Of a DNA stretch of 64,000 bases, positions 1-64,000 are shown piece by piece. Position 1 is the first letter of the stretch; every line of letters starts with the position of its first letter. Position numbers and translations under genes: made by a program. Under the pieces are notes generated by a model that was not told the DNA's origin, did no database searches, and saw only the letters and a program-made list of their open reading frames with translations. This stretch comes from Phycisphaerales bacterium (GTDB lineage Bacteria > Planctomycetota > Phycisphaerae > Phycisphaerales > UBA1924), in contig JADLFE010000050.1 in NCBI GenBank assembly GCA_020845755.1, positions 1 through 64,000 of the forward strand, given 5' to 3'.

Positions 1-24
1 CCCCCGAGGCCATCGTCGCGGCGT

Positions 25-71
25 CCGGTGCAGAGCCGGGCTCCGCGGCGCTCCGCCCGGCTCTGCACCGG
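25..71. repeat. Perfect 17-bp inverted repeat (hairpin)
   Basis: The left arm at 25-41 and the right arm at 55-71 are exact reverse complements, separated by a 13-nt GC-rich spacer. There is no T-run on either side, so a classic intrinsic terminator is not indicated. It lies beyond the 3' end of the minus-strand kinase gene, so it may still act as an mRNA 3'-end stabiliser or be a dispersed palindromic element. The pairing is certain; the role is not. Confidence 0.7.
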
Positions 72-128
72 GGCGGGAGCATCCCTAAACTAACTCTCTC
101 GGTGGTATGAACCGTGGGGGCAGATCAT

Positions 129-177
129 GGGCGCGAATGGTTTCGTGACCAGAGAGCGCGGTGGCGAGGCGGCGGGA
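129..177 (+). repeat. Imperfect dispersed repeat, copy 1
   Basis: This stretch closely matches 12385-12434 in the same orientation; both contain a GGTTTCGTGAC core followed by AGAGAGCG and a GGCGG tail, with a few substitutions and single-base indels. Both copies are intergenic. By eye the match covers about 48 nt. It could be a dispersed intergenic element; it does not look coding. Confidence 0.45.
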
Positions 178-269
178 CGGAGGTTCGAGACTGCGTTGAT
201 TTCGCAGGGCGAGCCGCGGACGCGGGTCGTTGCAGTCCGAAGCCCTATCGGATTGGAAGAGATCGCGGC

Positions 270-3119
270 CTACTCCTTCTCAAAACCCGACTTGTCAGGC
301 TCCGTCTCGGCCTTAGCAGCATCGAGCTTCGCCTTCCACTCGGTGGCCTTGGCGTCGTAGCCCTGGCCGGGCTCGGCGATGTCCCATTTCTCGTACAAGA
401 TCCCTTTCGCGCGAATCACCGCCAACCTCCGATCCTTCGGCGCTTCCGCGCCGACATCCAAGATCGCGAGTTCCTCCGCCAGCACGCTTTCGCACTCCCC
501 GAACCGCTTTGCGTTCAGGAGCGCGCCCGCGAGTGCCGTCCGCGCGGCAATCGTGTGCTGGTGGAACTCGCCGTACACGATGCGGAACCCCGCCGCGGCC
601 CGTCGATAGAGCGAGATCGCCTCGTCCTGCTCGCCGAGTGACTCGAGCACCTTGCCCAGGTTAAAGCAAGACCGCAGCGTTGCTGGGTGTCCTTTGCCGA
701 GCACTCGCCTCCGCCCGTCGAGCGCTGCACGAGCGTGCTCTGCCGCACCATTGGGGTCCTTCTGCGCGAAGCGCACTCCTCCGATGTTGTCGACGATCAT
801 CAGGGTCACGTAGTGATCCTCTCCGAGCGCCGTCCGGGCCGCCGCGAACGCCTCCTCGAACACCCGCTGCGCCGAGGCGTAGTCCTCCTTGGCTCGGTAA
901 AAGCCGGCGAGGTTATTCATCGCCTGGATCGTTCTCTGGTTGCCCATTCCGAACGCCGAGCGAAACCCCTCCACCGCCTCGCGGAAGAGCGGCCCCGCCT
1001 CGTCGAATCGCTTTAGATTTCCGAGCGCCGATGCCAGCGACGCCATGCAGCCAAGGGTGTCGGCGTCCAGCGGCCCTTCGTGCGCTCTGTACCACGGCAG
1101 CGCCCGCTGATACAACTCCGTCGCTTCCTGGAACTGCGTCCGGGCCGTCAGCGCCGTCGCCAGGTTTGCCCGCAGGTCTACCGTGATCTTGGCGTCCTCT
1201 CCGTGCTCCTTCTGCGCCAGCGAAAGGCACTCCCGCAGTTCCGCCTCGGCCTCGGTGAGTTTCCCTCTGTCTTTCGCGAGCATCGCGCGGCGCATCCGGG
1301 CGTCGAGCGTCTTGGCGCCGCCCGCGCCCTCCACCCCCGCGTGCCCCTCGATCGCCTCGCGCCCCGGCTGATCCGCCAGTTCGAAAAGGCCAAGCCGCCG
1401 CGCGCTCTCGCTCACGGTCGACAGCAGGTCCGCACGCACCGAAGGCTGATCCGCGAACTGCACTCGGATCGCGTCGATCGACGGCCGCAGCACCCCGTTT
1501 TCCAACGCAGACCGCGCCACGTCGGTCAGGTCCACGCCCGCCAGTGCCGAGTCGACCGCGCCCACGTTGGCGTCGACGCTCGCCGCGGGCGCGTGAGTCG
1601 TTTCGCCCGCCCGACGGATCCCGGCCAATAGATCGCGGCGGAACCGGATCCCCATCTGCATCACATCCACGCCGGAAAGCTGCGCCGATTGGAACGACAC
1701 GACTCGCTCCAGGTCGCGCGACCGCTTCTGCGCTTCGCCCTTCGCCTCGATCGCGTCGCTCGCGGCCTTGTCCGCTCGGTCCCGCTCCCGCACCGCCCAC
1801 GCGAGCCCCACCGACGTGCCGACCAGCCCCAGCAGCACCGCCGCCGAAACCGCCAGCCCCAGCGCGACTCCCGCGCGATGACGCCGAGCGAATTTCCTGA
1901 TCCGGTACGAAGCGCTGGGCGGCGCCGCGGTAATCGCTTCTCCCCCGAGGTGACGCTGCACGTCCATGGCCAGCGCGTTGGCTGTCGCGTAACGCCGTTG
2001 TCGATCCTTCTCGAGCGCCTTCATCACGATCCAGTCGAGGTCGCCCCGCATGAGCTTGCCCAGCCGCGCCGGCTCGGTCCGCCGCTTCGCCGCGACGCTC
2101 GCGATGGTCTCGGTGTTGTTGCTCAGGCGTGTGCTGGGCTTGGCCGGTTCGACCTCGCGGATGATCCGCTGCATCTCCGCGTACGCCGCCGAGCGCAGCC
2201 CCGTCGCGTCAAACGGCGTCGAGCCCGTGAGGAGCTCGTACAGCAGCACGCCGAGCGAGTACACGTCCGTGCGAGCATCGATGTCCAGCGATCCCTCCGC
2301 CTGCTCCGGGCTCATGTACTCGGGCGTGCCGATCAGCGCCTTGTGCTCCGTAAACAGTGTCTTCTCCGTCAGTCGGCTGGCCGTGGCCTTCGCGATCCCG
2401 AAGTCGATCACCTTCGCGTGCGGACGCCCGTCGTGCGTGCTCACCAGCACGTTGCTCGGCTTGATGTCCCGATGGATCAGCCCCTTGGTGTGCGCGTGCT
2501 GCACCGCCTGGCACACCTGCGCGAAGAGATCCAGTCGCTCGCGCACACTCAGGTTGTTCGCATCGCAATACGCGACGATCGACTCGCCCTTGCACAACTC
2601 CATCACGAAGTACGGGCGCCCGGAGTCCGTCGCGCCCGCATCAAGCACCTTCGCGATGTTCGGATGGTCCATGAGCGCCAGCGCCTGCCGCTCCTGCTCG
2701 AAGCGGGCGACGACCTGCCGAGTGTCCATCCCCCACTTGATGATCTTCAGGGCCACCCGCCGCGAGATCGGCTTCTCCTGCTCGGCCATGAAGACCGAGC
2801 CGAATCCCCCCTCGCCGATCTGTTGCAGAATCTTGTACGGACCGATCCGCGAGCCGACGGCCTCACGCAGCGGCGCGGCGTCCAATTTCTCGGCGGAGAT
2901 GTCCAGCGTCGGCGCGACATCGGACGTCGCTTGCGTCGGATCGTTAAGGAATTGATCATCTTCCGCCGCGGCGATCATCGCCTCGATCCGACTTCTCAAC
3001 CCGGCGTCATCTCCGCACTCACGCTCGAGCAGCCGTGCACGATCTGCCGGCGGAGCGGTGACCGCCAGATCGAACAACCGCCGCACGAGTTCGTGATTGT
3101 GTTCTGCCATCACCGCCAT
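270..3119 (-). CDS. Membrane-anchored Ser/Thr protein kinase with TPR-rich C-terminus
   Basis: Predicted 949-residue Hanks-type kinase. The catalytic domain spans about residues 94-390, with the glycine loop GEGGFGSV, the ATP-binding lysine in VALKII (K125), the HRD loop in HRDIKPSNVL (216-225), DFG at 239-241 and the activation-segment motif GTPEYMSPEQ. All catalytic residues look intact. One membrane helix follows at about 415-438, then a long region of TPR-like repeats suited to protein binding outside the cytoplasm. A second ATG at 3110 sits 9 nt from a GAGG and may be the true start. It lies 12 nt downstream of an ECF sigma factor on the same strand, a pairing common in planctomycetes, which suggests a signalling unit. 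The substrate is unknown. Confidence 0.93.
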   Translation of the reverse strand: MAVMAEHNHELVRRLFDLAVTAPPADRARLLERECGDDAGLRSRIEAMIAAAEDDQFLNDPTQATSDVAPTLDISAEKLDAAPLREAVGSRIGPYKILQQIGEGGFGSVFMAEQEKPISRRVALKIIKWGMDTRQVVARFEQERQALALMDHPNIAKVLDAGATDSGRPYFVMELCKGESIVAYCDANNLSVRERLDLFAQVCQAVQHAHTKGLIHRDIKPSNVLVSTHDGRPHAKVIDFGIAKATASRLTEKTLFTEHKALIGTPEYMSPEQAEGSLDIDARTDVYSLGVLLYELLTGSTPFDATGLRSAAYAEMQRIIREVEPAKPSTRLSNNTETIASVAAKRRTEPARLGKLMRGDLDWIVMKALEKDRQRRYATANALAMDVQRHLGGEAITAAPPSASYRIRKFARRHRAGVALGLAVSAAVLLGLVGTSVGLAWAVRERDRADKAASDAIEAKGEAQKRSRDLERVVSFQSAQLSGVDVMQMGIRFRRDLLAGIRRAGETTHAPAASVDANVGAVDSALAGVDLTDVARSALENGVLRPSIDAIRVQFADQPSVRADLLSTVSESARRLGLFELADQPGREAIEGHAGVEGAGGAKTLDARMRRAMLAKDRGKLTEAEAELRECLSLAQKEHGEDAKITVDLRANLATALTARTQFQEATELYQRALPWYRAHEGPLDADTLGCMASLASALGNLKRFDEAGPLFREAVEGFRSAFGMGNQRTIQAMNNLAGFYRAKEDYASAQRVFEEAFAAARTALGEDHYVTLMIVDNIGGVRFAQKDPNGAAEHARAALDGRRRVLGKGHPATLRSCFNLGKVLESLGEQDEAISLYRRAAAGFRIVYGEFHQHTIAARTALAGALLNAKRFGECESVLAEELAILDVGAEAPKDRRLAVIRAKGILYEKWDIAEPGQGYDAKATEWKAKLDAAKAETEPDKSGFEKE

Positions 3120-3131
3120 CCTCGCTTTGTA

Positions 3132-3746
3132 TCAAACCCGTCCGGACTCGATCGCTTCCTTCAGCCACCCCCGGGCAAAGGTCCATGACCTCTTCACCGT
3201 CGGCGCCGAGACTCCGAGCGCCGCCGCGGTCTGCTCGATGCTCAGGCCCGCAAAGTACCGCAGCCGAACCACGGCCGCGGATTGCTCATCCAACGCCTCT
3301 AAGCGAGAGATCGCCTCGTCAAGGATCAGGAATCCCGCCGATTCCGCCGGAGACGATGGATCTGGCAGCGATGACAGGCTCACCGCCGCCCGGCGAGCGG
3401 CCGGCCGACCATCGCCCCCGCCGCCGCGAATAAACGCCGCTTTCGCCCGAGCATGATCGATGAGGATGCGCCGTATCGACTCGGCCGCCGCGGCGTAGAA
3501 GTGACCCAGGCCGGACCACGGAACTTCCCGCGGCCCCGCGAGCCTGCAGTACGCCTCATGCACAAGCGCCGTGGCCGAGAGCGTATGCCCCGCCGACTCA
3601 TTCTTGAGATGCCGCTGCGCCGCGGCACGAAGCTGGTCATACACCAGAGGGAGCAAGCGGTCGGCGGCCTGCTTATCCCCGCTAGCGGCGGCGTTCATCA
3701 GGATCGTGGCGTCGGTTGCCCGCGGTGGTTCGGTCGGCACGCGCAC
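3132..3746 (-). CDS. ECF-type RNA polymerase sigma factor (planctomycete-type subfamily)
   Basis: Predicted 204-residue sigma-70-family factor of the extracytoplasmic-function type. The N-terminal half has region 2-like features (GDKQAADRLLPLVYDQLR, then SATALVHEAYCRL, typical of the subfamily expanded in planctomycetes and acidobacteria). The C-terminal half has the region 4 helix-turn-helix (LSIEQTAAALGVSAPTVKR). The start is a GTG at 3746; the first in-frame ATG (3698) would cut into the conserved N-terminus. No anti-sigma gene is adjacent. The kinase gene follows after 12 nt, so the two are probably co-transcribed, and the kinase may control the sigma factor. Target promoters are unknown. 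Confidence 0.9.
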   Translation of the reverse strand: MRVPTEPPRATDATILMNAAASGDKQAADRLLPLVYDQLRAAAQRHLKNESAGHTLSATALVHEAYCRLAGPREVPWSGLGHFYAAAAESIRRILIDHARAKAAFIRGGGGDGRPAARRAAVSLSSLPDPSSPAESAGFLILDEAISRLEALDEQSAAVVRLRYFAGLSIEQTAAALGVSAPTVKRSWTFARGWLKEAIESGRV

Positions 3747-3997
3747 GAGAATACAGATGCTTTAGACCATTTGCAGGATGCCGAAGGTGTCATGGTCTCC
3801 GATTCCTTGACACGGCGACAGCGTCGTTCATTGGGGGCATACAGGACAAGCGAGTGCGGACTCATGCTCCCGCAGGCCCGATGGTGCGCCCTGCAGTTAA
3901 TCCAGCCTCAGTTGTAGCGCGCCACAGCGAGACACCAATCGCACGGTCAATGTCCATGCCTGAACGGTCGACTGCACAACCTGTCGGGCGATGGAAC

Positions 3998-4171
3998 TCG
4001 CTGATATCGGAAGACATCGGCCGCGGGCCTCTGGTCGAGTTCGGCCCGAAGGCCGTTTTCGACGAGTTCCCTGCCTGAGAGTTCAGTCTGACCGCGGCGA
4101 TCGAGCCGCGTGATGCGGTAGGTGCTCTTGGAATCAAGACCACGAAGCCTGATCCTCGCAGACTTGAAGAT
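3998..4171 (-). pseudogene. Remnant of a GH36-type alpha-galactosidase C-terminus
   Basis: A short minus-strand frame reads IRLRGLDSKSTYRI, then TELSGRELVENGL, then RPAADVFRYQR. From memory of the family, this follows the C-terminal beta-sandwich of GH36 melibiases: an LRGLDP..Y motif, then an SG.EL...GL motif, then a closing segment rich in aromatic residues. No start, no catalytic barrel and no continuation exist upstream, so this looks like the tail of a deleted gene. The identification is by pattern only. Confidence 0.4.
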
Positions 4172-4414
4172 GCTCTGGGGTACCGTCCGCCGGCGCCGCA
4201 AACGATCCCGATGCCGGCCTTCGAACGCGACGCGTGGAGGCCTGCTCCGCTGCGATCCGCAGCCCTCCACGGCCCGCACTCACGAGTGAATCTGGGACAG
4301 AGACTGTGGTACGAACCGTGGGGCATGTTACCTTTCGACTCTCGCATGCCTGGTTGAAATCCCACGTTGCCGATCGAATGGTCGTTCTCGCAGGTCGTAG
4401 CCACTTGGTCTGGC

Positions 4415-4443
4415 TTGCGAATTTGTGGACACGCCCGTACATT
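4415..4443 (+). promoter_or_regulatory. Candidate sigma-70-type promoter for the ferredoxin/NrfD fusion gene
   Basis: A TTGCGA box (4415-4420) and a TACATT box (4438-4443) are separated by exactly 17 nt, each matching four of six consensus positions. Transcription would begin near 4450, which is where a short hairpin starts. In such GC-rich DNA this spacing is suggestive but not decisive. Confidence 0.3.
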
Positions 4444-4449
4444 GCACTA

Positions 4450-4465
4450 CTCGCGAAGCCGCGAG
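4450..4465 (+). promoter_or_regulatory. 5'-UTR hairpin next to the ribosome binding site
   Basis: CTCGCG (4450-4455) and CGCGAG (4460-4465) form a perfect 6-bp stem with a 4-nt loop, ending just before the AGGAAAG Shine-Dalgarno-like sequence and the ATG at 4475. It could protect the mRNA 5' end or modulate ribosome access. Confidence 0.3.
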
Positions 4466-4474
4466 AGGAAAGAT

Positions 4475-5953
4475 ATGCGGCGCATGAAATACGGCTTTCT
4501 GATAGACCACGATCGATGCATCGGGTGCCATGCGTGCACGGTGGCGTGTAAGGCCGAGAATGCTGTTCCTGTCGGGAACTTCCGCACGTGGGTGAAGTAC
4601 GTTGAGAAGGGCGCGTTCCCGGAGGTTCGGCGGCATTTCGCGGTGCTTCGTTGCAACCACTGCAATAACGCGCCGTGCGTGAAGATCTGCCCGGTGAACG
4701 CGCTCGAAAAGCGTGCGGACGGGATCGTGGACATCGACCGGGATGCGTGCATCGGCTGCCGTGCTTGCATGCAGGCGTGCCCCTACGACGCGATCTATCT
4801 GAACGAGGACTCTGGTGCCATCGAGAAGTGCCATTTCTGTGCGCACCGCGTGGAGAAGGGGCTGGAGCCGGCGTGCGTAATCGTGTGTCCTGAGCAGGCG
4901 ATCATCGCGGGCGATCTCCAGGACCCCAAGGCGAGAATCTCGCAGATGCTGGCGCAGAACGAGACGATCGTGCGCCGGCCAGAGCAGCGGACCGGACCCA
5001 ACGTGTACTACAAGGGCGTGGAGCCCGCGAATCTCGATCCGGGCGGACCCGAACGGCCATCGAGCTACCTGTGGAGTCAGCGTCCTGCGCACAAGCCCGA
5101 GGCGTGGCCGATTTCGTTGCCTGTGTTGCCCAACACGCGCGTGGTGCTCGATGCGGGGCACAAGGTGGAATGGGGTTGGCAGGTGGCTCTCTACCTGGTC
5201 ACCAAGGGGATCGGCGGAGGGGCCGGGTTCCTCGCACCATTCGTCAAGTGGTCCGGGCTGACGGGGTGGAGCGCGGCGTACCTGCCCGAGGTCGTCGCGC
5301 TCGTGTTCACGCTGATCACGGTCGGTCTGCTGGTCGAAGATCTCAAGAAGCCGTGGGCGTTTTACAGATTGTTCACGCGACCGAACTGGAATAGCTGGCT
5401 GGTCAAGGGCGGGGTGATTCTCGGCGCATTCGGAGCGGTGTCGGCGGCGACTGTTGGCCTTCGGATGCTGGGGCTGGGTGGCGCGGCGGATGGGCTTCGC
5501 TGGGCGGAGATGGTGCTGGGCGCCGGTTCGGCGTGCTACACGGCGTTCCTCTTCGCACAGTGCGAGGGGCGCGACCTGTGGCAGAACCCGCGGCTGCTGG
5601 AGCATCTGGCTGCCCAGTCGATGTTGTGCGGCTCCGTGGCGCTGGCCGCGGGCGGAGCGGCGAGCACCGCCGCGAAGGCGTTGATCGCGGTGTCGGCGTA
5701 CTCGACGATCGGGGCCTCACTGAAGGAGGTGTTCAGCAATCACCAGACTACGAACGCAAAGCAGGGCGCGGCGTTCTTGACGCGGCTCCGGCTCGGGCCG
5801 TTCAACGCGTTCCGGGATGGGCTGATCCTGGTGGGGATTGCGGGCGTGGTCGGGGCGTTCTTCCCCGGGTGGGCGTTCGTGCCGGCGCTGGTCGGCGTGT
5901 ACCTGTATGAATGGGCGTACGTGCGGGCGGGTCAGCTGCCTCCGCTGTCGTGA
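4475..5953 (+). CDS. Fused four-cluster ferredoxin / NrfD-type membrane anchor (CISM electron-transfer subunit)
   Basis: Predicted 492 residues. The N-terminal part of about 180 residues carries four Cys clusters (CIGCHACTVAC, CNHCNNAPCVKIC, CIGCRACMQAC, and CHFC with a distal AC...C). These sixteen cysteines should bind four [4Fe-4S] centres, as in the B subunits of complex iron-sulfur molybdoenzymes. The rest is hydrophobic with roughly six to eight helices and resembles the NrfD/PsrC quinone-binding anchor. B and C subunits are usually separate, so this is a fusion. The start chosen is the ATG at 4475, behind AGGAAAG and immediately before the first cluster. The catalytic subunit gene follows after 23 nt. 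Likely role: passing electrons between the molybdenum subunit and the quinone pool. Confidence 0.85.
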   Translation: MRRMKYGFLIDHDRCIGCHACTVACKAENAVPVGNFRTWVKYVEKGAFPEVRRHFAVLRCNHCNNAPCVKICPVNALEKRADGIVDIDRDACIGCRACMQACPYDAIYLNEDSGAIEKCHFCAHRVEKGLEPACVIVCPEQAIIAGDLQDPKARISQMLAQNETIVRRPEQRTGPNVYYKGVEPANLDPGGPERPSSYLWSQRPAHKPEAWPISLPVLPNTRVVLDAGHKVEWGWQVALYLVTKGIGGGAGFLAPFVKWSGLTGWSAAYLPEVVALVFTLITVGLLVEDLKKPWAFYRLFTRPNWNSWLVKGGVILGAFGAVSAATVGLRMLGLGGAADGLRWAEMVLGAGSACYTAFLFAQCEGRDLWQNPRLLEHLAAQSMLCGSVALAAGGAASTAAKALIAVSAYSTIGASLKEVFSNHQTTNAKQGAAFLTRLRLGPFNAFRDGLILVGIAGVVGAFFPGWAFVPALVGVYLYEWAYVRAGQLPPLS

Positions 5954-5976
5954 TGATTTCGAGCGAGTGACTTACC

Positions 5977-8760
5977 ATGATCGATCCACCCGGCATGCGC
6001 GTAACGCCGCTCGAATCGTTTCCTCCACTCGATCAGTGGGACGACTGGGCGGAGTATGAGTCGACGGCCTGGCCGCGCAAGGTCGAGAAGAAGTACATGC
6101 TCGTGCCGACGACATGCTTCAACTGCGAGGCGGCGTGCGGGCTGGTGGCATACATCGACAAGGAAACCAAGCAGATCCGCAAGCTAGAGGGGAATCCGTA
6201 TCACCCGGGTTCGCGCGGGCGGAACTGCGCCAAGGGGCCTGCGACGCTCAATCAGATCGATGACCCCGAGCGAATTCTGTATCCGCTCAAGCGGGTCGGG
6301 AAGCGTGGGAGCGGGAAGTTCGAGCGAACGACGTGGGACGAGGCGCTCAACGCGATCGCGGCTCCCATCCGGAAGGCGCTGATCGAGAACCGGCGCACCG
6401 AAGTGATGTATCACGTGGGGCGGCCGGGGCACGACGGTTACATGGATCGAGTGCTGCAGGCCTGGGGCGTCGACGGGCACAACTCGCATACGAACGTGTG
6501 CTCGGCGGCGGCGCGCGTCGGGTACGCGACGTGGATGGGCGCGGATCGCCCGTCACCCGATCACGCCAACGCGAAGTTCATTCTGCTGCTCTCGTCGCAC
6601 CTGGAGACGGGGCACTACTTCAACCCGCACGCACAACGGATCATCGACGCCAAGGCCGCGGGCGCCAAGATTTGCGCGGTTGACGTGCGGCTCTCAAACA
6701 CCGCATCGATGGCGGACTACTGGCTGGCGCCCTGGCCGGGCACCGAGGCGATGCTGCTGCTTGCGATCGCCAACGTGATCCTCTCCGAAGGACTCTTTGA
6801 TCGGACGTTTGTCGAGACGTGGGTCAACTGGCGCGACTATCTGAAGGTCAAGGTCGGCGGGGCGGGAACGTTCGACGATTTCATCCGCTCGTTGAAAGAG
6901 CACTACGCGTTCGCGACACCCGAGACGGCGGCGAAGGAATGCGACGTTTCCGCGGAAACGATCGTGAAGGTCGCGCGAGAGATCGGCGCGGCCGGCTCGC
7001 GTTTCGCGGCACACGTGTGGCGCAACGCGGCGGCGGGAAACCTCGGCGGGTGGCAGGTCGCGCGCAGCCTCATGCTCATTTCGGCGCTCGTGGGCGCGGT
7101 GGGCACACCCGGCGGCACGAACCCGAACACGCGCGACAAGTTCGTTCCGCCTCCGTTCCTCAAGCCGCCGGCGCAGAGCGTGTGGAACGAGCTGTTGTAC
7201 CCGCGCGAGTACCCGCTGTCGTATCACGAACTGTCGTATCTCCTGCCTCACATGATGCTGGAAGGGCGGGGCAAACTGGCGGCGTATTTCACGCGGGTGT
7301 ACAACCCGGTGTGGACGAATCCTGACGGGATGGTGTGGGAGCGTGTGCTTCGCGATGAGAATCTGATCGGGCTGCACGCGGCGATCACGCCCGTCTGGAG
7401 CGAGACGGCCCAGTACGCGGACTATGTCCTGCCGACGGGCGTCGGGGCCGAGCGGCACGACCTGATGAGCCAGGAGACGCACGCGGCCCAGTGGATCAGT
7501 TTCCGCCAGCCGGTGCTGCGCGTGATGCGAGAGCGGATGGGTGAGACGTTTGAGTGGACCTATCAGGCCAATCCGGGCGAGGTGTGGGAAGAGGATGAGT
7601 TCTGGATCGCGCTTTCATGGCGGATCGATCCGGACGGATCGCTCGGTGTGCGCCGGTACTTTGAATCGCCGTACCGGAAGGAAGGCGGCGGGCAGCGGAT
7701 CACCGTCGAGGAGTATTACCGCTGGATCTTCGAGAACTCCGTCCCCGGCCTGCGCGCCGAGGCGGAGAAGCGTGGGCTTTCGCCGCTGCAATACATGCGC
7801 CGGTTCGGCGCGTTCCTGGTGAACGAGGACACCTACCACGGGCACATGGAATCGCTCCCGGCAAAGGAGATGGAGGGCGCGGAACTGGATCACGCGTCGG
7901 GCGACGTGATGAAGGGCGGCAAGTCAATCGGCGTGATCGCGGACGGCAAGGCGTGCACCGGGTTCAAGACGCCGAGCAAGCGGCTCGAGCTCTTCAGCGC
8001 GACGCTGGCGGATTGGGGATGGCCCGAATACGCGCTCCCGGCCTACATCACCAGCCACATTCATCGCGGGGCGATGAACCGGGACAAGGGTGAGTATTGC
8101 CTGGTTCCCACCTTTCGCCTGCCGACACTGATCCACACGCGATCGGGAAACTCCAAGTGGCTCTATGAACTCTCCAACTGCAATCCGCTTTGGGTCCATC
8201 CGAGCGACGCCGAACGCATCGGCGTGGGGCTCGGGGATTTGGTCCGCGTCTCGACGGAAATCGGGCACTTTGTGAATCGCGTGTGGGTCACCGAGGGGAT
8301 GCGCCCCGGCGTGGTCGCGTGCTCGCACCACCTTGGCCGCTGGCGGTTGTTCGAGGATGTCGGCACCGATCGCTGGGCCAGCGCGCTGGTGTCGCGAGAG
8401 GAAGTCTCGCCGGGTCAGTTCCGCTTCCGGAGGCTTGCGGACGTCGGGCCCTTTGTGAGCAGCGACCCGGATTCCAAGCGGGTCTGGTGGACCGACGGCG
8501 GGGTCCATCAAAATCTGACGTTTCCCGTCCATCCCGATCCGGTTTCGGGCATGCACTGCTGGCACCAGGCCGTTCGGGTGGAGCGTGCCCGGTCGGACGA
8601 CCGCTACGCCGACGTTTTCGTCGACACCAACAAGTCGATGGAGGTCTACAAGCGCTGGCTGGCGATGACACGGCCCGCGCCGGGACCGGGCGGCCTGCGT
8701 CGGCCATTGTGGCTGGCGCGGGCGGTGCGGCCGAGTGACGACGCGTACCGGATCGGTTGA
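5977..8760 (+). CDS. Molybdopterin oxidoreductase, DMSO-reductase family (candidate sulfite dehydrogenase SoeA-like)
   Basis: Predicted 927-residue catalytic subunit. It has an N-terminal [4Fe-4S] site (C47, C50, C54 and C84, in CFNCEAAC and NCAKG) and a probable Mo-ligating cysteine at C175 in SHTNVCSAAAR. There is no twin-arginine signal, so it should face the cytoplasm. That rules against periplasmic polysulfide or tetrathionate reductases and fits SoeA-type cytoplasmic sulfite dehydrogenase. The partner encoded upstream supplies ferredoxin clusters and a membrane anchor. A TauE/SafE exporter lies downstream, which also points to sulfur oxyanions. The family is sure; the substrate is an inference, and formate or another oxyanion remains possible. 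Confidence 0.85.
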   Translation: MIDPPGMRVTPLESFPPLDQWDDWAEYESTAWPRKVEKKYMLVPTTCFNCEAACGLVAYIDKETKQIRKLEGNPYHPGSRGRNCAKGPATLNQIDDPERILYPLKRVGKRGSGKFERTTWDEALNAIAAPIRKALIENRRTEVMYHVGRPGHDGYMDRVLQAWGVDGHNSHTNVCSAAARVGYATWMGADRPSPDHANAKFILLLSSHLETGHYFNPHAQRIIDAKAAGAKICAVDVRLSNTASMADYWLAPWPGTEAMLLLAIANVILSEGLFDRTFVETWVNWRDYLKVKVGGAGTFDDFIRSLKEHYAFATPETAAKECDVSAETIVKVAREIGAAGSRFAAHVWRNAAAGNLGGWQVARSLMLISALVGAVGTPGGTNPNTRDKFVPPPFLKPPAQSVWNELLYPREYPLSYHELSYLLPHMMLEGRGKLAAYFTRVYNPVWTNPDGMVWERVLRDENLIGLHAAITPVWSETAQYADYVLPTGVGAERHDLMSQETHAAQWISFRQPVLRVMRERMGETFEWTYQANPGEVWEEDEFWIALSWRIDPDGSLGVRRYFESPYRKEGGGQRITVEEYYRWIFENSVPGLRAEAEKRGLSPLQYMRRFGAFLVNEDTYHGHMESLPAKEMEGAELDHASGDVMKGGKSIGVIADGKACTGFKTPSKRLELFSATLADWGWPEYALPAYITSHIHRGAMNRDKGEYCLVPTFRLPTLIHTRSGNSKWLYELSNCNPLWVHPSDAERIGVGLGDLVRVSTEIGHFVNRVWVTEGMRPGVVACSHHLGRWRLFEDVGTDRWASALVSREEVSPGQFRFRRLADVGPFVSSDPDSKRVWWTDGGVHQNLTFPVHPDPVSGMHCWHQAVRVERARSDDRYADVFVDTNKSMEVYKRWLAMTRPAPGPGGLRRPLWLARAVRPSDDAYRIG

Positions 8761-8889
8761 TCGAAGACGCGCCGGGGCGCTGGTGCTACGTCAAGGTGCG
8801 TGGGTGCGATGTCATGCCGCCAGAGCGACGTAATGCACGGCGTGGCCCTTGGTGCTATCGTTGGCCCTTGCATTTCCCGGGAGTTTCGG

Positions 8890-9699
8890 TTGACCATCGA
8901 CCAGGCATCGATCGTCGCGCTCATCGGACTTGTCGCGGGCACGTTGGGTGGCATCGCCGGCGTGGGCGGCTCCGTGCTCATTCTGCCGGCGCTCCACATC
9001 GTCTTTTCGCCGATTCTGTTCGGCGAGTCGGCCGATCCGCAGGTTCACCACTCGTATATGGCCGCGGGGATGACGGTGAACGTTGCGGTGTCGATCCCTG
9101 CGGCATGGCGACACCATCGTGAGGGCGCGGTGAATACGGGCATCCTCTCGCGTCTGATCCTCAGCCACCTGCTGGCGATCATCTCGGGTGTACAGATATC
9201 CAATATGCTCTCGGGAGGCGTGCTGCAGGTGTGCCTGGCCGTTGCGCTCATGCTGTACTGCTTCTGGAACCTGCGTATGCTGGCCCGCCCGCGCCGGCGC
9301 ACGTTTGACGGCAAGGGGCGCGTTGAGCGATCGACGACGCCTCGGCTGGTGTTCTGCGGCTTTAGCACCGGGCTGCTTGGTGGCTTGCTCGGGCTGGGCG
9401 GCGGATTCCTGCTCGTGCCGCTCCTGCAACTCATCTGCAACCTGCGCCTCAAGAACGCCATCGCGACGAGTTCGGCGGTGCTGTGCATCACGGCGGGTGT
9501 CGGCGCGATTCTCAAACTCGCTACGCTCTACCAGCACGGACAGTCGGTCGGATATGCGCTCTCCCTGGCGGCGTGCATGGCGCCGACGGGAATCCTCGGC
9601 GGATGGCTGGGAGCCAAGTGGGTTCATCACATGCCCGTAAGCGCCGTGCGCCTGGTGATGACCGGGCTCATTATGCTCGCGGCGACGAAGATCCTCTAG
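8890..9699 (+). CDS. TauE/SafE-family sulfite/sulfonate-type anion exporter
   Basis: Predicted 269-residue polytopic membrane protein with the two-fold repeat of TauE/SafE: a glycine-rich GTLGGIAGVGGS segment near the N-terminus and a second GLLGGLLGLGGGFLLVPLL segment in the middle. This family exports sulfite, sulfoacetate and related anions. The start chosen is a TTG at 8890 with GGGAG six nt upstream; an ATG at 8833 would add 19 residues. It follows the molybdoenzyme gene on the same strand, so it may move sulfite across the membrane for, or away from, that enzyme. The family is secure; the substrate is inferred from context. Confidence 0.82.
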   Translation: MTIDQASIVALIGLVAGTLGGIAGVGGSVLILPALHIVFSPILFGESADPQVHHSYMAAGMTVNVAVSIPAAWRHHREGAVNTGILSRLILSHLLAIISGVQISNMLSGGVLQVCLAVALMLYCFWNLRMLARPRRRTFDGKGRVERSTTPRLVFCGFSTGLLGGLLGLGGGFLLVPLLQLICNLRLKNAIATSSAVLCITAGVGAILKLATLYQHGQSVGYALSLAACMAPTGILGGWLGAKWVHHMPVSAVRLVMTGLIMLAATKIL

Positions 9700-9719
9700 G
9701 CCGGAGTGCGTTCGCGTCC

Positions 9720-11105
9720 TCAATACGGCGCGGCCTGAGATTCTCCGGGCGAGTGAGCCTGAGCGTCAGCGGCTTCGCGCTTTGGCACGGGCAGGAACCA
9801 TGACCATGTCAATCGCGCTACGCCCGCAAACACGGACAGCCCGCCCAGCAAAAACGCGTACGGGAACCAGCCCGGCCAGAGGCTCCGGCTGGGCAGAATG
9901 CCAGCCTGCCACCGGTCGAGGGAGTCTGAGATGCCGACCGTCATGAACGAGGACCAGATGATCATCGCTCCAATGTTGAAGAGCGCAATCCCAAAGCGTG
10001 AGAGCGTCACGCGCCCTGCGTGGTCTTGGAGATGTATCCATCCCAGCACGGCGAGCAGGCCCATCGTGTCGATTCCCACCATGCTGCTCATCGCGTGGCC
10101 CGCGACCACCAGCGTGCCATGGACGAGCGCGTTGACCGGCGGAACCGATATAACGATGGAGAGCGTGAGTCCGACAAACGTCCAAGTAGTGGTCGCGGCC
10201 AGCAGCCAGGTCACGCCATCCCAAGGCTTGCCGTCTCGCAGGCGACGTGCAATCCCGAGAACGTCATAGGCGACCTTGGCAAGAATCGCGATCTCTGACA
10301 TGCTGATGACGAAACTCGTCCACTTGACGATCAGGGATTGTGGAAGATGAAACGTGTGGTGCCCGTAGTTGGTGAAACTGTTGAGCACGCCGACGATGAA
10401 GAGAGCGAAGGCCATACGTGAGCGCGAGTAGTCGCGTGCCGGGTTCAGGCGATGGCCGAGGTAGGCCAGCGCGCCATAGACCAGGAGATTGAATGAACCG
10501 ACAAGCGTGCCGTAGGACTTCCACTCCACCGCCATGTCACGGATCGGGTGGGCTTTGAAATAGGGAAGCAGGAAGACATGCGTTTCGACGAACGCGTACG
10601 TGAAGAGGCCCAAGCTCGTGAACCACATCCAGAGGTAGGCCGGCTTCGGCCCCGGCACCTCGGGACAATCGCGCGTGAATCCAATCGCAAGCACTCCCCA
10701 GCCAACCCAGAAGAGCACCGACGCCGGTTCGGACGCAAAGAAATACTCGCGACCGCCGTAGATCTTGAGCAAGAGTGTCACAACGACAACCAGCGCGCCA
10801 AGCACCCAAGTCCAGATGAAGAACTTGAGCGCCCCGGCCGCACGCGACGACTCGCGCCGCGTATCGCTGGACCAGAAGTAGGTGACAACCGCGAGGCCAC
10901 CGAGGTACATCCACGCGGTTCCAGCGAGCAGGTGGAGCGGGCGGATGGTCTGGAACGAGATGCCCAAAATATCAAGGAAGTTGTACGCTTTGGTGTAGAA
11001 GAGCGCGCCGACCAGGCCCACGCCCAGGGCGATCCACAGGCACAGCAACCCGAATCGCGTCAGGAAACGTCGCCCACGATCCAGATCGGAATTACCTGGC
11101 GTCAT
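9720..11105 (-). CDS. Divergent NorB-like haem-copper oxidase superfamily subunit I
   Basis: Predicted 461-residue polytopic protein resembling the nitric-oxide-reductase large subunit. Seen: a helix II haem histidine (H58 in RPLHLLAG), a GREYFFASE segment like NorB, the adjacent metal histidines H249-H250 in NYGHHTFH, the NorB-like E271, and HGTLVVAGHAM (H329, H337). Differences: by alignment from memory, the FeB histidine of helix VI is Y170 (YAFVETH, E174 kept, extra H176), and the second histidine of the usual HxH pair, a low-spin haem ligand, is M339. Start ATG 11105 has GGAGGT at 11110-11115 and overlaps the end of the cytochrome gene by 14 nt. The family is fairly sure; activity as a canonical NO reductase is not. 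Confidence 0.8.
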   Translation of the reverse strand: MTPGNSDLDRGRRFLTRFGLLCLWIALGVGLVGALFYTKAYNFLDILGISFQTIRPLHLLAGTAWMYLGGLAVVTYFWSSDTRRESSRAAGALKFFIWTWVLGALVVVVTLLLKIYGGREYFFASEPASVLFWVGWGVLAIGFTRDCPEVPGPKPAYLWMWFTSLGLFTYAFVETHVFLLPYFKAHPIRDMAVEWKSYGTLVGSFNLLVYGALAYLGHRLNPARDYSRSRMAFALFIVGVLNSFTNYGHHTFHLPQSLIVKWTSFVISMSEIAILAKVAYDVLGIARRLRDGKPWDGVTWLLAATTTWTFVGLTLSIVISVPPVNALVHGTLVVAGHAMSSMVGIDTMGLLAVLGWIHLQDHAGRVTLSRFGIALFNIGAMIIWSSFMTVGISDSLDRWQAGILPSRSLWPGWFPYAFLLGGLSVFAGVARLTWSWFLPVPKREAADAQAHSPGESQAAPY

Positions 11106-11889
11106 GAGCACCTCCCGCGGGCTGGCCCGGCTCGCTGGTGCGCGATCGCGATTGATAATTCCACCAGGGGAGCGGGCCGCGTGATTCACGCTGGCGAGAG
11201 AGCAGTTCCGCTCGGTGCTCGTTCAGGGCTCTGAGCAGTTCAGCCACCTTGGTCGCATCGCCGCTGTTCATCGCAAACGTTGGCATGCTCCCTCGCCCGG
11301 CGCGGAGCAGCACGCGCAGCCCCACGAGGCTGTTGCGTTCCCACGCGCGGGTGAGATCGGGCGAGCCGAACTGCCCGACGCGCAGCGGCTGATGACAGCG
11401 GGCACATTCGAACTTGGTGAAGATTTCGATCCCCGGCGCGGTGGACTCCGATCGCACAACCTCAAAGGTGTCGCTCCACGAGAGCGGTGTTGCCGACGGC
11501 GCCGGATGTCCCTGCCCCGAGCGGTCCATCTCCCTCAGAAACGTGTAGAGTTCCTTGCCCGCGGCGTCTTCCATCCTGACGCCTGGCATCGGCCCGGTGC
11601 CCTTCTTCAAGATGTCGAGGAACGTGGGCTCATCGACGCGCTGCGCGACGTGCGTGAGGTCGGGGCCGAGGTAGCCCCCGAAGCCATAGATCTGGTGGCA
11701 CACGACGCAGTTCTGGGCACGCCAGTGCATGAACCCGTTGCGGCCGGAGGGCGAGAGTGTGGTGAACGCGCTGGCATCCCCCTCCGGATCATCGCGGTAC
11801 ACGACGATTCCGAGCGCAAAGAAGCACGCCGCCGTGAGGGCGAACACAAGGGCACGCGCCGAGAATCTCGATCGTTGAGTACTCATCAC
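11092..11889 (-). CDS. NorC-like membrane-anchored dihaem cytochrome c
   Basis: Predicted 265 residues (GTG at 11889; the ATG at 11886 is equally possible). An N-terminal membrane anchor of about 20 residues precedes two similar cytochrome domains. The first has CVVCHQ followed by GYLGPDLT and a later PMPGVRM; the second has CARCHQ, FGSPDLT and SMPTFAM. The two CXXCH sites and the distal methionines suggest two c-type haems. Canonical NorC has one haem, so this looks like a duplication of the NorC domain. It overlaps the NorB-like gene by 14 nt, so the two very likely form one complex that accepts electrons from periplasmic donors. No norQ or norD gene is visible nearby. Confidence 0.82.
   Translation of the reverse strand: MMSTQRSRFSARALVFALTAACFFALGIVVYRDDPEGDASAFTTLSPSGRNGFMHWRAQNCVVCHQIYGFGGYLGPDLTHVAQRVDEPTFLDILKKGTGPMPGVRMEDAAGKELYTFLREMDRSGQGHPAPSATPLSWSDTFEVVRSESTAPGIEIFTKFECARCHQPLRVGQFGSPDLTRAWERNSLVGLRVLLRAGRGSMPTFAMNSGDATKVAELLRALNEHRAELLSRQRESRGPLPWWNYQSRSRTSEPGQPAGGAHDAR
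11110..11115 (-). promoter_or_regulatory. Shine-Dalgarno that fixes the NorB-like start
   Basis: A perfect GGAGGT on the minus strand lies 4 nt before the ATG at 11105, inside the 3' end of the preceding cytochrome gene. It favours 11105 over the upstream alternative at 11189 and implies translational coupling. Confidence 0.65.
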
Positions 11890-12874
11890 GAGGCACAGGT
11901 CAGGAGGCCGAACGTCCGCGAACCCGATGCGAACGAGCCCCGAGAACGCACCTTCATCGGAGGAGCGTGGTGGCAGAATATCCCACGGACCTAGAGAGCG
12001 TCAATTGTGGCGATTCCCCATTCTACCAGGCCGCAGAAACGATTCAGCCGGAATGCCGGGCATGAGGGAGTGCGTTGCGGCGGTGCTTGGCATGATGAGC
12101 CCGTTATTTGGCATTGCTCAGGTTGACCTGTGCGGTGATGCGCATTCAAGTCGCGAGACAGTGTGCGACGCCGCTCATCAACGCACTCCGACTTTCCCAT
12201 TCAATCGTTCGTGGATGCAATCTGCGCCAGAACGCAGGAGAGGATTGCGGCGTCCCAAACAGCGGTACGGTGGCTATCCGTCGTGATCCTGTCCATTGTG
12301 CGCCGAGTTCAAGACCCCTGCCCGAGCGGACGGGGGCTTGTTCGTTTACGGAGCGGGGCCCCGCTTCGCCCCTGGAACGGGGTTGGGCGCGATGGGTTTC
12401 GTGACGAGAGAGCGGTGTGGAGAGGCGGACGGGGTGAAACGGGGCTGATGGGCCTCGTTGCTCTCACGCTCCGATTGAACAGGACGTATGGGTCGGGGTG
12501 GCGAGCGGGACGAAGGATCGAGACTGGCGCATCTTCCCGCGCAGCACTGATCTACGGCCTGCCGTTCACATCGTGTTCAAGTCGATCGATTCGTCGGGTG
12601 TCAACCCGCTCGTGACCGGATCGTATTTGCATGCCGCTCAGATCGCTTTACGGCATAACCATGATGCCGCGGCTGCACGCCGGTCCGCGGTTTGCCGACC
12701 AACAAAGCACCCCTGGCAGCAAACCGATGGCGAGAGGTTCAGCCTCGCCATCAGCACGGATGAAGTGACACGGACTCGATCGTGCCACGCCTCAAGAGAA
12801 CGTCAATCCATCGTCGCCTGGGTCGCCATACTTGTTGGGTGTACGCACGCAATTCACACCGGCGCATGCGGGAT
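11890..12874. other. Long intergenic region upstream of the NOR-like operon
   Basis: No gene is supported in nearly 1 kb. It contains the second copy of the dispersed repeat (12385-12434) and a GC-rich palindromic patch near 12353-12364. Open frames here lack recognisable motifs or a convincing start and look like GC-driven frames. Part of it should hold the promoter of the cytochrome gene and the 3' flank of the response-regulator gene. I found no FNR-like TTGAT-N4-ATCAA box. Confidence 0.5.
12385..12434 (+). repeat. Imperfect dispersed repeat, copy 2
   Basis: Matches 129-177 with a few substitutions and indels (shared GGTTTCGTGAC and AGAGAGCG segments). Same orientation, also intergenic, about 12.25 kb from copy 1. 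Confidence 0.45.
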
Positions 12875-13534
12875 TCAGCCCACCAAGCCAGTTTCAAAGG
12901 CGAGCGCAGTCAGGCGAGTGCGATCATCGATTCGCAGCGCGTGCATGAGTCGCGACACATGGCGCTCGACCGTGCGGATGCTCAAATGCATGTGCGACGC
13001 CATGGCCGCGTTGTCTTGTCCGCGCCCGATGTAGCGAAGCACCTCAATCTCACGCGGAGTCAGAGACGCCAGCCGCGTGACCATGTCGCCGGAACGCTTC
13101 AACGATGCGGCACGCTGTTGGTCGATTCTGGCGAGCACAGATGCGGAATACACCGACTCGCCACGGAGCACACGGGTGAGAGCATCGACGATGCGCGAGG
13201 GTGGTTCTGATTTGACGAGATAGCCCGCCACCCCGGCGCGGAGCGAGAGATCGATCATGGCGTCCTTGCAGAAGGCACTCAGGATGACGACACGGGTGTC
13301 GGGGGAGACTGCACGGACGTCGATCACAGCGCCGAGAGCGTCGCGTCCGGGCATCTCAATGTCGAGAAGCAGAATGTCGGGTTTGACATTCGAGCAGGCG
13401 TTGATGGCCGCTTGCGCATCTCCAACGCATTCGGCGACATAAAGTCCGGGCGCCTTGGCGATGCTCTGCGCGATCGCATCACGAAGGATTTGGTGATCAT
13501 CGGCGATCACGATGGTGCCGCGTCGCCTTGTCAC
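12875..13534 (-). CDS. LuxR/NarL-family response regulator
   Basis: Predicted 219 residues. The receiver domain has the acidic pair in ADDHQ, the phosphoacceptor D58 in LLLDIEMPG, a serine switch residue in ILSAF and K108 in YLVKSEPP. The C-terminus is a LuxR-type helix-turn-helix (LTPREIEVLRYIGRGQDN, then SIRTVERHVSRLM). The start is GTG at 13534, behind GGAGG and overlapping the stop of the kinase gene as GTGA, so the pair is translationally coupled. A receiver-plus-LuxR layout is typical of FixJ/NarL regulators. It lies on the same strand as the NOR-like operon about 1 kb downstream, which makes that operon a plausible target. No direct evidence of targets is visible. Confidence 0.93.
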   Translation of the reverse strand: MTRRRGTIVIADDHQILRDAIAQSIAKAPGLYVAECVGDAQAAINACSNVKPDILLLDIEMPGRDALGAVIDVRAVSPDTRVVILSAFCKDAMIDLSLRAGVAGYLVKSEPPSRIVDALTRVLRGESVYSASVLARIDQQRAASLKRSGDMVTRLASLTPREIEVLRYIGRGQDNAAMASHMHLSIRTVERHVSRLMHALRIDDRTRLTALAFETGLVG

Positions 13535-15078
13535 AGTGCCTCCGATACGTTCGGCAAGCGGATAACGAAACACGCGCCGTGGGGCTCGGCGACCACGTGC
13601 TCGATGGTTCCGCCGAGCTCGCCGATGATACGTGCTGCGATGGACAGCCCGAGGCCACGCCCGGGTTTGTCGCGATGGGTACTGAACAGGGGCTCGAAAA
13701 TGCGGTTCACGAATTGCGCCGGAACGCCCGGTCCATCGTCGCGCACTCGCACGACGCAGGCGCTGCGATCCGTGCCGGACATGACACCGGCGTGCGCATC
13801 GATGACGATGGTGCCTTGGCCTTGAGTCGCCTCGACTGAGTTGCTGACGAGAAGCCGAAGAACCTGCCCGAGCAATGCCGGTGTTGCGTGGCATTTGAGT
13901 GAGTGGTCGACCTCTCCGGCGCGAAGGATGACGCCGTCGGGCCACAGGGCTTTCAAATCGGCGATCGCGCGACGAACAACCGAGTCGATCGAAATCGTCT
14001 CGAGCACATCGACGGGACCAGGCGACATGGCGTCCATCAATGACGACGAAAGGTTCTGGGCGTGCTGCAGAATATCGAGAGCCCGGGAAATCGGAGTCAT
14101 GTTCGCGGCATCACCATCGATTCCGTACAGCACGGAAGCGGCCGCGAGAACCAGTCCATTGAACTCATGCGCGAAAGCGCACGACAGTTCTGCCGCCGCC
14201 GCCCGACGACGATTTGTCGCCTCCTGTTCAAACGCAATTCGCTGCTCGGTGATGTCGTGAATGATCCCGAGCATTTGCACGGGGATTCCATCATCGGCGA
14301 ACTCGTATCGTCCCACAACGCGAACCCATCGCGTCTCACCCGAATCCCCCATGACACGGAGTTCATGCCGCATGGTCGTCGCGCCGGTCTTCGCGATTGC
14401 GAGTGCGTTCTCAAGGCCGGATCGATCCTCCGGGTGCATGCGTCCGACGAATGACGAATACGTACCTTCGGATGCATCGCGGCCGGAGCCCGCGCCGGAC
14501 ACCTGCGGCGCACTCCAATGAATGCGTCCCGTGCACAGATTCCAGTGCCAAGCGACCATCTCTCCCGCGCCGAGGGCCAGGTCGAGCCAATCGGTGCTCT
14601 GCGCGAGCGAGCGGGTCAGAGTCTTGTTCCGGGTTATGTCCGCATGCTTGATGAGAAGCCCAGTCATCGATTCGACGACCAGCGGTCGGATCTCCGCCGA
14701 GTACCAATTGCCGGATTCACCCGGCCGAGAGCATTCATACTCCTGCGAATAGATCGCTCGCTCTCCGCGCGCGACTCGGAGGCAGCCGTCAAGGAAAGCC
14801 CTTGCATCCGAGCATCCCCGGCGGACAGCGAGTGCGCACTCCTCAAAATAATTGGCCCCAATACCGCATCGCTTTATGTCGCCACCGTCCGTTTCGATGC
14901 GCTCACGCCAGGCTCGATTCATCAGCGTGATAACGCCGCTGTGATCGACGAGTACAGTTGGTGAGGGCAGAGCGTCAAGGATCGCCGCGGCCAATTGGCG
15001 CGACGTCGCGAGACCGGCATGCTCAAGTCCAAAGCCTGACACTGTTGACTGTATGCCCGAGGATGATCCATGCCGCAA
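13531..15078 (-). CDS. Soluble two-PAS sensor histidine kinase
   Basis: Predicted 515 residues without membrane helices, so cytoplasmic sensing is likely. A PAS domain spans about residues 28-150 and a second, PAS_3-like, about 165-280. The kinase core has an AHEFNG H-box (H304), an N-box LLVSNSVEAT, a G1 box RDDGPGVP and a G2 box GRGLGLSIAARI. The proposed start is TTG at 15078; a GTG 13 codons in is an alternative, and neither has a strong Shine-Dalgarno. It overlaps the LuxR-type regulator by 4 nt and should phosphorylate it. The architecture recalls FixL-like soluble PAS kinases, but I cannot show haem binding. Confidence 0.9.
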   Translation of the reverse strand: MRHGSSSGIQSTVSGFGLEHAGLATSRQLAAAILDALPSPTVLVDHSGVITLMNRAWRERIETDGGDIKRCGIGANYFEECALAVRRGCSDARAFLDGCLRVARGERAIYSQEYECSRPGESGNWYSAEIRPLVVESMTGLLIKHADITRNKTLTRSLAQSTDWLDLALGAGEMVAWHWNLCTGRIHWSAPQVSGAGSGRDASEGTYSSFVGRMHPEDRSGLENALAIAKTGATTMRHELRVMGDSGETRWVRVVGRYEFADDGIPVQMLGIIHDITEQRIAFEQEATNRRRAAAAELSCAFAHEFNGLVLAAASVLYGIDGDAANMTPISRALDILQHAQNLSSSLMDAMSPGPVDVLETISIDSVVRRAIADLKALWPDGVILRAGEVDHSLKCHATPALLGQVLRLLVSNSVEATQGQGTIVIDAHAGVMSGTDRSACVVRVRDDGPGVPAQFVNRIFEPLFSTHRDKPGRGLGLSIAARIIGELGGTIEHVVAEPHGACFVIRLPNVSEAL

Positions 15079-15490
15079 CTTCGTTCGTCGTGCGATGCGG
15101 CCGACTCCGGCAACAAGGTCCTGAACGTCCCTTGCTCACGACGCCCTTACGGACTGACGGATCGAGACCGACGCAATCGCCGCCCGCGATGCCGGTCGGG
15201 AATTGGCCATCGCCGTGTCCGAGTTCAGGGCCATGTCCGAGCGGATGGGGCATTTTCGGTACGAGGTGAAAAAGACGGCATCGACGGAGTGCCTCGTCGA
15301 ATCAATGCCGCTTCGACACTTGGCACCGTCTCGAAGCCCCCGTCGCGCGGCGATGGCCTTCTTTATGCCGCGTTGATGCGGTGAGGCATCTCGTTTATGC
15401 CCGGCTGAGCGACAAGACCTCCGTGGATGGCGATGCTCATGCCATGATCGCACTGTGTCGCCGATCACTCTCCCGTCCGCGGGCCACTCC
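15079..15490. other. Intergenic region between divergent sensor kinase and kdp operon
   Basis: No intact gene. A plus-strand open frame from 15158 to 15376, just after a stop, reads AARDAGRELAIAVSEFR and then loses protein-like character; it could be a decayed gene tail but is too weak to name. No c-di-AMP riboswitch or KdpE box could be recognised by eye before the kdp operon. Confidence 0.4.
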
Positions 15491-15652
15491 ATGAACGACC
15501 TCATCCCCATCGCGTTCTTCGTCGCCTGCCTGCTCGCAACGTTCGGCTTGGTGCGTGCGTGCGAGTGGCTGCGGCCTCTGGGCCAGCCGCAGCGCCCCGA
15601 ACTGCCCGTCGCTCGCGACGTAGTTGCTCGGCACAGGGAGAACGGCCCATGA
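15491..15652 (+). CDS. Small membrane protein leading the kdp operon
   Basis: Predicted 53 residues: MNDLIPIAFFVACLLATFGL forms a single membrane helix, followed by RACEWLRP and a polar tail. Its stop overlaps the kdpF start as ATGA, so it is translationally coupled to the operon. I recall similar unnamed peptides with an R-[GA]-C-[ED]-x-L motif before kdpF in other bacteria, but cannot verify this here. No function is known; it may help assembly like KdpF. The ATG at 15491 was chosen because the peptide becomes hydrophobic straight after it. Confidence 0.6.
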   Translation: MNDLIPIAFFVACLLATFGLVRACEWLRPLGQPQRPELPVARDVVARHRENGP

Positions 15653-15750
15653 CACCTCAAACGATCATCTATGCGCTCGCTGCGATTATCGCCGCCGCAC
15701 TGCTCGTCTATCTCTTGGTTGCGCTGCTCAAGCCGGAGTGGTTTCAGTGA
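15649..15750 (+). CDS. kdpF: Potassium-transporting ATPase subunit KdpF
   Basis: Predicted 33-residue single-helix peptide ending in VYLLVALLKPEWF, which matches the typical KdpF ending (LLxPExF). KdpF stabilises the KdpABC complex in the membrane. It overlaps the preceding small gene (ATGA) and the kdpA GTG start (GTGA), so all three reading frames are chained. Confidence 0.88.
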   Translation: MTPQTIIYALAAIIAAALLVYLLVALLKPEWFQ

Positions 15751-17570
15751 ACACCCTTGCATCTGCCCCGGTCCCCGCGCCGACGCTCGCAGCGATCACA
15801 GGCGCGGGTGTGCTGCAACTGTTGATCTACCTTGCGGTGCTGCTCGCGCTCGTCAAGCCTCTGGGTTGGTTCATGGCCCGCGTGCTGGAAGGGAAGGCGG
15901 GTGAAGCGCCGTTGGGGTTGGGACGCGCGCTCGGTTTGTTGGAGCGTGGCATCTACGCCATCTGCGGTGTTCGTACCAACGCGGAGAACCGGCCCGTCGA
16001 GACAGGCTGGAAGCCATACGCCGCGGGCATCCTCGTCTTCAATGCCCTTGGCTTCATCGCCGTCTTTGCGTTGCAGCGATTGCAGCACATGCTCCCCGCG
16101 AACCCGGCGGGGCTCGGCTCGGTCGAGGCCTCGTCCGCGTTCAACACCGCGATCTCCTTCGCCACCAACACCAACTGGCAGGGCTACGGCGGCGAGTCGA
16201 CGATGTCGTATCTCACGCAGATGCTCGGGCTGGGCGTGCAGAACGTCCTGAGCGCCGCGACCGGCATCGCCGTGCTGGCTGCGCTCATTCGCGGTCTTGC
16301 TCGCAGGTCGTCTGCCACGATCGGCAACTGCTGGGCGGACCTCACACGCGTGACGCTCTACATCCTGCTGCCGCTGAGCGCGGTGCTTGCGCTCGCGCTT
16401 GTAAGCCAGGGTGTCGTGCAGACGTTCCGCGGGCCGCAAGAGGTCGCGCTCATAGTGCCGCTCTCCCCCGCAACCTCCGATGGCGTCGCGGTGACAACGC
16501 AGACCATCCCGCTCGGTCCGGCCGCTTCGCAGATCGCGATCAAGCAACTCGGCACCAACGGCGGCGGGTTCTTCAATGTCAACTCCGCGCACCCGCTGGA
16601 GAACCCGACGGCACTCTCGAATTTCTTGCAAGCGCTGGCGATCCTTCTGATTCCCGCCGCGCTCTGCTGGACATTCGGCGAGATGGTCCGCGACCGGCGA
16701 CAGGGCTGGGCCGTGCTCGCGGCGATGCTGGTGATCTTCGTGCCACTTCTCACCGCTGCGTACGCGCTCGAGGCCCGGGGCAACCCGGCTATCGCAGCCT
16801 TCGGCGTCGATACCACGGCAAGCCTGGGTGAACTCGGCGGCAATATGGAGGGCAAGGAAGCACGGTTCGGCGTCGTCAACTCCGCGCTCTGGGCCGCCGC
16901 GACCACCGCCGCGAGCAACGGCAGCGTCAACTCCATGCACGACTCATTCACGCCGCTGGGCGGGCTCATCCCCATGTGGCTCATGCAACTCGGCGAGGTC
17001 GTCTTCGGCGGCGCGGGGTCGGGCCTCTACGGGATGCTCATGTTCGTCATCGTCGCCGTCTTCGTGGCGGGGCTGATGGTCGGCCGCGCGCCGGAGTATC
17101 TGGGCAAGAAAATCGAGCCCTTCGAGATGAAGATGGCGATGGTCTGCGTGCTGGTGCCGTGCGCGATCGTGCTCGTCGGCACCGCGGTTGCCGTGCTCAT
17201 TCCCGAAGGCAACACCACGAGCAACCCGGGCCCGCACGGCTTCAGCCAGATCCTCTACGCCTTCAGCAGCGCGGGCAACAACAACGGCTCGGCCTTCGCT
17301 GGGCTGGCGGCGAACACGCCCTTCTACAACATCGCGCTGGGGCTGGCGATGTGGTTCAGCCGGTTCTGGATCATCGTGCCGGTGCTCGCCGTCGCGGGGT
17401 CGCTCGCCGCGAAGCGGGTCAGCCCGATGACGAGCGGCACGTTGCCTACGCACACGCCGGTGTTCGTGCTCATGCTCGTCGCGGTGGTCGTGATCGTCGG
17501 AGCACTCACCTTCGTGCCCGCGCTCGCCCTCGGACCCGTGGTGGAGCATCTGCAACTTGTCTCCAAGTAA
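15747..17570 (+). CDS. kdpA: Potassium-transporting ATPase channel subunit KdpA
   Basis: Predicted 607-residue polytopic membrane protein that carries the K+ selectivity filter. Conserved family segments are visible: NTNWQGYGGESTMSYLTQM, LGTNGGGFFNVNSAHPLENP, and FSSAGNNNGSAFAGL. These are the repeated pore-loop regions of KdpA. The start is a GTG at 15747 that overlaps the kdpF stop; an upstream frame extension lacks homologous features. Length is slightly above the usual 560-600. Confidence 0.97.
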   Translation: MNTLASAPVPAPTLAAITGAGVLQLLIYLAVLLALVKPLGWFMARVLEGKAGEAPLGLGRALGLLERGIYAICGVRTNAENRPVETGWKPYAAGILVFNALGFIAVFALQRLQHMLPANPAGLGSVEASSAFNTAISFATNTNWQGYGGESTMSYLTQMLGLGVQNVLSAATGIAVLAALIRGLARRSSATIGNCWADLTRVTLYILLPLSAVLALALVSQGVVQTFRGPQEVALIVPLSPATSDGVAVTTQTIPLGPAASQIAIKQLGTNGGGFFNVNSAHPLENPTALSNFLQALAILLIPAALCWTFGEMVRDRRQGWAVLAAMLVIFVPLLTAAYALEARGNPAIAAFGVDTTASLGELGGNMEGKEARFGVVNSALWAAATTAASNGSVNSMHDSFTPLGGLIPMWLMQLGEVVFGGAGSGLYGMLMFVIVAVFVAGLMVGRAPEYLGKKIEPFEMKMAMVCVLVPCAIVLVGTAVAVLIPEGNTTSNPGPHGFSQILYAFSSAGNNNGSAFAGLAANTPFYNIALGLAMWFSRFWIIVPVLAVAGSLAAKRVSPMTSGTLPTHTPVFVLMLVAVVVIVGALTFVPALALGPVVEHLQLVSK

Positions 17571-17594
17571 CCCCGACGTCCTTTGGAACCCGCC

Positions 17595-19781
17595 ATGCCT
17601 CATCCGACCACTCACGCGTCCTCATCGATCTTCAACCCCGCCATCGTGCGCCCTGCCATCGGTTCGGCGCTGGCCAAACTCGACCCGCGCGTCCAGATCC
17701 GTAACCCCGTCATGTTCGTCGTGTGGGTGGTCAGCGTGCTCACAACGCTCCTTGCGGTCGCAGGGTTCGTCGGCAAGGGTGAAGCGGGCGGATACTCGCC
17801 GACGCTCGTGCTCGTGATCGCGCTATGGCTGTGGTTCACCGTGCTGTTTGCGAACTTCGCCGAGGCGATGGCCCAGGGGCGGGGCAAGGCCCAGGCCGCG
17901 AGCCTGCGGAAAAGCAAGCGTGACGTGACGGCGAGGAAAGTACGCACTGGGCTCTGGGCACGAGGTACTGGTGAGAAGCAGAGGGCCACGGATATCGGCA
18001 CGCTGAAGACCGAGAGTGTCTCCGGCGCAACACTCCGCAAGGACGACATCGTGCTTGTGCAAGCGGGGGACATCATCCCGGGCGATGGCGAGGTGATCGA
18101 GGGCGTCGCGAGCGTGAACGAGTCCGCTGTCACCGGAGAATCCGCGCCGGTCATCCGCGAGGCGGGCGGCGATCGCTCCAGCGTCGTTGGCGGCACGCAG
18201 GTCCTGAGCGATTGGCTCATCGTGCGGATCGCGGCGGACCCGGGCTCGTCGTTCCTCGACCGCATGATCGCGATGGTCGAAGGGGCCAAGCGTCAGAAGA
18301 CGCCCAACGAGATCGCGCTCGACATCCTGCTCGCCGCGCTGACGATCACGTTTCTGCTCGCCTGCGCCACGCTGCTGCCGTACTCGATCTATGCGGTGAC
18401 GCAGGCAAAGGCCGCAGACGCCGGAACCACCGCGTCGCCCATCACCGTAACCGTGCTCGTCGCGCTCTTGGTGTGCTTGATCCCCACGACCATCGGCGGT
18501 TTGCTCTCGGCGATCCGCATCGCGGGCATGGACCGCCTTGTGCAGGCCAACGTCATCGCCACCAGCGGGCGAGCGGTCGAGGCCGCGGGCGATGTTGATG
18601 TGCTGCTGTTGGACAAGACCGGCACGATCACCTTCGGCAACCGCATGGCGTCGGCGTTCTATTCCGTTGACGGGACCACCGCCGAGCAACTCGCCGACGC
18701 GGCCCAGATCTCTTCGCTCGCGGACGAGACGCCCGAAGGCCGTTCCATCGTCGTGCTCGCCAAGCAGAAGTACAACATTCGCGAGCGCGACATGCACGCG
18801 CTCGGCTTCGATGACAAGCCCGCGTCATTTGTCCCGTTCACCGCCAACACCCGCATGAGCGGCGTCGATCTGCCAGTCTCCACGCGGTACCCCCAGGGTC
18901 GCCAGATCCGAAAGGGCTCCGCCGACGCGATCGAGGCGTACGTCTCGCGCATGGGCGGCACGCCGAGCGTGCAGGCCCGCGAGATCGTGAACGAGGTCTC
19001 CAAGCGCGGCAGCACGCCGCTGGTCGTCGCTGACGGCAGCGGCAGGACATTGGGCGTGATCGAACTCAAGGACATTGTCAAGGGAGGAATCGCCGAGCGC
19101 TTCGCGGAACTCCGCCGCATGGGTATCAAGACCGTGATGATCACCGGAGATAACCCCGTGACCGCCGCCGCGATCGCCGCCGAGGCGGGAGTTGACGACT
19201 TTCTCGCGCAGGCCACGCCCGAAGCCAAGTTGAAACTCATCCGCGAGTATCAGCAGGGCGGGAGACTCGTCGCCATGACCGGCGACGGCACCAACGACGC
19301 CCCCGCGCTCGCGCAGGCCGATGTCGCCGTCGCGATGAACAGCGGCACGCAGGCGGCGAAGGAAGCGGGCAACATGGTCGACCTGGACTCCAACCCAACC
19401 AAACTCATCGAGATCGTCCGCATCGGCAAGCAACTCCTCATGACCCGCGGCTCGCTCACCACTTTCAGCATCGCCAACGACGTCGCCAAGTACTTCGCCA
19501 TCATCCCCGCCGCGTTCATGAGCACCTACCCCGCGCTGGGCACGCTCAACATCATGCGGCTGAACCCCGAGACGGCGATCCTGTCAAGCGTCGTCTTCAA
19601 CGCTCTGATCATCGTGATGCTTATCCCGCTTGCCCTCCGCGGTGTGAAGTACCGCCCCGTCGAGGCCAGCCGCCTGCTCGGGCACAACCTGCTCGTCTAC
19701 GGCGTGGGCGGGCTCATCGTGCCGTTCGTCGGGATCAAGGTCATCGATGTCCTCGTGAACCTGCTTGCGTTCTGGAACTGA
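17595..19781 (+). CDS. kdpB: Potassium-transporting P-type ATPase subunit KdpB
   Basis: Predicted 728 residues. Catalytic subunit of the P-type ATPase, with the phosphorylated aspartate D340 in DKTGT, the SVTGESAP-type A-domain motif (SAVTGESAP), and the hinge motif [17 protein letters not shown]. Start ATG at 17595, 24 nt after kdpA. ATP hydrolysis here drives K+ import through KdpA. Confidence 0.97.
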
Positions 19782-19784
19782 ACC

Positions 19785-20468
19785 ATGCTCACCCACCTTC
19801 GCCCCGCGCTCGTTCTCTTCGTGCTCCTCTCGCTCATCACGGGCGTGGTCTATCCGATCGTCATCACCGCTGTCGCGCAGGTCGCATACGCCGACAAGGC
19901 CAATGGTTCGATCATCGTTGATGCCGATGGCAAGCCCATCGGCTCCTCGCTCATCGGCCAGGAGTTTGGTACGAGTGACCCCGCGTCGGCACTTCGGCTG
20001 GCCACGTGGTTCTGGGGCCGACCCAGCGCCACCGCCCCCGTGCCGTACACCGCGCTCAACCTAGACAAGGGCACGGGATCGAGCGGCAGCAACCTCGCCC
20101 CGACCAACCCGGCGCTCCTCGACAACATCAAGGCCCGCATCGCCGCCCTCGATGCGGCGGACGCAAGCGTCGGCATCGTGCGCGTCGCTTCCGGCTCACC
20201 ATCCCGCACGTCCGCCGTCCCGGTCGACCTGGTCACCGCCTCCGCCAGCGGCCTGGACCCGCACATCTCTCCCGCAGCGGCCGAGTACCAGGTACCTCGC
20301 GTTGCCAAGGCCCGCGGCTTGACCGAGGATGCCGTCCGTGCGCTCGTCCGTGAGCACACCCAAGGCCGTGCCCTCGGCGTGCTCGGTGAGCCTGTGGTGA
20401 ACGTGTTCGCCCTGAATCAGTCCCTCGCAACATTTCGCGGTGATGATGACGACGGCTCAATACGATGA
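19785..20468 (+). CDS. kdpC: Potassium-transporting ATPase subunit KdpC
   Basis: Predicted 227 residues: one N-terminal membrane helix (LVLFVLLSLITGVVYPIVIT), then a periplasmic domain with the family's IGQEF and GLDPHISPAAAEYQ motifs. It is somewhat longer than the usual 190 or so, with a polar C-terminal tail. It starts 3 nt after kdpB and overlaps kdpD by 4 nt. Confidence 0.95.
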   Translation: MLTHLRPALVLFVLLSLITGVVYPIVITAVAQVAYADKANGSIIVDADGKPIGSSLIGQEFGTSDPASALRLATWFWGRPSATAPVPYTALNLDKGTGSSGSNLAPTNPALLDNIKARIAALDAADASVGIVRVASGSPSRTSAVPVDLVTASASGLDPHISPAAAEYQVPRVAKARGLTEDAVRALVREHTQGRALGVLGEPVVNVFALNQSLATFRGDDDDGSIR

Positions 20469-23452
20469 CGCATCAGATGGCTCCCGAGGAGACCAACCCG
20501 AGCCCGCAACCGACCGACGAGGTCTTGGACCGCTTCAAGCGTGAGCAGCGGGGCACTGTCGATGGCGAACAGGTCGCGGGATCGGCGCAGCCCCGCGGGC
20601 GGCTGAAGATCTTCTTTGGCATGTCGCCGGGCGTCGGCAAGACCTACGCCATGCTCGCGGCGGCGCAGCGGATGGCTGGCCAGGGCGTGGATGTTGCCGT
20701 CGGCGTGGTCGAGACGCACGCCCGTGCCGAGACCGAGCGGATGCTGCTGGGGCTGGACATCATCCCGCGGATCAAGATCGAGTATCAAGCGGCGGGGATG
20801 TACGAGTTCGACGTGGACGCGGCGATCCGCCGTCGGCCGGACATCCTGCTCCTCGACGAACTGGCGCACAGCAACGCGCCGGGATCACCATCAGGCCGGG
20901 CCAAGCGCTGGCAGGATGCTGAGGCATGCCTGGCGGCGGGCGTGAACGTGTACACCACGCTGAACGTGCAGCACCTGGAGTCGATCAACGACGTCGTCGC
21001 GCAGATCACGGGTGTGCGTGTGAGCGAGACCGTGCCAGACCGCGTCTTCGACGAGGCCGACGAGATCGAACTGGTTGACCTCCCGCCCGACGCGCTGCAC
21101 GAGCGCCTTAAGGCCGGAAAGGTCTATATCGGAGAGCACGCGGCGCGGGCCGTCGATCCGAGCGACGGCTTCTTCCGCAAGGGCAACTTGACCGCGCTGC
21201 GCGAACTGGCCCTCCGCCGAACGGCCGCGTGGGTCGATTCGGAGATGCGGCGCTACAAGCAGGACCGGGGCATCCGCGCCGTCTGGCCCGCGGGTGAACG
21301 GATCGTGGTCGCCGTCAGCCCGAGCCCCATGTCGGGCAAACTGGTGCGGGCCGCCAAACGCATGGCGGCCGGGTTGCACGCGGACCTCATCGCGGTGTAC
21401 GTCGAGACTCCTCGCACGGCAAACCTCTCGACCGCGAATCGGGAACGGCTGGACGCGAACCTGCGGCTGGCCGAGTCGCTCGGGGGTACGACGCACACCG
21501 TCGCGGGCGATAACGCGGCTCGCGAATTGATCGCCTTCGCACGGTCACGCAACGTCGGCAGGATCGTTGTCGGAAAGACCGAGCGGCCTCGCTGGAAGGA
21601 AGTTCTTCTTGGCTCCTTCATCGACACCCTGATCCGCCAGAGCGGCGACATCGACATCTACGTCGTTCGAGGCGACGAGCAGGCCTCTGGGGTGCCAGAC
21701 CCGGTGCGATACTCCGGTCGTGGGAGCACTCCTGCCCCAAAGCCTCCCGCCCGTGTCGCAGGCGAACTCGCGGTATCCGCGGGCTTGGTCGCCGCGTGCG
21801 CCCTGCTCGGGCTTGCGTTCTATCGGCCCCCGGATCTGTCCGAGGAGTCACTGATCCTCCTCGCGGGTGTGGTTGTGAGCGCGCTGTGGTTCGGTCGCCT
21901 TGCGGCCATGTTCGCCAGCATTGTGGCGGTGCTGGCCTTCAACTACTTCTTCACCGAGCCACGATTCACGCTGATTATTAACGACTCCGGCTACCTGATC
22001 ACCTTCGTCGTGATGCTCGCCGTGGGTGCCGTTGTCGGCACGCTTGCGGCCCGCGCACGAGAGCAGCGGATCCGCGCCTGGTCACGCGAGCGGGCGACGG
22101 CCGCACAGCACGCGCTCTCGCGCGAGCTCGCAGCCGCACGCGATGCCCGCAGCGTCGCCGCGATCGTTGCACGGCATACGCACGACCTGCTCCATGCCGA
22201 TGCGGTCGTCTGTACTCCCACGCCGGGGGCGGGAGCCGCTTCCTCATCCAGGCCGAATGGGCTTGATGTTGCTGCCGCAGCAGGCTCGGGCGCTCCGGAT
22301 TGGTACTCCGGCGAAGGTGAGAAGCCTGCGCGCGAGCGAGGTGTGGCTCAGTGGGCCTTCGACCACGGCACCCCCGCTGGTCGCGGCACATCGACGCTCC
22401 CCTCGGCCCAGGCTCGTTACCAGCCCCTGGTTGGGAGCCAAGGCCGGGTTGGAGTTCTCGGTGTCCGGGCCCAGGTGACGAATGACGTCGATCCCTTCGA
22501 CGCGGCCCAACTCGCCACGCTCGATTCGATCGCGTCGCAAGCCGCTTCGGCGCTCGAACGCGTCACGCTTGCCGAATCCGAGCAGTCTGCCCGCATCAAC
22601 GCCGAGCGTGAACGGCTCCGCAGCGCGCTGCTCAGTTCCGTGTCCCACGACCTCCGTACGCCACTCGCCAGCATCACCGGCGCCGCGAGCACGCTCCAGC
22701 AGGCGGACGCCTCCCACAAGTTGGAAGGAACCGATCGCGGTGGGGGTGGCATCGACGAGCCGACACGCGCAGCCCTCCTCCGAACGATCGTTGACGAATC
22801 GTCCCGACTCAATGACATCATCGCCAACCTTGTCTTTGCCACTCGGCTGGAGTCCGGCTCTGTTGACCTGCGGCGGGAGTGGACGACGGTCGAGGAAATC
22901 GTGGGGGCTGGGCTCTCACGCCACCGCAACGCCCTCGCCTCGCGCCCATTCCGCGTCCATGTTCCCACCGACTTGCCCATGATCCGCGTCGACAACGCCA
23001 TGCTCCCGCAGGTCGTCCATAACCTCGTCGAAAACGCACTCCGCTACACCGCGCAGGGTACCGCGCTGGGGATATCAGCATGGACAAGCGAGACGAATGT
23101 CGTCGTCAAGGTCTGGGACGAGGGCGCCGGGCTCGCTGACGATGAGTCATCCAAGGTGTTCGAACGCTTCTATAGAGGCCGCGCCAGTAAAGCCGGCGGC
23201 CCGAGTTCCGCTCGTGCGACATCGACAGGCATGGGCCTCGGACTGACGATCTGCGATGGGATCATCAGTGTGCATGGTGGACGTATCTGGGCGGAGCCCA
23301 ATACCCCAAACGGCGTCGCGTTCCTCTTCTCGCTCCCGATCGATCACCCGCAGCCGGCACTTCCAGCCAAGGAGGACCCGGCAGAGAATCGGGGTATTGC
23401 CACCCTGCCGGCAACGACCGACGGCGGGCAAATCGGGAGGAGTGCGTCATGA
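20465..23452 (+). CDS. kdpD: Osmosensitive K+ channel histidine kinase KdpD
   Basis: Predicted 995 residues. Order: an N-terminal KdpD domain with Walker A GMSPGVGKT (52-60), a universal-stress-like domain, a four-helix DUF4118 membrane region around residues 435-535, a GAF-like domain, the HisKA helix with H728 in SVSHDLRTPLAS, and an ATPase domain with NLVENALRYT and GMGLGLTICDGI. It senses K+ limitation or ionic stress and controls KdpE. It overlaps kdpC (ATGA) and kdpE (ATGA). Complete by all visible motifs. Confidence 0.96.
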   Translation: MTHQMAPEETNPSPQPTDEVLDRFKREQRGTVDGEQVAGSAQPRGRLKIFFGMSPGVGKTYAMLAAAQRMAGQGVDVAVGVVETHARAETERMLLGLDIIPRIKIEYQAAGMYEFDVDAAIRRRPDILLLDELAHSNAPGSPSGRAKRWQDAEACLAAGVNVYTTLNVQHLESINDVVAQITGVRVSETVPDRVFDEADEIELVDLPPDALHERLKAGKVYIGEHAARAVDPSDGFFRKGNLTALRELALRRTAAWVDSEMRRYKQDRGIRAVWPAGERIVVAVSPSPMSGKLVRAAKRMAAGLHADLIAVYVETPRTANLSTANRERLDANLRLAESLGGTTHTVAGDNAARELIAFARSRNVGRIVVGKTERPRWKEVLLGSFIDTLIRQSGDIDIYVVRGDEQASGVPDPVRYSGRGSTPAPKPPARVAGELAVSAGLVAACALLGLAFYRPPDLSEESLILLAGVVVSALWFGRLAAMFASIVAVLAFNYFFTEPRFTLIINDSGYLITFVVMLAVGAVVGTLAARAREQRIRAWSRERATAAQHALSRELAAARDARSVAAIVARHTHDLLHADAVVCTPTPGAGAASSSRPNGLDVAAAAGSGAPDWYSGEGEKPARERGVAQWAFDHGTPAGRGTSTLPSAQARYQPLVGSQGRVGVLGVRAQVTNDVDPFDAAQLATLDSIASQAASALERVTLAESEQSARINAERERLRSALLSSVSHDLRTPLASITGAASTLQQADASHKLEGTDRGGGGIDEPTRAALLRTIVDESSRLNDIIANLVFATRLESGSVDLRREWTTVEEIVGAGLSRHRNALASRPFRVHVPTDLPMIRVDNAMLPQVVHNLVENALRYTAQGTALGISAWTSETNVVVKVWDEGAGLADDESSKVFERFYRGRASKAGGPSSARATSTGMGLGLTICDGIISVHGGRIWAEPNTPNGVAFLFSLPIDHPQPALPAKEDPAENRGIATLPATTDGGQIGRSAS

Positions 23453-24288
23453 GCGACTCAACTCCAAGTCCGGCACGTGCGCTGCCGCTCCAGGCCACGC
23501 CGCCCGCGCACATGCCCCTCGTCCTCATCATCGAGGACGAGGAGCCTATCCGGCGCTTCCTCCGCGCCACGCTCCAAGCCAACCACTACCGCGTGAAAGA
23601 AGCGGGCACCGCCCGCGACGGTGCCTTGCTGGCCGTGACCACCTATCCGGATGTCATTCTGCTGGATCTCGGCCTTCCCGACGGCGACGGCCTGAACGTC
23701 ACCCGCGCGATCCGCAAAGAGTCGCGCACGCCGATTGTCGTTCTCTCCGCACGCGGGCAGGAGAGCGACAAGGTGGCCGCGCTCGATGCCGGAGCCGACG
23801 ACTACCTCACCAAGCCCTTCGGCGTCGGTGAACTGCTCGCACGTCTCCGAGTGGCCATGCGCCATGCCAATGCGTCGAATGATCGTGGCGCTGTCGGGAG
23901 CGTGGACGTGCCGCCATACGAGTGCACCGCCGATGGCCGCACGTTGCGCATCGACATCGCCGCGAGACTTGTCTTTGTGACCGACCTGACCACCGGCCCC
24001 GAAAGCCCCGGACGCCGCGAGATCCGCCTCACGCCTATGGAGTTCAAACTCCTGGCGTTCATGGTCAAACACGCAGGAAAGGTGCTCACCCATCAGATGA
24101 TCCTCAAGGAGGTCTGGGGCCCGCAGCACGCCAGCGACGTGCAGTACCTCCGCGTGTACGCGGGCGAACTGCGGAAGAAGTTGGAGGCCGATCCCGCCCA
24201 ACCTCGGTTCATCGTCACCGAGCCGGGCGTGGGCTATCGACTGGCTGAAGGCACACCGGGATCGGGCGTTGCGTCACCCGGAACTTGA
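23449..24288 (+). CDS. kdpE: Response regulator KdpE
   Basis: Predicted 279-residue OmpR-type regulator. The receiver has the IIEDEE acidic patch, D73 in ILLDLGLPDGDG, a serine in VVLSARG and a lysine in YLTKPF. The C-terminal winged helix includes LTPMEFKLLAFMVKHAGKVL. It is longer than typical KdpE (about 225) because of an N-terminal extension of about 20 residues and an insert before the DNA-binding domain. It would activate the kdp operon under K+ limitation. No KdpE box was recognised. Confidence 0.95.
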   Translation: MSDSTPSPARALPLQATPPAHMPLVLIIEDEEPIRRFLRATLQANHYRVKEAGTARDGALLAVTTYPDVILLDLGLPDGDGLNVTRAIRKESRTPIVVLSARGQESDKVAALDAGADDYLTKPFGVGELLARLRVAMRHANASNDRGAVGSVDVPPYECTADGRTLRIDIAARLVFVTDLTTGPESPGRREIRLTPMEFKLLAFMVKHAGKVLTHQMILKEVWGPQHASDVQYLRVYAGELRKKLEADPAQPRFIVTEPGVGYRLAEGTPGSGVASPGT

Positions 24289-25184
24289 CCGCATCGGATC
24301 ACAATTTGCTGCACATGATGGCACCGACGCGGTGGTGCAGCAGAAGCCGCCGGATCCAAGGGGAGGATCCAGGCGCACCATCTGATCGAGAAGAGGTACA
24401 TCAAGAGCGGTCGAGCGTTGGATGGCTGGAATCCCAACGACTTCCCGGCGGTCATCCTGACTCGGAAACAGCACCAGATGAACAGCGCAAAGCCGCGGAA
24501 CGAGTTCTATGCGCAAAGGAAGAAATACAAGGGTCACTTCAGGCGGGATTACGTGAACGAACTCAGGGCCATGGACGAGCGTATCTACGCCGGTCTGCCG
24601 GATGGCTCGACAGCGTCATCAAGTTCTTGGAGTAGCACCCGGCCATGATGCACACGATCCAATTCACCTATGTGCATCAGTCCATGCGACGCATGAAGAT
24701 GGAGTCCATCATGAAGTAAGCCGGAATCCCGATCAACCAGGCTGAGTACACCGGGATGATGCTGCGACTCGAGATCACGCTACCCGCAATGATCAGGGAG
24801 TCTGATTCGTGCTTCTCTATCCTCCGAACCCAGTATGCAGGACACCACCGGCATCGTCACAGTCTCGCAGGAAACCGCTTCCCGGGTCGATTGGCGTCAG
24901 TTCCCGGATGGAGTTCGCAGACCAGTGATTTCAACGCTCGAACAGGAGCCTAAGTCCTAGACCGCGTCGTATTCGACGATCGCCACCTCGGGCGTCGCGC
25001 ACTCATGACTCGATGCCCTCGGCCGCTGGCGGCGTTCACGGTGAAGAACTCGGCGAGGTCGGCGACCCTTGTTCGAGGCGCTGAACGGGCAGCCGGTGTT
25101 GACGATCTCGTCATCCAACTAGTTCAACACCGCGATCCCGCTCACCGTGAAGGTTGAGCCGCGATCCAACATTCCCCGCCCGGG
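24289..25184. other. Decayed region downstream of kdp
   Basis: Nearly 900 nt without an intact gene. The first third holds a frameshifted HNH/LHH-type nuclease domain remnant (24319-24648). A following frame starting at ATG 24645 continues to about 24955 but has an in-frame stop at 24717. The last part has only short broken frames. This looks like a degenerating toxin or accessory locus. Confidence 0.5.
24319..24648 (+). pseudogene. Remnant of an LHH/HNH-type nuclease (polymorphic-toxin-like) C-terminal domain
   Basis: After a stop at 24316, a plus-strand frame reads RIQAHHLIEKRY, then NDFPAVILTRKQHQMN, then a charged helix. The AHHLIEKR...(FPAV)..LT..HQ layout is that of toxin nuclease domains with an HH signature, as found at the C-termini of polymorphic toxins. 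There is no start codon at a sensible place and no N-terminal delivery region. Near 24605 the frame appears to shift: another frame supplies a natural-looking end (WLDSVIKFLE and stop). It is therefore called a broken fragment. The family label rests on motif memory. Confidence 0.5.
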
Positions 25185-26564
25185 TCAATACTCCCTGTCC
25201 GTGACGATTCCAGGCTGGGGCACGGGGTAGCGCCCCGTGGCATCGGGCATCACAGGCGCTTCCGAGTCCTTCGTGAGTTGAGCCACGCCCGGCGCAAACT
25301 CGTGCTTACATTCCAACATCTCCTTGAACGTGATCTCGCGCCCCGTGTGCGCCGCCATGCGCCCCATGTTGCACACAAGGCTGGCTTCGATCCCGCGCCG
25401 AGCCTCGTTGTACGCCACGTTGTCCCGGATCGCGTTGATGAAATCGTGCCACTCGTTCCGATACGGGTTTTCTTGGCCCGGCGGAACCTCGGACTGCCAT
25501 ACGAGGCTGTCCCTGCTGAAGTCGCGTCGGGTGTGGATGCGACTCGGTGTTCCGCAGTCGCCGTTGGCGGAGACAATCGCCGAGGCCTTCGTGCCGTGCA
25601 TGTAACTCATAAACCGGTCCTGGCAGCCGTCTATGTTCCGCCCGTCGAACATCATCTTCGTACCGTCTGGGTAGGTGTACTCGACCGCGTACGAGTCGAA
25701 GTTCTGGTCGATGTAGGGCACGCCGTCCGCGCGCGAGCGGTAGTGGCGTCCGCCCAGCGCCTGCGCCTTCTCCGGCCACGCGCCCTTCATCCAGCACAGT
25801 TGGTCGATGATGTGGATGAAGAAGTCGTTGAACGCGCCGCCGCTGGCCCACAGGAAACTGTGGAACCGCCGGATCTGGTAATCGAGTTCGCTGATCCCCT
25901 CCGGCTTGGGCAGGGATCGGAAGTTCACGATGGGACCCTGCATGCGGTACCCGTGCTGTGAGATGATCTCGCCTAGTTCACCGGCCTGCACACGCCTGGC
26001 GAGTTCCTGGAGCGGCCGGCTGTGCCGCGACATCAGGCCCACCGCGACCTTCAGGTTCTTCTGACCCGCGCGCTCGGCCAGTTCGAGCATCCGCCTGCTG
26101 CTCGGCCCGTCCACGCTGATCGGCTTCTCCATGAAGACGTTCAGCCCCTTCTCGATCGCATACGCGAAATGGACCCAGCGGAAGGCCGGCGGCGTCGCGA
26201 GGATGACCACATCCCCGGGGCGCAGGCAATCCATGGCGTGCCGGTAGCCATCGAAGCCCACGAAGCGGCGTTCCGGCGCCACATCGAGCCCGCTTTGTAT
26301 CTCTTCAGCGAGCGCCGTGTGGCTCGCCGTCAGCCGGTCCTCGAAGACGTCGGTCATCGCGACCAGCCGTATCGGCCCGCGCCCCACCGAGAGCACGTCG
26401 GCCGCCGCGCCGCTACCACGTCCGCCGCAACCCACGAGCGCTACCTGAATGGTGTCCCCACCGCCCGCGTGCACGGCCCCGATCGCGTGCGTGCCGACCA
26501 TCGCCGCTGCTGTGATGCCCGCTGCGTCACCCAGGAACTCCCGCCGTGTCTTCGGTGTGTGCAT
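25185..26564 (-). CDS. Secreted Gfo/Idh/MocA-family oxidoreductase (Tat signal)
   Basis: Predicted 459 residues. The N-terminus has a twin-arginine-type signal (KTRREFLGDAAGITAAAMVG), so export by Tat is likely. Next comes a Rossmann NAD(P)-binding motif (VALVGCGGRGSG) and the family EKP motif (VFMEKPIS) at the nicotinamide site. The C-terminal half fits the Gfo/Idh/MocA alpha/beta domain. These enzymes oxidise or epimerise sugars and cyclitols, and planctomycetes have many exported copies. The substrate is unknown. ATG at 26564 has GGAG five nt upstream. It stands alone on its strand. Confidence 0.9.
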   Translation of the reverse strand: MHTPKTRREFLGDAAGITAAAMVGTHAIGAVHAGGGDTIQVALVGCGGRGSGAAADVLSVGRGPIRLVAMTDVFEDRLTASHTALAEEIQSGLDVAPERRFVGFDGYRHAMDCLRPGDVVILATPPAFRWVHFAYAIEKGLNVFMEKPISVDGPSSRRMLELAERAGQKNLKVAVGLMSRHSRPLQELARRVQAGELGEIISQHGYRMQGPIVNFRSLPKPEGISELDYQIRRFHSFLWASGGAFNDFFIHIIDQLCWMKGAWPEKAQALGGRHYRSRADGVPYIDQNFDSYAVEYTYPDGTKMMFDGRNIDGCQDRFMSYMHGTKASAIVSANGDCGTPSRIHTRRDFSRDSLVWQSEVPPGQENPYRNEWHDFINAIRDNVAYNEARRGIEASLVCNMGRMAAHTGREITFKEMLECKHEFAPGVAQLTKDSEAPVMPDATGRYPVPQPGIVTDREY

Positions 26565-27195
26565 GGCTTCTCCGTCCTGTGTTCATGTCCCGCCGCGTCT
26601 CAACGGCTCGTGCTGCATCGTCCTGCCGATCAGCCGACTACCGCCCACACGTCGGAGCGTACCGGAGATCCTGCGACGCTGCCGCGCGTCGCGATGGCGA
26701 TTCCCGGTCCCGTCCCGGAACCGACCCCTGCAAACCCACCTGTTGAGCGGGGCAGGTCCAGCGTCAGCCCGGGCGATAGGGCAACGAAACACAGGAATCC
26801 CCGTGCAACCGCCAAGACTAATCGTGTGCGTACGAATAACCGGGGTCCTTCAAACGATCCGGACGCTTCGGGTCCTGATCCGGAGATTCCGGCGTGAACC
26901 GTTACCCCCCCGGGAGAGTGCGGCCCGGGTGTTCAACCAGTCGCTGGTGAGCAGGGGTGGGCGGAGTGGGGGGGTGAGTGTCCGCGGCTTTGAGCGCAGA
27001 GCCCGTCAGGCCGTGGACGTCCACTTTGAGAATGGGTATCTCAAGAGAGATCGTGAGATAACTTCGTGTCGGAACTTCATGTCGGGCGGGGTTTACTCGG
27101 GATGTCGATCCAGAATGAGCAGAACTCAGTAACCTCGACAGAGTCAAGGGTATTCACCGATCAAGGTCACGCCGCGATTGACCGAAGTCAATGCA
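26565..27195. other. Intergenic region between divergent oxidoreductase and hybrid kinase genes
   Basis: I see no gene, RNA or clear promoter. It includes a G-rich tract near 26960-26980 and two divergent upstream regions. Open frames here lack recognisable motifs. Confidence 0.5.
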
Positions 27196-29955
27196 ATGAA
27201 GTCCGGTACGGACCCGGTAATCACTCCACAGGATGGCCGCGGCCTTTCACCGCCCGAGATGCAGCACGGCTCGGTAACCAATCGGCGCGTGTGGATCGTG
27301 GTGGCGGCGATGGCGATCATGATCGCGACGTTTCCGGTGGTTGTGCTGCGGATGGTCGACCGCATCCGCATCGATGGTCCGATGTATAACTCGATCATCC
27401 GCCAGAAGGACCTCCTGGCCGACGTGCTCCCGCCCCCGATGTATCTGGTCGAGAGCGATCTGGTGTGCCATCGGATCGTCGCCGCGACAGATGACGCGGA
27501 GCGCGAGCGGCTGTTCCAGAAGTTGTTTGGGCTGCGGCGAGAGTTCGACGCACGGATCGAAGCGTGGCGCCCAATCTTGACGGGCGGCGACTACGACGCG
27601 GTGTACGCCGCCGCGGTCCCGCCGGCGCAGGAGTTCTTCACCTTGGCGCAGGGGGCGTTCGTCGAGGCAGTACGATCCGGTGACGTGCCGGGTGCGCAGG
27701 CCTTGCTGAACGGGCCCATGAACGACGCGTACGAGCGGCACCGGGCGGGCGTCGACGCGATCGTCGATCGCACGCGCCGCTCGGCCTCGGCGATCGAGGC
27801 GTCTTCTCAGGCGGAACTCCAGGGCTCGCACATCCCACGCACGCTCGCGCTCGGCGTCATCATGTTCGGCACGCTGATCGTGTTCGTGGTGTTGACGCTC
27901 CGGAGCACCTCCCGCCGCGCCGATGCGATGGCCAGGTCGATGACGTCGCACCTGGTGTCCGCGTGGGATTCCGTCAGCCTCCACCTCAGGGAATTGCAGG
28001 CGCTGCGCTCGGCGATCTATCAGCACGCCATCGTGTCCGAGACGGATCCTTCCGGAAAGATTATCGCCGTCAACCAGAAGTTCTGCGATGTGTCGGGCTA
28101 TTCCGAGCATGAGTTGGTGGGCAATAACCATCGCCTCGTGAACAGCGGACACCACCCAAAGTCGCTCTGGGTGGAGATGTGGCGCACCATCGCCTCGGGC
28201 AATGTGTGGCGAGGCGAGGTGTGCAATCGCGCCCGCGACGGGACCATCTACTGGGTGGACGCCATCATCGCGCCGTTCCTCGGCCCGGACCGCCGGGTCG
28301 AACGCTACATCTCCATACGCTTCGACATCACCGCGCGCAAACTCGCGGAACAGCGCATGGCGGAGAGCGAGGCCCGCTTCCGGCTGATGGCCGATGCCGC
28401 GCCGATGCTCATCTGGACCCGCGGGACGGACGCTCGTTGCGACTATTTCAACAAGGCGTGGCTCGATTTCACGGGACGATCGCTCGAGCACGAACTGGGT
28501 GACGGGTGGGTCGCCGGGCTCCATCCGAACGACATCGATCGCTGCCTCTCCACATGCAATGCGGCCATCGATCGACGCGAGCCGTTCGAGATGGAGTACC
28601 GCCTCCGGCGTCACGACGGCGCCTACCGCATCATCCTTGAGCGAGGTGCGGCACGCGTCGGAAGCGACGGCGCCTTTGCCGGCTACATCGGCGCCTGCAC
28701 CGACATTACAGACATGCGCGAGGCCAGCGAGCGCGCCAACGCCGCCAACCGGGCCAAGAGCGATTTCCTCGCCAACATGAGCCACGAGATCCGCACCCCC
28801 ATGACCGCGATCCTCGGGTACGCGGATCTTCTAACCGAAGACGGCGATCCAGCGAAGGCCCCCCCCTCCCGCCTGGATTACATCGACTCGATCAAACGCA
28901 ACGGCGCCCACCTCCTGTCGATCATCAACGACATCCTCGACGTCTCCAAGATCGAGGCGGGGAAAATGGCGATCGAGCGCCTCATGGTCGATCCCCAGCA
29001 CCTGCTCCTCGACGTCGAATCGCTGATGAGCGTCAAGGCCCGAGCCAAGAACATCGAATTCCGGGTCATGCAGGACACGCCGCTCCCGGCCTCGATCGTC
29101 AGCGATCCGATCCGCTTGCGCCAGATCCTCGTCAATCTGCTCGGCAACGCGATCAAGTTCACCGAACGCGGGTCCGTCACCATCCGCGCCGCGTTCGAAT
29201 CTCGGCCCACGCCTCGATTGATCATCCGCGTGATCGATACCGGCATCGGGATCAGTCCCGAGCAGGCGTCTCGGCTCTTCAACGCCTTCGAACAGGCCGA
29301 CGCATCCACCACCCGGAAGTTCGGCGGGACGGGCCTTGGCCTTCGCATCAGCCGCGACCTCGCGAGGCTCCTCGGCGGCGAGATCGGCGTTGAGAGCACG
29401 CCCGGCGTCGGCAGTTGCTTCACCCTGACGTTGTATGCCGTCTCGCCGGACCTGTCCGAGATGCGTCCTCCCGAGTCGCTCCGTCACCGCATCGCAACGC
29501 TCCCTCAGCGCGATCCGGCGCCGGGAGACAGACCGCTCGATGGCTCGCACATCCTCCTGGCAGAGGACGGCCCGGACAATCAGCGCCTGATCGCGTTCCA
29601 CCTCCGGCAGGCCGGAGCCAAGGTCCGGGTCGCGGACAACGGGCGGCTTGCGCTTGAGGCACTGACGGTGGACGGCCGCATCGACTCGCCGTTGCAGACC
29701 CCGCCCGTGTATGACCTGGTCATCACCGACATGCAGATGCCGGAGATGGACGGGTACACATTGGCCCGGGTGCTCCGGAGCAGAAAGTGGCCACGTCAAA
29801 TCCTCGCGTTGACCGCGCACGCGATGGACGGCGACGCGGAGCGGTGTCTCGCGGCGGGGTGCGACGCCTACGCCAGCAAGCCGATCGACAAGGCCGCGCT
29901 CATCCGGGCGTGTCACAAGGCGATCACCGATCCGCTGGATCGCGCCGCCGCATGA
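27196..29955 (+). CDS. Membrane-bound hybrid sensor histidine kinase
   Basis: Predicted 919 residues. A membrane helix at about 32-54 and another near 220-240 enclose a periplasmic helical sensor. Two PAS domains follow (one with [10 protein letters not shown], one with [13 protein letters not shown]). The HisKA helix has [14 protein letters not shown] (H530), and the ATPase has [20 protein letters not shown] and [16 protein letters not shown]-terminal receiver has D845 in [11 protein letters not shown] and a lysine in [10 protein letters not shown]. Phosphotransfer to an unlinked HPt or regulator is expected, since no regulator gene is adjacent. The start is ATG 27196; an in-frame TTG at 27178 is possible. 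Confidence 0.93.
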
Positions 29956-29994
29956 GGTCCCGCGCGGACGTTGTTCGATTACACACGCCGCGCG

Positions 29995-32900
29995 TCATGC
30001 CGGGCGATCAACATGCGTGCGCTCCGGATCGTTCGCCTCGGCGGGCTGCACCCCGTGGCCAGGGACGTTTCTGTAGAGCATCCAATAGACGAGCGGTATG
30101 ACGAAGAGCGTGAAGATCGTCGACGCGATCAGGCCGAAGATCAACGCCCACGCCAGACCGGAGAAGATCGGATCGATGGTGATGGGAACCGCCGACAGCA
30201 TCGCGGCGGCGACGACGAGAAGGATCGGGCGAAGGCGCACGGCCCCGGCCTCGATCACTGCGTCCATGAACGCCCTGCCGCGCTTGATCGAGAGGTGAAT
30301 GAAGTCCACCAGGATGATCGACTGGCGTGTCACGATCCCCGAGAGCGCGATCATGCCGATCATCGCGGTCGCGGTGAAGAACACGGGGTCGGCATACCCG
30401 CCGACGGCCTTGCCCGAGAACAGGCCAAGAAGCCAGAACCCCGGCATGATGCCCACCATCGTGAGCGGGATCGAGAGCATCACCACCACGGGGATCATGA
30501 ACGAGCCTGTCTGGGCGACGAGGATGACATAGATCATCACGAGCGCCGCCCCGAAGGCGAGGCCCAGGTCGCGGAAGACATCGAGCGTGATCTTCCACTC
30601 GCCCTCGCCTGACCAGACGACGCGCGTGCCGTCACGGACCGCCCAGGGAATGCCGCCGCCTCGGAACAGGTGCGAGCGCCCGGACATGGCACGCGGAGTC
30701 GAAGCATCAATCCAGCCGCCCGGTCCTCTCGTCGCGCCTGCCTCCCTGGCGGCCACGTCGACCTGGTCGTGCATGACGTCAACAAGCACGTCCGCTGGCG
30801 GACGCCCCGCCGTTTCCGCGAAGACATACGCGACACGCTGCAGGTTCTTGTGATAGATCGTCTGCTCCGCGGGGCGCTCTTCCCACCGACCGATTTCGCC
30901 CAGCGAGACGAGCGGTTCGCTCGCGCCGCCCGATTGCCCACGCACCTGAATCAACGAAAGATCCGCGGGACTCGAACGGTCGGCCATCGGGAGGCGGGCG
31001 AGGATCACGAGCGGCTGCCGCTCGTTGGGCGCGTGGACGACGCCGATCTCCGCGCCTGAAATGGCCGCTCGGACCGTGGCCGCGATCTCCGACACGCTCA
31101 CGCCGCTCAACGCTGCCTTCTCCTGATCGGGGATGAAGACGAGTTCGTTGTGGGCTGTCTCGACCGTGTCGTCCGGCTCAACCACGCCCGGTTCGGCGGC
31201 GAGGCGCGCCTTGACGACCTCCGCGGCGTCGCACAGCGCCGAGTAGGGAAGATCGTCGTTGCCATAGACCTCAGCCGCGATCGTGTCGATCACCGGCGGG
31301 CCGGGAGGGAGTTCGACGATCTTCAGCCGTGCGCCGCCCTTGGCGGCGATCGCGGTGAGTCTGTCACGCTCGCGCAGTCCCAGCGTGTGGCTGGCGTCCC
31401 CGCGTGACTTCTTGCCGACAAGGTTCAGGCGGATCTCGCCCTGATGGGACCCGGAGCGCAGGTAGTAGTGCCGGACGAGCCCGTTGAAGTCGATCGGCGA
31501 ATTCACGCCGACATACGACGTGTAATCCGTCACCTCGGGGATGGCCGCGACGGCGCTCTCCAGTTCACGCACGATTGCGTCCGACCGTTCCAACGCCGTT
31601 CCCTCGTCCGTGTCGATGAGCAGGAGGATCTCAGCCTTATTGTCGAACGGGAGCATCTTGAGCGGCACCTGCCGGAAGCCGGCGAGCATCGCCGCCGCTC
31701 CCGTCAGAACCGCGACCAGCGCGAGAAACGCGAAGGCCAGCGGGCGCGACTTCAGGAGCGGCTGGAGTATCGGGCGGAGCAGGCGATACTGCAGGCTCGA
31801 TCTCGCCGCGGCGAACTCGTCGTGGTGGTCGCCCGCGTGCACACCCGCACGCCAATTCCGCTTCTTGAGCAGGTGGAACGCCAGCCACGGCGTGATCGTG
31901 AACGCCACCACCATCGACATCATCATGGTGACGGGCACATTCAGCGCCATCGGGCGCATGTACGGGCCCATCATCCCCGTGATGAAGAACAGCGGAAGGA
32001 AACTCGCGATTACCGCCAGCGTCGCCGAGATCAGTGGCGGGCGGATCTCGCTCACCGCCTCCAGCGTGATCGCTCGGCTGGCTCGCTTCCTCAGCGAGAA
32101 ATGGCGCGCGATGTTCTCGACATCCACGATCGGATCGTCCACCAGCAGCCCCAGCGAGAGAATCAACGCAAACAGCGTGACGCGGTTGATCGTGTAGCCC
32201 GCGATGAGATTCACCGCGAGGGTCAGCCCAAAGACCACGGGCACCGCGACGGCCACCACCAGCGACTCGCGCCAGCCAAGGCCGAGCGTGAGCAGCGCCA
32301 CGACGATCAGGATCGCGACCCACAGCCCCTCGACGAGTTCCGACACCTTCTCGTCCGCCGTCAATCCGCTGTTCCGCGTGATCACGAGATCAAGACCATC
32401 GGGCACGACCTGCGATTTCAAACGCTCCGCCTCGCGGATCACGGCCCGTGCGACATTGACAGCGTTGGTGCCCTTCTTCTTTGCCACGCCGATCGTGACC
32501 GCGGGCACCGCGTCGTCGCCGGAGTTCGAGGGACCGCCCCCGACCGCTGCCCCTCCGACCAGCGTCCCCGCGCCGTGGTGGTGGCTCTCAAAGCCGCGAG
32601 CCCGGCCCCACCCGTGGCGAACATACGTCGCCCGCTCCGACGGGCCGTCCTCGATGCGTGCCACCTCGCGCAGAAAGACCGGGTTGCCCGCCGATACCCC
32701 GACCACGAGGTTGCCAAGGTCCGTCGCGTCGCGGACCACCAAGCCCGCACGCACGGGGATGTTCTGGTCGACGCGTTGCACGTCGCCCGCGGGCGCAAGC
32801 GTGTTCGATGCGCGCACCGCCCGCTGCACGTCGAGCAGCGCCAGGCCGCGCCCCGCGATCGCGTCGCGATCCAGATACGCCGTGAAAACCCGCGGCAGTC

Positions 32901-33546
32901 CCCCCGTCATCGTGACGCGCGACGTGTCCTCAACCACCGCGAGGCGTGCCGCTAGTTCCTCGGAAACACGCCGGAGCGTGTGCTCGTCCGCCGTTGAGCC
33001 CGACGCTCCCCGCAGCGTGAGCGTCACGATCGGCACATCGTCGATCTCGACGGGCTTCATCACCCAGCCCGCGACGCCCGGCGGCACCAGGTCCTTGCTC
33101 TCCTCCAGTTTCTTGAAGAGTCGCACCAACGAGCGCTCGCGGTCTTGTCCCACATAGAACCGAACCGTGACGATCGCCGCGTCCTCGCTCGACATGGAGT
33201 AGACATACTCCACGCCGTCGATCTGATAGAGCACTCGCTCCAGCGGCGTGGTCACGAGCCGCTCGACCTCCTGCGACGTCAGCCCCGGCGCATTGACGTA
33301 AATATCCGCGAGCGGTACGACGATCTGCGGGTCTTCCTCGCGGGGTGTGACAAGCAGCGCCGCGGCTCCCAGAGCCACCGAGATGACAAGGAGGATCAGC
33401 GAGAGATTCGAGTGCAGAAACGTGCGAACGATGCCGTTGATCCACCCGCCGCGCGCGTGATCCGCGACTTCGTGGGTGTGATCGGTGTGTCCGCCCGCAC
33501 GCTCCACCGCTCGGCTCGCCTCGCCTTTCGGAGAGAGATCGCTCAT
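29995..33546 (-). CDS. RND-family efflux permease
   Basis: Predicted 1183-residue RND transporter with the usual two halves of six helices plus large periplasmic loops. Near the N-terminus is PREEDPQIVVPLADI, and helix 4 has LLVDDPIVDVENIA, where the two aspartates are the proton-relay pair of this superfamily. The PREEDPQ signature recalls a lipid or multidrug-type RND branch rather than the metal branch. An adaptor gene lies 3 nt upstream on the same strand. No outer-membrane channel is present. Exported compounds are unknown. Confidence 0.93.
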   Translation of the reverse strand: MSDLSPKGEASRAVERAGGHTDHTHEVADHARGGWINGIVRTFLHSNLSLILLVISVALGAAALLVTPREEDPQIVVPLADIYVNAPGLTSQEVERLVTTPLERVLYQIDGVEYVYSMSSEDAAIVTVRFYVGQDRERSLVRLFKKLEESKDLVPPGVAGWVMKPVEIDDVPIVTLTLRGASGSTADEHTLRRVSEELAARLAVVEDTSRVTMTGGLPRVFTAYLDRDAIAGRGLALLDVQRAVRASNTLAPAGDVQRVDQNIPVRAGLVVRDATDLGNLVVGVSAGNPVFLREVARIEDGPSERATYVRHGWGRARGFESHHHGAGTLVGGAAVGGGPSNSGDDAVPAVTIGVAKKKGTNAVNVARAVIREAERLKSQVVPDGLDLVITRNSGLTADEKVSELVEGLWVAILIVVALLTLGLGWRESLVVAVAVPVVFGLTLAVNLIAGYTINRVTLFALILSLGLLVDDPIVDVENIARHFSLRKRASRAITLEAVSEIRPPLISATLAVIASFLPLFFITGMMGPYMRPMALNVPVTMMMSMVVAFTITPWLAFHLLKKRNWRAGVHAGDHHDEFAAARSSLQYRLLRPILQPLLKSRPLAFAFLALVAVLTGAAAMLAGFRQVPLKMLPFDNKAEILLLIDTDEGTALERSDAIVRELESAVAAIPEVTDYTSYVGVNSPIDFNGLVRHYYLRSGSHQGEIRLNLVGKKSRGDASHTLGLRERDRLTAIAAKGGARLKIVELPPGPPVIDTIAAEVYGNDDLPYSALCDAAEVVKARLAAEPGVVEPDDTVETAHNELVFIPDQEKAALSGVSVSEIAATVRAAISGAEIGVVHAPNERQPLVILARLPMADRSSPADLSLIQVRGQSGGASEPLVSLGEIGRWEERPAEQTIYHKNLQRVAYVFAETAGRPPADVLVDVMHDQVDVAAREAGATRGPGGWIDASTPRAMSGRSHLFRGGGIPWAVRDGTRVVWSGEGEWKITLDVFRDLGLAFGAALVMIYVILVAQTGSFMIPVVVMLSIPLTMVGIMPGFWLLGLFSGKAVGGYADPVFFTATAMIGMIALSGIVTRQSIILVDFIHLSIKRGRAFMDAVIEAGAVRLRPILLVVAAAMLSAVPITIDPIFSGLAWALIFGLIASTIFTLFVIPLVYWMLYRNVPGHGVQPAEANDPERTHVDRPA

Positions 33547-33549
33547 GGG

Positions 33550-34635
33550 CTAACGACCTCCCGCCGAGTCCACCGCGATCTTCTCGCCCGGGACCAGGCC
33601 GGACAGGACCTCACGTTCGCCGTCGATTGTCCGCCCCAGACGGACCGCGCGGCGAACGAGCAACGCTCCGCTGACGACGTCGACGCAATCCATCTGGCCG
33701 ACCGTCCGCACCGCGCCCGGTGGGATCAGAATCACGCTCTCGTCGCCGACTGGGATCGACAATCTTCCGAACATGCCGGCGTAGACACCCTCCGGGCACG
33801 GGCCGGTGACCTTCACCTGAAAAGTCCGGCTTGCGCCCTCGGCTTCCGGAACGATCTCGCTGACCGTGCCAGTGCACGCATGGTCCATCACGTCGACCTT
33901 CACAGAGACCGTGCCGCCGACCGACAAACGCCGCGACAGCGATTCACGCACGCTCGCGACCATCTGCATGTGCTTGGGATCGAGTATCGTCACGACCACC
34001 TGCCCGGGAGATACCGTGTCGCCCGTGTTCACACGCTTGTCCACGACCGTCCCGTCCATCGGGCTGCGGATCGTCGCGAATTCAAGCACGGTTTCGCTCT
34101 CGGCCTGTGACTGCCTGGCCCGCGCGAGGTTTGCCTCCGCGGCCTTCAACGCGTTGACCATCCGCTCGAGTTCGATCTCCGCGACCGCCTTCCGCTCCGC
34201 GGCCGCCCGCGTCCGGGACTCCTCCGTCCGCGCCTGATCAAACGCGGCCTGGGCCTGTGAGACCGCCGATTGCGTCTGCGCGAGGCGCGCCCGCAGATCG
34301 GTGTCCTCCAGTCGCACCAGCACCTCATCCTTGACAACCTTCTGGCCGGCCGCGACGTTGACCTCCAGGGCCCGGGCGAGTATCCGCGACGCAAGTTCCA
34401 CGCGGTGCACAGGCTGGATGGTTCCGACGGCAGTTTCTTCGCGCGGTATACGGCGCGCCACGACCTCGACGATCGTCGCGCCCGCCGCCTGACGCCCGAC
34501 CCCCGCGCCGCCGTCAGTCGCGTCGATCTTGGGCTCAAAGGCGCCAACCAACCACATCATGAGCATGACGACCCCGGCCGCGAATCCCAGCAGCACTAAG
34601 GGGTAGACGAGCCGACGTACACCTGCAGAAGTCAT
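33550..34635 (-). CDS. RND efflux periplasmic adaptor (HlyD/MFP family)
   Basis: Predicted 361 residues. An N-terminal membrane anchor (VYPLVLLGFAAGVVMLMM) is followed by a lipoyl half (VAAGQKVVKDEVLVRLE), a coiled-coil hairpin (around residues 105-180) and the returning half-motif (IRSPMDGTVVDKRVNTGDTV). This is the membrane-fusion-protein layout that links RND pumps to an outer-membrane channel. The start ATG at 34635 has GGAG eight nt upstream; a GTG at 34644 is less likely. It forms a two-gene unit with the permease. Confidence 0.92.
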   Translation of the reverse strand: MTSAGVRRLVYPLVLLGFAAGVVMLMMWLVGAFEPKIDATDGGAGVGRQAAGATIVEVVARRIPREETAVGTIQPVHRVELASRILARALEVNVAAGQKVVKDEVLVRLEDTDLRARLAQTQSAVSQAQAAFDQARTEESRTRAAAERKAVAEIELERMVNALKAAEANLARARQSQAESETVLEFATIRSPMDGTVVDKRVNTGDTVSPGQVVVTILDPKHMQMVASVRESLSRRLSVGGTVSVKVDVMDHACTGTVSEIVPEAEGASRTFQVKVTGPCPEGVYAGMFGRLSIPVGDESVILIPPGAVRTVGQMDCVDVVSGALLVRRAVRLGRTIDGEREVLSGLVPGEKIAVDSAGGR

Positions 34636-35112
34636 GCAATTCACTCCGCGGAAATGAACGTATCAGTCCTGAGAGGCCGGCAGAGTGGGGGAGGTTCCCC
34701 TGCGGATCCCGATCGGCCCTCTTTCGCTCTCGGGAACTTCGGTCATCGGTCGGGGAGCACAGTCGATTTCCGGCCGACAAGGCCCGTCAGCCGCGGAATC
34801 GCTGATGCTGAGTTCGCTCCCGCATTGGTGCGGCCCTCACCCCGGTGCGGATTGATCACTTCATCCACCGTCCCAAGGTCCCCCTGGGCCCGCCCTTCTG
34901 GTCCCGGCACGGTACGGCGTACATCTCGACTTGGACGTTCATGCCGGCGCAGCGAACGAAGTGGTAACGAAACTCGATCGTCGTCGGCGTCGTGCCGGGG
35001 AGATAGCGGAAGACATACTCGACATGTCCCCGATGATAGTGCGATAGCGCCCTTCGCCCGCCACCCCGGGCGCGACCCGTCCGAGTCGCTTGACACGACG
35101 TACTGTCTTGGC
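34636..35112. other. Intergenic region between the RND pair and rsmA
   Basis: No complete gene. The right part holds a minus-strand stretch with protein-like composition but no start, listed separately at 34856-35060. The rest shows nothing recognisable. Promoters for both divergent genes should lie here. Confidence 0.45.
34856..35060 (-). pseudogene. Minus-strand gene fragment of unknown family
   Basis: A minus-strand frame ending at a TGA (34856-34858) reads HRGHVEYVFRYLPGTTPTTI, then EFRYHFVRCAGMN and MYAVPCRDQKGG. The composition is far more protein-like than the other frames here. No ATG, GTG or TTG is found before it overlaps the rsmA start, so it looks like the tail of a truncated gene. 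I do not recognise the family. Confidence 0.3.
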
Positions 35113-35970
35113 GTGCAGACGTTGGCGGACATCAAGGCGATTCTGGCACAGCACGGGCTCGCGCCGCGAAAGGCGCTTGGCCAGAATTTTCTTCTCGACC
35201 ACAACCTGATCCACAAACTGGTCGACGCGTCGTGCGTCGGTTCGGGAGACGTCGTCCTCGAAGTCGGGCCGGGCACGGGAACGCTCACAGAGGAGCTCCT
35301 CTCGCGTGGCTCCCGAGTAATCGCCTGCGAACTCGATCACGGGCTGGCGCGCATGCTCAGAGCACGCTTCGCGTCAACCACCAACGGGAGTTTCACGCTC
35401 ATCGAGGGCGATTGCCTGGACGGCAAGCACGCGCTGAACGAGGAGTTGACGCGTGCGCTCCGCGATATGGCGCCCGGAGCGCCCGGCGAGCAAAGCGGGC
35501 GCGGGTTCAGGCTCGTGGCGAACCTGCCATACGGCGCGGCGTCGCCGCTCATGACGACCCTGCTGGTATCGTGGAAGAACTGCCGCTCGATGCACGTGAC
35601 GATCCAACGCGAGGTGGCGGATCGGTTGCTGGCCAGGCCGGGGACGGACGAATACGGCACGCTGGGGATTATCGCACAGGCGGCGGCGGAGATTTCGCTG
35701 GTGGCCACACTCCCTCCGGAGTGCTTCTGGCCCAGACCGGATGTGACCAGCGCGATGGTGTCGATCGTCCGGCGAACGGCGCCACTGACGGATGACCTGC
35801 CGCGATTGGCCGCCTGTTGCCAGAAAGTGTTCGGACAGCGCAGGAAGCAGATCGGGAGTGTGCTCGGCCGCGCCTTTGCATTCCCACCGGGTATCGGCGC
35901 AAGCCAGCGCGCGGAACAATTGAGCGTGGAACAGTTGATCGAACTCTCACGGGTTGACGGCGCGGCGTAG
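35113..35970 (+). CDS. rsmA: 16S rRNA dimethyladenosine transferase RsmA (KsgA)
   Basis: Predicted 285 residues. It has the KsgA opening (LAPRKALGQNFLLDHNLIHK), a SAM-binding motif (VLEVGPGTGTLTEELL) with the following acidic residue in IACELD, and the catalytic NLPYGAASPLM motif. It dimethylates two adjacent adenosines near the 3' end of 16S rRNA during 30S maturation. The start is GTG at 35113, since the family motif starts soon after; an upstream extension of the frame has no homologous features. Confidence 0.94.
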   Translation: MQTLADIKAILAQHGLAPRKALGQNFLLDHNLIHKLVDASCVGSGDVVLEVGPGTGTLTEELLSRGSRVIACELDHGLARMLRARFASTTNGSFTLIEGDCLDGKHALNEELTRALRDMAPGAPGEQSGRGFRLVANLPYGAASPLMTTLLVSWKNCRSMHVTIQREVADRLLARPGTDEYGTLGIIAQAAAEISLVATLPPECFWPRPDVTSAMVSIVRRTAPLTDDLPRLAACCQKVFGQRRKQIGSVLGRAFAFPPGIGASQRAEQLSVEQLIELSRVDGAA

Positions 35971-36259
35971 ACCGTTCGGAAAACGGTTCACCGCGGAGAA
36001 CACGGCGGCTCAACGCGGCGAAATGAGGGAGACGTTGAACGTCGGTATTGCGAGTGGTTCTGGGCCGGGATTCTGTGGGTCGGACGTGGCGGGTGAAGAA
36101 CGGAAATTCTGATCGAACCACGTGCGACGCCTGAGCCAAAGACGGTAAAGTGTGCGGGTGCAGGGGCCGATGGGACTCAATGGGCGGGCGGGCCGCCGAA
36201 CGGGCAAGGTGACTGGCGTCAGGGTGTCGACAACTGGCTGAAGGAGCGGCTGGAAAGCG

Positions 36260-37276
36260 ATGGGTGGACCAGAACACAAGCAGGCGCCGAGCCAGGACTC
36301 GCACGACCTGGCGATCATGCTCGACCCGGTCTTGCACGCCGCCTGCGACGGGCACCTCGGCGAGATCGAGTGGTTCAAGTCGGCATGGCAGCACGGCGGC
36401 GCCGCCACCGGATTCGCGGACTGGCGATTCCCCGACGGGCGGAAGACCGGTGTGCTCGTCAAGTTGCCCATCGGACCCGCGGAGTATCGCTGGACGACGC
36501 TGCTTGGACTGTGCAGCCAGGAACAGTTCTTTGCGAGCCACGATCTGCCCACGCCGCGAATGCTGGCGGGCGGAACGGAACTCGGCGGGTATGACCTGGC
36601 CTGGTTCGTGATCGAGCGATTCCCGGGCTCGCCGGTGACGCCGGAGTTTGGCAAGCCGGGCGGCGCGCGGGCTGTGGAAGAACTGATCGAAGCGGCGGTG
36701 GAGTTTCACCGGCGCGCCGGCGAGATTCGCCCGGTCGACGACCAACCCAACCCGCACGATTGGGACAAACTGCTCCACCGGGCGCGCGAGAACTCGAAGC
36801 ACCACGGCCTGACGGACGAGCAGCGGTGGAACGAGGCGGTGAAGAAGGTTCAGCACCGCCTGGATTGGCTGCTGGGCAAGTGGGAATCGCGACGGATTCA
36901 CACGTGGTGCCACGGCGACCTGCACCCGGGCAACGCGATGCGCCGCGCGGGTGATTCGCAGGCACGGCGCGGGTGCACGCTCCTCGACCTGGCCCTCGTG
37001 CACCCCGGGCACTGGATCGAGGATGCGCTGTACCTGGAGCGGCTCTACTGGGGCAAGGTCGATCTCCTGCACGGCGTCAAGCCTGTGTCCCACATGGCCA
37101 AACTCCGACGCGAGCGGGGCCTGCCCAGCGATGACAACTACACGGAACTGGCGATGGTGCGCCGCGTGCTGATGGCGGCGTGCGTGCCGGCGTTTGTCGA
37201 GCACGAGGGCCACCCGAAGTACACGCACGCGGCACTGGAACTTCTGGAAAAGACGCTGCCGCAGCTCGGGCATTGA
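36260..37276 (+). CDS. Aminoglycoside-phosphotransferase-like small-molecule kinase
   Basis: Predicted 338 residues. The catalytic loop WCHGDLHPGNAM is followed by LLDLALVHPGHWIEDALYLE, which fits the APH/choline-kinase fold: HGDLHPGN for catalysis and the DLA-type metal-binding aspartate in place of DFG. The start ATG has GGAAAG just upstream. It stands alone, so the substrate cannot be inferred. Many such proteins phosphorylate metabolites rather than antibiotics. Confidence 0.82.
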   Translation: MGGPEHKQAPSQDSHDLAIMLDPVLHAACDGHLGEIEWFKSAWQHGGAATGFADWRFPDGRKTGVLVKLPIGPAEYRWTTLLGLCSQEQFFASHDLPTPRMLAGGTELGGYDLAWFVIERFPGSPVTPEFGKPGGARAVEELIEAAVEFHRRAGEIRPVDDQPNPHDWDKLLHRARENSKHHGLTDEQRWNEAVKKVQHRLDWLLGKWESRRIHTWCHGDLHPGNAMRRAGDSQARRGCTLLDLALVHPGHWIEDALYLERLYWGKVDLLHGVKPVSHMAKLRRERGLPSDDNYTELAMVRRVLMAACVPAFVEHEGHPKYTHAALELLEKTLPQLGH

Positions 37277-37362
37277 GCGAAGCGATGGATTCCAGACTGG
37301 GCGGGGCTAATTTTGTACGAGCAATTGTCCGGATTGCCGTCGCGGGATTCAGGGCGGCCTGC

Positions 37363-37707
37363 TCACCACGCGAGATTCGGTGGATTCTCGAGCACCGCGA
37401 GCAATTCTTGCGACGCCATCTTGAACTCCGCCCAACGATCGATGTCCAGAGGTATGATGCGGCGCATGTATCCGCGGATGAGCTCCAATTCAGCGGGGCT
37501 GAATTCACGGGCGAATGGTTCGAAGTTGATCAGTTCAGCGCTGTAGTAGGTCTGTGCTTCGCAAAGGAGTTCCGCGGGCGCATCGAGGAATGGGTACGCG
37601 ACCGCGAAAGCAGCATGCTCCGCCTCGCAGCAGATGCGTTTGAGCATTTTGATCATCCCCTGCCGGAATTCTGTTGGCGGCTGCTCCAACGCCTTCACCT
37701 TCCCCAT
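37363..37707 (-). CDS. Small hypothetical protein
   Basis: Predicted 114-residue soluble protein with Cys residues near the front (RICCEAEHAAFAVAYPFLDAPA) and a helical, charged C-terminus. I do not recognise it. The amino-acid composition looks like real protein, and it is convergent with the kinase gene (86 nt apart). An internal ATG at 37656 is an alternative start. Confidence 0.5.
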   Translation of the reverse strand: MGKVKALEQPPTEFRQGMIKMLKRICCEAEHAAFAVAYPFLDAPAELLCEAQTYYSAELINFEPFAREFSPAELELIRGYMRRIIPLDIDRWAEFKMASQELLAVLENPPNLAW

Positions 37708-37912
37708 GCGCAGGTCGAAGGATGCACGACCTAGTCAGAATGCGCGACCGTTGTCTGCAGTCGGAAGCCTAGGGTCTGACAAGGGTGAGGTTTCTTCCGG
37801 CGGGGTTGGGCCGAAGGACAATCACGGCCGGGCACATCCCGCGATAGGTCCCGTCGCGGCTTGGAACGAGGTTGGCGTGGCGGGCCGATGGCGGCTACGA
37901 TGGGCCTACGCC

Positions 37913-38003
37913 GGAGAGGTGGCCGAGAGGCTGAAGGCGGCGGTTTGCTAAACCGTTATACGGATTTAGGTCTGTATCGGGGGTTCGAATCCCCCCCTCT
38001 CCG
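37913..38003 (+). tRNA. tRNA-Ser (GCU anticodon)
   Basis: The acceptor stem GGAGAGG (37913-37919) pairs with CCTCTCC (37996-38002), followed by discriminator G38003. The anticodon loop TTTGCTAAA gives anticodon GCT. A long variable arm, typical of serine tRNAs, and the T-loop GGTTCGAATCC are present. The CCA end is not encoded. Length is 91 nt, usual for tRNA-Ser. Confidence 0.95.
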
Positions 38004-38360
38004 CTTGGTTTGACCCCTGTTCGCGCACCACTATCTATTCAGTGGTTCGCCGTGCCGACTCAGTGGCCGTTAGGAACTGAGACCCACATGAGACCCAAGT
38101 ACCGTCCCTTCGCGAGCCTCCGGCTTCGCGGACGTTGCCTGCTTTGGTCGGTTCTTGACTGACGCCACCGCCCCCGCCGTTGGTCGCAGCCAGCGCCTGC
38201 TTGCCCCGGACCGCCATCACCTGTGTCGGCGATCTGGTTGTTGATCGATATGCTCCGCGCGATCGAAACGACGCCCCGGCCATCGATGCGGTACTCTCAG
38301 AGAATCGTTCCAAGGAACGGGCGCGCCGCCCGCGCCCCCTGTCCCCTCGGGGAGCTCTTC
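38004..38360. other. Region between tRNA-Ser and rhaT
   Basis: No confirmed gene. A minus-strand open frame ending at 38035, 32 nt from the tRNA, has a polar, integrase-tail-like sequence (TNGGGGGVSQEPTKAGN) and may be the remnant of an integrase that used the tRNA as its attachment site. It is too weak to annotate as a gene. Confidence 0.35.
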
Positions 38361-39431
38361 ATGGCCGCTGATCCCTTTGTTGGCGTGGCCCTCCACTCGA
38401 TCGGCGGCCTGGCCGCGGCCAGTTTTTACCTGCCTTACAAGGGCGTGAAACGCTGGTCGTGGGAATCCTACTGGCTCGTCGGCGGCGTGTTCAGTTGGAT
38501 CGTCGCTCCTTGGGTATTGGCCGCCATCGTCTGCCCTCAGGTGCTCGACATCCTCCGCGAGACCGATCGCTCGACCCTACTGGCCAGTTACGGCTTCGGC
38601 ATCATGTGGGGTGTCGGAGGCCTGACCTTCGGCCTCTCCATGCGATACCTCGGCCTCTCGCTCGGTTACGCAGTCGCCCTCGGACTCTGCGCCGTGTTCG
38701 GTACGCTCATCCCCCCGATCTTTCGCGGCGAGTTCGACACCATCATCTCCAGCGTCTCCGGACGCTGGGTCCTGGGAGGCGTCGCCATCTGCCTCGGCGG
38801 AATCGCGGTCAGCGGCCTGGCCGGGCTGAGCAAAGAAAAGGACCTGCCCGCACAAGAACAACGCGCCGTCATCGCCGAGTTCAGCCTCTTCAAGGGGCTC
38901 GTCGTCGCCACAATCGCGGGAGTGCTCAGCGCCGCCATGTCCTACGGCATCGCCGCGGGCAAGCCCATCAGCGAGGCCGCCCTTCGCCACGGCACCGCCG
39001 ACCTCTGGAAAGTCGTCCCGGTTCTCTGCGTCGTACTCGCCGGCGGCTTCACCACCAACTTCCTCTGGTGCGTCGCTCTCAATCTCAAACGCTCCAGCGG
39101 ACGCGAATACATGGCACCAAGATCGGGCGACCAGCCCGTGCCCCTCGCCACCAACTACCTCTTCTGCGCTGTCGCCGGCGTCACCTGGTATGTGCAGTTC
39201 ATGTTCTACGGCATGGGCACCACCAAAATGGGCCAATACGACTTCTCCAGTTGGTCACTCCACATGGCCAGCATCATCATCTTCAGCACGCTCTGGGGTG
39301 TCGCGCTCCACGAATGGCGCGGCACGGGGCGCCGCACCCGCCTGCTTGTCGCCCTCGGACTGGCGATCCTCATCCTCTCCATGCTCGTCATCGGTTACGC
39401 CAACTACCAAGCCAGCCTGCCCGCATCCTGA
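38361..39431 (+). CDS. rhaT: L-rhamnose/proton symporter RhaT family protein
   Basis: Predicted 356 residues, ten-helix membrane protein. The N-terminus closely follows E. coli RhaT as I remember it (HSIGGLAAASFYLPYKGVK, then RWSWESYWLVGG), and later MRYLGLSLG, FSLFKGLVVA and TWYVQFMFYGMG correspond too. The start is ATG 38361 with GGGGAG 6 nt upstream. An isomerase-like gene follows 24 nt later. RhaT imports deoxy-sugars such as L-rhamnose with protons; the exact sugar here may differ. Confidence 0.88.
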   Translation: MAADPFVGVALHSIGGLAAASFYLPYKGVKRWSWESYWLVGGVFSWIVAPWVLAAIVCPQVLDILRETDRSTLLASYGFGIMWGVGGLTFGLSMRYLGLSLGYAVALGLCAVFGTLIPPIFRGEFDTIISSVSGRWVLGGVAICLGGIAVSGLAGLSKEKDLPAQEQRAVIAEFSLFKGLVVATIAGVLSAAMSYGIAAGKPISEAALRHGTADLWKVVPVLCVVLAGGFTTNFLWCVALNLKRSSGREYMAPRSGDQPVPLATNYLFCAVAGVTWYVQFMFYGMGTTKMGQYDFSSWSLHMASIIIFSTLWGVALHEWRGTGRRTRLLVALGLAILILSMLVIGYANYQASLPAS

Positions 39432-39443
39432 GCCCCACGCCAG

Positions 39444-39450
39444 AGGAGGT
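39444..39450 (+). promoter_or_regulatory. Shine-Dalgarno AGGAGGT ahead of an apparent AUC start
   Basis: A perfect AGGAGGT lies 5 nt before an ATC codon (39456) that opens the isomerase-like frame. It decides the start because the nearest in-frame ATG, GTG or TTG lies far inside the conserved region. Confidence 0.7.
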
Positions 39451-39455
39451 GCATC

Positions 39456-40898
39456 ATCGCCACACCACGTTCATCCCAGCAGCCTCTCCGCGTTGGACTC
39501 TTCGGCATCGGCCTCGACACCTACTGGGCCCAGTTCAAGGGGCTGCGCGAACGCCTCGCCGGCTATCAGAAGCGCATCGCCACGCACATCCGCAAGTCCC
39601 GCGTTGAGGTCGTCGACGCGGGGCTCGTGGACAACCCCGCCAAGGCCGCCGAGGCCGCATCGCTCTTCCGACGATCCGAGATCGACATCCTCTTTCTCTA
39701 CATCTCCACCTACGCGCTCTCGTCGACCGTCCTGCCCATCGTCCAGCGCGTCGGCGTCCCCGTCGTCGTTCTCAATCTTCAACCCGTCGCCCAACTCGAC
39801 TACAAGAAGTTCAATGCGCTCGCAGACCGCGGCCTGATGACCGGCGTGTGGCTGGAGCACTGCCAGGCCTGCGCCGCACCCGAAATCGCCAGCGTCTTCG
39901 CACGCGCGGGAATCCGCTACCACCTTGTCAGCGGGCACCTGGCCGACCAGGCGGCCTGGATCGAAATCTCCCAGTGGATCGACGCCGCAACGGTCGCACG
40001 AGGCTTGCGCGACAACCGCGCCGGCGTGCTCGGCCACTACTACGCCGGGATGCTCGACGTCTACAGCGACATGACCCAGCACAGCGCGGCTTTCGGCACG
40101 CACTTTGAACTCATCGAGATGTGCGAACTCGTCGCGCTGCGCGACGCCGCCACGGGCCATCGCGTGCGCACCAAAGTCAAGCAGTTCCAACGCGAGTTCG
40201 CTGTCTCGCCAGAGTGCGACGAATCGGAAATCACCCGCGCCGCACGCACCTCGTGCGCCCTTGATGCACTGGTCGAAAGCCACCGGCTCGGTTCGCTCGC
40301 GTATTACTACGAAGGGCAGGCCGGTTCCCCGCACCGCGACATCGCAACCAGCGTCATCCCCGGCAACACACTCCTCACCGGCCACCACGTCCCGGTCGCC
40401 GGCGAATGTGAAGTCAAGAACATGCAGGCCATGAAGATCTTGGACCTGCTCGGCGTCGGCGGCTCCTTTAGCGAGTTCTATCTCGCCGACTACGCCGACG
40501 ACGTCGTATACCTCGGGCACGACGGCCCGGCCCACGTCGCGATCGCCGAAGGACCCGTTGGGCTTGTCCCACTCCCCGTCTACCACGGCAAGCCCGGCAA
40601 GGGCCTCTCCATCCAGATGACCGTCAAACACGGCCCCGTGACGCTCCTCTCCGTCGTCCAACGCGCCGACGGCTCGCTCTCGCTCCTCATCGCAGAAGGA
40701 CATTCGGTCGAGGGCCCCGTCCTCATGATCGGCAACACCAACAGCCGCTACCGCTTCCCGCTCTCGGCCAAGGAGTTCATCAACCGTTGGTCGCAGGCCG
40801 GCCCGGCGCACCACTGCGCGATCGGTGTGGGACATGTGGCCTCAACACTCGCAAGACTGGGCGAACTACTCGGGCTGGCGACGATCCGGGTGTGCTGA
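39456..40898 (+). CDS. L-fucose/L-arabinose isomerase-like protein with apparent AUC start
   Basis: Predicted 480 residues if read from the AUC at 39456. The frame is open from the rhaT stop through RVGLFGIGLDTYWAQFKGL and VVDAGLVDNP to the end, with no ATG, GTG or TTG before the GTG at 39627, which would remove about 57 residues of recognisable fold. Family features are LFLYISTYALSSTV, RVGVPVVVLNLQP and a GHYYAGMLDVYSDM segment, typical of the arabinose/fucose isomerase superfamily. It probably interconverts an aldose and a ketose after uptake by the RhaT-type carrier. Either the start codon is truly AUC, or the base is a sequencing error or mutation. Metal-site residues were not verified one by one. 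Confidence 0.8.
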   Translation: MATPRSSQQPLRVGLFGIGLDTYWAQFKGLRERLAGYQKRIATHIRKSRVEVVDAGLVDNPAKAAEAASLFRRSEIDILFLYISTYALSSTVLPIVQRVGVPVVVLNLQPVAQLDYKKFNALADRGLMTGVWLEHCQACAAPEIASVFARAGIRYHLVSGHLADQAAWIEISQWIDAATVARGLRDNRAGVLGHYYAGMLDVYSDMTQHSAAFGTHFELIEMCELVALRDAATGHRVRTKVKQFQREFAVSPECDESEITRAARTSCALDALVESHRLGSLAYYYEGQAGSPHRDIATSVIPGNTLLTGHHVPVAGECEVKNMQAMKILDLLGVGGSFSEFYLADYADDVVYLGHDGPAHVAIAEGPVGLVPLPVYHGKPGKGLSIQMTVKHGPVTLLSVVQRADGSLSLLIAEGHSVEGPVLMIGNTNSRYRFPLSAKEFINRWSQAGPAHHCAIGVGHVASTLARLGELLGLATIRVC

Positions 40899-41212
40899 CA
40901 CGGGGCAATATCGCCCGACGTTCGCGCCGCCGTTGATCACCCGATCCATCGAGAACTCGCGTGCATGTCCGCACCCCGCTCGCACGCCGCCGATCGTCTC
41001 TCGAATATCGATGGTTCCCAAAGGTCCGAGCGGGTGGTAATGCGCCCCCGAGCCGCGACGCCGCGGCCCCGTCACCTGGTCCGGTAACGGCCGCTCGGTT
41101 TGGCATCATCACGCTGTGGACGCGACGCGCTGACGAAATCCGCGATCGAGGGGCACGACAGCCGATACCCCTCGGTGTTCACGCCCATCGCCGCCCTGTA
41201 TACAATCTTCCC
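40899..41212. other. Intergenic region before the copper operon
   Basis: Contains the candidate promoter at 41178-41206. A minus-strand 69-residue open frame at 40866-41075 overlaps the end of the isomerase gene and has no known motif, so it is not called. Nothing else is seen. Confidence 0.45.
41178..41206 (+). promoter_or_regulatory. Candidate promoter of the copper-efflux operon
   Basis: TTCACG (41178-41183) and TACAAT (41201-41206) are separated by exactly 17 nt; TACAAT matches five of six -10 positions. The GTG start codon of the first gene lies 7 nt past the -10 box, so transcription may begin at or next to the start codon (leaderless). Confidence 0.4.
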
Positions 41213-41647
41213 GTGGCACTGATCTCCCGTGTCATCCTCGCCCTGCTTCTCGTGCTGCAGACCCTCCCTGGGATCGCGGGCGATCCATGCTCGGCGATGC
41301 GCGGGGTCGCGCTGCCAGAGCAGCCGGCGTCCAGCGACATGGTGGTGGAATCCTCCGAGGGCGTCTGCCCTTGCTGCGTCGCCAGCACCTCGGATCGTCC
41401 CGCGTGCGGTACGGGCGATGAGGTTGCGGCCTGCCGCTGCGAACTGACGCGGCCGGAGCGGACGCAAAGCCCAACGCCGAACCAGCCCGGCGTGCGGTTC
41501 CAGAGTACGCTGGCGATTCTGCCGAGCATGCTCGATCTGAAGCCGCTCAACACCGCGGCGTGGCGCTCGGATGCTCCTCGCGGTCAGTTCGCGCCCAAGC
41601 GCGTGGCGAATTCCATCCAGTCGGTCCTGTGCATGTGGACGGTGTAG
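41213..41647 (+). CDS. Secreted Cys-rich protein leading the copper-efflux operon
   Basis: Predicted 144 residues from a GTG. A signal peptide-like segment (ISRVILALLLVLQTLPGIAG) is followed by cysteines in CSAMRG, VCPCCVAS, ACGTGDE and ACRCEL, and a polar tail. The closely spaced cysteines suggest metal binding or disulfides. I do not recognise a named family. Its place right before CusC-, CusB- and CusA-like genes suggests a periplasmic copper or silver sink or sensor; this is inference. Confidence 0.6.
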   Translation: MALISRVILALLLVLQTLPGIAGDPCSAMRGVALPEQPASSDMVVESSEGVCPCCVASTSDRPACGTGDEVAACRCELTRPERTQSPTPNQPGVRFQSTLAILPSMLDLKPLNTAAWRSDAPRGQFAPKRVANSIQSVLCMWTV

Positions 41648-41756
41648 CGACGCCTCCGGAGCGCCTTTGCGCGCTGTGAGTGTCGTTACCTCATCATCAG
41701 CCCGAGCCGCGTCTCCGCGGCCATCGCGGCTTCCACCTGAATTCGGGGCCAGATCC

Positions 41757-43262
41757 ATGGATAATCCTGTTGTTGGCGTGCGCAAGAGCGCCGTGGCATT
41801 GCTCCGTCGCGACGCCGGCGCGGTGAATTCACCGCGCGGTGTGCGCGCCGGCGTCATCATCGCGGCCGTGATCGCCCTCTCCGCGACCTCGGGCTGCTCT
41901 CTCGCGCCAGAAGGCACAGACGATGAGCGCGCCAAACTCGGCGACGCCGGCAAGACCTATGAGACTCCCTATGAAGGCCGATCGCTGCCTGATCTCCCCA
42001 CCTCGCCGACCTGGCGCGATGTCCTCCGCCGCGCCTTCCTGGCCAACGGCGACCTCGAGGCCGCCTACTTCCAATGGAAATCGGCGATGCAGCGCGTCGA
42101 CGCGGCGTCGGCGTACCCCAACGCCAATGTCTCGCTCGGCTTCGAGTACATGTTCTCCGCCGAACGCATGAAGTCGTTCGACCGCAGCACCCTCAGCGCC
42201 GGCTTCGATCCCGCGATGAGTCTCACGCTCCCCGTGAAAACCAGGCAAGCCGCCAAGGTCGCCCTCGACGAGGCACGCGTGGCTGGCGAAAAATTCCGCG
42301 TCGCAAAGTTCGAACTGCAACGAAAAATCCTCCGCGCATGGGCGGACTACCTGCTGCAAGCCCGCACCATCACCCTCCGCCAGGAAGATCTGGCACTGCG
42401 CCGGATGATGGTCGACTCCGTGGCACGAAGCGCCCCCGCCGGCACGCCGCTCCGCGACACGCGGGCCGCCGACATCGAACTGCGCATGAGCGAGAGCGAA
42501 CTGCTCGACCTGCAGAGCGAGCACAGGGCGCTGCGATCCTCCCTCAACGCCCTCATGGGGCGGGACCCCGACGCCGCGCTCGATCCCTCCGCTCCCCATG
42601 CGACCGCGCGAGCGCTCCCCGAAAGCGACGCGCCGATGCTCAAGGCCGCGGCCGATGTGTTCCCGGAGGTCGCCGAGATGGCGCGCGAGGTCGAAGGCCG
42701 CGCCGATGCGCTCGAACTGGCACGCATGCGCTGGATTCCCGATATCAGCCCGACCGCCTCGATCACCGGAACCGTCTCGCAGGCCCTGGGCGCCATGATC
42801 ACGCTGCCAACCACGGCCGCGAGCATCCGCGCCGGCATCCGCGAGGCTGAAGCAGATCTGCGCTCGGCCCAGGCAATCCTCCGCCAGCGTTCGTCCGACC
42901 GCGTCGCCGAGTTCGTGTCGCTGCTGGTCATGTACCGCAACGCGCAACGCCAACTCGCCTTCCTCGAACAATCACTCCTGCCCGCGACGCTCAGGCTCTG
43001 CGATAGCGACGCACGGGCTTACGCCTCAGGCGCCGCAACGTTCGCCGAAGCACTCGAGACCCGCCGCTCGCTCCTGAAAATCCAAGAACTCACCTCCATC
43101 GCCCACGCCGAAATGGACAAGGCAATCGTGGAGATCGAGTGCTGCCTGGGCATCGACATCGAATCAATCTCCACCATCCAATCGCCCTCTCCGAGCGTCG
43201 CCGCGCACGACACGAGCACGCACGAATTCCCCTCTCCAATCGGGAGCACGCATGCCCACTGA
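41757..43262 (+). CDS. TolC/CusC-family outer-membrane efflux protein
   Basis: Predicted 501 residues. A long N-terminus ends in a lipoprotein-like site (SATSGCSLAP), then two TolC-type repeats rich in coiled coil: YFQWKSAMQRVDAASAYPN in the first half and FAEALETRRSLLKIQELTS in the second. It would form the outer-membrane channel of the metal pump encoded next. The last 11 nt overlap the adaptor gene. The C-terminus ends in THAH, a possible metal site. Confidence 0.88.
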   Translation: MDNPVVGVRKSAVALLRRDAGAVNSPRGVRAGVIIAAVIALSATSGCSLAPEGTDDERAKLGDAGKTYETPYEGRSLPDLPTSPTWRDVLRRAFLANGDLEAAYFQWKSAMQRVDAASAYPNANVSLGFEYMFSAERMKSFDRSTLSAGFDPAMSLTLPVKTRQAAKVALDEARVAGEKFRVAKFELQRKILRAWADYLLQARTITLRQEDLALRRMMVDSVARSAPAGTPLRDTRAADIELRMSESELLDLQSEHRALRSSLNALMGRDPDAALDPSAPHATARALPESDAPMLKAAADVFPEVAEMAREVEGRADALELARMRWIPDISPTASITGTVSQALGAMITLPTTAASIRAGIREAEADLRSAQAILRQRSSDRVAEFVSLLVMYRNAQRQLAFLEQSLLPATLRLCDSDARAYASGAATFAEALETRRSLLKIQELTSIAHAEMDKAIVEIECCLGIDIESISTIQSPSPSVAAHDTSTHEFPSPIGSTHAH

Positions 43263-45144
43263 CACGACCACCCATCCCCGCGCCCGTGATTCTCGCGCCT
43301 TGTCTTGGATCATCCCGCTCGCCCTCGCCGCGGGCGGCATCTACGTGGGTATGCGCTGGCACGCATCCTTCGAGCGATGGCTCGTCCCCGCGTCCTCGAG
43401 GCTCGCCCCGACTGACCCGAACGCGCCCAGTGTCTCCCAAGGCACACCAGCCGACGCGAAGAAGGAACTCTGGACCTGCGGCATGCACCCGCAGGTCATC
43501 CAGGACCATCCCGGCGATTGCCCGATCTGCCACATGAAACTCACCCCGCTCGCACCCGCCAACGCCCCGAGCCATCAGCCCACGTCCGCCTCCGCGAGCA
43601 TCGTCACCATCGACCCCGCGATCGTCCAGAACATGGGCGTGCGAACCGTCCCCGTCGCGTCGGGCGTCCTCTCACGCCACCTCCGCGCCACCGCGACCGT
43701 TGTCGAGCCCGAGTCGGCCCGCACCGATATCAACCTCCGCGTCTCGGGCTGGATCAAAACACTCCACGCCGACACCGACGGCATGACGGTCCGAAAGGGC
43801 GATCCGCTCTTTGAACTCTCCAGCCCGGACCTCAGCCTGGCGATCGAAGAGTTCATCGCCGCCCGACACACGCTCGACACGCCCGCTCCCTCAGACGCCG
43901 CCTCAGCCGCCACGTCGCTCGCCGCAGCCGCCGAATCACGCCTGAAAACACTCGGCCTCACCCCGGAGCAGATCGAGCACTTCGCCACGCTCGAGCACGC
44001 TCCTCTCACCGTCACCTTCGTCGCGCCAATCAACGCCGTTGTCATCGAGAAGGCCAGCGTCTACAACGGCTCGAGCGTGACGGCCGGCCAGTTGGTGCTC
44101 CGCCTCGCCGACCGCTCAACGATGTGGGTCGATGCACGTGTCCCACAGGGCTCGCTCCGCCACATCAAGCAAGGGCAGCACGCCGCGATCCGCGTCGACG
44201 CCCTGCGCCACGAGCCACTCGAAGGTGTCGTCGTGTTCATCCATCCCAACCTCGACGGCATGACCCGCACGGCGCTGGTGCGGGTCGCCGTCCCGAACAC
44301 GGATGGTCAACTGCGCGCCGGGATGTTCGCAACTGCGGAGTTCGACGCGCCCTCGGCCGCGCCGGCTCCCATCGTGCCGCGCGAAGCGATCATCGACACC
44401 GGTGACACTCAACTCGTCTTCGTCAGCGCCGGCAAGGGACGATTCGAGCCGCGCCGCGTTACGACGGGGGATTCGGGCGACGCCGGTATGGTCCAGATTC
44501 TCTCCGGCATCACCCCCGGCGAATCGGTCGTCGCCAGCGGGCAATTCCTCATCGACTCCGAAAGCCGCCTCCGCGAGGCGATCGCCAAGTTCCTGAGCCC
44601 GGACAGCACGACTCCCTCGCCATCAAAGTCACCCGTCGTCTCCGTCTCGCCTCAACCTGCCGCGACCTCCCCCGCGGCCAAGCACGACGCCAAAGCACCG
44701 CCGGAACTCGTCGACCGCGTGCTCGCCGAGTATCTCGCGATCTCCGAGCCGTTCGGAAAAGAGGAGCCCAACACCCCCGCCGCCAGCGTTGACGCGCTCC
44801 TCGACGCAATCGACGCGCTCCGCTCAGCCGCTGCGGGCAATGACGCCGCCAGGCTCATCGCCTCCGCTCGCGACGCGACGATCGCCATGCAATCTCAGCC
44901 GATCGACAAGCAGCGCGACCTCTTCAAGCCCGTCAGCGCCGCGATCATCACGATCGTCGACGCCATGCCGCCCAGCAATCCTGCTGTGGCCGACCTCTAC
45001 GTCGCCAATTGCCCGATGGCCAAAGCGGACTGGCTCCAGCGCTCCGAGTCCCTCTCCAACCCGTACTACGCCGAGGACATGAAGGAATGTGGTTCGATCG
45101 TGCGCCGCGTCGGAGACAACCGCAACCCGGGAGGCACACGATGA
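43252..45144 (+). CDS. CusB-like periplasmic adaptor with heavy-metal-binding domain
   Basis: Predicted 630 residues. After an N-terminal anchor, a heavy-metal-binding domain sits at about 74-100, with CGMHP and CPICHMKL motifs. The adaptor core follows (lipoyl-type VRKGDPLFELSSPDL; membrane-proximal beta domains to about residue 450). The C-terminal region of about 120 residues resembles DUF3347 (YVANCPMAKADWL, NPYYAEDMKECG), often fused to copper proteins. It delivers Cu+ or Ag+ to the RND pump. It overlaps the channel gene by 11 nt and the RND gene by 4 nt (ATGA). Confidence 0.92.
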   Translation: MPTDTTTHPRARDSRALSWIIPLALAAGGIYVGMRWHASFERWLVPASSRLAPTDPNAPSVSQGTPADAKKELWTCGMHPQVIQDHPGDCPICHMKLTPLAPANAPSHQPTSASASIVTIDPAIVQNMGVRTVPVASGVLSRHLRATATVVEPESARTDINLRVSGWIKTLHADTDGMTVRKGDPLFELSSPDLSLAIEEFIAARHTLDTPAPSDAASAATSLAAAAESRLKTLGLTPEQIEHFATLEHAPLTVTFVAPINAVVIEKASVYNGSSVTAGQLVLRLADRSTMWVDARVPQGSLRHIKQGQHAAIRVDALRHEPLEGVVVFIHPNLDGMTRTALVRVAVPNTDGQLRAGMFATAEFDAPSAAPAPIVPREAIIDTGDTQLVFVSAGKGRFEPRRVTTGDSGDAGMVQILSGITPGESVVASGQFLIDSESRLREAIAKFLSPDSTTPSPSKSPVVSVSPQPAATSPAAKHDAKAPPELVDRVLAEYLAISEPFGKEEPNTPAASVDALLDAIDALRSAAAGNDAARLIASARDATIAMQSQPIDKQRDLFKPVSAAIITIVDAMPPSNPAVADLYVANCPMAKADWLQRSESLSNPYYAEDMKECGSIVRRVGDNRNPGGTR

Positions 45145-48100
45145 TCGCCCGAATCATCGAACTCTCCATCCGCAACCGATTCATGGTCGTGCTGCTGACC
45201 GCCATCCTGGTCGGCTCAGGACTGTGGTCCATCTTCCATATCCGCCTCGACGCCATCCCCGACCTCTCCGACGTCCAGGTCATCGTGACCACCGAGTACC
45301 CAGGGCAGAATCCCGAGGTCGTCGACCAGCAGGTCACCTACCCGCTCGCCAGCGCCTTGCTCGCCGTGCCCGGCGCCACCGTTGTGCGCGGCTACAGCAT
45401 GTTCGAACAGTCCTTTGTCTACGTCCTCTTCGAGGACGGCACCGACATCTACTGGGCCCGGAGCCGTGTGCTCGAGTATCTCAATTTCGCCCGCGACCGC
45501 CTGCCCAAGGGCGTTGAGCCCAAACTCGGCCCCGACGCGACCGGTGTCGGCTGGGTGTACCAGTACGTACTCAACCCCGGCTACTACAGCCCCGACCACC
45601 CCAAGGGCCTGTGGCGCGACGCCGAACGTGACCGCTGGTTCGCAACGATCGACGAAGCGCCCGCCGATCGCCGTGATGTGCTCGTTCGCGTCCGCGCCTT
45701 CGATAAGCCCGGCGTCGATCCGATCACCGACACGCCCCTCGTCTCCGCGAATCTCGACCTCGCACAACTCCGGACCCTGCAGGACTGGTACCTCCGCTAT
45801 CCGCTCACCTCCGTCGAGGATGTCTCCGAGGTCGCCTCCATCGGCGGCTTCGTCCGCCAGTACCAGATCGTCCTCGACCCCCTCAAACTCCAGGCCTACC
45901 GCCTCGCCATCCGCGATGTCATGATGGCCGTCCAACGCTCCAACAACGATGTCGGCGGCTCCGTCGTGGAACTCTCCGAGACCGAGTACATGGTCCGCAG
46001 CCGCGGCTATCTCAATGGGCTCGACGACCTCGAGAAAGTTCCGGTCGCGCTGGGTCCCGCCGGCACCCCCGTGATGCTCGCCGACGTCGCCACCCTGCAA
46101 ATCGGCGGCGAGATGCGCCGCGGCGTCGGCGAACTCGACGGCAAGGGCGAGGCCGTCGGCGCCATCGTCGTCGCTCGCTTCGGCGCCAACGCCCACAAAG
46201 TCATCGCCGATGTCAAGGCCAAACTCGCAGCGCTCGAGGATGGCCTGCCCCCCGGCGTGTCGATCAAACCGACCTACGACCGCTCAAACCTCATCAACCG
46301 CTCCTTCGCAACGCTGCGAAACACGCTCGTCGAAGAGATCGTCGTCGTCGGGCTGGTGTGCATCCTGTTCCTCCTCCACCTCCGCAGCGAACTCGTTGCC
46401 GTCTTCGTCGTCCCCTCCAGCGTGGTCGCCTCGCTTCTCGTCATGCACTTCCTGGGAATCAACGCCAACATCATGTCACTCGGCGGCATCGCCATCTCGA
46501 TCGGCGTCGTCGTTGACTCCGCCGTCATCATGGTCGAGAACGGACACAAGCACCTCGACCGCGAGGAAGAGCGACTCGCCGCGGGACTCCCGCCCACGCC
46601 CCGCATCGACATCATGACCGCGGCTGCGAAGGAAGTCGGCCCCCAACTCTTCTTCTCGCTCCTCATCATCACCGTCTCCTTCCTCCCCGTGTTCGTGCTC
46701 GGCGGTGAGGCGGGCAGACTCTTCAAGCCCCTGGCGTTCACCAAGACCTTCGCCATGGCCGCCGCCGCCATCCTCTCCATCACCATCATCCCCGTCCTGA
46801 TGTACTACTTCATCACCGGGCGCGTCCTCCCCAAGCGATGGGGCTTTACGGCAAACTCCGCGATCACGCTCGCGGCCATGTTCATCCCGGCCTTTGCGTT
46901 GTACCTGCTCGCGTCGGGCTTGCCCCACCTCGAGGCGTACCGCTGGTGGATCGCCGGCGGTTGGGCGGTGCTCACGGCGATGCTGCTCCTCCCACAGAAA
47001 ATCATCCACGAGAATCACAGCCCGATCAGCCGCGTCCTGCAGTGGATATACGAGCCCCTGTTCCGCGCGGCGATGGCACGCCCCGTGCTCGTGCTGGTGC
47101 TCGCCGTCGCCGCCCTGGCCTCGACCTGGTACCCCTTCAGGCAGATGGGCACCGAGTTCATGCCGCCGCTCGACGAGGGCGACCTGCTCTACATGCCCAC
47201 GACCGATCCCTCGATCAGCGTCACCAAGAGCAAGGAACTCCTCCAGCAGACCGACAAACTCATCAAATCGTTCCCCGAAGTCATGAGCGTGCACGGCAAG
47301 ATCGGGCGCGCCGAGACCGCGACCGATCCTGCGCCCCTCTCCATGATCGAAACAGTCGTTCAACTCAACCCCGATCGCTCCCACTGGCGATCATGCCGCC
47401 CCACGCGATTCTTCGATGACTGGCCCGCGTGGCTCCGCTCGCTCATGCATGCCTCCTTCTGGCCCGCCGAACGCCCGATCACCACCGAGGAACTCAAGTT
47501 CGGATGGCAGGACCCCGACGGCACCATGCACCCGGGACTCAACTCCGTCGTCTCGTTCCCCGGCATGGCCAACGCATGGCCCTTCCCCATCGAGAACCGC
47601 ATCAACATGCTCGCCACGGGAATTAAAACTCCCGTCGGCATCAAGGTCATGGGCCCCGATCTCAACACCCTCTCACATCTCGCCGAACGCGCCGCCGCAG
47701 CCGTCCGCACGGTCGACGGCACGATCTCCGCCTACGCCGAACGCACCCTCGGTGGGTATTACCTCGATATCGACATAGACCGCGATGCCGCCGCCCGCTA
47801 TGGGCTCACTGTGTCCGACGTCCAGGACGTCATCCAGTCCGCGATCGGCGGGATGAATGTCACGACAACCGTCGAGGGAGTGGAGCGCTATCCGCTGAAC
47901 ATCCGCTACCTCCGCGACTATCGCGACGACATCCCGGCCCTCGAGCAGGTCCTCGTCACAGGCGCAATGCCCGATTCCAGCGGCGAACGCCCCCAGGTGC
48001 CCCTCGGCCAGATCGCAACCCTCACACTCTCGCCCGGCGCCCCCATGATCCGCAGCGAAAACGCCCAACGCACCGCCTGGATCTTCGTCGACATCGCGGG

Positions 48101-48758
48101 TCGCGACCTGGGCGGCTACATCGCCGAGGCTCGCCGCATTGTCGCTCGCGACGTGCCGCTCCCGGCCGGATACACGCTCGTCTTCTCAGGACAGTTCGAG
48201 TTCTGGGAAAAAACCCTTCCACGCCTCGTCGCCGCGGGAACCCTGGCGATTGTCGCCATCATCTTCTTGCTCTACGCCAGCAGCCGATCGTGGTTCCGCG
48301 TCGGCGTCATCATGCTCGCCGTGCCCTTCAGCCTGATCGGCGCGTTCTGGTTCATGCATGCCCTCGACTTCAACCTTTCCCTGGCCGTCGTCATCGGCAT
48401 CATCGCGCTGGCCGGCCTCGACGCCGAAACCGGCATGGTCATGCTGCTCTATCTCGACAACAGTTACGACCGCTTCCGCGCGAAGGGTCGCCTGCTGAGC
48501 GCCGCCGATCTGTACGACGCCGTTCACGACGGCGCCGTGAAACGCATCCGACCAAAGGCCATGACCGTCGCCGCCGCGTTCATCGGTCTGGTCCCCCTTC
48601 TCTGGGCCGAGGGCACCGGTGCCGACACCATGCGCCGCATCGCCGCCCCGATGATCGGAGGCCTGCTGATCAGTTTCGCGATGGAGTTGATTGTGTACCC
48701 GATCGTGTTCTATCTCGCCAAGCGGTGGCAGCACCGCGCAGAGTTTCGTGCCCAATAA
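45141..48758 (+). CDS. cusA: CusA-like heavy-metal RND efflux pump
   Basis: Predicted 1205 residues. The opening (MIARIIELSIRNRFMVVLL) and helix 4 region (GGIAISIGVVVDSAVIMVEN) fit HME-RND pumps. The three methionines that bind Cu+/Ag+ in E. coli CusA appear conserved: LLYMPTT, LSMIETV and INMLATG. This favours copper or silver over zinc or cobalt. It is about 160 residues longer than CusA because of one insert with two extra hydrophobic helices after the sixth helix and a second insert of about 40 residues before the INMLATG site. Start ATG 45141 overlaps the adaptor stop. Confidence 0.95.
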   Translation: MIARIIELSIRNRFMVVLLTAILVGSGLWSIFHIRLDAIPDLSDVQVIVTTEYPGQNPEVVDQQVTYPLASALLAVPGATVVRGYSMFEQSFVYVLFEDGTDIYWARSRVLEYLNFARDRLPKGVEPKLGPDATGVGWVYQYVLNPGYYSPDHPKGLWRDAERDRWFATIDEAPADRRDVLVRVRAFDKPGVDPITDTPLVSANLDLAQLRTLQDWYLRYPLTSVEDVSEVASIGGFVRQYQIVLDPLKLQAYRLAIRDVMMAVQRSNNDVGGSVVELSETEYMVRSRGYLNGLDDLEKVPVALGPAGTPVMLADVATLQIGGEMRRGVGELDGKGEAVGAIVVARFGANAHKVIADVKAKLAALEDGLPPGVSIKPTYDRSNLINRSFATLRNTLVEEIVVVGLVCILFLLHLRSELVAVFVVPSSVVASLLVMHFLGINANIMSLGGIAISIGVVVDSAVIMVENGHKHLDREEERLAAGLPPTPRIDIMTAAAKEVGPQLFFSLLIITVSFLPVFVLGGEAGRLFKPLAFTKTFAMAAAAILSITIIPVLMYYFITGRVLPKRWGFTANSAITLAAMFIPAFALYLLASGLPHLEAYRWWIAGGWAVLTAMLLLPQKIIHENHSPISRVLQWIYEPLFRAAMARPVLVLVLAVAALASTWYPFRQMGTEFMPPLDEGDLLYMPTTDPSISVTKSKELLQQTDKLIKSFPEVMSVHGKIGRAETATDPAPLSMIETVVQLNPDRSHWRSCRPTRFFDDWPAWLRSLMHASFWPAERPITTEELKFGWQDPDGTMHPGLNSVVSFPGMANAWPFPIENRINMLATGIKTPVGIKVMGPDLNTLSHLAERAAAAVRTVDGTISAYAERTLGGYYLDIDIDRDAAARYGLTVSDVQDVIQSAIGGMNVTTTVEGVERYPLNIRYLRDYRDDIPALEQVLVTGAMPDSSGERPQVPLGQIATLTLSPGAPMIRSENAQRTAWIFVDIAGRDLGGYIAEARRIVARDVPLPAGYTLVFSGQFEFWEKTLPRLVAAGTLAIVAIIFLLYASSRSWFRVGVIMLAVPFSLIGAFWFMHALDFNLSLAVVIGIIALAGLDAETGMVMLLYLDNSYDRFRAKGRLLSAADLYDAVHDGAVKRIRPKAMTVAAAFIGLVPLLWAEGTGADTMRRIAAPMIGGLLISFAMELIVYPIVFYLAKRWQHRAEFRAQ

Positions 48759-48782
48759 TGGGATCAATAGGAGTATCGAACG

Positions 48783-49502
48783 ATGAGCCACACACAGAAC
48801 GTCCTTGCCGCGTGTCTCCTGGTAGCGATTACTTCTGTCTCCGCGAGCGCGCAGCCCGCCAAGCCGGATCACGCCGCCCAGCCACCCGCCAAATCGGAAC
48901 CCCCACAGCGCGACGACAAGAAGGCCGAGGCCCCGCTCGCCACACGCGCCGGCGAGGCGTATCCACTTTCGACCTGCCCGATCTCTGGCGGAAAACTGGG
49001 CTCGATGGGCGATCCGATCGTAAAAATCTACGACGGCCGCGAGGTCCGCTTCTGCTGCAAGTCCTGCCCGCCGAAGTTTGAAAACGACCTTGCACAGAAC
49101 ATCGCGACCCTCGACAAAGCCATCATCAACGACCAGGCTCCGCTCTATCCACTCAAGACATCGGTCGTATCGGGAAAGGCACTCCCCGAGAAGCCGGTCG
49201 AATTCGTCTACGGCAACCGCCTCGTCCGCGTCGCGTCCGCCGACGAGAAGACGGCCTTCATGATCAAGCCCGACACGTTCATCGCTGAACTCGATAAGGC
49301 CGCCATCGATGCGCAGGCAAAGGATTATCCGCTGAAGAAGTGCGCGGTGAGCGGCGAAGAACTCGGCAGCATGGGCAAGCCGATCGACGTCGTGGTCGGC
49401 GGACGCCTCATCCGCCTCTGCTGCAAGTCCTGCAAGAAGGATGTGCTGAACGACCCGGCGAAGTTCATCGCCGTGCTGGATTCAGAAAGAAAGAACCGAT
49501 AG
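48783..49502 (+). CDS. Secreted protein with three YHS/TRASH-like Cys repeats
   Basis: Predicted 239 residues. A signal peptide (LAACLLVAITSVSASA) is followed by a linker and three repeats of about 55 residues. Repeats 1 and 3 have CPISGGKLGSMGDP...FCCKSC and CAVSGEELGSMGKP...LCCKSC, a TRASH/YHS-type Cys layout for metal binding. Repeat 2 keeps the fold pattern (SVVSGKALPEKPVEF) but has lost all the cysteines. Gene start ATG 48783 is 24 nt after the CusA-like gene, so it is in the same operon. A periplasmic copper or silver chaperone or scavenger is the likely role. Confidence 0.8.
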   Translation: MSHTQNVLAACLLVAITSVSASAQPAKPDHAAQPPAKSEPPQRDDKKAEAPLATRAGEAYPLSTCPISGGKLGSMGDPIVKIYDGREVRFCCKSCPPKFENDLAQNIATLDKAIINDQAPLYPLKTSVVSGKALPEKPVEFVYGNRLVRVASADEKTAFMIKPDTFIAELDKAAIDAQAKDYPLKKCAVSGEELGSMGKPIDVVVGGRLIRLCCKSCKKDVLNDPAKFIAVLDSERKNR

Positions 49503-49627
49503 CGCAGACCCTCCCGCGCCCCGCTACGCTCCCGTACGTCGCGTCGCCAACACCGGTCGTGGGGGACTGTCCCCGTCAATGGCGATCGCGCTCCGTACCG
49601 ACATCGCCCTCGCGACCCCGGGGAAGC

Positions 49628-49639
49628 GGCCCCGGGGCC
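49628..49639. repeat. 12-bp perfect palindrome between convergent genes
   Basis: GGCCCCGGGGCC lies near the 3' end of the convergent mannosidase gene, close to a small GGGGA/TCCCC hairpin at 49562-49574. Together they may mark transcript ends from both sides, but there is no T-run. Confidence 0.35.
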
Positions 49640-49643
49640 GTGC

Positions 49644-52600
49644 TCATTCAGCCTCGAGCCGCAGGAACTTGACCTCTCGCGCCCCGAACTCAACCTCCCC
49701 ATCGATCGCCCCGATCTCCTCCCCCAGCACGCTCACTTCATGCACTCGGACCCGTCGCCCGCCGATCCTCCAATTCGAGGTCGCAAGGCGCGCGGGGCTC
49801 CCTTCGACCTCGCGCATGTGCAGGATCAAACCGGGTCCACGCACCGCCGGGCGCGCCGCAACCAGAATCAGATTCGGCGCGTCCATCGCCAGCACGCTCC
49901 GATTCTCCAACGCACGCGCCGCGCCCCGCCCGCACGAGATCCGACCCAGCAGCGGTATCCGTACGCCCCAACCAAACCGCGTCGCTTCGCCCGGCCCCCC
50001 TTCACACGCGGATGTCAACGCGTAACTCCACCTGAACTCACCCTCCTGCCCTGCACAGAAGTTCGTCGTCCAGTAGTTGTTCATCACCCATGAGAACATA
50101 TGCGGCCGCTCCACCCGCGCCCGACGCTGAAACTTCCCGATGTTCATCCCCCCGAACTGATACAACGGAATCTCAGGGCTCGACACCACGATCTGGCCGC
50201 CCGCCCATCGCACGCTCGCAAACCCCTGCGCCGCCTGCCAGTCCGACGCCGTCCCGGGGATGAGATCCACGCTCGGATCCGCTACCCCGCCCAGCGTCTC
50301 GAACGCCACTTTCCCATCCGCCGCCGCGAACGGAAACGCGACGTAGATCGCTTCCGGATCAAACACCCGCTCCTTCTGCATCGTGTAGCGAAATTCCACC
50401 CGCTTGTCTGTGTGGAATACCCGCGCCTCGCAACGCACCCCGCCCGGCCCCCGGCACCCCGCCAATTCCCCGTGCCACGACACGCTCGACCAGATCGGCC
50501 CGTCGACCACGCCCTCCACGACCACCCGCTCCAGCGAACGCCGCGCATACTTCTCGAGCATGAACGCCTCGATCTGCTCCCGGTTCCCCAACGCCTCGTG
50601 CACGACCTGCCCGAGCAGCCACTCCGCGCCCGCATCGACCAGGTTTGCGCCGCTCGCCTTGTCGATCAGTTCGCTGATGCCCCCGCGCGCCGCGTCAACC
50701 TTCAGGCGATAGTGCACGCTCTCGACCTCGCGCGCGCTCCGTGTCGCCGGAATGTTCATCGCCGCGGACTCCGCGTCCACTTCCACGCGGAACTCCCGCC
50801 ACCCGAACGCCGGAATGTCCCGCGCCCACACCGCCCAGTAACTCCCCTCCGCCCGGCTCCGCAGCAACTGCACCGCCAACACCGCCCCGCGATCGTCCAC
50901 CAACCTGAACGCCCGATCCAACGGAAGCACCGCGTGATCCGCGTACAACTCCAGCACCCCGGAACGCACGTAGTTCAGCGTGTTGACCACCAGCAGCCGC
51001 GGCCCGTCCGCGCTCCCCACCAACGCACCCATCCGGCCCATCGCCGCCTCGTCGAGCGCCCCCTCACGCTTCACCGCGTCCCACGCGTACGCCGCCTTCT
51101 CCGCCCATTGAACCTGCGAGTTCTCGCACAGCGGCTCCCGGATGCTCTCCGCCGAACCCATCGTGTGCTCACCCCAGAAGTTCAACGCCTCACGCACGCT
51201 CCCAACGTCCGACTCCGCCCACGTCGCACGCTCAAGCCCCGCCGCCGACTGCATCGCCAGCAACCCCTCCGACGCCGTCACCCGTGATTGCGTTACCCGC
51301 GCCGCCGCCGATTCTCGCGCCGCCGATCCAAACCCGTCCGTCCACCAGTCCGGCCACGCCTGCCGGATCGTCGGCACCCCCTCGCCTCCATCCTTCTTCA
51401 CGGACTCGGGGAACTCGCGTGCAACCGCACATCGCAGCCGCGGCCACTCGAACCGCTCGTTCCACCGACGCACAAGATCCGACGACGCGATCGACGGCGG
51501 TGAATTGTCCGTCGGATACCCCGAATGCTGCACGCCGATGCGATCCAGCACATAGCCCGATCGCTCCAGCCGCGATAGATACCGCAGCAGTTCGTCCTCC
51601 ACCGCCTCCACCCGCCCCGTGTGCACTCCCCAGAAGTTCCCCGTCATGTAGTGGTCCGCCCGGAACGCAAGCACCCGACCCCCCGCGGGCGATTCCCACC
51701 AGAAGACCGTCGGACGCTCGAACGGAATGAGCGCCCGGTGCCCGTGCTCGCCCATGATCAGATACTCGATCCCGACCTTCGAGAAATAGTCGGCAAGACA
51801 CCACGCCACGCCGTTCACGTCGTTCTGCATCGCCGTCGTCACAGCAAGACCCTGCTCACGGAACTCCCGCACCGGTTCAAGAAACGACGAATACCCGCCC
51901 TCGTCCATCACCTCCGACATGTTCAGGAACATGCCAGTCACCTCGATCCGCCCTTCCTTCACCCGCCGACGAAGCCGATCGATCTGCGCCGCCGTCCGCG
52001 TGCGGAGATACTCACGCACCGGCCACGATACCTCGCACGTCCAGCGGAACTGTGCGTCCGGCGGATACGTCTCGGTCTCGTCACAGCAGTCCAGCGCCGT
52101 GTCGATGAACCTCACCTGCTCCGCAAGGATCTCCGTCTGCGGACGCGTGTACCCCACATCGGTGTGGCTGTGCTGAACCAGGTTGATGCTCCAATGACGC
52201 ACCGGCTCGACCCGAGACGAAAGCACATACGCCTCACGTCCGCCGATCATCACCCGCACGCCGATCTCCACCGGCTCTCTCACCTCCGGGTGGCGAATCT
52301 CGAATCGATTGCCCCCAAGTTCGAGCGTCCGATGCTCCTCCACGCCGAATGTTGTCGAGATCACCGCGTCCGCCGGCGCGCCCACGTGAGTCACCGACAA
52401 CGTCAGGGGCTGATAGTTCCCCCTCGGATCACGAACCACCGCCGGACTCGACGAAATCTCCGCTCGCTCCGTCACCGCCGACTGAAACGTGAAATACCAG
52501 GTCCAACTCCCCGCGCTCTCGCCCGACACGCCAAGCCGCAACGCTCTCCCCGGTGTCAACGCCGAACGCGGCACGCGCATGATCGCGTACCCCATCAGAT

Positions 52601-53027
52601 CGCCAAACCGATCGATCATCGTCGCTCGAAATCGCAGCGTCGCCCCGCCCGGACCCGCCAGCGTCCAGTCACGCACATCGCTCGTCGCCGGGTTCCGAAA
52701 CTCGAACCACGCCTCCCCGTTCACCGATACCGTGAAACGGTGCGCCGCCGGTTCGACATCAAGCCCGAACATCCACACGAAACTCGCAAACTCGCCCGTG
52801 AAGTCGGGCGGCACCGCCTCGGTCTCCCACTCGATACACCGCGACGACTCCAACGATCGCACCAAGAGCCCGTGATTCACCTCGGGATCCGGCGAGTGAT
52901 ACTTCAGCACCTCGCCCGTCACACGCGACTTGTACCCCGCCAGTGTCACGTCGCCGAACGCCGACGCCGCCGAACAAAGAAACGACACCACCACGCACAG
53001 ACACGCCCATCGAGGAGTTGTACGCAT
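49644..53027 (-). CDS. Secreted GH38-family alpha-mannosidase-like protein
   Basis: Predicted 1127 residues with a signal peptide (ACLCVVVSFLCSAASAFG). After an N-terminal beta-rich region of about 280 residues, the GH38 zinc site HSHTDVG (286-292) appears, followed by a fitting nucleophile region with D403 in AMQNDVNGVAW. GH38 enzymes cleave alpha-mannosides with retention. The C-terminal half has beta-sandwich features of the family. The start is ATG 53027 since the signal peptide begins there; upstream frame extension has no signal. The likely role is external glycan degradation. It is long and the N-terminal region is unusual, so the exact specificity is open. Confidence 0.82.
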   Translation of the reverse strand: MRTTPRWACLCVVVSFLCSAASAFGDVTLAGYKSRVTGEVLKYHSPDPEVNHGLLVRSLESSRCIEWETEAVPPDFTGEFASFVWMFGLDVEPAAHRFTVSVNGEAWFEFRNPATSDVRDWTLAGPGGATLRFRATMIDRFGDLMGYAIMRVPRSALTPGRALRLGVSGESAGSWTWYFTFQSAVTERAEISSSPAVVRDPRGNYQPLTLSVTHVGAPADAVISTTFGVEEHRTLELGGNRFEIRHPEVREPVEIGVRVMIGGREAYVLSSRVEPVRHWSINLVQHSHTDVGYTRPQTEILAEQVRFIDTALDCCDETETYPPDAQFRWTCEVSWPVREYLRTRTAAQIDRLRRRVKEGRIEVTGMFLNMSEVMDEGGYSSFLEPVREFREQGLAVTTAMQNDVNGVAWCLADYFSKVGIEYLIMGEHGHRALIPFERPTVFWWESPAGGRVLAFRADHYMTGNFWGVHTGRVEAVEDELLRYLSRLERSGYVLDRIGVQHSGYPTDNSPPSIASSDLVRRWNERFEWPRLRCAVAREFPESVKKDGGEGVPTIRQAWPDWWTDGFGSAARESAAARVTQSRVTASEGLLAMQSAAGLERATWAESDVGSVREALNFWGEHTMGSAESIREPLCENSQVQWAEKAAYAWDAVKREGALDEAAMGRMGALVGSADGPRLLVVNTLNYVRSGVLELYADHAVLPLDRAFRLVDDRGAVLAVQLLRSRAEGSYWAVWARDIPAFGWREFRVEVDAESAAMNIPATRSAREVESVHYRLKVDAARGGISELIDKASGANLVDAGAEWLLGQVVHEALGNREQIEAFMLEKYARRSLERVVVEGVVDGPIWSSVSWHGELAGCRGPGGVRCEARVFHTDKRVEFRYTMQKERVFDPEAIYVAFPFAAADGKVAFETLGGVADPSVDLIPGTASDWQAAQGFASVRWAGGQIVVSSPEIPLYQFGGMNIGKFQRRARVERPHMFSWVMNNYWTTNFCAGQEGEFRWSYALTSACEGGPGEATRFGWGVRIPLLGRISCGRGAARALENRSVLAMDAPNLILVAARPAVRGPGLILHMREVEGSPARLATSNWRIGGRRVRVHEVSVLGEEIGAIDGEVEFGAREVKFLRLEAE

Positions 53028-53295
53028 AACTGCATGATACCGTCCTGTTTTCGATCTCGATCGCACTCGTACGCGCTCCGCCGAATCACCTCCATACCGC
53101 CACCCCGCCCACCCTCCACGCCGCGCCAACGGCGCACACGCCCCGCCCGCGTCACGACCTGCCCCACGGGATTCCTCCATCACGCCGCCGAACATTCCCG
53201 CGATCTCTCGATTCACGTCGTTCACCTCACCGCCCGTGATTCCCCCCCTCGTGGCCTGTCCCTTGCCTCTCCCTCGTTCCTCCTACCCTCGCCCC

Positions 53296-54093
53296 ATGCC
53301 CGACCCCTCCAAGGCCCTCTTCTACTTCATGCCACTTGTCTATGACGTCCTCCATGAGCCCGGCACCGCCGCCGAGGTTCGCGGCCTCTCTCGCATCGCA
53401 CGCCGTTTCGTCAAGGCCAAACCACACGCCGCTCGCACATGGCTCGAGCCCGCCTGCGGCACGGGCCGATACCTCCGTGCCGCCGCCCGGCATGGCCTCC
53501 GCACCGTCGGCTTCGACCTCGCGCCCGAGATGGTCCAATACGCGCAATCCCGCGTCCCCTCCGCCACCATCTTCCACGCTCCGATGGAACGCTTCGCACG
53601 CTACGTCCCCAGGGCCTCCGTCGGCTTTGCGTTCAACATGATCAACACCATCCGACACCTCCCCAACGACCAGGCCATCCTCGCGCACTTCCGCGACATG
53701 GCCCGCGCCCTCGCCCCCGGAGGCGTCTACGTCGTCGGCCTCTCCCTCACCGCCTACGCCAACGAGATCCCCACCGAAGATGTATGGGTCGGCAAACGCG
53801 CCGGCATGACCGTCAGGCAGGTCGTGCAGTACCTCCCGCCCGAAGCACGCCGAGGACCTCGCGCACGCCACGAGGCCTGCATCTGCCACATGACCATCAC
53901 CAAACGCTCGGGAAACCGCGTCGAAGAGGAAGACCTCGACTTCACCTACCACCTGCGATGCTACAGCCTCGAGCAGTGGTACAAACTCCTCGACCGCTCA
54001 CCCCTCCGCGTGCTCGCCACCATCGACGAACGCGGCAAGGACCTGCCCCCGGCCGAGCCCGGTTACTCCATCTTCGTCCTCACCGCTCGATGA
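53296..54093 (+). CDS. SAM-dependent class I methyltransferase
   Basis: Predicted 265 residues. It opens with a KALFYFMPLVYDVLHEPGTA lead and a Rossmann-type motif I (LEPACGTGRYLRAAARHG) followed by the acidic GFDLAPEMV, then FAFNMINTIRHLP and a later LAPGGVYVVGLSL. This matches small-molecule methyltransferases (methyltransferase 25/11 group). The substrate is unknown. Its 3' end overlaps the 3' end of the next minus-strand gene by 14 nt. Confidence 0.85.
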   Translation: MPDPSKALFYFMPLVYDVLHEPGTAAEVRGLSRIARRFVKAKPHAARTWLEPACGTGRYLRAAARHGLRTVGFDLAPEMVQYAQSRVPSATIFHAPMERFARYVPRASVGFAFNMINTIRHLPNDQAILAHFRDMARALAPGGVYVVGLSLTAYANEIPTEDVWVGKRAGMTVRQVVQYLPPEARRGPRARHEACICHMTITKRSGNRVEEEDLDFTYHLRCYSLEQWYKLLDRSPLRVLATIDERGKDLPPAEPGYSIFVLTAR

Positions 54094-56929
54094 GCACCGA
54101 TTTGTTCAACCGCGCCGTCGTGTCGGGCATCGTCGCAGATACATACACATGCTCGCCCGACAGCGTCCGAAGCCCCTTCGGATAATTGAACCGCCGCGCC
54201 ACGTGCCCCCCGGGCGCCAGCGAACTGATCGTCGCCTTGATCCGCGGAACGCCCGGCGCAAACGCCGTCAACTCCACGTTGATCGGCCCGCTCGACGTGT
54301 TCTCGATATCCGCCTCCACGATCAGGTCGCCGTTCCTCAGACCGATGCTCGCCAGACGCATCTCCATCTCCGCCAACCCCACCGACATGTACCGCTGAAT
54401 CCGGATCAGCCCGTAACTGTGATCCGTCGCCGGCTCCACATCGATCACAAACGGCCTCTCGCCCGCCTCTTCCGACGGCGGATACGCGATCGTCAGCGGC
54501 AACGCACCCGTCGTCCCCGGAAGCACTGTCGCTCGCGACGCCCGTGGCTTCACCACCCAACTCCGGTCCCGGTGACCGCCAGAATCGATCCCGCCCGGTG
54601 AAACCACGAAAAACTTCGCGTCCAGCGTCCCGGGCCACGGATTCTGAAACGTGATGCTCCGCTCGTGCGTTGTGTTCACCGCCGGCAAGTCCCGCGGCGT
54701 CAGTTCGATCGACGCCAGAAAACGCACCAGCCGATGGTCCACGCCCTCAACCACCACCGGCGACGCTGTGATCGGTATCCGCACCGGCTGATGTCGCACC
54801 GGCACCCGCCCCGTCGCGTCAGCCACTGGAGCGACGTAACTCCCGTCCAGCGGCGCGTCCTCCTGGTTCCCAAATACGTCCACCACCGTGATCTTCTCGT
54901 CACCGAGGTACGAGTTCAGAACCGCTACGTCCGACGATGCCGACTCGTTCCACAGCACCAACGCCCCAACTCCCTCGTCCAGACGCGTGTCTCGCGGCGC
55001 CAGCACAAAGCACCTCACGCCCGGAATCGCTCGGTACTCCCCGATCACCACACGACCCGCCAACGCCCGCGTCACCGCTCGCCACGCCGCTGACAACGCC
55101 GTCGGAACCGCCCGCGGCCTCCGCTCCTGGCTCCACTCCCAAGGCTGCTCCATCGCCAACGCCGGGGGCTCGACTCCAGACACGGACCCGAGTTCAGACC
55201 ACGACAGCACCGCGCGCCGGAACATCTGATCCGCCGACTCACGCTCCGAAATGCCGTCACGCCGCGCCTCCAGCACCAGCGTCAGCGGACCACCGCTCCC
55301 GCTCTCTCGCCACCGCCGCGCGAACGACACCACCGCGTCCTCCGTCGACTCCCACGGCGCTACGGCCGTCGCCGACACCCCACGCGATGGCAACGCCTCG
55401 ATCGCCCGATCTATCCGCCATGGAAGATCGATCACCGGCGCCGCCACAAACGACGAAAACTCGCTCGATAGACGCGTCACATCGTCGTTGAGCGCAGCCC
55501 TCCAGAACGCCCGATCGTCCCCCGCCCGCCCGATCTGCCAACGACGAACACTCTGACCGTGCGCGTCCAGTATCGGCGCCAGAAATGGCTTCCAGTCCGA
55601 TCCCTCCGACGACAACGCCGCCCACACGTCGTCGTTCTCGACTCGAACCTGCGACGCCAACGCCGACGGTACCCGCGGCAGGCTCAGCGTCACCTGCGAG
55701 CCCGATGACAACAACGTGTCCAGCAATCCCGACATCTCACCAGCCCATGCTGATGCACCCTCCGGTGTCACCCCCGTCGACCACGCCGGCAGCGTGACCG
55801 CCCCGCTCCCGAGTTCCTGCATCACCCGCGGCAAACTCCCCGACAATTCTCGCTTCCACTCCGTTACGATCAGGCCAAACCGCCGACGATCCAACGGCCC
55901 CGCACGCGCGGTCCACGCCGCGTCCTCCGGCGGCAGCCACACCATCGCCGTCTTCACGTGCGCCACGTCGCCGCTCTTGTTCCGAACTCGCAACTCCGCG
56001 GAATACCACCCGTACTTCTCCAGCGTCGGGTCCCACTCCGCTCGAACCGCGCCCGTCCCAAGCACCCGCGAATCCTCGTACACCACCTCCCCGTCTACTC
56101 CTCGCACCACAAGCGATGACGAGAGTTCCTCCCCCGTCAGATCCCGCAGTACCAGCGACAGCCGAGGCCGCTCCGGCGCCGTCACGATGTTCGATGCTCC
56201 GCTCGCCATAAACTCGATCCGAGGCAACTGCGACACCGCCACATCATCAAACCACGCCACCCCGTCCAGGTCTTCCGCGTATACGTGGTGCACGCCCAGC
56301 CTCGCCGCCTCCACCTGCGCCGGCTGCACCACCTGCAACTCCAACTGGATGAACGCCGCTCCCTCGCGACGACCCACCAACTCGATCGCCACCGCCGTCC
56401 AACTCCCTTCCGATACCACCAACGCGCTCGATACCTCCGAGCCCGCGATTACCTTCGACTGCGCATCCAAAAACCGCGCCACCACTCGCGCCCGCGCGTG
56501 CGTCAAATGGTGCGTCTTGATCTGCGCGTTGATCACATAGTCCGCGCCCGGAAGCACCACAAGCACCCCGGGATCAAGCATCAGGCTGGCGCTCCCGCCC
56601 TTCGTCGGCATCCGCACGCACCCGCCGAACTTCCCCAGGCCCGGCCCGTACTCCAACTCCGACTGGTTCCACACCGGAAACCCCGGCCTCACACGCGGAA
56701 CACTCGGATCGTCCTGGCCGCGATACCAGAAGTGGGGGATCGGATCCGGGTTGGTCTCACGCTCCTCAAAGTCGAACAACTTCAACAGCCGACGCGCGCC
56801 CTCCGGACGACGATCGTCGCGCACGCCCGGCGAGCCCGGCTGCCCAACCTCCTGCGCACGCGACAGCCCCGTCACCCCGATCAGAGCCGCCGCCAGCGCG
56901 CATCGCCACCAAAATCCCATCGGACCCAT
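54080..56929 (-). CDS. Large secreted protein of unknown function
   Basis: Predicted 949 residues with a signal peptide (FWWRCALAAALIGVTGLSRA). No catalytic motif is recognised. A jelly-roll-like N-terminal region of about 200 residues (FDDVAVSQLP) could bind carbohydrate, and a middle region has a TIM-barrel-like feel (RFGLIVTEWKRELSGSLPRV). The C-terminus is beta-rich (IENTSSGPINVELTAFAPGV). It could be a secreted glycoside-acting protein, but this is guesswork. Start ATG 56929 or 56920. Its 3' end overlaps the methyltransferase gene. Confidence 0.75.
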   Translation of the reverse strand: MGPMGFWWRCALAAALIGVTGLSRAQEVGQPGSPGVRDDRRPEGARRLLKLFDFEERETNPDPIPHFWYRGQDDPSVPRVRPGFPVWNQSELEYGPGLGKFGGCVRMPTKGGSASLMLDPGVLVVLPGADYVINAQIKTHHLTHARARVVARFLDAQSKVIAGSEVSSALVVSEGSWTAVAIELVGRREGAAFIQLELQVVQPAQVEAARLGVHHVYAEDLDGVAWFDDVAVSQLPRIEFMASGASNIVTAPERPRLSLVLRDLTGEELSSSLVVRGVDGEVVYEDSRVLGTGAVRAEWDPTLEKYGWYSAELRVRNKSGDVAHVKTAMVWLPPEDAAWTARAGPLDRRRFGLIVTEWKRELSGSLPRVMQELGSGAVTLPAWSTGVTPEGASAWAGEMSGLLDTLLSSGSQVTLSLPRVPSALASQVRVENDDVWAALSSEGSDWKPFLAPILDAHGQSVRRWQIGRAGDDRAFWRAALNDDVTRLSSEFSSFVAAPVIDLPWRIDRAIEALPSRGVSATAVAPWESTEDAVVSFARRWRESGSGGPLTLVLEARRDGISERESADQMFRRAVLSWSELGSVSGVEPPALAMEQPWEWSQERRPRAVPTALSAAWRAVTRALAGRVVIGEYRAIPGVRCFVLAPRDTRLDEGVGALVLWNESASSDVAVLNSYLGDEKITVVDVFGNQEDAPLDGSYVAPVADATGRVPVRHQPVRIPITASPVVVEGVDHRLVRFLASIELTPRDLPAVNTTHERSITFQNPWPGTLDAKFFVVSPGGIDSGGHRDRSWVVKPRASRATVLPGTTGALPLTIAYPPSEEAGERPFVIDVEPATDHSYGLIRIQRYMSVGLAEMEMRLASIGLRNGDLIVEADIENTSSGPINVELTAFAPGVPRIKATISSLAPGGHVARRFNYPKGLRTLSGEHVYVSATMPDTTARLNKSVLIER

Positions 56930-57034
56930 GCCCTGAATATCGACCAAACAACCGTCACGCCCCAACTCTTCCGACCGTCTTTCAACGCCGCTTCTGGTCC
57001 TTGCTTCCCCGCATGCCACGCGCGTGACTGCTCG

Positions 57035-58912
57035 CTACGCCGCACGCCCCGACAGCCTGTTGAACCGCGCCACGATCCCCGCCAGAACGCCCGCCGTCGC
57101 CAGCACATACCCGCCGCCCGTCACCAGCCCCGCCACCGCCACCCACACCACCACCCCAAAACTCCCGCCCGGACCCAGGTTGAAGTGATGACCCGCCGCC
57201 ATCCAACTCTGCGGCGAGGAAAACCCGTCTATGTTCGTCCCCGCCATGAACGTAGGGTTGATCGCCAGCACCCCACGCATGATCGTGTCGCCAACGCCGT
57301 CCAGCCGCACGCGCTCGAACAACATCATCGACACGCCCGCCATCGCCGGCAGCGCACCCCACATTCCCATCGCCAGCACCAGATTGAACACCGCCGCCGT
57401 CGTCGGCCGCCGGAATCGCATGCTCAGCCAGATTCCCGTCGCCGACAAAAACGCCACCGACGGCATCAGGATCACCCAGTGCATCAGCACGCCAACAGGA
57501 TTCAGGTCCCCCGACAGCACCGAATAGATCTGCTGCACCAGCACCACCAGCGGCACAAACAACTGCCGCTTCACGCTCCCCACGAACTTCCCCATCACGA
57601 TCTGCCGCGGCGACAGCCCCGTCGTGAGAAGCACTTCCCACGTCCGCGCCTCGCGCTCGCCGTTCACGCTCCCCGCGCTCCCCGCCGTCGACAAGAGCAG
57701 CGTCAGTATCGACCCCAGAACCGTCGTCATCATCGTCGCGCTGCGGGTGTCCGACTCATTCCAGTTGGCGATCACCAGGAAACACGCCGCGATGAGCAAC
57801 GCGAACACCATCCAGAACGTCCGACGGAACATCTTCTGCCGCAGCTCGCGCCACATCATCGGCTGACCGCCCACCTCGCGCGATTCCTCACGCTTCGTGC
57901 CCCCCGCCTTGGATGTCGCCTTCTCCTTGGGTGTCGTTGCCCCCTCCCCCTCACGCCGCAAGAGCGCCCTCACCCGCGCCGTCGCGAACATCAAGACGAT
58001 CGCCCCCACACCCGCGTTCGTCAACGCGTTGGCGATCCAGATCGTCCGCACCGCAAATGGCACACCCGGCCCCCCGCCCACCAGGTCCACGATCAACATG
58101 AACGCCGTCGCCGGGCTCGACAACGCGAACGCCACGCTGAACGGCATCTTCATGCCCATGCTGATCAACTTCCCCATCAACAACGCCGGCGCAGCGTTCA
58201 GCGCGATCGCCGCCATCATCGCCAGCATCGACGCCGTCAGACCGCGCTTCGCACCCGTCGAAAAGAACACCGCCAGCGACGCGCCCAGAAACGCCATCGC
58301 AAACGATACCGCCAGCCCCGCGAACACAAACTCCACCGGCACCCCGCCGAATACCCGCACCGCCAGCACCAAGGGCAGTGGGATCAACGCCAGGATCGTC
58401 AACTGCGAGAACGCGCTGACCATCTTCCCCATCACGATCTGCCACGCCGTCAGCGGCGTCGTCAAGAGCGCCGACAGCGTCCCCGCCCGCTTCTCGTCGC
58501 ACAACGATGGCCCAAGCAGGATCGGCCCCGCCAGCGACATGCCGATCAACTGCACCAGGAACACCGTGATGCTCACCGCAGGCGCCAGCCCCTGCAACTC
58601 CTGCAGTCGCATGGCCGCGCCGTTCGTCGAGACCGAAGTCCCGACCGTCCATCCCACCATCGCCAGGAACACCATCGCTGTGATGAACGCCAGCAGAAAC
58701 GCCGTCACTCCCCGCGTCAGATACGTGAAGTACCGACGCCCCTGCACCCGCATCTCTTTCTGCACGATCGCGCCCGGCCACAGGTTCTCCGGCCGGAGCA
58801 TCAGCACGATCCGCCTCAGTCGCGAGCGCGTCCCCGACAACGAGGCCACGCCCGATACCGCCGCCGCGCCACTCGCGCCCGTCCCGGAGTTGTTCGCGGG
58901 AGCGTCGCTCAC
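57035..58912 (-). CDS. ABC-2-type transporter permease
   Basis: Predicted 625-residue membrane protein formed by two similar halves. Each half has a cluster of helices with the ABC-2 signature (DEKRAGTLSALLTTPLTAWQIVMGK and REARTWEVLLTTGLSPRQIVMGK) and a charged linker between. The GTG start at 58912 overlaps the ATPase stop by 4 nt. It works with the ATPase as an ABC-2 transporter whose substrate is unknown. Confidence 0.9.
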   Translation of the reverse strand: MSDAPANNSGTGASGAAAVSGVASLSGTRSRLRRIVLMLRPENLWPGAIVQKEMRVQGRRYFTYLTRGVTAFLLAFITAMVFLAMVGWTVGTSVSTNGAAMRLQELQGLAPAVSITVFLVQLIGMSLAGPILLGPSLCDEKRAGTLSALLTTPLTAWQIVMGKMVSAFSQLTILALIPLPLVLAVRVFGGVPVEFVFAGLAVSFAMAFLGASLAVFFSTGAKRGLTASMLAMMAAIALNAAPALLMGKLISMGMKMPFSVAFALSSPATAFMLIVDLVGGGPGVPFAVRTIWIANALTNAGVGAIVLMFATARVRALLRREGEGATTPKEKATSKAGGTKREESREVGGQPMMWRELRQKMFRRTFWMVFALLIAACFLVIANWNESDTRSATMMTTVLGSILTLLLSTAGSAGSVNGEREARTWEVLLTTGLSPRQIVMGKFVGSVKRQLFVPLVVLVQQIYSVLSGDLNPVGVLMHWVILMPSVAFLSATGIWLSMRFRRPTTAAVFNLVLAMGMWGALPAMAGVSMMLFERVRLDGVGDTIMRGVLAINPTFMAGTNIDGFSSPQSWMAAGHHFNLGPGGSFGVVVWVAVAGLVTGGGYVLATAGVLAGIVARFNRLSGRAA

Positions 58913-59856
58913 TGCAATGCCCCCGTCGTCAGTTTCAGAAACGCGTCCTCGAGTTTCACACCCTCGGGCGTGAAACTCCCGATCTTCGCCCCGGCCGCCA
59001 TCAGCAATTCCAGCAGGAAATGGTGCCCGTGCCTGCCCGCCTTGAGTTCCACCACAAGGCACGCTCCGCCCGCCTCGTGCTCCACACCTACCTTCGCAAT
59101 CCGATCATCCCGCGACAATGCCTCGGCCACCTCCGCCGGCGTTCGCCCGCCCGCCTCCAGCATGATCGTGATCCGTTCCCCCGCGCGCACCCGCGCGTAC
59201 GCGTCCTGGATTGACCCCGCGTACAGGAGTACCCCCCGCTCGATGATCCCGATGCTCGTCGACATCTCCGCAAGTTCACTCAGGATGTGCGAACTGACCA
59301 TCAGCGATTTGCCCATCCGCGCCAACTCGGTGAGAAGTTCGCGCATCTCGATCCGCGCCCGCGGATCAAGGCCGCTTGCCGGTTCATCCAGCAGCAGCAC
59401 CTTGGGCTCGTGGATCAGCACGCGCGCCACGCCCAGCCGCTGCTGCATGCCGCGCGACAGGCTGTCCACCATCGCGTGCCGCTTGGCGCCGAGGTCGGTC
59501 AACTCCAGCACGCTGTCGATCACGCCCTTGCGCTTCTTGCGCTCGATCTGGAACGCCGCCGCGAAGAACTGCAGATACTCGTCGACCGTCAGATCGTCGT
59601 ACACACCCAGGAAATCGGGCATGTATCCGATCGCGCGCCGGATGAGATCGCCGTCGGTGCGGATGTCATAGCCCGCAACCCGCGCGGTCCCCGCGTCGGG
59701 CGCAAGCAGACACGCCAGGATCTTCATGGTCGTGCTCTTGCCCGCGCCGTTGGGCCCGATGAAGCCAAACACCTCGCCCGCGCCGATGTTCAGCGTCAGG
59801 TTTTCCAACGCCACCAGCGATCCGAACCGCTTGGTCAGTCCCCGCGCCTCAATCAT
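58909..59856 (-). CDS. ABC transporter ATP-binding protein
   Basis: Predicted 315 residues. Walker A GPNGAGKST (34-42), the signature LSRGMQQRLG, and Walker B VLLLDEPASGLDPRAR are intact. The N-terminal opening (MIEARGLTKRFGSLVALENL) fits the ABC-2 exporter group (CcmA-like). It overlaps the permease gene by 4 nt, so the two are coupled. The C-terminal extension of about 90 residues is family-typical. Confidence 0.94.
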   Translation of the reverse strand: MIEARGLTKRFGSLVALENLTLNIGAGEVFGFIGPNGAGKSTTMKILACLLAPDAGTARVAGYDIRTDGDLIRRAIGYMPDFLGVYDDLTVDEYLQFFAAAFQIERKKRKGVIDSVLELTDLGAKRHAMVDSLSRGMQQRLGVARVLIHEPKVLLLDEPASGLDPRARIEMRELLTELARMGKSLMVSSHILSELAEMSTSIGIIERGVLLYAGSIQDAYARVRAGERITIMLEAGGRTPAEVAEALSRDDRIAKVGVEHEAGGACLVVELKAGRHGHHFLLELLMAAGAKIGSFTPEGVKLEDAFLKLTTGALQ

Positions 59857-59896
59857 CGCTCGCCTTCACTTCCCATCTGTCACGTCCCCCGCGCGT

Positions 59897-62341
59897 TCAC
59901 TCCGGCTCTACTTCGATCTTCTCGATCGGCGCTCCCGTTGCCTTTTTCCGCTTCTCTTCTTCCTCGCGAACGTCCTTCTCGCCCTTCTCGATCGGCGCCA
60001 CGTCCGCCGTCCACATCGTCGCCCGCGCCTCGCGCTTCTTGGACTCCGGCAGCTCGATCGTCGTCCGCACGATCCGCGTCATCACGCCCTTCTCTTCGAT
60101 CCCCGTCCTCAGTCCAGTCGGCAGCCCCTTGACCCACAGGTGCACCCGCGCCCAGCGCCCGCTCGCCAGCCGCGCCTCCTGCGCCACTTCCGCCCGCATC
60201 GCAAGCCCGATCGACTCGCCCGCCGCCTGCCCCGCCGAGATCCCGCCGCTGGTCTGCAGCAGCCGCAGCGCCTGCCGCTCGAACGGGCCGAGCGCCGTCC
60301 CCTTCACGCCCCGCGCCGTCCACGCATCTCCCTCGCGCGAGAACGAAAGGTCATACACCTCCTCGCCCATCTCAAGCCGCCCCGTCACGATCGACGCGCC
60401 CTCGTCCATCTCAACGCTCAAACGCGGCACATCTCCCTCAAACTCCAGCACCACCCGCGGCTCGCTCGCCGCCGTCATCCCCTTCATCGCGCGGAACGTC
60501 CACTGCGGCTGATCCATCCCCGCCGGCACGCTCCCCGACCCCGGATCGCCCGGCGATTCCCGCAGTTCCAGCGCCGGGAGCAACAGCCCTCGCGAGTTCC
60601 CGCGCCCGTAAGAGCCGTTGGTCGCCGAAACCCCGCGATACCACCCGTCACGCGCCAGGCCCTCCAACGCCACGCTCGTCCGCCGCTGCATGAAACTCGC
60701 GATCACATCGCTGGCGACCGCGCTCCCCGCGCCGTCTCGCGGGCTGCGCCCGTCCACCACCTGCCAACGCGACACCGCGGAATCTCCGCCGCGAATGACC
60801 GTCGGCACGACCACCGCGACCGCGCTGGCCGCGACGATCCACCCAAGCGCCGTCGCCCACCCAAGGTGCCGCTTGCGGATCACTCCCAGCCATATGTAAT
60901 CGCCGATCCCCAGCACCAGCGCCAGCAGGCCCATGCACCCCGCGATCACCACGAACGATATCGGATTGACCGTGTGCGACCGGCTCAGTTCGTCGAGCAC
61001 CATCGACATCCCGATCCGCGTCGAAAGGTCGCCTCCGGACGCGTTGTACTGATAGTCGTACATCCAGTAGTTGTCTTTGGTCTTCCTGAGCGTGCTCCGC
61101 CGCCAGGTTTCCAGCACGCCAAGCATCGCATCACGCCACACGCGCCGCGTCACCCGCGGGTCCGCCACCGTGCCCACACGTTCCGGCTCCACGCCGATGA
61201 TCGTCACGAACCCGAACCCCGCCGGCCCCTCGGCCAACAGTCCCTTCTCGCCGCCCACGCTCCAGCGCGTCCGCCACCCCTCTCGCTCGCCACGCGACCG
61301 CAGCGAGATCGCCCGCGCGTTCACCTGCCCGCCCGCCTCCGCGATGACCAGCGTCGGGTCCCGCTTCATCGCAAGATCGCGCATCGTCCCCAGCATCGTG
61401 CGAAGTTCCGGCGGCGTGCTCATCCGCGCCGCCTCGCCCACCTCCACGAAATCAAACTCTTCGCCCGCGGGCAGCCAACTCCGCCACGCGCTCCCACCCG
61501 TGCTCACAACCAGCACCAGCTTGCCGCCCGAAAGCGTCCAACGCCGCACCGCCTCCACGACCCGCGGGTCGACCGCCCCAAGAGTCTCCGGCGCGATCAC
61601 CAGCGCTTCCAGTCCTTCGTACGCCCCGGCGTTCCGCGGCATCTCCGCCGCCTCCGTCACCGCCGCCGACACGTCCGCCCACCAATCCGTCGCATCATCC
61701 ACCATCGAGCCCGGCAGCCGAGGCCTCGTCAACCCCATCGTCGTCCGCACGACCGTCGCCAGCGACTGCCGCCCAACCGACATCACATACGCATAGTCCG
61801 AGTCCACCACCCCAAACAATTTCTGCTGGTCGCCGTCGGGAAACTCCGCAAGATTCGTTTCGAGCGCCCGCCCGCCGCCACCGTCGATCAGCGTCACCTT
61901 GATCTCAGGCATCGATCGCGGCAGGCACACCACCGCATCGACCGGCGTCAGAACGCCCGGTGTCGCCGCGGCCGGCACGATCACCCGCGCCCCCTGCGAG
62001 TTGTCCTGCGCATACTCGAGCACCATGAAGCCGGAGAACCCCTTCTCGCTCTCCAGCCACACACGCATCGGAGCATATCGATCGCCCGGAGCACGAGCGC
62101 CCGACCTATCACCGTTGCCCGTCGGCCCCGCCATCCCCTCGCCGCCGTAGCCAAACTCCGCCCTCACCACCTCGACCCTGGCTCGCTTCCGCTCCGGCAC
62201 GTCGCCCGCCTGCGCAAGCATCACGCCGTCCGCATCAGGCGCCACACCAAGCGATGATGACTCGCCCTGCGCATGCGACCACGCCGCGCTCGCGATCACG
62301 AGCGCCGCCGCCATCCACGCTCGCACGCTTCCGAGTCCCAT
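59897..62341 (-). CDS. Large membrane protein with GATase-like region
   Basis: Predicted 814 residues. Signal-like start (AWMAAALVIASAAWSHAQG), then a periplasmic region whose middle part (LEALVIAPETLGAVDPRVVE, then AVRRWTLSGGKLVLVVSTGG) resembles a GATase1-like fold. It has membrane helices around residues 480-540 (VVIAGCMGLLALVLGIGDYI and a second) and a charged C-terminus rich in E and K. It is 40 nt from the ATPase gene, so probably the same operon. Such proteins accompany ABC-2 genes in planctomycetes. Function unknown. ATG 62341; TTG 62350 is possible. Confidence 0.75.
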   Translation of the reverse strand: MGLGSVRAWMAAALVIASAAWSHAQGESSSLGVAPDADGVMLAQAGDVPERKRARVEVVRAEFGYGGEGMAGPTGNGDRSGARAPGDRYAPMRVWLESEKGFSGFMVLEYAQDNSQGARVIVPAAATPGVLTPVDAVVCLPRSMPEIKVTLIDGGGGRALETNLAEFPDGDQQKLFGVVDSDYAYVMSVGRQSLATVVRTTMGLTRPRLPGSMVDDATDWWADVSAAVTEAAEMPRNAGAYEGLEALVIAPETLGAVDPRVVEAVRRWTLSGGKLVLVVSTGGSAWRSWLPAGEEFDFVEVGEAARMSTPPELRTMLGTMRDLAMKRDPTLVIAEAGGQVNARAISLRSRGEREGWRTRWSVGGEKGLLAEGPAGFGFVTIIGVEPERVGTVADPRVTRRVWRDAMLGVLETWRRSTLRKTKDNYWMYDYQYNASGGDLSTRIGMSMVLDELSRSHTVNPISFVVIAGCMGLLALVLGIGDYIWLGVIRKRHLGWATALGWIVAASAVAVVVPTVIRGGDSAVSRWQVVDGRSPRDGAGSAVASDVIASFMQRRTSVALEGLARDGWYRGVSATNGSYGRGNSRGLLLPALELRESPGDPGSGSVPAGMDQPQWTFRAMKGMTAASEPRVVLEFEGDVPRLSVEMDEGASIVTGRLEMGEEVYDLSFSREGDAWTARGVKGTALGPFERQALRLLQTSGGISAGQAAGESIGLAMRAEVAQEARLASGRWARVHLWVKGLPTGLRTGIEEKGVMTRIVRTTIELPESKKREARATMWTADVAPIEKGEKDVREEEEKRKKATGAPIEKIEVEPE

Positions 62342-62526
62342 GCGGTTCAATCAAGATCCCGTTCCGACCGCTCGCACCTTTCACGCAACCAAACTCGCTC
62401 GCCGCTCCGCGTACGCCAAATCCCCTCCGCATGTTTGGGATTGTCATCCGCGGCCTTGCACTCCGCCACTTCTCCTTCAATCACGACTGCCTCGTGCCTC
62501 TCCCTCCGCTTCCCACTCTGCTCCCT

Positions 62527-64000
62527 CTACACATGCACCTTCCGGTTGTACACAAACCACTCCAGCATCACCACCGCCAGCGCACCGAGCAGGAACCACG
62601 GCCAGAGCTTCCGCGTCCCCTTTGTCTCGAGCGCATCCTGCGCCGCCACCGGCCGTGATGCAAGCTCAAGTTTATCCGCCGACGCCGCGTCCGACTCGCG
62701 CGAGTCCAGCAGGTTCGCCGCAAAGAAACGCTCGTTCCTTCCGTCGCGCTGCGAGTCCGTCGGCCCCGAGCTTCCCGTCCACGACACGCGATAGAACCCC
62801 ATCGCGCGGATCGGCCCGAACACCACGCGCCCGTCCGCCGCCGCCTCAAGCCTGCTCGACTCGCCCGCAGGAGATTCGATCGTCACGTTGCTCGCGCCCG
62901 TCGGCAACCGATCGCTCAGGATCGCGCCCGGCTGCACCATCTGCGACTGCCCGATCACGCCGCCCGACGACCCACCCACATAGCCCACCGCCTGGGCTGT
63001 GAACACGATGAACCCGACGTCAAACGGCCAGTTGCTCTCCATCAAGTCCCACGGCACGATCACCGCGCGCCAGTCCGCGCCCCTCGCCTCCACGATCGAC
63101 GCACCGCTCGTCGTCGACGCGAGCACCACCGCGCTCACGTCCGCGCCAGCACCGCCCGCCTGCGCCTTGACGACCTCCACCGCCCGGTTCTTCCCGATGA
63201 TGAGCGGATCAAGATTCACGCTCCGCATCACCGGGTGAGATCGATCCCAGTCCACGATCTGCGTCGGACCGCTCACGCCCTTGTCCATGACCCCCGCACC
63301 CGGTGGCACCGCGTTGAAGATCACATAGCGCCCCGGCGGCAAACTCCCATCACCATCCGGCGCGGGCACCCACCCATCCAGCACGAATACGTCGTATTCC
63401 CCGCCCCGCCCCTCCGCCAGCACCTTCTGGAACTGCTCGGGCGTCATCACGTCGTGACGCGACAACGGCAGGCCGTCCAGCGCCGCCGACAGGAACAGGT
63501 TGCCCTTGGCCGAAACGATCGCCACCGCCAGCCGCTTGGCCGGCGGCACGACGACATACGCCGCGTCGTCCGTCGGCAGCACGTCCGCCGTCGGCGTCAG
63601 CGCCCGATTCCCCGCGTTGTCATCGTCGAGCCCGCGCAGACGCACGCTTACCAGCGCGCCCTCCACTCGCTCCATCGGGAACACCACGCCTCCCGTCGAG
63701 GGCGTGAACACAGGCGTCGGCGGCTTGGAATCTCCAGCCTCTGCCCCCTTGTCTGTGTTGCTCGTCTCGGGCAACACGCTCGTCGCCGGCGGCATCGTCA
63801 CCGCCTTCACGCCCGCCACCGCTCCGTCGATCGTCAACTCCACGTCGACCGCGCGGGGCGCCCGCATCGTCGACTGCAATCCCACGAAAATCGAGAGTTG
63901 GCTCGGGTTGTCGAAGGCACGCTCAGCGCGAACGTTCGCGATCGCCACGTTCCCGCTCTCGGGTTCGCCCACGCGATGGAACATGAACGTGTCGTTCGCG
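62527..64000 (-). CDS. BatA-like (aerotolerance/VWA-type) protein, 5' part missing
   Basis: The reading frame is still open at the window edge (64000), so the N-terminus lies outside. The visible 490 or so residues include RAERAFDNPSQLSIFVGLQS, a GATase1-like region (DVFVLDGWVPAPDGDGSL, PGRYVIFNAVPPGAG) and a C-terminal membrane helix (LWPWFLLGALAVVMLEWFVY). This resembles the C-terminal part of BatA/VWA-type membrane proteins that lie beside MoxR and DUF58 genes. The gene ends at 62527, 185 nt before the next gene on the same strand. Confidence 0.7.
   Translation of the reverse strand, partial: ANDTFMFHRVGEPESGNVAIANVRAERAFDNPSQLSIFVGLQSTMRAPRAVDVELTIDGAVAGVKAVTMPPATSVLPETSNTDKGAEAGDSKPPTPVFTPSTGGVVFPMERVEGALVSVRLRGLDDDNAGNRALTPTADVLPTDDAAYVVVPPAKRLAVAIVSAKGNLFLSAALDGLPLSRHDVMTPEQFQKVLAEGRGGEYDVFVLDGWVPAPDGDGSLPPGRYVIFNAVPPGAGVMDKGVSGPTQIVDWDRSHPVMRSVNLDPLIIGKNRAVEVVKAQAGGAGADVSAVVLASTTSGASIVEARGADWRAVIVPWDLMESNWPFDVGFIVFTAQAVGYVGGSSGGVIGQSQMVQPGAILSDRLPTGASNVTIESPAGESSRLEAAADGRVVFGPIRAMGFYRVSWTGSSGPTDSQRDGRNERFFAANLLDSRESDAASADKLELASRPVAAQDALETKGTRKLWPWFLLGALAVVMLEWFVYNRKVHV

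Follow-up and report, generated by a model that had tools for sequence, protein, structure and literature searches.

Does the reverse-strand open reading frame at positions 9720..11105 of a 64,000-nucleotide stretch of a Phycisphaerales bacterium contig (hereafter, the window) encode a nitric oxide reductase (NOR) whose metal ligands have been replaced, and if so, what might such an enzyme do? The frame is intact, with an unbroken translation of 461 aa and 12 transmembrane helices, and its product carries the COX1 domain (PF00115, 54 bits, above the Pfam cut-off). It is preceded on the same strand by a NorC-like gene (11092..11889) that overlaps it by 14 nt and encodes 265 aa with cytochrome c domains (Pfam) and two CxxCH haem c motifs (CVVCH and CARCH). 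The NorB-like protein matched no NCBIfam model and, searched singly with phmmer, no PDB entry. A family profile was needed: built from 32 sequences, it placed cNOR NorB (4xyd, 2e-21) first among PDB entries, followed by cbb3 CcoN (about 1e-14) and Pseudomonas cNOR, while the best PDB match of the partner was NorC (3o0r_C, 1.1e-5). An AF2 model (pLDDT 89) displays the twelve-helix subunit I fold of the haem-copper superfamily, with Foldseek TM scores of 0.76-0.80 against cbb3 and cNOR structures.

Consecutive forward-strand genes at 4367-9699 encode a Fer4-NrfD fusion, a Mo-bisPGD oxidoreductase and a TauE-type exporter, possibly a sulphur-compound oxidoreductase. A link between these genes and the NorCB-like pair was rejected, as they lie on the opposite strand, converge on the pair and were not seen in relatives. 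About 1 kb upstream, on the strand of the pair, a PAS histidine kinase and a LuxR-type response regulator occupy 12875-15078, and no notable inverted repeat was seen upstream of the norC-like gene.

To read the catalytic residues against a background of relatives, we gathered homologues by searches at class and phylum level, by a scan of named genomes, which matched Bacteroidetes, one MAG of Planctomycetota and another carrying just the label 'bacterium', and by a search of 297 Bacteroidota genomes, 5 of which matched at E < 1e-40. Residue counts refer to a core set of 31 members from Planctomycetota and Bacteroidota, the window's included, and one relative comes from the window's own taxonomic family. 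Across this core, H58, E174, W195, N206, H249, H250, E271, H329, H337 and M339 are invariant. The initial annotation had listed H58, H249-H250 and E271 as kept family residues, and this is borne out in 31/31 members for the first low-spin haem b ligand in helix II (H58, 10932..10934, reverse strand, as are all residue coordinates below), for the two FeB/CuB histidines of helix VII (H249-H250, 10356..10361) and for the helix VIII glutamate shared with cNOR and qNOR (E271, 10293..10295).

Of the six canonical superfamily histidines, which comprise two ligands of the low-spin haem, one of the high-spin haem and three of FeB/CuB, two are replaced, while H58, H249, H250 and H337 remain. The first replacement lies in helix VI, where the motif of all references (an aromatic residue, any three residues, then His) aligns on W195-K196-S197-Y198-G199 within the signature W195-K196-x-x-G199-x-x-x-G203 (10497..10523; alignment to cNOR, qNOR, cbb3 and A-type sequences). 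The FeB/CuB histidine present in every aligned reference oxidase or reductase thus becomes Gly199 (30/31), a placement with which a HMMER alignment to cbb3 concurs, and the NOR-specific glutamate four residues further on becomes Gly203 or Ala (31/31), aligning to Gly203 in one alignment and to a gap beside it in another. A new residue, Lys196 (30/31, one Arg), stands three residues, or one turn, before the lost histidine. The second replacement is in helix X, where the H-x-H of cNOR, qNOR, cbb3 and A-type references aligns column for column on H337-A-M339 (10089..10097), so that the proximal histidine of haem b3 is kept and a methionine stands for the second low-spin haem histidine, just as had been proposed at the outset. 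M339 occurs in 31/31 core members and in both sequences of a sister branch, and because it is so widely conserved it does not reflect chance or sequencing error. Additional Bacteroidota matches outside the 31-member alignment, some of them fragments, show QWKxxG and HxM wherever the region is present.

The initial annotation had also placed Y170, E174 and H176 in helix VI, with Y170 at the position of the first FeB histidine. The missing histidine is real, but its place is taken by Gly199. In the AF2 model helix V spans residues 156-175 and helix VI residues 187-220, so that Y170 to H176 (10578..10598) form the end of helix V, and the suggestion that these three residues act as helix VI ligands depended on a mis-assigned helix. 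Tyr170, a tyrosine in only 12/31 members, was dismissed as a ligand, and so was Tyr198 as a substitute, since that position is Tyr in 6/31 and otherwise N, C, T, S or A. The attention given to E174 and H176 was nonetheless deserved by their conservation (31/31 and 25/31), and with the two now assigned to helix V they bring back a related idea, namely that a metal still sits beside haem b3, held by H249 and H250 together with E174/H176, H253 (28/31) or Lys196, and that the enzyme works as a conventional NO reductase whose ligands have moved. E174, H176 and H253 are found near the periplasmic end of their helices (V and VII), on which side the active site is expected. We regard this arrangement as unlikely, however, for H176 and H253 vary, several members having N or Q there, and an invariant lysine next to a metal site would be unusual.

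Phylogenetic analysis recovered the family as a single clade, with support of 100/98 when the sister sequence L007 was included and 100/100 when it was not. The clade stands apart from every reference group of the tree, which covered cNOR, qNOR, cbb3 and A-type sequences and, as its single B-type member, the eNOR-like L131. It does not group with cNOR, each being separated with strong support, and its placement next to cNOR plus qNOR is weakly supported (75/54). Members of the sister branch (L006, L007) have His at 196 and Asp at 199, do not have E271 and retain HxM. Together, the separate clade, the NorC-like partner and the cNOR NorB best profile match favour the earlier suggestion of a non-classical NOR branch, and the family is a bacterial, apparently unnamed relative of NORs spread over two phyla. 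No description of the signature emerged from the papers searched, outside which lay the NOR census of Murali et al. 2024, and an earlier description is possible. The window's member sits on a long branch, as a decaying or inactive NOR copy with no function of its own might, but its reading frame and partner gene are intact and the signature is common to about 30 genomes in two phyla, making decay a very improbable account.

Evaluating the neighbourhoods of these loci, we found the NorC-like gene preceding the NorB-like gene in nearly all of them; at a few, the upstream stretch was read as a long frame extension across the NorC-like gene. The partner carries two haems c in most members from Planctomycetota; in Bacteroidota, in L063 and L064 and in the sister branch it carries one. 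In L063, L064 and L065, where the NorC is one-haem or unseen, a separate gene for a two-haem cytochrome c lies in the vicinity. A conserved metabolic operon around the pair was ruled out, the NorC-like gene being its sole constant neighbour. In L048 the pair has genes for alternative complex III next to it, and the same gene families occur in L050. Other neighbours include a beta-eliminating lyase (PF01212, tryptophanase/tyrosine phenol-lyase type) in L048, L062, L067 and L071, a PLP decarboxylase family (PF00282) in L010, L066 and L070, and a hydrophobic protein with a HAHSHFAF motif in L012 (10971-12260) and L013 (3451-4677), adjoined by Rrf2 in both and followed by RIC in L012.

Genes that could connect the family to NO are found at some of these loci. 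Repair genes of the RIC/YtfE type, which mark NO stress, were detected close to the pair in one Bacteroidota locus (L012) and in two from Planctomycetota (L048 and L067, L067 in the sister branch), the last missed by the simple gene caller and found by tblastn. A rough estimate that takes one RIC in each 4-Mb genome and 14 kb around each of about 30 loci predicts 0.1 such cases by chance, and their recurrence in three lineages suggests NO stress. Rrf2 regulators occur near the pair in L012, L013, L067 and L071, two of which (L012 and L067) also have hemerythrins there. Most loci, the window's among them, have no NO-stress neighbour, and a search of the window's genome for RIC gave nothing above the cut-off. 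That genome contains no canonical NOR, and its two other COX1-family genes carry A-type and cbb3-type motifs. A search limited to NirK gave 0/33 carrier genomes above the cut-off. The strongly altered catalytic site, the NirK result and the differing neighbours among lineages all fit a complex that turns over no NO and instead works on another substrate (e.g., O2, hydroxylamine or nitrite), as the initial annotation had considered, or serves in electron transfer or sensing. A relative with altered FeB and a changed reaction is known in NOD (PMC10286720). Against this stand the retained NorC-type partner and the NO-stress genes near the pair in three lineages, and O2 reduction in particular is unlikely because the carriers searched also possess other members of the COX1 family, among them canonical oxidases encoded by the window's genome. 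We consider a non-NO role improbable, though hardly negligible.

To summarize the biology, our preferred reading, to which we assign a probability of roughly 45%, is a membrane-bound, NorCB-like complex fed by cytochrome c, in which haem b3, facing a Lys/His distal pocket in place of a standard FeB, consumes NO. Electrons would pass from a periplasmic c-type donor to the NorC-like subunit (two haems c here), then to a low-spin haem b with H58 and M339 as its ligands, a His/Met pairing that should shift the potential of this haem, and on to haem b3 with H337 as proximal ligand. On the distal side the non-haem iron site would be dismantled, the helix VI His and Glu being gone, with H249/H250 and nearby Lys196 left, and the function would be NO reductase or NO-detoxifying activity. 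We infer the haem ligation, the lack of a normal FeB and NO as substrate from these patterns, the link to NO being drawn from ancestry and from the RIC and Rrf2 genes that some lineages have near the pair, and Lys196 is taken to face the active site going only by helix periodicity. The chemistry would be either that of a haem with a cationic distal lysine or that of a different metal site, possibly E174/H176/H253.

In favour of the haem b3 reading we count the helix VI changes (Gly for His, Gly/Ala for Glu and an added Lys in 30/31 core members), HxM in all, the separate clade, the NorC-like partner, the profile match to cNOR NorB and the RIC/YtfE, Rrf2 and hemerythrin genes near some pairs. 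NorQ homologues were sought in the neighbourhoods and none was found; by analogy with cNOR, where NorQ/NorD insert FeB (PMC9976466), this may speak for an FeB-less site, but it is weak evidence because qNOR works without NorQ/NorD (PMC9976466). Counted against it are that cNOR without FeB is stable and fully haemylated but inactive (PMC9976466), that most loci have no NO-stress neighbour, that the window's genome gave no RIC above the cut-off and that carriers yielded no NirK. The further-reaching proposal, of a haem-copper branch that has no second active-site metal, places a lysine by the vacated ligand position and operates as a haem-only respiratory enzyme handling NO (or another substrate) with a His/Met low-spin haem b, is tentative and on the doubtful side.

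These patterns matter because the histidine set common to every reference O2/NO reductase used here is broken in the family clade, and NO, or a similar small molecule, is probably handled by different chemistry than in standard NOR. A natural, conserved lineage with two histidines replaced makes the role of the FeB/CuB site testable, and routine COX1 or NorB-like annotation could lead nitrous oxide inventories to enter these genes under oxidases or NO reductases.

Among known systems, the family resembles cNOR (NorCB), with which it shares the two-gene NorC-NorB layout, a NorC-like cytochrome c partner encoded directly upstream, the haem-copper fold, the retained H58, HH, E271, HGT and helix X His, and the best profile match. 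It differs from cNOR in that, of the FeB ligand set of three His and the helix VI Glu, the HH pair alone remains, in the Met that replaces the second low-spin haem His, in the two haems c of NorC in most members, in its separate clade and in having no NorQ gene nearby. The qNOR and NOD enzymes belong to the same superfamily. Unlike qNOR, the family has no fused N-terminal domain (461 aa here vs 752-785 aa) and lies apart in trees. In NOD an altered FeB ligand of the helix VII pair (H560N by qNOR numbering) goes with a new reaction (PMC10286720), whereas by residue comparison the helix VII HH pair is intact here. The cbb3 subunit CcoN is the closest PDB fold by Foldseek E-value and has the QW motif of helix VI in common, but the family does not have its helix VI CuB His, possesses the NOR-like E271 and forms a separate clade. 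Among the described NOR classes (cNOR, qNOR, bNOR, eNOR, sNOR, gNOR and nNOR; PMC11388526, PMC12569097), bNOR, eNOR, sNOR, gNOR and nNOR are related to B-family oxidases (PMC11388526), and the family, with its NorC-like partner and its place apart from the one B-type sequence in the tree, probably differs from bNOR, sNOR, gNOR and nNOR. A B-type haem-copper subunit in our collection (L131; G332 C108 8500-11000) carries in helix VI the sequence GHPAQQ, which resembles the Gln marker of eNOR. From eNOR itself the family is distinguished by WKxxG in place of HPxxQ and by its position apart from the eNOR-like L131.
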